From the NCBI RefSeq assembly GCF_001659685.2, contig NZ_LXYE02000057.1, positions 1 through 34,184 on the forward strand: 34,184 nt of DNA, in the 5' to 3' direction. The notes below the pieces were generated by a model. It worked only from the letters and a program-made list of their open reading frames with translations, was not told where the DNA came from and did no database searches. Below, in pieces: positions 1 through 34,184 of the stretch. Made by a program: the position numbers and the translations under genes. This stretch comes from Labilibacter marinus (GTDB lineage: Bacteria; Bacteroidota; Bacteroidia; Bacteroidales; Marinilabiliaceae). Each line of letters starts with the position of its first letter. Position 1 is the first letter of the stretch.

Positions 1-364
1 AGTAGTATCGGCCTCAGCAGGTGAGTCAAAAAACAAGGCTGAAATAACGCTAAAAAATTATTTTCTGTTTGAATCCTTTTGAGGAACGAGAAAGGTTGAG
101 TTTAAATAATTTCAGTCATAAACCGTAGTTTTTTGAACGAAACTGGTGCAGCCTTGACTTTTTGCGATAAGAGAGGGTAGCGCATCAAGCTTGCTTGAAT
201 AGTACCGAACGAAGCAAAAATCATAAAGTAATTTTTTTCCTTAGTTTTTGTTATCAAGAACATTGGAACAGTTAAGAGTTGAGTATTCTTAATTGTTTCA
301 GGATGAACTCAGGTTTGCGCGAAGCACCAATTTATTTAGGATAGTATTTATTTTTATTAAGCAG
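1..364. other. Non-coding flank downstream of the sigma factor gene, with short repeats
   Basis: No reading frame here resembles a protein. The stretch holds a long-range inverted pair (CAAAAAACAAGGCTG at 27-41 against CAGCCTTGACTTTTTG at 149-164, complementary except for one gap and one mismatch). It also has three copies of GAACGA (84-89, 135-140, 207-212) and a small perfect hairpin TCAAGC-TT-GCTTGA at 185-198. There is no T-run after these structures in the minus direction, so they are not an obvious terminator for the sigma factor gene that ends at 365. It could be a dispersed intergenic repeat or the edge of a structured RNA; I cannot decide from this window. Confidence 0.4.
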
Positions 365-1228
365 TTATCCCAGGTAGGATCTCAGTATTTTACTCCTATA
401 TGTATGCTTTAATCGTTTAATTGCTTTTTCTTTTATTTGTCTAACTCTTTCTCTAGTCAAACTAAATAAATTTCCTATTTCTTCAAGCGAATATGGAGGT
501 TCTCCACTTAAGCCATAATATAACCTAATGATATCTGCTTCACGAGCAGACAAGGTCCCTAGCGAGCGGTCAATCTCTCGTCTTAAAGAGTCGGTTAATA
601 ATTTATTATCAGGACTAATGGCGTCTTCCGACAATAAAGTGTCGTACATGTTGTTAGCTTCGTCCTTACGCAATGGAGCATCCATCGAAAGGTGCTTGCT
701 CATCGCCTTAAGCGATTCTTTTACTTCTTTTGGAGCAAGATCTAAGGCATCGGCAATTTCTTCTGAAGTGGGCTCACGTTGGTATTCTTGCTCTAATTTA
801 GAAAAGGTATTGTTCACCTTGTTCATTGAGCCAATTTTATTCAGTGGCAGGCGCACAATTCTGGCTTGTTCTGCTAAGGCCTGAAGAATGGACTGACGAA
901 TCCACCATACAGCATATGAAATAAATTTAAAACCGCGTGTTTCATCAAACCTCTGTGCTGCTTTTATTAGTCCAAGGTTACCTTCGTTTATTAAATCAGG
1001 TAGACTTAGTCCTTGGTTCTGGTATTGTTTTGAAACAGAAACAACAAACCTTAAGTTAGAATTAATTAGCCTTTGCAATGCACCTTCATCCCCTTCTTTA
1101 ATTCTTTTGGCTAATTGAACTTCTTCCTCCGCAGTGATTAATTTAACCTTGCCAATTTCGTGCAAGTATTTATCCAACGAGGGTGTTTCGCGGTTTGTTA
1201 CTTGTTTTGTAATCTTGAGTTGTCTCAT
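365..1228 (-). CDS. rpoD: Primary sigma factor, RpoD/SigA family (Bacteroidota short form)
   Basis: Housekeeping sigma-70 factor that directs RNA polymerase to promoters. The 287-residue length and N-terminus ([14 protein letters not shown]) match the short Bacteroidota primary sigma, which lacks the long region 1.1 of proteobacterial RpoD. Region 1.2 lies near residues 16-48 ([20 protein letters not shown]). Region 2 follows, with the [15 protein letters not shown] core-binding helix and the [16 protein letters not shown] -10 recognition and melting segment. Region 3 comes next, and region 4 ends the protein with a helix-turn-helix ([20 protein letters not shown]). The ATG at 1228 has an AAAGGGAC purine stretch just upstream on the minus strand. 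It is divergent from rho across 322 bp. In this phylum the factor reads TAnnTTTG-type -7 boxes, which several intergenic regions here appear to contain. Confidence 0.95.
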
Positions 1229-1550
1229 ATGTCCCTTTGCTAAGGAGTGTGTGTGATTAATGTCTTACGGTAAATATAACAAAAAAAGTAAGTTAGTGTT
1301 TTACAAGTTGAATAAATATCAATACGTTTGGATGAAACTCCTGATTTATGTGTTGAGTAAAAAATGTGAAATAATTTTGCGAATTGGTACAGATTGCTTA
1401 AGTTTGCATCAAATCTTCTAGGCATCTTTCTTCGTTTTAGAATCATTGGCCTTCAGAGCACAAAAATCAAATTACAATTAATATAACAATACTGAACGCA
1501 AGTTCAATCATAAAAATATTCCCCCAAAAGAATTTTATTGGTAAAAAATT
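1229..1550. other. Divergent intergenic region between rpoD and rho
   Basis: An AT-rich spacer of 322 bp that must hold the promoters of both flanking genes. On the minus strand a TATATTTA sequence lies upstream of rpoD and is one base from TAnnTTTG, but I see no well-spaced -33 TTTG partner. I see no convincing box for rho. A 68-codon minus-strand frame inside it looks like chance. Confidence 0.5.
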
Positions 1551-3266
1551 ATGTACGATATTCTTGAATTGAATAAAAAACTTTTAGCTGACTTAAAGGA
1601 TGTTGCTAAAGAGTTAAAGATCAAACGTGTAGATTCTTTTAAAAAGCAAGATCTTATTTATAAAATCTTGGATGAGCAAGCTATAGTGGCTTCTGAAAAG
1701 AAAAAAACAGACAAGCCAGTAGAAAAAAAACCTGCTAAAAGGGCGCGTACACCTAAAGTGCAAAAGGCGGGATCTTCTACAAAAGTTGAGTCAGAAGCTA
1801 AAGCTGACGAAGTTGTTAAAAAAGAAGAATCAAAACCAAGAGTTCAACCAAAACCTCAACCTAAGCCACAAGCTAAACCTAAAAAGGTTGAAGAAAAAGT
1901 AGAGGAAAAAGTGGTTGAAGCTAAGTCGGAAGTAAAAGCTCCTACTGAAACCCCTGCAAAAACGGAAGAGGTTAAGGATAAAAAAGAGGAGACAAGAGAG
2001 CGAAGAGATAATGCTGGTCAACAGGAGAATCGTCGTCACCCTCGTCAGAATGACAACCGCGATCAACGAAGAGATAATAATAATCGCAATGATCAGCGAA
2101 GAGATAATAATCGTCGCAACGATAGACAAGATAAGTCATTTGACTTCGATGGTATTATTTCAGCTTCAGGTGTTCTTGAAATCATGCAAGATGGTTATGG
2201 TTTCTTAAGATCTTCGGATTACAATTACTTAAATTCACCAGATGATATTTATGTATCTCAATCTCAAATTAAACTTTTTGGTTTAAAAACAGGAGATACA
2301 GTTTTAGGAACTATTCGTCCTCCGAAAGAAGGCGAAAAATATTTTCCTTTAATTAAAGTTGAAGAAATTAACGGTAGATCGCCACAAATTGTGCGTGACC
2401 GTGTTCCTTTTGATCACTTGACGCCAATCTTTCCTGATGAAAAGTTCAAGTTAACAGGGAGTGGTAAAGAAAGCATGTCAACACGTATTGTGGATATGTT
2501 TGCGCCAATTGGAAAAGGACAACGTGGTTTAATTGTAGCTCAACCTAAAACGGGTAAAACTGTTTTATTAAAAGAGGTAGCTAATGCTATTGCAGCAAAT
2601 CACCCAGAAGTATATATGATTATTCTTTTGGTCGATGAACGTCCTGAGGAGGTTACTGATATGGCTCGAAGTGTGAATGCAGAGGTTATTTCATCTACTT
2701 TTGATGAACCAGCAGAGCGACACGTAAAAGTAGCGAATATTGTTTTAGAGAAAGCTAAAAGAATGACGGAGTGTGGTCATGATGTGGTTGTTTTATTAGA
2801 TTCAATCACGCGTTTAGCTCGTGCTTATAATACAGTTTCTCCAGCTTCCGGTAAAGTGCTTTCTGGTGGTGTTGATGCTAATGCATTGCACAAACCAAAG
2901 CGTTTCTTTGGAGCGGCTCGTAATATTGAGGATGGAGGTTCGTTAACAATTTTAGCAACTGCGCTTACAGAGACAGGATCTAAGATGGATGAGGTTATCT
3001 TTGAAGAATTTAAAGGTACGGGTAATATGGAGCTTCAGTTAGATAGAAAACTTTCTAACAAGCGTATTTACCCAGCTGTGGATGTTACTTTATCAAGTAC
3101 ACGTCGCGAGGATCTATTGATAGAGAAAGAAAGTATGAACCGCTTATGGGTGCTTCGTAACTTCTTATCAGATATGACTCCAATTGAGGCGATGAATTTC
3201 TTACAGGATAGATTAAGAAAAACAAGAAATAACGAAGAGTTTCTGATTTCTATGAATGATGGTTAA
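1551..3266 (+). CDS. rho: Transcription termination factor Rho with long disordered insertion
   Basis: Hexameric RNA-dependent ATPase helicase that ends transcription of untranslated RNA. The 571-residue protein starts with a Rho_N domain (about residues 5-45, [20 protein letters not shown]). A low-complexity stretch of roughly 155 residues follows: first Lys/Pro/Glu-rich, with [10 protein letters not shown]-type repeats, then Arg/Asn/Asp-rich, with RRDNNNRND repeats near residues 170-190. The RNA-binding cold-shock-like domain is at about 205-275 ([15 protein letters not shown]). The ATPase domain carries the P-loop QPKTGKT at about 331-337 and the Walker B segment [16 protein letters not shown], and ends with the Q/R-loop region. 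E. coli Rho is about 420 residues, so the insertion explains the extra length. Bacteroides Rho is known to have such an insertion. A terminator follows directly. Confidence 0.97.
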
Positions 3267-3293
3267 TCGTTAGTTTAAGTTTTAAAATATATG

Positions 3294-3331
3294 AAGGGCT
3301 TTTCTGTAAATCAGAAAGGCCCTTTTTTTAT
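3294..3331 (+). terminator. Intrinsic terminator after rho
   Basis: A 13-bp stem (AAGGGCTTTTCTG at 3295-3307, CAGAAAGGCCCTT at 3313-3325) with one T-G wobble and a five-base loop, followed by a run of T to about 3330. This is a textbook rho-independent terminator 28 bp after the rho stop codon. Confidence 0.92.
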
Positions 3332-3507
3332 TATTGCAATTATAGCTTTGATAATAAGATTGTTATTTAGGTATTCGTATGCTTAAATGCAAAAACTACT
3401 GTATTGTGGAGATTATACTATGGTGTTATTTTTAATAAGTATAAATTACAGCTTTAGGCGTAAAATGTAATGTGGAGATTGCAAAATAATGAATGTGAAT
3501 ATTACAT

Positions 3508-4713
3508 TTGTTCTATAATTTACAAAAGGACAAGGTGCAGTCATTTTTTGAAACACATAGATATCTAATTGAAAATTTAAAAGTTCCGATTCGTCGAAAA
3601 TTGATGGATCAGATAGATTGGAGTCATCGTTTAATTGGAATCAAAGGAACTAGAGGTATTGGTAAAACAGACTTCTTGCTTGATTTTGCAAAAAAAACTT
3701 ACGGCACAGATAAAGCATGTCTTTATGTAAATCTAAACCACCTCTATTTTACACAAAATACCATTATTTCATTTGCCGATCAGTTTAGAAAAACGGGAGG
3801 TAAAACCTTAGTACTAGATCAGGTATATAAATATCCTAGTTGGAGTGAGGAACTGAAATATTGTTACGATAATTTTAAGGATCTGCAAATTGTTTTTTCA
3901 GGTTCTACGGTAATGCGCTTACGCGAAGAAAATCCTCATTTAAAAGAGATTGTACATTCGTATAAGTTGGAAGGCTTTTCGTTTAGAGAGTTTTTGGAGT
4001 TAAAAACAGGTTTGTCTTTTGACTCATACTCTTTGGAGGAAATTTTGAAAGATCATGAATCGATTGCCAAGAATATTGTAGATAAGGTTCGTCCTTTGGC
4101 CTATTTTGATGATTATTTGCATTATGGTTATTATCCATTTTTCTTTGGTAATGGACATTATGCCGAGAATCTCATGAAGAGCTTAAATCTAATTTTGGAA
4201 ATTGACATTAGTTTCCTTCGTCAGATTGAGCTAAAATATTTGCCACGCCTTAGAAAGTTATTGTACAAAGTAGGAGCAGAGTCTCCATTTCAGCCCAATG
4301 TGAGTAAGTTAAGTGCACACATCAATACTTCAAGAGCCACCGTAATGAATTACCTTTATTATCTGCGTCAAGCAAGGTTAATAAAGTTATTATATGAGGG
4401 AGAAGAGTCCATGCAAAAAAAGCCTTCGCTTATTTATTTGCACAATCCTAACCTCATATATTCTATTAAAAGTGGTGAAGCGCAAAAGGATATTTTGCAT
4501 AAAACGTTTTTTTACAATCAGGTTGGAAGTATTCATGAGTTAACTTATACCAAGGAGGCAGACTTTAAAGTGGATGATAAACACAACTTTTTAATTTGCG
4601 ATCATAGCAATCTTAAAAAGAATATTAAGGCTGGTTCAATACGAGCAACGGATATGATTGAGTTAGGCAGTAAGGGGAATATTCCTTTATGGCTTTTCGG
4701 TTTTTTATATTAA
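3508..4713 (+). CDS. AAA ATPase with C-terminal DUF4143-type domain
   Basis: A P-loop ATPase of the AAA_14 plus DUF4143 class common in Bacteroidota, whose cellular role is not established. Of its 401 residues, Walker A is GTRGIGKT at 47-54. The Walker B region is LVLDQ at 101-105, where relatives usually have LDE, so the catalytic glutamate reads as Gln (codon CAG at 3820). Sensor 1 is IVFSGST (about 128-134), and GFSFREFLEL is the usual family motif. The C-terminal half has a winged-helix-like stretch (INTSRATVMNYLYYLRQARLI), then a divergent DUF4143 end lacking a clear EVK nuclease-like signature. The start is TTG at 3508: an in-frame TGA lies at 3496 and the next in-frame Met is residue 33, which would cut into the conserved N-terminus. 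It appears to be transcribed alone. Confidence 0.85.
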   Translation: MFYNLQKDKVQSFFETHRYLIENLKVPIRRKLMDQIDWSHRLIGIKGTRGIGKTDFLLDFAKKTYGTDKACLYVNLNHLYFTQNTIISFADQFRKTGGKTLVLDQVYKYPSWSEELKYCYDNFKDLQIVFSGSTVMRLREENPHLKEIVHSYKLEGFSFREFLELKTGLSFDSYSLEEILKDHESIAKNIVDKVRPLAYFDDYLHYGYYPFFFGNGHYAENLMKSLNLILEIDISFLRQIELKYLPRLRKLLYKVGAESPFQPNVSKLSAHINTSRATVMNYLYYLRQARLIKLLYEGEESMQKKPSLIYLHNPNLIYSIKSGEAQKDILHKTFFYNQVGSIHELTYTKEADFKVDDKHNFLICDHSNLKKNIKAGSIRATDMIELGSKGNIPLWLFGFLY

Positions 4714-4726
4714 AATAGTATAGAGC

Positions 4727-4760
4727 TATCAACATATTATTGTAAATTTAAATGTTGATA
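4727..4760. promoter_or_regulatory. Inverted repeat between the ATPase gene and nifJ
   Basis: Perfect 9-bp arms TATCAACAT (4727-4735) and ATGTTGATA (4752-4760) separated by 16 bp. They start 14 bp after the ATPase stop and end 56 bp before nifJ. With no T-run it is a poor terminator, so an operator ahead of nifJ is equally possible. Confidence 0.4.
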
Positions 4761-4816
4761 TTCAGTAGATTAGAATAGTTCTAAATAATAGTAGTTAAAA
4801 CTTAAATATTAAACAA

Positions 4817-7800
4817 ATGGCTAAAGAAAAGAAGTTTATTACCTGTGATGGTAATTATGCCGCTTCACACATCGCTTATATGTTTAGCGAAGTAGCTGCA
4901 ATTTACCCAATCACGCCTTCTTCAACAATGGCAGAGTACATCGATGAGTGGGCTGCAGGAGGAAGAAAAAACATTTTCGGTGAAACCGTTAAAGTTGAAG
5001 AAATGCAATCAGAGGCTGGTGCTGCAGGAGCAATGCACGGTTCGTTACAAGCTGGTGCATTAACCTCTACATTTACTGCTTCTCAGGGATTATTATTGAT
5101 GATCCCGAATATGTACAAAATTTCTGGTGAGTTATTACCAGGTGTATTCCACGTAAGTGCTCGTTCATTAGCCGCTCAAGCACTTTCTATTTTTGGTGAT
5201 CACAGTGATGTTATGTCTGCTCGTCAGACTGGTTGTGCTATGTTAGCAACTGGTAGCGTTCAAGAGGTAATGGACTTAGCTGGTATTGCCCACCTTGCTT
5301 CTATTGAATCGCGTATTCCTTTTATGCACTATTTTGATGGATTCCGTACTTCTCACGAAATTCAGAAAATTGAGGAAATGGATATGGAAGACCTTAGGGG
5401 CTTAGTGGATCAAGAAGCGCTTGCTGCTTTTAGAAATAATTCATTAAATCCTGAGCGTCCTGTTACAAGAGGTACTGCTCAAAATCCTGACATTTACTTC
5501 CAGTCTCGTGAGGCAGCTAATAAATTCTACGATGCTATTCCTGATATGGTAGCTAAGTATATGGACAAAATTAATGCTATTACAGGTCGTAATTATGCTC
5601 CTTTTACTTTCTATGGTGCAGAGGATGCAGAAAATGTAGTTATTGCGATGGGCTCTATCACTGATACAATTAAAGAATCAGTTGATTACTTAAATGCAAA
5701 AGGTGAAAAAGTAGGTTTAATTGCTGTTCACTTATATCGTCCTTTCTCTGCAGAGTACTTCATGAAAGCTGTTCCAGCTTCTTGTAAGAATATCTGTGTT
5801 CTTGACAGAACTAAAGAGCCAGGAGCTAATGGAGATCCATTATATCTTGATATTGTTGAGGTGTTCAACGGTAAAGCTAATTCTCCGAAAATCATTGGTG
5901 GACGTTACGGTTTATCTTCAAAAGATACTACGCCTACTCACATGATTACTGTTTTTGAAAACCTGATGTCTGCTGAGCCTAAGAATCAATTTACTGTAGG
6001 TATTGTAGATGATGTTACTTTCAAATCTCTTCCTTTAAAAGAAGAAATCAGCTTTGCTGCTGAAGGTACATTCGAAGGTAAATTTTACGGATTAGGTTCT
6101 GATGGTACTGTAGGTGCTAACAAAAACTCTATTAAAATTATTGGTGACAATACGGATAAATATGCTCAGGCTTATTTTGCGTATGATTCTAAAAAATCTG
6201 GAGGTATTACTATTTCTCACTTACGTTTTGGTGATACTCCAATCCGTTCGCCGTATTTAGTAAACACACCTGACTTTGTTGCATGTCACGTTCCTGCATA
6301 TTTGAATCAATATGATATGCTAAAAGGATTGAAAAAAGGAGGTACTTTCCTTTTAAATTCTATTTGGGATGCTGAAGGAACAAAAGATCGTTTACCACAA
6401 GGTGTTAAGCAATATCTTGCAGCAAACGAAATCAAGTTTTATATTATTAACGCTACTGCTATTGCTGAGGAAATTGGTTTAGGAAATCGTACCAATACCA
6501 TCATGCAGTCAGCTTTCTTTAAGATTGCTGAAGTAATTCCTTACGATCAAGCAGTAGAGGAAATGAAGAATGCAATTGTTAAGTCTTTCGGAAGAAAAGG
6601 TGAAGACGTTGTAAATATGAACTACCAAGCGGTTGAAAAAGGTGGTGCTGTAACTGAAGTTGCTGTTCCTGCTGAGTGGGCTAAATTAGAGCCTAAGTCG
6701 CTTGAGTTTAGATCTGATGTGCCTGCTTTTATTAAAGATATTGTACTTCCTGTTAACGGACAAAAAGGTGATGACCTTCCTGTAAGTGCTTTCAATGGTG
6801 TTGAGGATGGTACTTTCCCAGCTGGTACTACCGCTTACGAAAAGCGTGGTATTGCTGTAAATGTACCAGAATGGCAAGATGACAACTGTATTCAGTGTAA
6901 CCAGTGTTCTTATGTTTGTCCACATGCTGCAATTCGTCCTTTCTTATTGGATGAGGCTGAGTTGGAAGGTGCTCCTGCTGGAACAACTACTAAAAAAGCA
7001 AACGGTAAAGGATTTGATGGTTTACAATACAGAATTCAGGTATCTGCGCTAGATTGTACTGGTTGTGGTAACTGTGCAGATGTTTGTCCTTCTAAAACAA
7101 AAGCCCTTGTAATGAAGCCTCTTGATTCGCAAAGAGAGGAAATTACTCGTTGGGAATATATGGCTGAGAAAGTAGCTATCAAAGATAGTATCATGAAGAA
7201 AGACATGAACGTGAAAGCTTCTCAGTTTGCTCAACCATTATTCGAGTTCTCTGGAGCTTGTGCTGGTTGTGGTGAAACTCCATATATCAAATTAATTACT
7301 CAATTATTTGGTGACAGAATGATGATTGCTAATGCAACTGGTTGTTCGTCTATTTATGGTGGTTCTGCTCCTGCAACGCCTTACTGTAAAAATAGTGAAG
7401 GACAAGGGCCAGCATGGGCAAATTCATTATTTGAGGATAATGCAGAGTATGGTTTAGGTATGGCACTTGGAGTTAACAAGCTACGCGACCGTCTTGAGCG
7501 TTTAATGAACGAAAATCTTGATGCTGTTTCTGCTGACACAAAAGTTGCTTTTGAAGCATGGATTGAAAATAAACAAAACGGTTCTAAAACACGTGAGGTT
7601 TCTAAAGCTGTTGAGGCTGCTTTAGCAAATGAGTCTAACGCTGTTGCTAAAGAAATCCTTGCACTTAAAGATTATTTGGTTAAGAAATCTAACTGGATCT
7701 TTGGTGGTGATGGATGGGCTTACGACATCGGTTACGGTGGTGTAGATCACGTATTAGCTACTGGTGAAGATGTAAACATCTTGGTAATGGATACTGAGAT

Positions 7801-8353
7801 TTACTCAAATACTGGTGGTCAAGCATCTAAATCTACTCCTATTGGTGCTGTTGCTAAGTTTGCTGCTTCAGGTAAGAGAATTCGTAAGAAAGATCTTGGT
7901 TTGATGGCAACAACTTATGGTTATGTATATGTTGCTCAGGTAGCCATGGGTGCAAACCAAGCGCAGTATTTCAAAGCGCTTAAAGAGGCAGAAGCTTATC
8001 CAGGTCCTTCATTGATTATTGCTTACTCTCCATGTATCAGCCACGGGTTGAAAGGTGGAATGGGTGGTACTCAAAACGAGACTAAGAAAGCTGTAGAGTG
8101 TGGATACTGGCACTTATTCCGTTACAATCCATTATTGGAAGAAGAAGGAAAGAACCCATTTGTATTAGACTCTAAACCTCCTAAGTGGGATTTATTCCAA
8201 TCCTTCCTTAAAGGAGAAGTACGTTATACATCATTATTAAAAGCATTCCCAGAAGAAGCTGGTGAGTTATTCCAAGCTTCAGAAGAAAATGCTAAATGGC
8301 GTTATAATGGCTACAAACGTTTGTCTGATATCTCATACGAAGAGATTAAGTAA
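4817..8353 (+). CDS. nifJ: Pyruvate:ferredoxin (flavodoxin) oxidoreductase, single-chain
   Basis: Converts pyruvate and CoA to acetyl-CoA and CO2 while reducing ferredoxin or flavodoxin, in the cytoplasm; this is the central anaerobic pyruvate-oxidising enzyme. At 1178 residues it has the full fused length. The N-terminal pyrimidine-binding domain has the YPITPSSTMAEYIDEW motif. Two ferredoxin-type 4Fe-4S clusters follow: CIQCNQCSYVCP (about residue 691) and CTGCGNCADVCP (about 747). The C-terminal TPP domain has CAGCGETPY (about 815), carrying cysteines for the proximal cluster, and the diphosphate/Mg region GDGWAYDIGYGG (about 964) with DTEIYSNTGGQ. It is a monocistronic unit closed by a terminator. 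Its presence argues for fermentative or anaerobic metabolism. Confidence 0.97.
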   Translation: MAKEKKFITCDGNYAASHIAYMFSEVAAIYPITPSSTMAEYIDEWAAGGRKNIFGETVKVEEMQSEAGAAGAMHGSLQAGALTSTFTASQGLLLMIPNMYKISGELLPGVFHVSARSLAAQALSIFGDHSDVMSARQTGCAMLATGSVQEVMDLAGIAHLASIESRIPFMHYFDGFRTSHEIQKIEEMDMEDLRGLVDQEALAAFRNNSLNPERPVTRGTAQNPDIYFQSREAANKFYDAIPDMVAKYMDKINAITGRNYAPFTFYGAEDAENVVIAMGSITDTIKESVDYLNAKGEKVGLIAVHLYRPFSAEYFMKAVPASCKNICVLDRTKEPGANGDPLYLDIVEVFNGKANSPKIIGGRYGLSSKDTTPTHMITVFENLMSAEPKNQFTVGIVDDVTFKSLPLKEEISFAAEGTFEGKFYGLGSDGTVGANKNSIKIIGDNTDKYAQAYFAYDSKKSGGITISHLRFGDTPIRSPYLVNTPDFVACHVPAYLNQYDMLKGLKKGGTFLLNSIWDAEGTKDRLPQGVKQYLAANEIKFYIINATAIAEEIGLGNRTNTIMQSAFFKIAEVIPYDQAVEEMKNAIVKSFGRKGEDVVNMNYQAVEKGGAVTEVAVPAEWAKLEPKSLEFRSDVPAFIKDIVLPVNGQKGDDLPVSAFNGVEDGTFPAGTTAYEKRGIAVNVPEWQDDNCIQCNQCSYVCPHAAIRPFLLDEAELEGAPAGTTTKKANGKGFDGLQYRIQVSALDCTGCGNCADVCPSKTKALVMKPLDSQREEITRWEYMAEKVAIKDSIMKKDMNVKASQFAQPLFEFSGACAGCGETPYIKLITQLFGDRMMIANATGCSSIYGGSAPATPYCKNSEGQGPAWANSLFEDNAEYGLGMALGVNKLRDRLERLMNENLDAVSADTKVAFEAWIENKQNGSKTREVSKAVEAALANESNAVAKEILALKDYLVKKSNWIFGGDGWAYDIGYGGVDHVLATGEDVNILVMDTEIYSNTGGQASKSTPIGAVAKFAASGKRIRKKDLGLMATTYGYVYVAQVAMGANQAQYFKALKEAEAYPGPSLIIAYSPCISHGLKGGMGGTQNETKKAVECGYWHLFRYNPLLEEEGKNPFVLDSKPPKWDLFQSFLKGEVRYTSLLKAFPEEAGELFQASEENAKWRYNGYKRLSDISYEEIK

Positions 8354-8375
8354 TTACTTAGACCTTTATTATATC

Positions 8376-8406
8376 GGGGCATCTCTTTTTGAGGTGCCCT
8401 TTTTTT
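8376..8406 (+). terminator. Intrinsic terminator after nifJ
   Basis: Stem GGGCATCTC / GAGGTGCCC with one wobble pair around a TTTTT loop, followed by seven T residues. It starts about 23 bp past the nifJ stop codon. Confidence 0.92.
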
Positions 8407-8447
8407 ATGCAGAAATATTATCTTAGTTTAAATTTTACACCATAATT

Positions 8448-9554
8448 ATGAAACAAAACATCATCGTTTTAATAGCAGTTATTGGACTTGGCCTTATTAG
8501 TTGTTCGGTACCTAAAAATAAGTCAACTAAAGAAATATGGGGAGAGATTAATGGAGAAGCGATTCATCTTTATACCATAACTAATGAAAACGGAATGGTG
8601 ATGAAATTAACCAATTATGGAGGAATTATAACCTCGGTATTAGTGCCCGATAAAAATGGGAATATGGTTGATGTTGTTTTAGGATATGATAATCTGCAAC
8701 AGTACCTTGATCCTAACCCGTGTTTTGGTGCAACCATAGGTCGTTTTGCTAATAGAATTAGAAATGCCAGTTTTGTTATCAATGACTCAACTTATCATTT
8801 AACTCAAAACGATAAAGTACATTGCTCTCATGGAGGAATGGAATTTAATACCGCAGTTTGGCAAAGTAAAGAGGTGCAAAGCAAACAAGGAGTAGGAGTG
8901 CAATTAAAATATTTGTCTAAGGATGGGATGCATGGCTTTCCTGGAAACTTGGATGTGACTGTTACTTATATACTCAGTCATAATAATGCTATTGAAGTTA
9001 CTTTTGAAGCAAGTACCGATAAAGCTACTCATGTTAGTTTAACCCAGCACAGTTATTTTAACTTAAACGGAGGTAAATCACCCATACACGATCATCTTAT
9101 TAAGATTGATGCCGATAATTATACAGAAATTGATGCCGATATTGTTCCTACTGGGGTTATCGGATCTGTATTAGGAGAGGAATGGGATTTAACTCAAATG
9201 ACTCGTATGGGAGATCATATGCACCAATTAAATCATAATGGTTATCATTATTGTTATGTGTTTAATAAGACAGAGGGAGAGCTAAAAAAGGTGATAGAAG
9301 TGATAGAACCAAGTACTGGAATAACAATGGATGTGAGCACAACTCAACCTGGGGTTCAGTTTTATTCAGGAAATGCAATCAATGATCAGTTAATAGGAAA
9401 ATACGGCATAAAATATGGACCTCATGCAGGTTTTTGTTTAGAGACGGAGCATTTGCCTAATACACCTAATTTGCCAAACTTCCCTAGTACTTTATTACTG
9501 CCAGAAGAGCAATATAAAGAAATAGCAATTTACGATTTTGGTATTAAAGAATAG
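8448..9554 (+). CDS. galM: Aldose 1-epimerase (galactose mutarotase), predicted lipoprotein
   Basis: Interconverts alpha and beta anomers of aldoses such as galactose or glucose. The 368-residue protein carries the mutarotase signatures: GRFANRI (about 98-104), the HGG segment with His128, His201 in LTQHSYFNLNG, and the catalytic-base Glu332 in FCLETEHLPNTPN. A hydrophobic N-terminus ends in a lipobox LISC with Cys19, so the enzyme is predicted to be exported and lipid-anchored rather than cytoplasmic. That would suit carbohydrate processing in the periplasm or at the outer membrane. It stands alone between two terminators, so no sugar operon is visible here. Confidence 0.93.
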   Translation: MKQNIIVLIAVIGLGLISCSVPKNKSTKEIWGEINGEAIHLYTITNENGMVMKLTNYGGIITSVLVPDKNGNMVDVVLGYDNLQQYLDPNPCFGATIGRFANRIRNASFVINDSTYHLTQNDKVHCSHGGMEFNTAVWQSKEVQSKQGVGVQLKYLSKDGMHGFPGNLDVTVTYILSHNNAIEVTFEASTDKATHVSLTQHSYFNLNGGKSPIHDHLIKIDADNYTEIDADIVPTGVIGSVLGEEWDLTQMTRMGDHMHQLNHNGYHYCYVFNKTEGELKKVIEVIEPSTGITMDVSTTQPGVQFYSGNAINDQLIGKYGIKYGPHAGFCLETEHLPNTPNLPNFPSTLLLPEEQYKEIAIYDFGIKE

Positions 9555-9571
9555 GTTTGATTGATAAAAAG

Positions 9572-9597
9572 AAAGGCACCTCAATTGAGATGCCTTT
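9572..9597. terminator. Probable bidirectional terminator between convergent genes
   Basis: Hairpin AAAGGCACCTC / GAGATGCCTTT with one mismatch, between the galM stop (9554) and the stop of the minus-strand VirK-like gene (9624). On the minus strand it is followed by TTTCTTTTT, a better U-tract than on the plus strand, so it may serve mainly the minus-strand gene. Confidence 0.75.
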
Positions 9598-9623
9598 GAT
9601 TGTTGATGGGTAAGGTAATTGTT

Positions 9624-10091
9624 TTATTCTGCAAAGAAATGAGCTGAGCCTTCTTCGTCTTTATTGATGGTGGTAAAAAAGTTTTCGGTCATTGTTTCCT
9701 CGTGCGTGATGGAGTCAATGTATTTAGCCGTTATTTTAACCTTTCCAGCTTCTGTAACTTTAATTTTCACATAGTTGTAAACAAAGCCTTCATCTAGTGG
9801 GTTGGCAATTAATTTAGACGCAGATGATACCACAAAAGCCTCCTTGTTTCTGATTGAACCTTTAGCGAAGTATTCCCATGTGTCTATTGACATTCCTCCA
9901 ATAGCATCAACGCTTTTATCTTTAATCTCGTTACCACTAATCAATTGACAATCCTTATAATAAAAAACGGCTTTCACTGTTTTTCCCTGTTTTAAGGCAT
10001 CCATAATCTGTTCAAAAGATTCAAGTTTTTGGTTTTTAGCCATCAGCAAAGTGGGAATTAGCAGAATGGCAAGAATTAAAATTTTCTTCAT
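9624..10091 (-). CDS. VirK-family exported protein
   Basis: Small secreted protein of the VirK family (PF06903 type), known from Agrobacterium and Legionella and of unknown biochemical function. The 155-residue length fits the family. Residues 1-18 are a signal peptide (cut probably after LLMA). The recognisable blocks are FEQIMDALKQGKTVKAVFYY (26-45), a Cys at 48 in KDCQLISG, IGGMSIDTWEYF (64-75) and VYNYVKIKVTEAGKVKITA (104-122). It has one cysteine in the mature part. It is divergent from the SanA-like gene across 135 bp that contain two small inverted repeats. The family name should not be taken as evidence of virulence. Confidence 0.75.
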   Translation of the reverse strand: MKKILILAILLIPTLLMAKNQKLESFEQIMDALKQGKTVKAVFYYKDCQLISGNEIKDKSVDAIGGMSIDTWEYFAKGSIRNKEAFVVSSASKLIANPLDEGFVYNYVKIKVTEAGKVKITAKYIDSITHEETMTENFFTTINKDEEGSAHFFAE

Positions 10092-10137
10092 TTATTTATT
10101 GGGTTTGTTAACACTTTTTGTTTCTATTACAAACGTA

Positions 10138-10176
10138 TATCAATTTAAGTTGATAAAAAATAGGGGGTATTCCCTA
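10138..10176. promoter_or_regulatory. Two small inverted repeats in the divergent promoter region
   Basis: TATCAA/TTGATA (6-bp arms, about 10138-10155) and TAGGG/CCCTA (10161-10176) sit midway between the VirK-like and SanA-like genes. A TTTTTG (10176-10181) and a TACTATTTG about 17 bp further on form a loose match to a Bacteroidota -33/-7 promoter for the plus-strand gene. These could be operators, but nothing shows it. Confidence 0.3.
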
Positions 10177-10226
10177 GTTTTTGCGACAATAATTTAACTT
10201 TACTATTTGTTATATTCTACTTTTAA

Positions 10227-10868
10227 ATGAAATTCATCAAAAGAACGATAATTCTTATTTTAATAGTTTGCTCCTTTGCTGCAATAGCTATAGTTGTAGC
10301 AGATTACTTGGTGGAGTATAAAACAGCAGGCAAAGTATATAATTCAACAAGTAGTATTCCTTATAATAAAGTTGGCCTGTTTTTAGGAACAGCAAAATAT
10401 CTTAACAATGGACATGTAAACCTATATTATAAGTATAGAATTGAAGCAGCTATTAAGTTGTATAAAGCAGGTAAGGTGGATTACATACTAATAAGTGGGG
10501 ATAATTCAACGCAATTATATGATGAGCCTACTACCATAAAAGAAGACCTAATATTAGGAGGAATTCCTGAAGATAGAATCTATTTGGATTATGCTGGATT
10601 CAGAACTTTAGATTCAGTGGTGCGGAGTCATAAAATATTTGGGCAGTCGAGTGTTACAGTTATTTCTCAACAATTTCATAATGAAAGAGCTATTTATATA
10701 GCTTATTATAAAAATATGGAAGCTATTGGTTTTAATGCAAAATCAGTCAGTAAGCGATATGGATTTAAAGTAATGGTGAGGGAACGATTGGCTAGGGTAA
10801 AAATGATGTTGGATTTACTAGTAGGAAAACAACCTAAGTTTTTAGGAAAAAAGATAAGTATAGGATAA
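10227..10868 (+). CDS. SanA/YdcF-like DUF218 membrane protein
   Basis: Member of the DUF218 (ElyC/SanA/YdcF) superfamily. In E. coli, SanA affects vancomycin exclusion at high temperature and ElyC affects envelope integrity; the chemistry is unsettled. The 213-residue protein has one N-terminal membrane segment (about 6-26) and an extracytoplasmic domain with the family blocks LFLGTAKYLNNGHVNLYYKYR (51-71, the nucleotide-fold start), ISGDN (89-93), DYAGFRTLDSVVRS (121-134) and SQQFHNERA (147-155). The C-terminal RERLARVKMMLD matches the SanA branch. Only 18 bp separate it from the next gene, so the two may be cotranscribed. Confidence 0.88.
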   Translation: MKFIKRTIILILIVCSFAAIAIVVADYLVEYKTAGKVYNSTSSIPYNKVGLFLGTAKYLNNGHVNLYYKYRIEAAIKLYKAGKVDYILISGDNSTQLYDEPTTIKEDLILGGIPEDRIYLDYAGFRTLDSVVRSHKIFGQSSVTVISQQFHNERAIYIAYYKNMEAIGFNAKSVSKRYGFKVMVRERLARVKMMLDLLVGKQPKFLGKKISIG

Positions 10869-10886
10869 ACCAAATTTTATTAAACC

Positions 10887-11426
10887 ATGAGAAAAGTAAC
10901 TTTAGTTGCACTGATAGCAATATTAATGAGTAGTGTTAATGCACAAAAGTTAGTTCAATTACACCCAATGGTTGGCGATACAATTGATGCAACGGAGAAA
11001 ATGGTATTTTATCTATTTCCAGAAATTACGGATTCTATTTTTGAGCAAGGGATAATCTATAGACAAAATTCTGATTATAATGTAAATATAAAGCTAGTAG
11101 GGCAAGAAACATATAAGGTGGGAATTGATTCAACGGTTCTTAACGAATATCAGCAAAATATCGAAAAGCTAGCTATGTACTATTCAAACTTGGCCGAACC
11201 AGATACCACAAACCTTTCTGACCTTAACTCAGTAAGGTTGAGTGCTAAATTGAATCCTGAGTTTAACTTAACAGCGGAGCAAAGGAAAAAGCTGGTAAAA
11301 GATTCGAGAAGGTATTGGCGAAAAAAGGATAAAGCTGAAGACATAGGTTTATGGGGAGTTGACAAGGAAAACTATATAAAGTCATCGAGCCATACTAATA
11401 TTTTTAAGGGAAAGGTACGATTCTAA
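10887..11426 (+). CDS. Exported protein of unknown function
   Basis: I do not recognise this 179-residue protein. Residues 1-19 form a clear signal peptide (MRKVTLVALIAILMSSVNAQ, cut at VNA-Q). The mature part is mixed and charged, has no cysteine and no further membrane segment, and has a basic stretch near 135-150 (EQRKKLVKDSRRYWRKKDK) before a short C-terminal tail. It lies 18 bp after the SanA-like gene and 96 bp before another exported protein, so all three probably act in the periplasm. Codon use matches the neighbours. Confidence 0.8.
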   Translation: MRKVTLVALIAILMSSVNAQKLVQLHPMVGDTIDATEKMVFYLFPEITDSIFEQGIIYRQNSDYNVNIKLVGQETYKVGIDSTVLNEYQQNIEKLAMYYSNLAEPDTTNLSDLNSVRLSAKLNPEFNLTAEQRKKLVKDSRRYWRKKDKAEDIGLWGVDKENYIKSSSHTNIFKGKVRF

Positions 11427-11522
11427 AGACGTATTGGAAGGGGACCAGACATTTAAACGCTTCAGTAGTTAGGAATTGTAGAATTTAATTGCAATTTTTA
11501 AGCCTTTGGAAATCATTAAGAA

Positions 11523-12521
11523 ATGAAAATTAGAATACTACTCGCACTTACTTCGGTTTTATTGTGGGGTAAATTAGATGCTCAAATTAGCCAGGATGTA
11601 AAAGATGTTGTGGATGCATTTCCTAAAAAAATAAATAGTACTACTTCGTTTGCCCTATTAATTAATAAGAATTTCAAAAAAAACGATAGGGATAAAGTTG
11701 GTGGCATTTATTATTGGATGGCGACTAATGTTGTTTTTAATACCAAAGAACATTTTTCGGATAAAGATAAGGTGACATATAGCTTTAGGTATAAAACACA
11801 GGAAGAGAAAGAAGCAAAAATTCAGAAAGTAAATAGAGAAATTGCAGAGCAAACGTTTCAAACAAAAAAAGCGGTGGCTAAGGAATTTGCATTTTTATTT
11901 GAGAAGTTATGTGTTAATTCTGGTGTTGAGTGCGTTACTATAGAAGGAACTTCTAAAAGTGGACTAAAGGATATTGGCCGTAAAGCAGGTCGTGTAAATC
12001 ATTATTGGAATGCCGTAAAATTGCAAGGTAAATGGCAATTACTTGATGTTACCTGGGGTGCAGGCGAACTTTACGAAGAAAGCGAGTATTACGTTAGAAC
12101 ATATAGCGAGGCTTACTTTTTAATTGAACCTTCGTTGTTTTATTTAAACCATTACCCCAAAAAAGGTGAGTGGTTATTTTTAAATAAAACGAGAGAAGAT
12201 TTTGGTTTAATACCCTTATTTTATAAGCCATATTTGCATTCTAACCTACAGTTGATAAACGAGGAAGGTGTAATAACATCAAGTGAAAAAAATACCTTAA
12301 AAGTTGAGTTTTCAAAACGAGATACGGAATCTTCTCAATCTGTTTCTATGTTTTCTTATGCTTTTGAAAGAGGCGAAACTAAAAAAGCTTTGATGCCTAC
12401 CTATAAGGATGGTATAATACAGATGCAAATCTCGATTAAAGCAATTAAGTCGGACTATTTAACTATTTACGGAGATAATAGGCCTTTGACTTCCTTTAAA
12501 ATAAAGATGTCTAGTTATTAA
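11523..12521 (+). CDS. Exported transglutaminase-like protein, apparently lacking the catalytic Cys
   Basis: A 332-residue protein with a signal peptide (cut after about residue 20, KLDA-Q) and a transglutaminase-like (cysteine-protease-fold) domain at about 40-180. The core reads KKAVAKEFAFLFEKLC (115-130), where active relatives have GVCxGYAxLF; the position of the nucleophilic Cys is Ala119 here. The other two triad positions appear retained: His160 in RVNHYWNAV and Asp175 in WQLLDVTWGAG. The domain is therefore probably a non-catalytic binding version. The C-terminal 130 residues look beta-rich. It converges on the TonB gene with 13 bp between the stop codons. Confidence 0.82.
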   Translation: MKIRILLALTSVLLWGKLDAQISQDVKDVVDAFPKKINSTTSFALLINKNFKKNDRDKVGGIYYWMATNVVFNTKEHFSDKDKVTYSFRYKTQEEKEAKIQKVNREIAEQTFQTKKAVAKEFAFLFEKLCVNSGVECVTIEGTSKSGLKDIGRKAGRVNHYWNAVKLQGKWQLLDVTWGAGELYEESEYYVRTYSEAYFLIEPSLFYLNHYPKKGEWLFLNKTREDFGLIPLFYKPYLHSNLQLINEEGVITSSEKNTLKVEFSKRDTESSQSVSMFSYAFERGETKKALMPTYKDGIIQMQISIKAIKSDYLTIYGDNRPLTSFKIKMSSY

Positions 12522-12534
12522 AGACAGCCGTCTT
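12521..12534. terminator. Short hairpin between convergent genes
   Basis: AAGAC-AGCC-GTCTT fills the whole gap between two convergent stop codons. It is short and has no long T-run, so it could be a weak bidirectional terminator at most. Confidence 0.35.
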
Positions 12535-13476
12535 CTAATTCAATTCAAAGGTGTATGTGATGGTTCCTTTTTGAAATGCTGAAGCATTGGCATCAGAATT
12601 AAACTTAGCCTTTTTTGCAGCGTCAATGGCCGCCTTTATTAATGTAGAGTTTTGAGAAGTTGAACCTTTTAGCTGATATTCGGCACTAACTACCTGGCCA
12701 TATTTACTAACGGTTACCTGAACTACTATTATTCCTTGTTCCTGAATGCCATAATTAGGCTGTGGCAGCGTACCCACTAATGAGCGTCCATCTAAAGAAA
12801 ATCCATTGCCAGAATCTCCAAGACCACTACCTGAACGATTTTTACTATTGGGGTCGCCAGTAACATAACCTTGGTTGCCAGAACCGCCAGCATCCCCCTC
12901 AGAGGAACTATCGCTATTGGATTTACCAAAGGCACTGCCAACTTTATTGCGGGCTTCGTCTTTTATTCGCTGTTCTTCTTCTCGCTTTTTACGTTCTTCC
13001 TCTAATTGACGCTGTTTCTCCAATTCAGCTTGTCGCTTAGCTTCGGCCTCAGCTTTAGCTTTCCTATCAGCTTCCTCCTGAATTTTCCGTTCTTCTTCGA
13101 GTTGTTTTTTGCGCGCTTCGGCTTCTAACTGTTTCTTAATTCTATCTTCTTCTTCCTTCTTTTTTTGCTCAGCACTTTTTACCTCAGGCGCTTCATCAAA
13201 ATCTTGCGTTTTAACAGATTCTTCTGTTTTGGGAGTCGCTTTTTCTTTTGGCGCTGGTGGAGGTGTTGTTTTTTTTGGCTCAACAGGAGTCGGTTTTTGA
13301 GAAGCCTTAGGCGGTTCAACGGGACCTAAACCAGTTTGTACATTACCTAAATTAACTAATATGCCTTCTTCCTCTTGAGGTAATACTTTTAATCCAAAGA
13401 AAATTAATAACAACAATACCAGCACATGAAAAATGACTGAACCTATTATTCCTTGTTTGTTATATTTTTTCTCCAT
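12535..13476 (-). CDS. TonB/TolA-type energy transducer
   Basis: Carries proton-motive energy from the inner-membrane ExbB/ExbD motor across the periplasm to the outer membrane. The 313-residue protein has an N-terminal anchor (about 10-31), then a Pro/Lys-rich stretch (about 52-85) and a long charged coiled coil (about 100-175, rich in E, K, R, Q, A) as in TolA. A Gly/Ser/Asn-rich linker follows, and the C-terminal TonB domain is at about 235-313 (GIIVVQVTVSKYGQVVSAEY and KGTITYTFEL). The helical stalk makes it more TolA-like than classical TonB. It is the last gene of the exbB-exbD-exbD-tonB unit, 25 bp after the second ExbD. An outer-membrane integrity role and a nutrient-uptake role both fit. 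Confidence 0.88.
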   Translation of the reverse strand: MEKKYNKQGIIGSVIFHVLVLLLLIFFGLKVLPQEEEGILVNLGNVQTGLGPVEPPKASQKPTPVEPKKTTPPPAPKEKATPKTEESVKTQDFDEAPEVKSAEQKKKEEEDRIKKQLEAEARKKQLEEERKIQEEADRKAKAEAEAKRQAELEKQRQLEEERKKREEEQRIKDEARNKVGSAFGKSNSDSSSEGDAGGSGNQGYVTGDPNSKNRSGSGLGDSGNGFSLDGRSLVGTLPQPNYGIQEQGIIVVQVTVSKYGQVVSAEYQLKGSTSQNSTLIKAAIDAAKKAKFNSDANASAFQKGTITYTFELN

Positions 13477-13501
13477 TATAAATTCTTTCTTTAGTATGAC
13501 T

Positions 13502-13897
13502 TTATTTGGCTTGAGTAGCTAAAATAAGTTTGTATTTATTACGAATTGCTATGTCTCTGATTTTCCCTACAATCGAAAAAGGAACAGATTCATCTACATG
13601 CAATGCGATGTATGTCTCGGGCTCTGCATTCATTATTTCCTTCAAACGTCGTTCCATTTTCCAAAAAGAAATCTCATCACCCTCCACATAGTATTTTAAA
13701 TCTTTCGTTACCGAGATAGTTGTGTTGGGTTTTGCCGAAACCTGATGGTCACTTTTAGGGAGAATCAAATCCTTGTTAGCAGGCGGGGTTACCATGGTTG
13801 ATGTTATCATAAAGAAAATCAGCAATAGAAATACAATATCAGTCATACTCGACATGCTAAACCCAGCATCTACTTTACTACCTCTTTTTAATCCCAT
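13502..13897 (-). CDS. exbD: ExbD/TolR-family protein (second copy)
   Basis: Stator-type subunit of the ExbB/ExbD motor, with one membrane segment (about 20-37) and a periplasmic domain. It has 131 residues. The proton-path Asp20 lies in SMTDIVFLLLIFF. The C-terminal domain has the usual basic-hydrophobic pattern (FSIVGKIRDIAIRNKYKLILAT). It is a tandem paralogue of the gene just upstream: residues about 14-36 are identical in the two proteins, while the periplasmic domains differ strongly. Confidence 0.92.
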   Translation of the reverse strand: MGLKRGSKVDAGFSMSSMTDIVFLLLIFFMITSTMVTPPANKDLILPKSDHQVSAKPNTTISVTKDLKYYVEGDEISFWKMERRLKEIMNAEPETYIALHVDESVPFSIVGKIRDIAIRNKYKLILATQAK

Positions 13898-13931
13898 TTT
13901 ATTCGTTTATAAACTATCTACTTTTACGCTT

Positions 13932-14321
13932 TTATCGAATATCTAAAACAACCTTAATCTGGTTAGATTCTGCAATATCGAGCACTTTGGCCACTTCACC
14001 TGTTGGGGCGTTTTTATCTGTTCGTAATTTTATAAAAGTTCTATCCGAACTATTGAAAGACTTTAATAAAGTGCTCTCTAATGCAGCTTCCGATACCCTT
14101 TTGTTACTCACATAAATATTTCCTGACGAAGATACTCTGGCGTTAATAAATTTCTCTATCACCACCTTTTTTGTAGCCTGTTTCGGAATCAACAACTTAA
14201 TGGCATTAGGATGTACCATAGTTGATGTAATCATAAAGAAAATGAGCAATAGAAAAACAATGTCTGTCATGCTCGACATGCTAAAGCTTGCACTAATTTT
14301 AGATCTTCTTTTTAAAGCCAT
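13932..14321 (-). CDS. exbD: ExbD/TolR-family protein (first copy)
   Basis: A 129-residue partner of ExbB with the same topology as the second copy: a short cytoplasmic N-terminus rich in Lys/Arg, a membrane segment from Asp20, and a periplasmic domain ending GEVAKVLDIAESNQIKVVLDIR. It lies 67 bp after exbB and 34 bp before the second exbD. Two ExbD paralogues beside one ExbB is a common Bacteroidota arrangement. The divergent periplasmic halves suggest a heteromeric stator or different partners. Confidence 0.92.
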   Translation of the reverse strand: MALKRRSKISASFSMSSMTDIVFLLLIFFMITSTMVHPNAIKLLIPKQATKKVVIEKFINARVSSSGNIYVSNKRVSEAALESTLLKSFNSSDRTFIKLRTDKNAPTGEVAKVLDIAESNQIKVVLDIR

Positions 14322-14349
14322 TTGATTAGTTTCTAGTTTTTAGATATTA

Positions 14350-14368
14350 GTTTGGTCAATGACCACTA
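14350..14368 (-). promoter_or_regulatory. Small hairpin between exbB and exbD
   Basis: GGTCAATGACC (14354-14364) flanked by TTAG/CTAA arms gives a short imperfect stem in the 67-bp exbB-exbD gap. It could act as an mRNA processing or stability element that sets subunit ratios. There is no T-run that would make it a terminator. Confidence 0.3.
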
Positions 14369-14388
14369 ACTAGCTAATGACTATTTTA

Positions 14389-15081
14389 TTATGCTGCAGG
14401 TTCGTTTAATAAATCCATAAACTCCATGGTTCTGGCTTCAAGTTTAAATACAACTTTTTCAACTCGTGCAACCAGAAAGTTATAGGCAAAGTAAGCAATG
14501 ATACCAACTACTAAACCTGTTACAGTAGTTACCATGGCTGTATAAATACCCGACGAAAGTAAACCTACATCGATGTTTGAGCCAGCGTTGGCCATGTCAA
14601 AAAAGGCTCTAATCATACCAATTACTGTTCCTAAAAATCCAATCATAGGAGCTCCACCAGCTACCGTTGCTAATGTGGGTAAGCCTTTTTCTAAGCGACT
14701 AATTTCCATATTACCAACGTTCTCTATCGCTGTATTAACATCCTGCAATGGTCGGCCAATGCGACTGATTCCTTTTTCAATCATTCTACTTACTGGATTA
14801 TCAACTTGTTGGCATAATGCATATGCAGAATCTATTTTACCGTCATGAATATACTCTTTGATCTTATTCATAAAACTTAAATCCTCCGATGAGGCTTTCT
14901 GTATGGCAAAATATCGTTCAATAAAAATGTAAACAGCTACAAATGACAGTAGTATTAGTGGAATCATAATTAATCCACCAGCCTTAGCCATCTCAAAATA
15001 ATTCATTTGGTTTTCAGCTACCTCTGCAGCTAGTTCAGCTGTTTCGCCAGTTGCATTTTGTATAAGTAATAAAGGATTCAT
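14389..15081 (-). CDS. exbB: MotA/TolQ/ExbB-family proton channel protein
   Basis: Inner-membrane channel protein that, with ExbD, turns proton flow into motion of the TonB-like protein. The 230-residue sequence has three membrane segments (about 34-54, 134-156 and 178-204). The family core is LPTLATVAGGAPMIGFLGTVIG-type (134-155), followed by MIRAFFDMA, then TAMVTTVTGLVVGIIAYFAYN in the third helix. It is the first gene of the four-gene unit, so it sets the reading order exbB-exbD-exbD-tonB. The ATG at 15081 is preceded by AT-rich sequence. A TACTTTTA about 65 bp upstream on this strand resembles a -7 box. Confidence 0.93.
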   Translation of the reverse strand: MNPLLLIQNATGETAELAAEVAENQMNYFEMAKAGGLIMIPLILLSFVAVYIFIERYFAIQKASSEDLSFMNKIKEYIHDGKIDSAYALCQQVDNPVSRMIEKGISRIGRPLQDVNTAIENVGNMEISRLEKGLPTLATVAGGAPMIGFLGTVIGMIRAFFDMANAGSNIDVGLLSSGIYTAMVTTVTGLVVGIIAYFAYNFLVARVEKVVFKLEARTMEFMDLLNEPAA

Positions 15082-15159
15082 GTATATGATTTATTTATTA
15101 TTTCAGGTAAAAATATAAATTGTTTATGGTATAACGAATATCTGCTTGTAAAAGTATTT

Positions 15160-18100
15160 TTATTCGCTGATGCTTTCTTCTTTTTCTTCTAATAAATCTT
15201 GTTTATCGGGTTCGATTATGGGCTCCTTTTCTTTTTTGCCTTTGCCCGTAAAAAAGTTCCAGTATTTATGAAATAACTCAGCTACAGTATTAAACTCCTC
15301 TTGGTATGATAAACCAACGCCCTGTGTAGTAGGGGAGTTGTCAAAACTAAAATCGTCGTTACTATGCGAATAAGCCTTGGCACGTAAACTTCCTGATTGA
15401 TTTAGTTTAACATTCACGTCAAAGTCACCTACAATACTACTTGAATTTGTTTTATTGGTATTGGCTTTATTATCATTCCCATATTCTACATTAGTATTTA
15501 AAGTTACTCTATCATTAAACATTTGAGTAGATAAGGCAACCTCTATTTGCTCACTTGATATTTCATCTTCAGGCCTGTAGCTTATACCCACATCCACATC
15601 ATCTAACATCTGTGAAACAAAGTTGCTTAGCTGACTAGATAATAGTTCGGAAGTATAAGCATTGGCTAAAGTTGTACTGTTTAAATTTCCGCCATTATCA
15701 TTGTACGACGGTGTGGTGAATTTATTTAATACAAGTAAAGACAATACTTGTCTATTAAGTTCTTCCTCGGTACTTATGGCTTGTTCAATAATACTTTGTG
15801 TACTTTGCTCTAATGTTGGGGCTGTAATACCAAAGTTAATATTAGGTTGTGATAATCGCTTACTTAATATCAAATCGCAATTAATGGGTACTCTTCTCGA
15901 AAGCTCATTTGATACTTGATCCATTGAAAGTGGTTGTAAAGATGCTTTAAGTTTATAAGTTGCAGTGATGTCGATGGTAGCATCGTATGGGTCCCCTTCC
16001 CAAACCACCGTTCCGCCATTATTTATATCAAACTTTTTATTAACCACGTTCTGTAATGAAAAGAGATAATCTCCTTTTTCGGCAGTATAACTACCAATAA
16101 AGCTTATTTCTCCTTCCTTATTTCTATTTATTTGTAGGCTTCCTTTTCCCGAACTCGTTAAAATATTACCTAGAACGGGATCAAAAATAACTTGAACTTC
16201 AGCATCTGGTGTAATATCTACTCCTAAGCTAAGGTTGTAATTGGATAATTTAACTTTGTAACCTTCCTTATCCTGATCCGCAACACTTGCTAAGGTGTCA
16301 TTGATATTATAGAATTGAATAAAATTGTTATTTAAAGATTCTCCATCTTCTGAGATAGGGATATAAAAGGACGTATTTCGTTCTGTTACGCCATTTATAT
16401 TAACGTTCATATCAAATATGGAACCATTAATGGCCAAATCACCTGTTGCAAAAACGGTCCCATAATAAACAGGATTGTCCTTAGGTTTGGTATTCATTAA
16501 GAGCATGTTATTTGCACCTATATATAGGTCAAATGCCATCTTAGAAAAGTTTTTATGAGTTATGGAACCCTTGAATTCACCAACACCACCTTTGGTGTCG
16601 GTTACTTTCATATTGTCAAATATTATAGCATCAGGTGTAAATTTTACCGAGTCTTCAACAAAAAACGAGCACTGTAATAAATCCACATCAAATTTAGCCT
16701 GGTTTACTTTAACTGCTCCATTTAACCCAATACCATATTCTGTTTTTGTTAGCTCTAAATCACCCGATCCTGTACCATTAAAGTTTTGAAGGATATGGCT
16801 AGTATACATGTTTAAAAAACCAAGAGGAAGGCTATCGAGCTTTAAAGTAAAATTAAAATCGCTGTTCTCAGGTTTAAAATATCCAATGCCATTTAAAGGT
16901 TGAATGTCACCTCTCTCAATTTTAGTGTTAATTAAAACGGCTTTTTGCAGATTACTCCAATTAGATTCAACAAAAACATTGCCTACTTCTTTATCGTTAA
17001 CTTTAAAATTATCTAGGGTGATATTACTTGTGATAATTGGTTTTTTGAGCGTATTACTTAATTGAAAATTCCCGTTTAATAGGCCATCGAATGTTAATCT
17101 CTTAATGTTGAATAAGGAAGTTGTTTCCGCTAAGTCTATATTTTGTAGGTACGAAGTAAGTGTCCCTTCTTTCTCTTTGTAAAGAGAACCATTAACATTA
17201 ATTTCCTGATTCATGTGATGAACTCTGAAAGTATTTACCCTAAACCCATCGGGTGTAATGTTAATATCTGATTCTTGAATATTCCAGATAGAATCTCCTA
17301 TTGCAAAATACGATGGTAGAATTTGAATTTTGGTATAAGTATCACCGTTTTTTGATTTTTTTATTCTGGACATTGTAGAAATCTCTCCTCTGTTTCCACT
17401 TAAAGGGTAGTTGTTCCAATCAATGTCTAATTTTATACTATCGTTGATTCCTTCTTGATGGATAGAAAAGTTATTGAGAGGTATGATATTACCCACAGCT
17501 ATAAGTTTGCTTTTTATGTCTGTGGTTACTTTATTATCTACCGAAGTGATATTAGCATTTAATTCTTCTCCAAAAATATCTTTGTATCCAACCTGATCAA
17601 AATAGGAGGTAATCTGCATTTGATTATGAACTCCATTTATTTCTCCATGTATTTCGCTACCATCTGCTATTGTTAACTCTGAATTAATTACCTCGAAAAG
17701 TTGAGCAGTGTTCTTTGTTTTTAGATTAAACGTAAATTGATCTTTATGATTAACGTAATCTTTTTCAGTAAACAAAGAAGGTAATGATTTAGCTAGTATC
17801 TGCTGAAAAGTGTTACTTATGGTTTTGAGTTTATAGTTTCCAACAAGTTCAGCATCTAATATATCCGAATTAATAACAATTTCCTTATAATCGCCATTTT
17901 GGTTGGCTTCAATGATTAAAGAGTCTAATTGAAAAGTTCTATCATCAGCTATAAACTTTCCACTATGAAAAATAGTTGTACCTGAAATTGAATTTAAACT
18001 ATGGCCACTGGCACTGGCGTTCAGTTTTAATTTAAACAGACTTTCTTCATAATGAGGCGCGAGGTTTAATTTGTTAAGCCTAACATCACTTATGGATGCA

Positions 18101-19674
18101 CTAAAGTCAAATTCAGGAACGCTACCACTAAAGTCTAATTTTCCATTGAAAGATAGTTTAGCATTCGGGTCGTTTAATTCAAGTTTTCCATCAAATCGTT
18201 TGTTCGATAACAAGCCATTTAATTCTAATTTTTGGTATTTGTATCCTTTAAAATCTATGGAGTCAATTGAACCTTGTATGTACGAATTAAAATGGTCTTT
18301 ACCTTCTTTGTAACCTTGAACTGACACATCCATGGTTACGTTATTCAAATTTTCTTCTGAACCAATAATTTTTCCGACATTAAAACTTTCAGTATTTACA
18401 AATCCAGAATATATCAGTTTGTTTTCTTCGGTAAGTTTAATTCCAATATCAGTATTAATAACACCTATGTTAGTGCTAAACTTGCCGTAAGCAACAAGGT
18501 TATCAACAAAACCATTGAATATGCCATTAAACTCAATATTGCCCAAATTGTTAAATGAATCTGGTAATTCTATACTTTCCGATCCTCGATTGTAGGCAAA
18601 TATCTTAGATAGATCTTCAATATCGGTAGAGAGCTTCTTGATATTTAAATAAACGTAGGTGTCCCTAATGTTAGGAAGCCCTTTTATGTCAAAGGTGGTT
18701 TCAAGTTCTGTATTTAATCCAGCGTTTACACTGATGTTACGACCTTTTAAATCAGCTACAGTTCCATTAAAGTTACCTCTTAAGTTAATTCGATGCCTTA
18801 GTTTGGGAAAATCAGGAATAAAAAGAACCAATTCGTTAGCATCTGCAGATAATGAGTTTATTTGAAGGTCAAGTGCAGCTTTATTAATAAAATCGGTATT
18901 GGTAAAAGTACTATCGTACGACAGATTTAATTTGCCAATGCTTAGGTACGAACTTGTTGTAGAAAGTGTAAGGTTGGATAAATAAAGACCGTTTTTTCCA
19001 AATCTAATAAAGCCTTTACTTTTTTTAATATTAAGTCCAGATTCTTCTTGAAAAGAGAAATTTCTGATTCTTAAAGACGAGAAGTTATCTCTGGTTTGAA
19101 ATCTGTCTATATGTAAATTTAACGATGATACATTAATATTGTTTGGATTAAACCTAGTGACCGCCTCTGTTTTACTAAGGTTTTGAAAGCCAACAGAGCT
19201 GTTCTTAATAATTATTTCATTGAAATTATATTTCCATTTACTTTTAGAGGGCGTTTTGTTGGATAGAGAATCAACAATGAAGCTAAAATTGTTTCGGTCT
19301 TCATCTATTAAAATAGATGTTTTTAAACTTTTAACACTGATGGCTCCTAGATAAATATGATTCTGGGCAAATACAATACTATCAATGGGGGCACTAATTT
19401 GTTCTATAAATAAAAGAGAATCACTTTTCTGATCTTTAACCAATAGGTCATTTATAACAATCTTTTTAATGGGGTAAAAGCGAATGCTACCAACTGAAAC
19501 ATCAGTGCCTAAGTCATTCGATAACTGATTAGTAATAATGTTTCCAACCTTGTTTTGAACGGCAGGAATAAGCACGATAAAGTATAATAATATAGGAGAT
19601 ATTATTAAAACCAAAAGTGCGTAAAACAATATTTTATAGGATTTTTTAATAGTTTTGTGCTTTATATGATGCAA
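15160..19674 (-). CDS. tamB: TamB-like translocation and assembly / lipid transport protein
   Basis: A large AsmA/TamB-superfamily protein thought to bridge the periplasm and help outer-membrane protein assembly or phospholipid transport. It has 1504 residues: one N-terminal membrane anchor (about 14-37), then very long beta-rich repeats, then the DUF490/TamB C-terminal domain. Blocks such as SGKGSLQINRNKEGEISFIG, YTAEKGDYLFSLQNV and GDPYDATIDITATYKL (about 1175-1245) mark that domain. The tail is charged (KGKKEKEPI...). The start is TTG at 19674: an in-frame stop lies seven codons upstream, and the next TTG would break the anchor. That TTG is also the end of a TACTTTTG sequence. It is divergent from tsaD, an arrangement I associate with Bacteroidota. 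Confidence 0.9.
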   Translation of the reverse strand: MHHIKHKTIKKSYKILFYALLVLIISPILLYFIVLIPAVQNKVGNIITNQLSNDLGTDVSVGSIRFYPIKKIVINDLLVKDQKSDSLLFIEQISAPIDSIVFAQNHIYLGAISVKSLKTSILIDEDRNNFSFIVDSLSNKTPSKSKWKYNFNEIIIKNSSVGFQNLSKTEAVTRFNPNNINVSSLNLHIDRFQTRDNFSSLRIRNFSFQEESGLNIKKSKGFIRFGKNGLYLSNLTLSTTSSYLSIGKLNLSYDSTFTNTDFINKAALDLQINSLSADANELVLFIPDFPKLRHRINLRGNFNGTVADLKGRNISVNAGLNTELETTFDIKGLPNIRDTYVYLNIKKLSTDIEDLSKIFAYNRGSESIELPDSFNNLGNIEFNGIFNGFVDNLVAYGKFSTNIGVINTDIGIKLTEENKLIYSGFVNTESFNVGKIIGSEENLNNVTMDVSVQGYKEGKDHFNSYIQGSIDSIDFKGYKYQKLELNGLLSNKRFDGKLELNDPNAKLSFNGKLDFSGSVPEFDFSASISDVRLNKLNLAPHYEESLFKLKLNASASGHSLNSISGTTIFHSGKFIADDRTFQLDSLIIEANQNGDYKEIVINSDILDAELVGNYKLKTISNTFQQILAKSLPSLFTEKDYVNHKDQFTFNLKTKNTAQLFEVINSELTIADGSEIHGEINGVHNQMQITSYFDQVGYKDIFGEELNANITSVDNKVTTDIKSKLIAVGNIIPLNNFSIHQEGINDSIKLDIDWNNYPLSGNRGEISTMSRIKKSKNGDTYTKIQILPSYFAIGDSIWNIQESDINITPDGFRVNTFRVHHMNQEINVNGSLYKEKEGTLTSYLQNIDLAETTSLFNIKRLTFDGLLNGNFQLSNTLKKPIITSNITLDNFKVNDKEVGNVFVESNWSNLQKAVLINTKIERGDIQPLNGIGYFKPENSDFNFTLKLDSLPLGFLNMYTSHILQNFNGTGSGDLELTKTEYGIGLNGAVKVNQAKFDVDLLQCSFFVEDSVKFTPDAIIFDNMKVTDTKGGVGEFKGSITHKNFSKMAFDLYIGANNMLLMNTKPKDNPVYYGTVFATGDLAINGSIFDMNVNINGVTERNTSFYIPISEDGESLNNNFIQFYNINDTLASVADQDKEGYKVKLSNYNLSLGVDITPDAEVQVIFDPVLGNILTSSGKGSLQINRNKEGEISFIGSYTAEKGDYLFSLQNVVNKKFDINNGGTVVWEGDPYDATIDITATYKLKASLQPLSMDQVSNELSRRVPINCDLILSKRLSQPNINFGITAPTLEQSTQSIIEQAISTEEELNRQVLSLLVLNKFTTPSYNDNGGNLNSTTLANAYTSELLSSQLSNFVSQMLDDVDVGISYRPEDEISSEQIEVALSTQMFNDRVTLNTNVEYGNDNKANTNKTNSSSIVGDFDVNVKLNQSGSLRAKAYSHSNDDFSFDNSPTTQGVGLSYQEEFNTVAELFHKYWNFFTGKGKKEKEPIIEPDKQDLLEEKEESISE

Positions 19675-19679
19675 AAGTA
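19672..19679 (-). promoter_or_regulatory. Perfect TAnnTTTG-like box overlapping the tamB start
   Basis: On the minus strand the sequence is TACTTTTG, an exact match to the Bacteroidota -7 consensus. Its last three bases are the proposed TTG start of tamB. If it is a true promoter, transcription would begin inside the coding region, so either the box is a coincidence or the start is further in. Confidence 0.3.
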
Positions 19680-19777
19680 GGTAAAAAAGGTCTTAAATAT
19701 GCATATCAGTGCTGATGTTTATGTAAATTATATAGATCAAATATCATGCAGAAATATTAAAAAGTAACGGATAATTT

Positions 19778-20797
19778 ATGAGTGTATATATTTTAGGTAT
19801 TGAATCTTCTTGTGATGATACATCTGCTGCTGTTTTTAAAGATGAAACAATCTTGTCTAATAGAGTGGCAAATCAGGAGGTTCATAAAGATTATGGAGGT
19901 GTGGTTCCTGAGTTAGCGTCAAGAGCGCATCAGCAAAATATTATCCCTGTAGTTGATAAAGCTATTAAGGATGCGGGTATTACTGCTGCGGATATAAACG
20001 CTGTTGCATATACTCGCGGACCCGGTTTAATGGGATCTCTTTTAGTAGGGACTTCTTTTGCCAAAGGTTTTTCTTTAGCTAATAATATACCCATGATTGA
20101 TGTAAACCATCTGCATGCGCATGTATTGGCCCATTTTATAAAGGAGCAAAATGAAGAAACAGAGCACCCAGAATTTCCATTTCTGTGTTTGTTGGTTTCA
20201 GGAGGCAATAGCCAAATAGTTTTGGTGAAAAGCCATTTAGATATGGAAGTAGTAGGCCAAACAATAGATGATGCTGCAGGTGAAGCGTTTGATAAATGTG
20301 CTAAAGTGATGGGCTTGCCTTATCCAGGAGGACCATTGATTGATAAGTTAGCCAAGGAAGGTAACCCTGAAGCTTTTACTTTTTCGAAGCCACGAATTAA
20401 AGGTTATGATTATAGTTTTAGTGGTTTAAAAACTTCATTTCTTTATTTTTTGAGGGATCAACTCAAAGAAAACCCTGATTTTATAGAGGAGAATAAGAAA
20501 GATTTATGTGCTTCGCTGCAAAAAACCATTATTGATATCTTATTAGATAAATTGCAATTAGCGGCTAAGGATTTGAAAATTAATCAGGTAGCCTTGGCGG
20601 GTGGCGTTTCTGCTAACTCTGGATTGAGGATTGGTCTGGAAAATTTAGCGATTCATAAAAAATGGAAAACCTTTATTCCAAAGTTTGCGTATACCACCGA
20701 CAATGCAGCAATGGTGGCTGTATCAGGCTATTACAAGTATAGGTTAAGCCAATTTGTTGAGCATGATGCTGCACCTTTTTCGAGGGTTGTTTTTTAA
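19778..20797 (+). CDS. tsaD: tRNA N6-adenosine threonylcarbamoyltransferase
   Basis: Transfers threonylcarbamoyl from TC-AMP to A37 of ANN-reading tRNAs, with TsaB and TsaE, in the cytoplasm. The 339-residue length is typical. Family marks are the start ILGIESSCDDTSAAV (5-19), the Fe-binding HLHAH (His111 and His115), LVSGGNSQIVLV, GEAFDKCAKVMGLPYPGGP, the YDYSFSGLKTSFLY block, and the ASKHA ATP-site end AGGVSANSGLR with YTTDNAAM. It is the left neighbour of the peptide operon and separated from it by 123 bp that contain a palindrome and a promoter-like sequence. Confidence 0.97.
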   Translation: MSVYILGIESSCDDTSAAVFKDETILSNRVANQEVHKDYGGVVPELASRAHQQNIIPVVDKAIKDAGITAADINAVAYTRGPGLMGSLLVGTSFAKGFSLANNIPMIDVNHLHAHVLAHFIKEQNEETEHPEFPFLCLLVSGGNSQIVLVKSHLDMEVVGQTIDDAAGEAFDKCAKVMGLPYPGGPLIDKLAKEGNPEAFTFSKPRIKGYDYSFSGLKTSFLYFLRDQLKENPDFIEENKKDLCASLQKTIIDILLDKLQLAAKDLKINQVALAGGVSANSGLRIGLENLAIHKKWKTFIPKFAYTTDNAAMVAVSGYYKYRLSQFVEHDAAPFSRVVF

Positions 20798-20820
20798 TCA
20801 GGAAAAAAAGATAGTTGCTA

Positions 20821-20840
20821 ATATAATGGTAACATTATAT
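20821..20840. promoter_or_regulatory. Perfect palindrome upstream of the peptide operon
   Basis: ATATAATG-GTAA-CATTATAT, with 8-bp perfect arms, is 23 bp after the tsaD stop and about 50 bp upstream of the -7-like box of the PqqD gene. It has no T-run. It could be an operator for the operon or a weak tsaD terminator. Confidence 0.4.
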
Positions 20841-20866
20841 CAAAGTGAACAGTATTTAAAATAATA

Positions 20867-20900
20867 GTTGAAGCTTTATTTAGTATTTTTTATACTTTTG
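20867..20900 (+). promoter_or_regulatory. Candidate Bacteroidota promoter of the peptide operon
   Basis: TACTTTTG at 20893-20900 matches the TAnnTTTG -7 consensus exactly. A -33-like GTTG (consensus TTTG) ends at 20870, giving a spacing of 22 bp, slightly longer than usual. Expected transcription start is near 20907, leaving a leader of about 14 bases before the ATG at 20921. Confidence 0.5.
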
Positions 20901-20920
20901 TTCGATAAAATGTATTACTC

Positions 20921-21211
20921 ATGGAGTTATCGCTTGTTTATTATAAAAATAACAACTTTGTATCAAAGTCTATTGGAAATGAAAAGGTATTAGTACCTTT
21001 AACTGATAATGTGGCAGATATGAATAAAGTGTATAACTTAAATGAAGTTGGTTCATTTATATATGATTGCATTAATGGAAGCAGTTCCTTAAGAGAGATA
21101 CTGAGTAGTTTAATTGAAAATTATGAGGTGTCGGAAGAAATTGCAATGGATGATATTAATAATTTTATAACCTTAATGGTTGCTAAAGGAGTTTTATTCA
21201 CCAAACAATAA
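20921..21211 (+). CDS. PqqD-like peptide-binding protein (RiPP recognition element)
   Basis: A 96-residue stand-alone PqqD-family protein (PF05402). Such domains bind leader peptides of ribosomal natural products and hand them to modifying enzymes. The pattern is a beta-rich N-terminus (residues 13-27), the family motif KVYNLNEVGSFIYDCINGSSS (about 36-56), then helices (LREILSSLIENYEV; DINNFITLMVAKGVLF). The YxLNxxGxxIxxxxxG spacing is the strongest evidence. It is the first gene of the operon and is followed 25 bp later by a small peptide gene, the natural candidate for its ligand. No radical SAM enzyme, which is the usual partner of PqqD in PQQ synthesis, lies nearby. Confidence 0.85.
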   Translation: MELSLVYYKNNNFVSKSIGNEKVLVPLTDNVADMNKVYNLNEVGSFIYDCINGSSSLREILSSLIENYEVSEEIAMDDINNFITLMVAKGVLFTKQ

Positions 21212-21236
21212 TGGTTTAGGGATAAGATTTATTTTG

Positions 21237-21461
21237 ATGGAAAAAAGAATACACAAAAAAAGAAAATATTCGAGACCGCAACTGGAGGTTATTGATGTTG
21301 ATCATGAAATATCGATGGTGATGATGACCAGAGCTGATAATCCTCCCGGGTTAGGAGGGTTATCAATAGAAGAATCCCAGGAATCTGGTCCGGCTAGTTC
21401 GTATTCATCTTCAGACGATAGTAATCCATTCGGAGGAAATTCTCCGGATTATTCCAATTAA
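21237..21461 (+). CDS. Candidate precursor peptide, Ser-rich
   Basis: A 74-residue peptide (start ATG 21237). The same frame opens at ATG 21180, but that start overlaps the PqqD gene and gives a non-conserved-looking extension. The N-terminus is very basic (MEKRIHKKRKYSRP). A YSRPQLEVIDVDHEISMVMM segment (11-30) follows, of the Y-x-x-P...E-I-S-hydrophobic type I associate with short Bacteroidota peptides. After TRADNPPGLGG the C-terminal part is acidic and has 11 Ser and 2 Tyr in about 33 residues, with SSYSSSDDSN and NPFGGNSPDYSN. There is no Cys and one Thr, so lanthionine and disulfide chemistry are excluded. Its place between a PqqD-like gene and kinase and protease genes makes it the likely substrate. 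Confidence 0.7.
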   Translation: MEKRIHKKRKYSRPQLEVIDVDHEISMVMMTRADNPPGLGGLSIEESQESGPASSYSSSDDSNPFGGNSPDYSN

Positions 21462-21477
21462 ATTGTGAATATGCAAA

Positions 21478-22380
21478 ATGAGGAATATCATTTTTGTAAA
21501 ATTTGGTGGTTTATTAATTGAACTAATATCACATAGCTCTCAGTTAATCCTAAACAAAGATAGGGGCGTTAAGCATTTTATTACCTCTGCAACTTCAAAA
21601 AAAAGTAATTATTCTATACACTTTCAAGTAGTATCTTCAACAGAGCTATCTGACTTTAAGCAAAAGTTTAAAGGGGAACCTGAAGAAAATGATTATATCA
21701 ATTATGATTGGTTTGTGTCTGAACGGAATGGAGAAATTGCATTAACCGTAGATTATAAGGATCATGAATGTATAAAACAAATTGTAGCATTTGTTAATTC
21801 TAACTCCAAAGATATTAGGGTTGAAATAGAGTTAGTGAACGAAAATTACCCAGTCCATATTGAACCGTTAATGCACCCTTTAGGATCATTATTGATGATT
21901 TATTTGTTTCATTGGAATGAAGGTGCACTTATACATGCGTCGGCAGTGTCAGATAATTGTAATGGGTATTTGTTTACTGGAGTTTCGGGTATTGGAAAGT
22001 CGACAATGGCAAGGCTTTGGCAAGAATGTGGAGCGGAAGTTTTGAATGATGATAGATTAATACTACGTTTAATTGGTGATGATGTTATCGTTTATAATAA
22101 CCCAATGCCATACTATAATCAAAGAGCTCTTAGTTCTTCATTAAAAAAAATATTCTTGCTTAAACAATCTTCACAAAATTATATTAAACCGTTACAGGGA
22201 GTGTTGGCATACTCTCGTGTATTGGGTAATTTTATTCAGCAATTTTATAATCCACAAATGGTTCATAAACATTTAGAAATTGTGGAAAGTATAATTAATA
22301 AAGTGTCTGTTTACGAAGTAGGCTTTAAACCTGATGTTAATATTGTTCGTTTGATAAGAGAAATGGACAATGATGGATAA
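21478..22380 (+). CDS. HPr kinase-like P-loop protein
   Basis: A 300-residue protein whose C-terminal half resembles the HPr kinase/phosphorylase fold. It has His153 in LIHASAV, Walker A GVSGIGKST at 168-176, and LNDDRLIL at 189-196 with the acidic pair expected in the catalytic region. The N-terminal ~130 residues have no recognisable domain. It is not likely a true HprK: no HPr or PTS gene is nearby and the HprK-P signature region is not evident. Homologues of this type in some lasso-peptide clusters phosphorylate a Ser of the peptide, so a peptide kinase role fits the Ser-rich product of the gene 16 bp upstream. The stop overlaps the next start by 11 bp. Confidence 0.8.
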   Translation: MRNIIFVKFGGLLIELISHSSQLILNKDRGVKHFITSATSKKSNYSIHFQVVSSTELSDFKQKFKGEPEENDYINYDWFVSERNGEIALTVDYKDHECIKQIVAFVNSNSKDIRVEIELVNENYPVHIEPLMHPLGSLLMIYLFHWNEGALIHASAVSDNCNGYLFTGVSGIGKSTMARLWQECGAEVLNDDRLILRLIGDDVIVYNNPMPYYNQRALSSSLKKIFLLKQSSQNYIKPLQGVLAYSRVLGNFIQQFYNPQMVHKHLEIVESIINKVSVYEVGFKPDVNIVRLIREMDNDG

Positions 22381-22825
22381 GGAAAGAAAAAGGATATTAT
22401 TTGAGCAGACCTTTGTTTCTTTGTTGGAGCAAGGTAAAGAAATAGAGATACCTGTATATGGACTAAGTATGTTTCCTGTTTTAATGCCTGGAGATCGGGT
22501 AAAGGTAGTGAAAGGTGATAAGTTAAGGATTGGAGATGTAATAGTTTTTAAAAATAATGGTAACTTAATTGCACATCGATTATTAGCTGTTGATATAGAG
22601 AATAAAGTAGTTTTAAGCAAAGGAGATGCTTTAAAGAAATCTGATAAGGTTTACTCTCTTCAATCTATATTAGGAGTTGCCATTGTTCATAAGAGGAATA
22701 ACAAAGAAATTAAATGGACGATGTCTGCCAAAGTTAAGAGAGTATTGGCATTTGTATCTCCCCTTATGGGTTACATAAATTTCTATTTAGGTGTAATATG
22801 GTCAAAGTTTTTCAAAACTTATTAA
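22370..22825 (+). CDS. S24/S26-family signal-peptidase-like protease
   Basis: A 151-residue protein with the S26 fold core. Ser33 lies in VYGLSMFPVLMPGD (the nucleophile box SMxP with its following GD). GDVIVFKNNGNLIAHRLLAV has His69-Arg70 where type I bacterial enzymes use Lys; a Ser/His pair is the pattern of SipW and eukaryotic-type signal peptidases. A KGDAL segment closes the core. It has no N-terminal membrane anchor; a hydrophobic stretch near the C-terminus (about 123-148) may hold it at the membrane. The start is ATG-ATG at 22370/22373 inside the kinase gene, so translational coupling is likely. Expected role: leader removal next to the exporter that follows. Confidence 0.85.
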   Translation: MMDKERKRILFEQTFVSLLEQGKEIEIPVYGLSMFPVLMPGDRVKVVKGDKLRIGDVIVFKNNGNLIAHRLLAVDIENKVVLSKGDALKKSDKVYSLQSILGVAIVHKRNNKEIKWTMSAKVKRVLAFVSPLMGYINFYLGVIWSKFFKTY

Positions 22826-22866
22826 TATCTTTTATCCTTTTTCTTATCTTTTCGCTTTAAAATTTA

Positions 22867-24660
22867 ATGCTTAAAATGAAGCGATTTCAAACCAATGATA
22901 TTTTCCGTTCTTTAAAAATTGTATGGAACTGTTCACCTAAATGGACCCTTGTAAATGCCGCAGTGGTGGTGGTAAAAGGTATAGTACCACTTATGCTCAT
23001 TTTTATTATTCAGTATTTGGTAGATGGTGTGAGCATCCTTGCTTTACAAGCCAATACAAAAGATGTGTACTTAACATTGGTTAATATTCTGTTATTCGCT
23101 GGTGGAGTATTTGTTTTAAATGCAGTATTAAATTCTGTATCTGGTATTATTCGCGAAAAGCATTCGTTCTTCATTACTGATGCGGTTCAGAATATGATTC
23201 ATGAACGAACTACGAGTCTGAATTTTGTCAATTATGATGATTATAATTTTCAAAATATCTACTATCGAGCCATTAATGAAGCTAACTACAGACCATCTAA
23301 GATTTATTATGGATTTATAGGGTTGGTTCAGAATGTGATTACTTTAGCCTTGATAGCAAGTTTATTGGCTAGTCTGCACTGGTTCATGCTTGTAGGTTTG
23401 ATATTGATTTCTATACCGGTGGTTATTATACGCTTAAATTTTTCACAAAAAATATATGCCTTTCAGCGCGAACATACGGAAGAGGAGCGTTATGTGAACT
23501 ATTATAATCGTTTATTAACGGGTAAGGAGTTTGCTAAAGAGCTACGCATCTTTAATTTATCCAAGTTATTTAAACAACGTTTCGAAGAAAGTAAAGTTGA
23601 TTTGCGAGTTAAGCACTTTGGTATGCTTAAGCTCAAAACTAAATATGAGTTATTGTTGCAAATTATTATGGCTTTGGCTTTAATTTCTGTTTTTGGCTAT
23701 ATATCGTTTCAGGCAGTTAATGGGAATTTAACGCAAGGTCAAATGGTCATGTTCTTTTTGGCTTTATATCGAGGTTATAGTTTTTTGCAAGATTTGTTAA
23801 GTCAAATATCGGGGCTTTATGAGGACGGATTGTTTCTGAAAAATTTATTTGAGTTTATGGATCATAAAGAGCTCCGTAAAAAACAAAGTAGGAGTGCTGT
23901 TTTTCCTGTTCCATTGAAAACAGGAATCATAATTGAGAAGGTGTTTTTTAAATACCCTAATAGTAGCAGGCATGTATTTAAAAATCTAAACTTAAATATT
24001 AATAAAGGTGAAACCATTGCTTTGGTTGGGGCTAATGGAGCAGGTAAATCTACTTTAGTAAAGTTGCTTTGTGGCCTGTATGAACCTGATAAGGGAAGTA
24101 TAAGGGCGGATGGTGTCGATATTTCTACTGTGAGCCAACAATCTATATCTGAAAATGTTAGTGCGGTGTTTCAAGATTTTATGCTATATAACTTCTCGGC
24201 AAAAGAAAACATTTGGCTCGGAAATATAAGTAAATCGCAAAACGATGAGGCTATTGTAGAGAGTGCACAAAAATCGGGAGTGAACGACTTGATTCAAGAA
24301 CTTCCCAAAGGATATGAAACGACGTTAGGCACATTATTTAAAGATAGTGAAATGTTAAGCGTTGGAGAATGGCAGCGTATAGCCCTTTCTCGATCTTTTT
24401 TTAACGATGCTCAAATGGTTATCTTAGATGAACCTACTAGTTCGATGGATGCATTTACAGAGACTAATCTAATTGAGAACTTTAAAGCCATAACAAAAGG
24501 AAGAACGGCCATAATTGTAAGCCACCGCATGTCTACCATACATTTAGCCGACAGAATTATTGTATTGGATGATTTTGGAGTCGCCGAGGAAGGAACTCCT
24601 GAAGAGTTACTTAAAAAGAAGGGGCACTTTTATCAGATGGTGGAGTCTATTGGGAGATAG
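22867..24660 (+). CDS. Type I ABC exporter, fused membrane and ATPase domains
   Basis: A half-transporter of 597 residues that would form a homodimer. The membrane domain has about six helices in residues 20-310. The ATPase domain has Walker A GANGAGKST (388-396), the signature SVGEWQR (498-504; LSVGE instead of LSGGQ), Walker B MVILDEPTS (517-525) and the H-loop His553. There is no C39 peptidase domain at the N-terminus, unlike many peptide exporters; the separate protease encoded 41 bp upstream could replace it. It is the last gene of the operon, and no clear terminator follows. An ATG nine bases downstream (Met4) is an alternative start. Confidence 0.92.
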   Translation: MLKMKRFQTNDIFRSLKIVWNCSPKWTLVNAAVVVVKGIVPLMLIFIIQYLVDGVSILALQANTKDVYLTLVNILLFAGGVFVLNAVLNSVSGIIREKHSFFITDAVQNMIHERTTSLNFVNYDDYNFQNIYYRAINEANYRPSKIYYGFIGLVQNVITLALIASLLASLHWFMLVGLILISIPVVIIRLNFSQKIYAFQREHTEEERYVNYYNRLLTGKEFAKELRIFNLSKLFKQRFEESKVDLRVKHFGMLKLKTKYELLLQIIMALALISVFGYISFQAVNGNLTQGQMVMFFLALYRGYSFLQDLLSQISGLYEDGLFLKNLFEFMDHKELRKKQSRSAVFPVPLKTGIIIEKVFFKYPNSSRHVFKNLNLNINKGETIALVGANGAGKSTLVKLLCGLYEPDKGSIRADGVDISTVSQQSISENVSAVFQDFMLYNFSAKENIWLGNISKSQNDEAIVESAQKSGVNDLIQELPKGYETTLGTLFKDSEMLSVGEWQRIALSRSFFNDAQMVILDEPTSSMDAFTETNLIENFKAITKGRTAIIVSHRMSTIHLADRIIVLDDFGVAEEGTPEELLKKKGHFYQMVESIGR

Positions 24661-25454
24661 ATAAGTATTTTGATTTTGCCAACGGCGTGTTTACTCATTA
24701 CTCTGCTGATTTATAGGTGTTGTGGTTACTGAAAAAGTGACGATATTTATAGAAAACGTTACAATCTATTCATGCATATATTTTTGAAGCAGTACCAGAG
24801 AAAAGTTATTCAAATATCCTTTTTGTAAACTAGCTTCGGTTTTTTCTGTCCTTCAGGCTAATGTGATTTATTTATTGCAGTTAACACCTATGGCAGTTTA
24901 AATGAATTGCCTAACAACTTTTGTTGTATAATCTATACCAGTTTTATGTGACGGCTTTAAAAGTTGGGTATAAAGGTGCTTCCTGATTTTCGAGCAAATA
25001 TCTTTGTTAGTATGAATAGAGAAAGACTATGCCTCAACCATCCCTCTGCATTGTATTCTGAGTCTTTTGTTTAGTGCTGAGGTATTTTGTATCGGCACTG
25101 GTACTCTTTTTTACAAGAAGTCGATAGTGTTGTTATAATGTGTAACGAAGACACTCTGGAGTAGCTAAAAGGAAGGTGAGTCTGCACTAATTTAACCTGT
25201 TTGGACTATGGCGCCAGACCTGTTGTAGCTATAGAAGGTTCAATGTTACGACTGTAAATATGGGGCAAATGGAACGACAGGTTTTATACTTTCTCAATAT
25301 TTGGATATATATAAATAACCAATGTCATTAAGTTTCATAAATACAGAAGTTTATGTGTGTATAGCTTTTAGTCCCTGACTTAGAATATGATTCCCCTTTT
25401 CGTAACACAGTTAAAACTGATTCGATATAGCTTCGGAATAAAGCCTGTATATTT

Positions 25455-25512
25455 TCACATCAAACTCAGACCAAACTCACAAATATGTGAGTTTGGTCTG
25501 AGTTTGGTGTGA
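25455..25512. repeat. Near-perfect 27-bp inverted repeat with four CAAACTCA half-sites
   Basis: Arms 25455-25481 and 25486-25512 pair over 27 bp with one T-G position, around a four-base AATA loop. Each arm contains two CAAACTCA units: 25461-25468 and 25472-25479 on the left, and their complements at 25488-25495 and 25499-25506 on the right. The spacing is 11 bp within each arm. There is no good T-run on either side, so a terminator is unlikely. Confidence 0.85.
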
Positions 25513-25831
25513 CTTTTATATGAATTACTTCTGAACCAGTTACGCATCAGTATCGAAGTAATGCTCAGTATAGTTTGGTGTATGGGAGATGTGAGCAAAG
25601 CAAATGTCCTCTTCAACCAAGAGAGAAGTTTTATGGCTACTCAAGGTGGTATTCGGATCTATTAGTCTGCAAGCGGCATTATAGTCTGTAAAGGTATTGT
25701 CTATGGGAATTGCGAAAACACCTCCTGACTTGTTTCTCACCAAGAGTTGTAGCAAAATGATGTTTTTAAAGTCTGAAGCTTAGTAATTAAAAGCAATACG
25801 CTCATTTTTTCATTCCATAGCTCCCTGAAAG

Positions 25832-25850
25832 GGATTTAAGTTTTAAATCC
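25832..25850. repeat. Small perfect hairpin
   Basis: GGATTTAA (25832-25839) pairs with TTAAATCC (25843-25850) across three bases. An overlapping TCCCT-GAA-AGGGA hairpin at 25822-25834 would exclude it, so two alternative folds are possible. Confidence 0.45.
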
Positions 25851-26172
25851 TTATTACGAACCACTAAATAGATAATGCGGATTCAATAAATAAAAAATAC
25901 AAATTGTTGTTATCCAATAAAAACGATCTAGAATTTTTAGCGCTTGTTTTGCTTTGGTGAAAGTGTTCTCGGTAATTTTTGGGTTTGTATACCTAGATAA
26001 AAGCGTGTTTAAATTAGCTGTGCCACCCGTGCACCAAGGTGAATGTAGACTGAGCCCTTTGGTACATATATTAATCAAGGTAAATAAGTGTACTGGCAAG
26101 GGAGGGGGTGTCGTTTGTATCGAAAAATGTATGCCTAAGCAGGTTTGCTAAAGTTTTTATTCAGGTAAATGG

Positions 26173-26219
26173 GGCTATCGGTTGGTTGATTCGTTCTTTT
26201 ACCTTGGTAAATGATAGCC
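26173..26219 (+). repeat. Nested hairpin upstream of the surface-protein gene
   Basis: Outer stem GGCTATC (26173-26179) / GATAGCC (26213-26219) encloses an inner stem TTTACC (26198-26203) / GGTAAA (26206-26211). It ends 255 bp before the ATG of the surface-protein gene. It could be part of a structured leader if transcription starts upstream. Confidence 0.4.
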
Positions 26220-26437
26220 TAAATTTATTATAAACAGATATAAAGAATTTTAAAACTGGTGTTTACCCGTGGTTTAAATGGTTTTGTCCAAAGCATATAA
26301 TTATTTGGCCTTTTTATGTAACCATATTCTAAATCTACGTACAAGTGGATTAAGAAGGAAATCATAAGCAAATCGCACATTTATATTAAAATCAAGATGT
26401 ATTATTTTTGTGGCGATTTTTTGGAATAGTTAAAGTT

Positions 26438-26445
26438 ACTTTGTA
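26438..26445 (+). promoter_or_regulatory. Possible -7 box for the surface-protein gene
   Basis: In the stretch GTTAAAGTTACTTTGTAG, about 30 bp before the ATG, TTACTTTG differs from TAnnTTTG at one base. No TTTG lies at the right distance upstream for a -33 box (the nearest give spacings of about 12 and 25), so this is weak. Confidence 0.25.
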
Positions 26446-26474
26446 GAGGTAACAGAGATAAAAAATATTAGAAG

Positions 26475-29400
26475 ATGAAAAATATATACACTTTTTTAGC
26501 TGTTGTGTTGATGATTGGTTCGTTGGGTGTTTCTGAAGCACAGAACCCATACGCTGACGGAACAAACCTTGCTGACGGAACAGATATAAATGTTACATGG
26601 TCAGTTGCTGGTGGCGAAGAGGTAAATGCTCTTGGCGATTTGTCAACAAGCCAGGCAGGTATAATTAATGGTGATTTAATTGTTGCGGGCGATTTAGATG
26701 CAGTAGATATAAGTGTTTATGGTAAACTAACTGTAAATGGTGACTATGTAGATAGTGATTGGTCAGGACTGCATATATATTCTGGTGGTGTTGTTGAAAT
26801 AATTGGATCTTTCAATTCGAGTCAATCAATTGTTGTTGATGCGGGAGCTACACTTATTGTTTACGAGAACTTAACGCAAGGTAATGGAATGACCATTAAT
26901 GGGAATGTTGTGGTAGTTGGTTCCTTGACGTGTGTTGGAGAAATTAACATAGCTTCAGTAACTGGTAATTTGGTAGTTGGTGAAGATTTAGTTGCAGGAA
27001 ATAATGTAACAATTGATGGTGATTCTAATGCTGAACTTACTAATAATGTATACGTAATTAATGGTACGGCTTCAGGTGAAAGTTGGTCGAGTATAGAGAC
27101 TAATGGTGCAGGGGATTTGGGGGATTATACCACCAATGAATCAGGAAATACAGACTTAACTGATATTGTAACCTCAGCAGCAATTGTACCGGAGCCAAAA
27201 ACATACTATACCTTGGCATCTGGAGATTGGGATGACGAAGACATTTGGACACAAGACCCGGCAGGATCTATCTCTATTGATAAAGCAGTGCCATCTGATG
27301 GTGATCATATTGTTATACTTACAGGTAAAACAGTAACTGTGCCTGATGGAAATCCTCCTTATGCTAGCGATGTAACTTTAGATTTAGGTTCTGTAACTAT
27401 ATATGGTCAATTGGATTTGCGAAAATCCTCAGACCATGCTTTTGAAAGTTTAAAGGGTAATGGCCGTTTATTAATGGCTGATGATAATTACCCTACAATT
27501 ACTGATGATTCAAAGTTTGTGGATGAAAGTGAAGATGAAGGAACAGCAGTTTATTATGGAGATAGTTTTTCTTTAATCAATGCTCAAACTTTTTATAATT
27601 TGGAGGTAGATGCTAGTGGTGAAATTATCACTTTGGAGGATGATTGTACTTTAAATGGAAATCTACTTGTAAAAGCAGGGACATTAAAAGTTAATGATAC
27701 CGGAACTAGTGTAATAACTCTTGATGTTGCTAAAGATGTAACTATCCAAAGTAGTGGGTTAATGATGGTAGGGACAGGAGACTCTTACTCTGCCCATGCT
27801 CAGTATCATCAATTTATAATCGCAGGAGACCTTACTAATAATGGAACTGCTGAGTTCACTAATAGAGGAGCGGCAGTATACGATGTAGATGATACGGGTG
27901 GTGCAGTTGAGGTTATTTTTAATAGTCCTAGTAAGGATCAGGTATTAGAATGTAATGGACTTACTGTTTTTAACCAGTTAACTTGTGATAAAGGTTCGGA
28001 TAAAACTTTTATGCTTGATGTAAGTGCTACTTCTACCAATAATTTTAAAATTTATGGTAGAAATGATGTTCAGCCCAGTGGTGATCCTGGAGATAGAGAT
28101 GGTAATAAAGCCTTAAGATTATTGGCGGGAACACTAAAGCTAGGGAGTAATATTGTTATTGAAGATATATCGGAAAACAATTCATTTGACATTGATACAG
28201 ATGCACGTCTGTGGCTGGATAATAATGCAATAGTAACCCTTACAGGGGATGATATTTATTTATATGGAGAATTAAAACTATCAGGAACAAGTCAGTTTTA
28301 CGAACATTCTAATAATAATGGCTTAAAGTTACGATCACTTGGTATATTAAATATTGAAGGAGGTACTCACGAATTTAACTCAATTGGAGCCTCAACTAGT
28401 GGCTCGGCTGGCACACAATTAGGAGCCTACCTTCAATCAGGAGGAGACGTAACGGTGCTTAGTGAGAATTCTGGTTACGAATGTGCAGCATTCCACCTAC
28501 CATTTAAAACAAATGTGTTTCAAATGTCAGGTGGTACACTTACCGTAATAGATGATGGAGATACAAGTGGAGGTGATAATTTCACCTTAATCATCAATTC
28601 AGCTGAAGGTAACTATAATGTAACTGGAGGTACGGTAAAATTAGCCAATAAGCATGATTATCCTCACAAGTTTATTTCCAGAGCACCTTTCTGGGACTTG
28701 TTATTAAGTAGCGATAATAATGATGGTGGTTATCAGTTGGCAGCATATACCGAGTCTGGTGGACCTCAATATGAAAATGTAGAAGTTGTTCCTCTTGTAG
28801 TACTTAATGATTTGACTATTGATAATATAAGAAATCAAACTTTTGATGCAAATAACATAGATGTTGAGATAAGTGGTGACTTTATTATTGAATCAGGAGC
28901 TGCATACGATCCAGGAAGCAATACTACTTATTTTAATGGTGCGAAAGAAAGTGAAATTGTTATAGAATCAGTATCATCAGTTTTGGATATGAATAAAGTA
29001 TTGGTAGACAAAGACGATAATACTTGGAGTGTAAAAATTAATGCACCAAACTTTACGGGAGATCATCCTCTTGAAATAGGAGATAGCTTGATAATTACCC
29101 GAGGTCTATTTGATGTGGTAGATTATGAGGTGGATGTAAAGGGTAATGTTGCTATTACAGATGGTGGTATTGAAGCTACTGGTTCATCTGCTGGTAAAAT
29201 TGTTTTAAATAATGGATCCGCACAACAAACTCTTTTAGGATCGGCTATTTATAATCCGTCTTTTGGTCGTATAGAACTTGATAATGGCACCCATGGTGCA
29301 GCTATTGAGTCAGATGTGATCATGGATTATTTTGAACTGACTAGTGGTGTTTTAAACCTAGGAGATTATAGGTTGACGGTAAATGACGATGCCATTGTAG

Positions 29401-32400
29401 GAAGTGGTTATAGTGCCTCTAAGATGATACAGACATCTGGTGGCCATGGAGCTCGAGGGCTAAGGTTTAAATTAACAGAAGATTATGGAGGTGGAGAAAC
29501 AATATTATATCCAGTAGGAACACCCGGAGAATATACGCGTTGTGAAGTGAGTATAACAGGTAATATTGCAGCTGTTGATGGCTATTTTACAATCGTTCCG
29601 GTTGCTCTAGAACATCCAACATATGAGCCAGGTAAGAATATTGATGTGATGGCTTATTATTGGAAAACTAAAGCAGAAAGTCTTTCCAATATTGCAAGTA
29701 ATGTTGAGTATCAGTTCTATTGTGGGGATGTTTCTCCTATTAGTAAAGAGTATTATTATTTAGGAACTACTTGGACGCAAGGGGGTAATGCAAATAATCC
29801 ATTGGTGTTTGAGTCGGGTAATATTAACGGATTTGCTACAGGCGATTTTACAAGTGGTGAAAACAATGGATTTAAAAATGTAACAACAGTATATACCGTT
29901 GGTTCTGGAGATTGGGATGAGGGAACTGTATGGAGTTCAGGTAGTGTACCAAAATCATATGAGTTTGTAGAAATTAGAAATGGGCATACTGTAACTATGG
30001 ATATTGATGGTGTTACTGTAGGTTCGTTAACAATTGAAGAAGGAGGTAAGCTTGAAGTTGAAACAACCACTGGACATACCTTTAATATTGTAAAAGGTGA
30101 CGGAACATTTAGTATTGCTAGTGCAACAATTCCAACTGCTGATTATTATGAGTTTATGTATAGCGATTTGGCAACATTTGAATATAGAGGTGATGTGAAT
30201 ATTGATATCCCAACAGACTTTTCGGTTTATCCTAACTTGTTTATTGCTGGGGCGAGTAGAAAGTCGCTGCCTAATAATATGGATATATTGGTTAGGAAAA
30301 ACCTAACAATTGATGGAAATGTAACTTTGAGGACGAATAGTGCCGATGATTTAACGATTCAAAATAATTTAGTTATTGATAATGGTGGTTTACTGGAGAT
30401 TAATCACGGTAATTCTCATGAGATAACTGTTTATGGTTCGATGGATTTAAGCGGGGCAGGTGCAAATGAGATTTTAGTTAGAGATGGAGGTACAAATACT
30501 CAAACTTCAAAAGTTAATTTATATAAGGATATTTTACTGTCCTCTAATTCCAAAATTGATTTATGGAGTGATATATCCAAGTCTATAGAATTACATTTTC
30601 TAGGAGATGAGGATTCAAATGTTGATAATAGTGTTGGAGGTAGTTTAGATTTTAGTAGAATAGTAGTTAATAAATCATTGAGTACCTCGACGGTGTACAT
30701 TAATGGAGGATTGAATTTGTACGCCCCTACTGATGAAGTAACAAAGTCAATTCATCTAATAAAAGGAATTTGTCATTTAGAAGATGTTGGTACGCATACT
30801 ATCTCATCAGGTACTTATGATTTTAAAATTCCATCGGGTACAACTTTAAAAGTTGATGATGGAACTACATTAAATGTAATAGGTGATGATAAAGGTATAT
30901 GGCTAGATGGATCTTTAATCATTGAAGATGGCGGTATTGTTAATAATAATGGTGGAACAAATAATTATATTGAATATTCTTCTTCTGGTGATGCAAACAT
31001 TACCTTAAATGGCGCAGGAACTCTGAAGGTTGGATCTCAAATTCGTCGTTCTTTGTTTATAGATTTGGGCGTGTTAACGCTGAATCAGAATAGCACCACT
31101 GCAAATACATTGCTTGTAGGAGATACGGATACCGGAGACCAAAGTCGAGGAATGTTTGAAATATTAGGAATAGGAAGTTCGTTTACGCAAGCACATGGGA
31201 CTAATATAATTATAGAGCGTGGTCATGGAACCGATAATATATCTCTTTATTTCGATCCTGCGACATCGTCTATTGCTACCGATGCCGGTTTTACTATAGG
31301 TAACACTCAAACGCCTTCAAATAATACGGTTGCTATTTATGCACCTAAAGAAATAAATAATCTTACCGTAGCTAGTGGCAATGTAACAGCTCAGTTGTTT
31401 GTTAATCCTCTAACAATAAATGGAGATTTATTAATAACAAACGGTGTATTTGATACTAACGATTTAGATTTAACATTAAAAGGTAATTTTACAAATAGTG
31501 TTGGTACTGCAGGTTTTGATGCAGGTAATAATATAACATATTTTACAGGATCTACTGATCAAACTATTAGTGGAGAAACAACTTTCGATCATGTTATAAA
31601 AGAAACTGAATCTACTTCGCTAATACTTGATGCAGATATAACAACTGACGATCTGACCTTAAGTTCAGGTTCTTTAAATACAGGGATATATGATTTAACT
31701 GTACTAGGTGATTTGTACAATGCTATTACAACTTCTAGTTCAGATCCGAGTCAAGGTGTTGTAATGGCAGGTCCTGATGTTCAACAATTAAGTGGAGCAG
31801 GTACCTTTGCTCGTTTAACCATAAATAATCCTAATGGAGTTGCGGTTCCAACTCAATCAGGTTCTATTAATTTTACTGATTATTTACAGTTAACGGATGG
31901 GGTTTTGGATATTGGGCGTAACTTGTTGTTATTAAATGAGGATGCTACTTTTATAGGAGTTGGTTCCGATCCTGATCCGGCTATGGCCTTTAGTGATAAT
32001 AATATGGTTCAGACCAACCTATCTTTTGTTGATAATGGTATTAAAAAAGTATTTCCTCTAGTGTCGGGGTCAACATACTCATTTGTTTATCCAATAGGTT
32101 CCTTAGGGAAATATACGCCTGTAACAGCGAGTATTACTACTAATGGTAATAATACCGGTTCAATAAGAGTAAAGGCTGCGGACGAACATCATGCAAGTAT
32201 TACTGATCGTTCAGAAACAGCCTACGATGACACGAAAAATGTATTGCAATATAATTGGACGCTAGATGCGGATGGTATAGACGGGTTTACTGCGAACTTT
32301 GTGATGAAAGGAAATGCTTCAGACGCTCTAGTTACAGATGGAAATCTAGTAAGTGATTATATTACTGCGCGAATATTGTTAGATGAGATTAAGTGGAAAA

Positions 32401-34184
32401 AATTTGATGAAGCTGATTATTTCAATGAAGCTGATACTGAATTAACTTTTAACTTTGCTGATTATAGTGATGGTGATATCGATGGTGATTATACGGCTGG
32501 TATTGCAGATGCTATTCCTGATTTATTGGCTGCTTATATAACTGTCGTTGATAATGGAGATTGGGATGAAGAGTCTACTTGGAAACCGTATAATCCAGAA
32601 ACAGGTATAACAGATACGGGAGGAGATGGTCCTACAGGTGGTCCTAGGGGAAGTTTGGTTTATGTAGATAGAAATGTAATTATGCCATCTAACTTCATGT
32701 CGGCTTATCGTACAAATATTCTTGAATCAGGAACTATTACTACAGGAACTACAATTGGTCATCGATTAGGAGATGTGTCTGGAACAGGACTGTTAAATTT
32801 AGGCAGTGGTAACTTGCCTGCAGGTATTTACGATGAATTCTTTTCGAATAATGGTGGTACGCTGCAGTATTCGGGTACTTCAAGTTATGATATATTAAGT
32901 GAAATTACGGAAGTAAATAACCTGAAACTAATAGGGAGTGGTTCTGACGTACGACGTTTGCCTAATGTAGAGAGCGGATTCCAGATATTAGGAGACCTTA
33001 CGATTGAGGATGTTCATGTAGAAAATACCCATAATCGAAATATGTTTATTGCAGGAGATGTTGTATTTACTTCAGGTACTTTTGATGCTGGAACGACTAG
33101 TGGTGATAGAATTCCAACAGTTACTTTTAATGGAACCAGCTTGCAGGATGTTTCAGGAGGTGTTGATTTTACATCATTAGGGGCAGGTGCATTTTATAAT
33201 TTTGAGATAAACAATGTTTCAGGTGTAACGATTTCAAATAATATTGAAATAGAAAATGTGTTAAAACTTGGTAGTGGAGTCATTTTTGCGGATGCAGGAG
33301 GTAGTGTTAAAGTGACTAACTCTTCTGGAAGTGCTGTGAGCGATGGTGGTGAATCATCTTATGTACAAGGCCCTTTAAGTAAGGTTATAAATAATTCAGA
33401 TAGCTTTACATTCCCTGTTGGTGATCAAAATAGGTTTATGCCTATAAATATTGCCACAGATGGAAGTGGTGGCGGAACGGAATCTTGGGAAGTACAGTAT
33501 TATAGTTCTGCGTTTTCAGATGTTTCTGCTAATTTGCCTGATGTAGCTTATGTAAGTCGTTCGGATTACTGGAGGGTTTTAGCGGAGTCTTCTAATAATG
33601 CAAAAGTAACTTTAAATTGGGATGCAGCAAGTGGAGTAGACCCAGATAATGGTCAGTCGAGTATGATAAAATATTCCTCAGCAAATTTATGGGAAGTTGA
33701 GGCAGGAACATTCTCTGAAACGTCAACGTCTTCTTCAGGAAGTATTGTGTCAAATAGCTTAATTGGATTTAATGATCATGTAGCTGAAGGTAATTATTTT
33801 ACGTTTGGTTCTATAACAATACCAACGTATGATTGGAATGGAACATCCTCTGATTGGTTTGATCCAAACAACTGGGATTTAGGTTTTGTACCGAGTGCGG
33901 GTACAGATATTACAATTGGTACTGATGGGACAGATCCTATTGTTAGTAGTGCAGGTGTTGCTCAGGTAAATAATTTAACTATTAATTCAGGTGTCAGTCT
34001 TACTCTTCAGCCAGGAGCTCAAATGACCATTAATGGAGATGTGGTTTGTGATAATGGAGCTTTTGTAATTCAAAATTCAGTAAATCAACCTTCATCTCTT
34101 ATTCATCATGGAAGCATGACTGATAGAACAGTGACAGATACACCTGCTCAGGTACAATGGACTTATAGTGATAATCGTTATTTT
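26475..34184 (+). CDS. Very large secreted surface protein, partial (3' end outside window)
   Basis: An uninterrupted frame of 2570 codons that runs off the window end. Residues 1-22 form a signal peptide (cut probably at SEA-Q). The rest is Asn/Asp/Gly/Thr/Ser-rich with a beta-strand rhythm, consistent with stacked beta-solenoid or adhesin-like repeats. Three degenerate families are visible. One is a GDWD...W module (residues 244, 1140, 2022 and a WNGTSSDW variant at 2453). The second is a YPxG-type module (nt about 29506, 32088 and 33410). The third is a short unit of the form F-x-G-S-x-x-Q-x-I-x-G...F-x-x-L-x-I-x-N with about eight copies. It is typical of Bacteroidota cell-surface proteins exported by type IX secretion; the C-terminal sorting domain would lie beyond 34184. 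Its role (adhesion, gliding or matrix) is not shown. No neighbour in this window is cotranscribed with it. Confidence 0.88.
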   Translation, partial: MKNIYTFLAVVLMIGSLGVSEAQNPYADGTNLADGTDINVTWSVAGGEEVNALGDLSTSQAGIINGDLIVAGDLDAVDISVYGKLTVNGDYVDSDWSGLHIYSGGVVEIIGSFNSSQSIVVDAGATLIVYENLTQGNGMTINGNVVVVGSLTCVGEINIASVTGNLVVGEDLVAGNNVTIDGDSNAELTNNVYVINGTASGESWSSIETNGAGDLGDYTTNESGNTDLTDIVTSAAIVPEPKTYYTLASGDWDDEDIWTQDPAGSISIDKAVPSDGDHIVILTGKTVTVPDGNPPYASDVTLDLGSVTIYGQLDLRKSSDHAFESLKGNGRLLMADDNYPTITDDSKFVDESEDEGTAVYYGDSFSLINAQTFYNLEVDASGEIITLEDDCTLNGNLLVKAGTLKVNDTGTSVITLDVAKDVTIQSSGLMMVGTGDSYSAHAQYHQFIIAGDLTNNGTAEFTNRGAAVYDVDDTGGAVEVIFNSPSKDQVLECNGLTVFNQLTCDKGSDKTFMLDVSATSTNNFKIYGRNDVQPSGDPGDRDGNKALRLLAGTLKLGSNIVIEDISENNSFDIDTDARLWLDNNAIVTLTGDDIYLYGELKLSGTSQFYEHSNNNGLKLRSLGILNIEGGTHEFNSIGASTSGSAGTQLGAYLQSGGDVTVLSENSGYECAAFHLPFKTNVFQMSGGTLTVIDDGDTSGGDNFTLIINSAEGNYNVTGGTVKLANKHDYPHKFISRAPFWDLLLSSDNNDGGYQLAAYTESGGPQYENVEVVPLVVLNDLTIDNIRNQTFDANNIDVEISGDFIIESGAAYDPGSNTTYFNGAKESEIVIESVSSVLDMNKVLVDKDDNTWSVKINAPNFTGDHPLEIGDSLIITRGLFDVVDYEVDVKGNVAITDGGIEATGSSAGKIVLNNGSAQQTLLGSAIYNPSFGRIELDNGTHGAAIESDVIMDYFELTSGVLNLGDYRLTVNDDAIVGSGYSASKMIQTSGGHGARGLRFKLTEDYGGGETILYPVGTPGEYTRCEVSITGNIAAVDGYFTIVPVALEHPTYEPGKNIDVMAYYWKTKAESLSNIASNVEYQFYCGDVSPISKEYYYLGTTWTQGGNANNPLVFESGNINGFATGDFTSGENNGFKNVTTVYTVGSGDWDEGTVWSSGSVPKSYEFVEIRNGHTVTMDIDGVTVGSLTIEEGGKLEVETTTGHTFNIVKGDGTFSIASATIPTADYYEFMYSDLATFEYRGDVNIDIPTDFSVYPNLFIAGASRKSLPNNMDILVRKNLTIDGNVTLRTNSADDLTIQNNLVIDNGGLLEINHGNSHEITVYGSMDLSGAGANEILVRDGGTNTQTSKVNLYKDILLSSNSKIDLWSDISKSIELHFLGDEDSNVDNSVGGSLDFSRIVVNKSLSTSTVYINGGLNLYAPTDEVTKSIHLIKGICHLEDVGTHTISSGTYDFKIPSGTTLKVDDGTTLNVIGDDKGIWLDGSLIIEDGGIVNNNGGTNNYIEYSSSGDANITLNGAGTLKVGSQIRRSLFIDLGVLTLNQNSTTANTLLVGDTDTGDQSRGMFEILGIGSSFTQAHGTNIIIERGHGTDNISLYFDPATSSIATDAGFTIGNTQTPSNNTVAIYAPKEINNLTVASGNVTAQLFVNPLTINGDLLITNGVFDTNDLDLTLKGNFTNSVGTAGFDAGNNITYFTGSTDQTISGETTFDHVIKETESTSLILDADITTDDLTLSSGSLNTGIYDLTVLGDLYNAITTSSSDPSQGVVMAGPDVQQLSGAGTFARLTINNPNGVAVPTQSGSINFTDYLQLTDGVLDIGRNLLLLNEDATFIGVGSDPDPAMAFSDNNMVQTNLSFVDNGIKKVFPLVSGSTYSFVYPIGSLGKYTPVTASITTNGNNTGSIRVKAADEHHASITDRSETAYDDTKNVLQYNWTLDADGIDGFTANFVMKGNASDALVTDGNLVSDYITARILLDEIKWKKFDEADYFNEADTELTFNFADYSDGDIDGDYTAGIADAIPDLLAAYITVVDNGDWDEESTWKPYNPETGITDTGGDGPTGGPRGSLVYVDRNVIMPSNFMSAYRTNILESGTITTGTTIGHRLGDVSGTGLLNLGSGNLPAGIYDEFFSNNGGTLQYSGTSSYDILSEITEVNNLKLIGSGSDVRRLPNVESGFQILGDLTIEDVHVENTHNRNMFIAGDVVFTSGTFDAGTTSGDRIPTVTFNGTSLQDVSGGVDFTSLGAGAFYNFEINNVSGVTISNNIEIENVLKLGSGVIFADAGGSVKVTNSSGSAVSDGGESSYVQGPLSKVINNSDSFTFPVGDQNRFMPINIATDGSGGGTESWEVQYYSSAFSDVSANLPDVAYVSRSDYWRVLAESSNNAKVTLNWDAASGVDPDNGQSSMIKYSSANLWEVEAGTFSETSTSSSGSIVSNSLIGFNDHVAEGNYFTFGSITIPTYDWNGTSSDWFDPNNWDLGFVPSAGTDITIGTDGTDPIVSSAGVAQVNNLTINSGVSLTLQPGAQMTINGDVVCDNGAFVIQNSVNQPSSLIHHGSMTDRTVTDTPAQVQWTYSDNRYF

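What the first reader, a model, noticed from the sequence alone, without database searches (positions are those of the whole stretch)
20921..24660. Five-gene peptide-export operon of no standard RiPP class
Seen: a PqqD-like protein, a 74-residue Ser-rich peptide, an HPr-kinase-like protein, a Ser/His S26-type protease and a C39-less ABC exporter, all on one strand. The gaps are 25, 16, -11 and 41 bp. Known: PqqD domains bind leader peptides; HPr-kinase homologues phosphorylate some lasso peptides; S26 proteases cut leaders or signals. Inferred: the peptide is bound, perhaps phosphorylated, cleaved and exported. The lasso cyclase and B2 protease, radical SAM, LanM, YcaO and ATP-grasp enzymes are all absent, so the only visible modifying enzyme is a kinase. 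A phosphopeptide-exporting system would be unusual.
Basis: partly seen in the sequence, partly recalled or inferred. Interest (0 to 1): 0.78.

Follow-up and report, generated by a model that had tools for sequence, protein, structure and literature searches.

The report
Tailored peptides paired with surface proteins
A small bacterial gene set appears to tag, trim and export short peptides that are often encoded right behind very large cell-surface proteins, a pairing we did not find described, so the surface of these bacteria may carry an unknown kind of tailored peptide.

Summary
The five-gene set is real, and the small gene is a conserved peptide. In an order-level sample of 295 genomes, 26 carry a close HprK-like kinase, 28 the peptide and 23 both. 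The leaders share Y-x2-P-x-hydrophobic-x5-D-x8-[S/T]. It begins with the YxxPxL motif of lasso leaders, the PqqD is nearest to lasso B1 proteins, and the kinase has the HprK/PEPCK fold. The protease is Sec11-like (Ser/His) and is fused to the exporter in 5 loci. No lasso B2 protease was found in this genome; the cyclase was not searched genome-wide.

The unexpected result: 37 of 51 order-sample peptides lie away from the machinery, and of 63 peptides examined 41 lie behind large type IX secretion (T9SS) sorting-domain proteins; in the loci with a control, 26 of 43 peptides against 27 of 783 other genes. One cassette seems to serve several peptides (four in this genome). Phosphorylation, cleavage, export and any link to the surface protein are inferred. 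In the window the neighbouring giant gene runs off the contig, so its sorting signal cannot be seen. I read this as a lasso-like RiPP system without cyclisation, working with T9SS surface proteins; nine searches of an open-access library found no description.

The parts
20921..21211 (+). PqqD-like leader-binding protein (96 aa), lasso B1/RRE type
   Evidence: PF05402 E=7.2e-14; profile of 17 homologues hits 9x90 (lasso PqqD chaperone) and TbiB1 first; only match in the genome
21237..21461 (+). Precursor peptide (74 aa): leader YSRPQLEVIDVDHEISMVMMT, then a variable Pro/Gly/Asp/Ser-rich part with NPFGG near the end
   Evidence: Family of 41 aligned members; Y/F..P.hydrophobic in 40 of 41, Asp at Y+11 and Ser/Thr at Y+20 in 41 of 41; P0001 matches no Pfam or NCBIfam family at E<=1
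21478..22380 (+). HprK/PEPCK-fold kinase (300 aa), probable peptide Ser/Thr kinase
   Evidence: Residues 148-300 of the model overlay HprK/P at 2.4-2.9 A over 116-121 residues; H153, S170, G171, G173, K174, T176 and D192 invariant in 21 rows, lining up with H, GDSGVGKS and DDR of HprK
22370..22825 (+). Sec11-type Ser/His S26 protease (151 aa), probable leader peptidase
   Evidence: TIGR02228 E=2.5e-9; SEC11C 3.8e-11; S33, H69, R70, G85, D86 invariant in 21 rows, D92 in >=90%
22867..24660 (+). ABC exporter (597 aa) without C39 domain, probable peptide exporter
   Evidence: PF00005 E=2.9e-32, best NCBIfam match MsbA below cut-off; fused to the S26 domain in L041, L042, L045, L131 and L134
26475..34184 (+). 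Giant ORF (2570 aa, runs off the contig), surface-protein-like; possible partner of the peptide, membership not proven
   Evidence: G8 domain; the similarly placed ORF in the congener G238 also runs off its contig, so no sorting domain can be seen in either

Best explanation
It is a RiPP-like peptide maturation and export cassette, built from the leader-reading and kinase half of phosphorylated lasso systems but without the lasso protease and probably without the cyclase. PqqD binds the leader through Y-x2-P-x-hydrophobic (inferred from lasso B1 precedent). The HprK-fold kinase phosphorylates a hydroxyl while PqqD holds the leader; the invariant Ser/Thr at Y+20 or a core Ser is the likeliest target (inferred). 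In many genomes a PF14907 nucleotidyltransferase may add to that phosphate (inferred). The Sec11-like protease cuts near the end of the conserved leader, and the ABC exporter moves the Pro/Ser/Asp/Gly-rich remainder across the inner membrane (inferred from gene order and S26-ABC fusions). One cassette serves several precursors in trans, and many precursors sit directly behind a gene for a large T9SS-exported surface protein (gene arrangement shown), so the mature peptide most likely acts together with that surface protein (inferred).
For: Co-occurrence: kinase and peptide in 23, kinase only in 3, peptide only in 5, neither in 264 of 295 genomes; Fisher p=2e-26 on genome counts, not corrected for shared ancestry. 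In a phylum-wide sample of 326 genomes the 3 with the peptide at E<=0.001 are exactly the 3 with a close kinase (E<=1.3e-68); 9 genomes with weaker kinases (E>=9e-27) have none. Leader: Asp at Y+11 and Ser/Thr at Y+20 in 41 of 41. PqqD nearest lasso B1. Kinase fold and motifs. Sec11-type catalytic residues. S26-ABC fusions in 5 loci. T9SS pairing: 41 of 63 peptides have a sorting-domain protein upstream on the same strand within 400 bp; in the 69 loci of the control, 26 of 43 peptides against 27 of 783 other genes, 9 of those 27 being PqqD genes of the same system. With a profile trained on 34 ordinary non-partner sorting domains it is 38 of 63 at E<=0.01 and 31 of 63 at E<=0.001. All 15 partner sorting domains tested match TIGR04183 at E<=0.1, not all over its cut-off. 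Lasso precedent for B1-assisted phosphorylation of a leader-bearing precursor: PMC10368454 (passages).
Against: No chemistry was tested. In the window's own genome only 1 of 4 peptides (C2) directly follows a sorting-domain gene; the window peptide follows a TsaD-like gene. 22 of 63 peptides have no such upstream gene by profile. Three close-kinase genomes lack a detected peptide (G038, G112, G051), and five peptide genomes lack a detected kinase (G123, G163, G236, G256, G291). PqqD is missing within 1 kb of the kinase in 6 of 26 loci, S26 in 4, ABC (1.7 kb) in 10; three of the 26 loci are cut by a contig end. The family border is soft: three genomes with weaker kinases (G055, G111, G245) have peptide hits at E 0.004-0.01 that keep Y..P and, in 4 of 5, Ser at Y+20, but have Asp at Y+11 in only 1 of 5 and no sorting-domain match in the stretch. 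T9SS sorting domains are abundant (93 matches in G085), so some adjacency is expected, though far less than seen. The invariant Ser/Thr could be a protease determinant, like lasso Thr(-2), rather than the phosphosite. PF00733 cyclases were not searched.
Confidence: 0.62

Rival explanations
1. It is a secreted, essentially unmodified peptide (signal or bacteriocin); the HprK-like protein is an ATP-dependent chaperone or regulator, and the T9SS neighbourhood reflects co-regulation with surface genes only.
For: Cassette has protease and exporter; no product is known; by sequence the kinase matches HprK only over a short stretch (E=0.00096).
Against: H, P-loop and DD motifs of the kinase are kept in 21 rows and the fold is confidently HprK/PEPCK; a Ser/Thr lies at a fixed place in 41 of 41 peptides. 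Immunity or receptor genes were not looked for.
Confidence: 0.15
2. It is a lasso peptide system whose protease and cyclase lie elsewhere in the genome or were lost.
For: YxxPxL leader, lasso-type B1 and HprK-type kinase, often a nucleotidyltransferase, are found in phosphorylated lasso clusters. One of 41 peptides matches the paeninodin precursor model weakly (E=0.042). The cyclase was not searched genome-wide.
Against: PF13471 is not found in this genome and is over its cut-off in only 5 of 27 related genomes. The invariant Ser/Thr lies at Y+20, while lasso YxxPxL spans -17 to -12, which puts Thr(-2) at Y+15. Pro is the commonest residue two and three places after the Ser/Thr (29 and 33 of 62).
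Confidence: 0.07
3. The cassette belongs to exopolysaccharide or capsule biosynthesis, and the small protein is an accessory regulator.
For: Some more distant HprK/S26/PqqD/ABC sets (L060, L063, L066) lie among genes that look by eye like glycosyltransferases and polysaccharide export genes (no domain search).
Against: None of the 38 weaker-kinase genomes has a peptide at E<=1.1e-6 (three have weak, related hits), and many close sets or their peptides sit beside T9SS genes.
Confidence: 0.06
4. The small ORF is a chance ORF in an operon of four real genes.
For: It is short, and 12 of 26 loci lack it next to the kinase.
Against: 41 aligned relatives with fixed positions and strong genome-level co-occurrence.
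Confidence: 0.01

Closest known systems
Phosphorylated lasso peptides (paeninodin PadeK, pseudomycoidin PsmK/PsmN, BsfK/BsfB1)
   Same: Separate PqqD-type B1, leader with YxxPxL, kinase acting on the precursor, sometimes a nucleotidyltransferase (PMC9266682, PMC10368454, passages)
   Different: No PF13471 protease in this genome; no cyclase in the cassette; fixed Ser/Thr at Y+20 instead of Thr at Y+15; a Sec11-type Ser/His protease instead; precursors mostly encoded in trans, many behind T9SS proteins
PCAT exporters (C39 peptidase fused to ABC exporter)
   Same: A leader peptidase coupled to an ABC exporter, here fused in 5 loci
   Different: The peptidase is an S26 Ser/His enzyme, not a C39 Cys protease, and the leader has no conserved double-Gly
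SEC11-type signal peptidase (S26B)
   Same: Ser, His-Arg and Gly-Asp motifs, S26/LexA-type fold
   Different: Sits in a peptide cassette; ends in a long helix (120-150). Membrane topology not tested
HPr kinase/phosphorylase
   Same: Fold of the C-terminal domain and His / GxSGxGKS / DDR motifs
T9SS type A cargo proteins
   Same: Many peptides' upstream neighbours carry this C-terminal sorting domain
   Different: A small tailored-peptide gene directly behind the cargo gene is not part of the system as I recall it; the PNP motif of the usual domain was not found in 32 of 40 partners (three of these are too short to judge), against 23 of 58 non-partners

Membership tests
Lasso peptide (RiPP) | Leader with YxxPxL read by a PqqD-type B1 | tested here: met
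   Y/F..P.hydrophobic in 40 of 41; PqqD profile hits lasso B1 first. Binding itself not tested
Lasso peptide (RiPP) | B2 transglutaminase-like leader protease (PF13471) | tested here: not met
   0 matches in this genome; over cut-off in 5 of 27 related genomes
Lasso peptide (RiPP) | Asparagine-synthetase-like cyclase | tested here: inconclusive
   Not among the cassette genes; whole genomes not searched with PF00733
Lasso peptide (RiPP) | Thr at leader position -2 (Y+15) | tested here: not met
   At Y+15 Ser in 47 and Thr in 5 of 62; Ser/Thr at Y+20 in 61 of 62, the exception being a mis-anchored row
HprK-family kinase | HprK fold with His, P-loop and DD motifs | tested here: met
   activity not tested
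PqqD / RRE protein | PqqD domain | tested here: met
   PF05402 7.2e-14
S26 signal-peptidase-like protease, Sec11 type | Catalytic Ser, His and Asp in the S26 fold | tested here: met
   fold search finds SipA, LexA and SEC11C at E 6.6e-4 to 1.1e-3
RiPP class in general | Genetically encoded precursor that is modified after translation and cleaved | not testable with these tools
   Precursor and enzymes present; modification and cleavage need experiments
T9SS-associated system | Peptide gene next to a protein with the T9SS sorting domain | tested here: met
   41 of 63 peptides, 38 of 63 with an independent profile; for the window peptide itself inconclusive, since the giant ORF is cut by the contig end

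The most novel reading that the evidence does not exclude
The mature peptide is a physical partner of the neighbouring T9SS protein on the cell surface: a phosphorylated (perhaps glycosylated or nucleotidylated) peptide, made and trimmed inside the cell, exported by its own ABC transporter and then bound or joined to the surface protein, for example in place of or alongside the usual lipopolysaccharide anchor. That would be a second, peptide-based route for finishing T9SS cargo.
Probability: 0.17. Interest if true: 0.92.

Novelty: new variant of a known kind. Interest (0 to 1): 0.74.

Why it matters
If true, it is a lasso-related RiPP pathway that stops short of cyclisation, with a kinase as a central modifier and a signal-peptidase-like enzyme doing the trimming. 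It would also be the first link I know of (from recall and the searches named) between RiPP-type maturation and type IX secretion, the route by which many Bacteroidota build adhesins, gliding machinery and surface enzymes. The pairing of a peptide with one large surface protein makes the function directly testable.

Tried and rejected
Broken lasso cluster: disfavoured by the missing PF13471 and the shifted Ser/Thr; the cyclase was not searched. Capsule locus: some more distant kinase sets look like this by eye, the close ones do not. SprA (TIGR04189) as a discriminator led nowhere: 278 of 295 genomes have it at E<=0.001, all 28 peptide genomes among them. Looking for the same leader in the 15 distant loci L057-L071 gave one chance-like ORF, L066_17250. 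The 41 peptides have no Pfam or NCBIfam family: the best weak matches are E 0.13 and 0.033. No sorting domain could be assigned to the window's giant ORF because both contigs end inside it.

Selection notes. The close-kinase threshold (E<=1.4e-20, 26 genomes) was set after seeing the gap to the next hit (5.3e-15). The first 14 peptides came from an iterated profile search and the wider set from profiles trained on them, so the conserved leader positions are partly selected for. The trans peptides were fetched because they scored, so the 63 are not a random sample. The sorting-domain profile was trained partly on partners; one search repeats it with 34 non-partner domains. In the co-occurrence table I left out three peptide genomes with E 0.004-0.01 (G055, G111, G245); all three carry a weaker kinase, and their peptides were looked at afterwards: related YxxP peptides, Ser at Y+20 in 4 of 5, Asp at Y+11 in 1 of 5. 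So a wider peptide family may go with the weaker kinases. One search lists 24 of 27 genomes at E<=1, but G051's hit (E 0.44, a 313-aa frame) is not credible, which leaves 23. The control uses my own ORF picking (longest, mostly non-overlapping, >=60 aa) in 69 loci, distant ones included. In one search one of 62 peptides (L035) was anchored wrongly by the pattern; its true YTKP gives Ser at +20. One peptide (L115_7167) lacks Y..P in its called frame. Of the PF14907 hits, those of G047, G051, G157, G170 and G263 include ones on the same contig as a PF13471 hit, so they may belong to separate lasso clusters; PF14907 lies within about 6 kb of the kinase in 9 of 26 genomes (coordinates).

Paper searches., which pair T9SS with PqqD, RiPP or precursor peptide, returned 0 papers. 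Of four papers I saw passages only: PMC10352776, PMC9266682, PMC7533575, PMC10368454. Most subscription papers are not held.
Full report
What is there. The window holds five co-directional genes: a PqqD-like protein, a 74-aa peptide, an HprK-like protein, an S26-like protease and an ABC exporter, with gaps of 25, 16, -11 and 41 bp. They lie 123 bp behind a TsaD-like gene (named from recall) and 1.8 kb before a giant ORF that runs to the contig end; the window is the whole contig G000:C53.

The peptide family. Fourteen of 26 loci of the order-level sample carry a relative within 1 kb upstream of HprK. A search of 27 genomes with that profile found further members far from the cassette; 23 genomes have a credible hit, and the window's genome has four. 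In the order sample 51 places score E<=1.1e-6, of which 14 are the cassette ones. The 41-member alignment has Y/F..P.hydrophobic in 40, Asp at Y+11 in 41 and Ser/Thr at Y+20 in 41 (24 Ser, 17 Thr). The part after it is rich in Pro, Ser, Asp and Gly, has no Cys, and in 31 of 41 has a PF/PY/PL motif near the C-terminus. The YxxPxL motif of lasso leaders spans -17 to -12 (PMC10368454, passages); here the fixed hydroxyl is five residues further from it than the lasso Thr(-2).

Co-occurrence. Of 295 genomes of the order, 26 have a close kinase (E<=1.4e-20), 28 the peptide (E<=1.1e-6), 23 both. None of the 38 genomes with weaker kinase hits has the peptide at that level, but three of them (G055, G111, G245) have weak hits (E 0.004-0.01). 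Looked at afterwards, these are related small YxxP peptides, 4 of 5 with Ser at Y+20, 1 of 5 with Asp at Y+11, and no sorting-domain match in the fetched stretches. So the peptide family probably extends beyond the tight group described here. In 326 genomes of the phylum the peptide is found in 3 (E<=0.001), exactly those with a close kinase; two of them lie outside the window's class. Relatedness was not corrected for.

The T9SS pairing. What lies next to peptides away from the cassette is often a large protein ending in a T9SS sorting domain, directly upstream on the same strand. Over the 63 peptides in hand, 41 have such a gene upstream within 400 bp: 6 of 14 cassette peptides and 35 of 49 others. 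In the 69 loci of the control, 26 of 43 peptides against 27 of 783 other genes have one, and 9 of those 27 are PqqD genes of the same system. Trained on 34 ordinary, non-partner sorting domains, the count is 38 of 63 at E<=0.01 and 31 of 63 at E<=0.001. All 15 partner domains tested match TIGR04183 at E<=0.1. A PNP motif was not found in 32 of 40 partners, three of them too short to judge, and in 23 of 58 non-partners. In G085, with 93 sorting-domain matches at E<=0.01, 4 of 5 peptides follow one. In the window's own genome the pairing holds for one of four peptides.

Other members. PF14907, an uncharacterised nucleotidyltransferase, is in 23 of 28 peptide genomes and 72 of 267 others, within about 6 kb of the kinase in 9 of 26 (coordinates), and unlinked in this genome (C61). 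In five genomes a PF14907 gene shares a contig with a PF13471 gene, so it may belong to a separate lasso cluster. In pseudomycoidin an annotated nucleotidyltransferase (PsmN) is tied to hexoses on the phosphorylated Ser (PMC9266682, passages); that PsmN belongs to PF14907 is my assumption. S26 and ABC are one protein in L041, L042, L045, L131 and L134, which supports protease and exporter acting together.

Mechanism. Shown: gene set, conservation, co-occurrence, predicted folds, catalytic residues, T9SS adjacency. Inferred: PqqD binds the leader; the kinase phosphorylates a hydroxyl; S26 trims; ABC exports; the mature peptide acts with the surface protein. The residue at Y+20 is Ser or Thr in all 41 aligned rows, never Ala or Gly, which speaks for chemistry on the hydroxyl over a plain small-residue cleavage rule, though lasso Thr(-2) shows that a leader protease can also demand a hydroxyl.

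Relation to the known. It works like the front half of a phosphorylated lasso pathway, but is not filed as a lasso peptide: PF13471 was tested and not found in this genome, and the leader spacing differs. It is not a PCAT, since the protease is S26. I found no description of it in nine searches of an open-access library, which is limited.

Noticed in passing
window 25455-25515: A near-perfect inverted repeat (CTCAGACCAAACTCACA ... TGTGAGTTTGGTCTGAG) in a 1.8 kb stretch without clear genes between the ABC gene and the giant ORF.
   Followed up: no
L212, L213, L214 (G055), L215 (G111), L216 (G245): Weaker-kinase genomes carry small YxxP peptides that mostly keep Ser at Y+20 but mostly lack Asp at Y+11; a wider family of precursors may exist.
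   Followed up: partly
L057-L071: More distant HprK/S26/PqqD/ABC sets, several with a PF14907 enzyme nearby and some among polysaccharide-like genes; no peptide with the tight leader. A sister system with an unknown substrate.
   Followed up: partly
L041, L042, L045, L131, L134: S26 protease fused to the ABC exporter in one polypeptide, an S26 counterpart of C39-PCAT exporters.
   Followed up: partly
G047:C625, G051:C22, G157:C544, G170:C283, G263:C277: PF13471 and PF14907 genes on the same contig: probable true lasso clusters in genomes that also carry this system.
   Followed up: no
L191:1110-1226: Behind a partner-type sorting-domain gene in G085 a 38-aa ORF (MMVKIKKYYTKSEIISIKIN...) looks like a decayed peptide.
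   Followed up: no
window 26475-34184 and L211: Both congeners' contigs break inside the giant surface-protein gene, perhaps because of repeats.
   Followed up: partly
L131, L135: Contigs labelled Alphaproteobacteria and Methanoregulaceae carry cassettes like the Bacteroidota ones; possibly mis-binned MAG contigs.
   Followed up: no
partners such as L102, L108, L111, L112, L115: Many partner proteins share a motif NLVGNPY (17 of 40 partners, 8 of 58 other sorting-domain proteins).
   Followed up: partly
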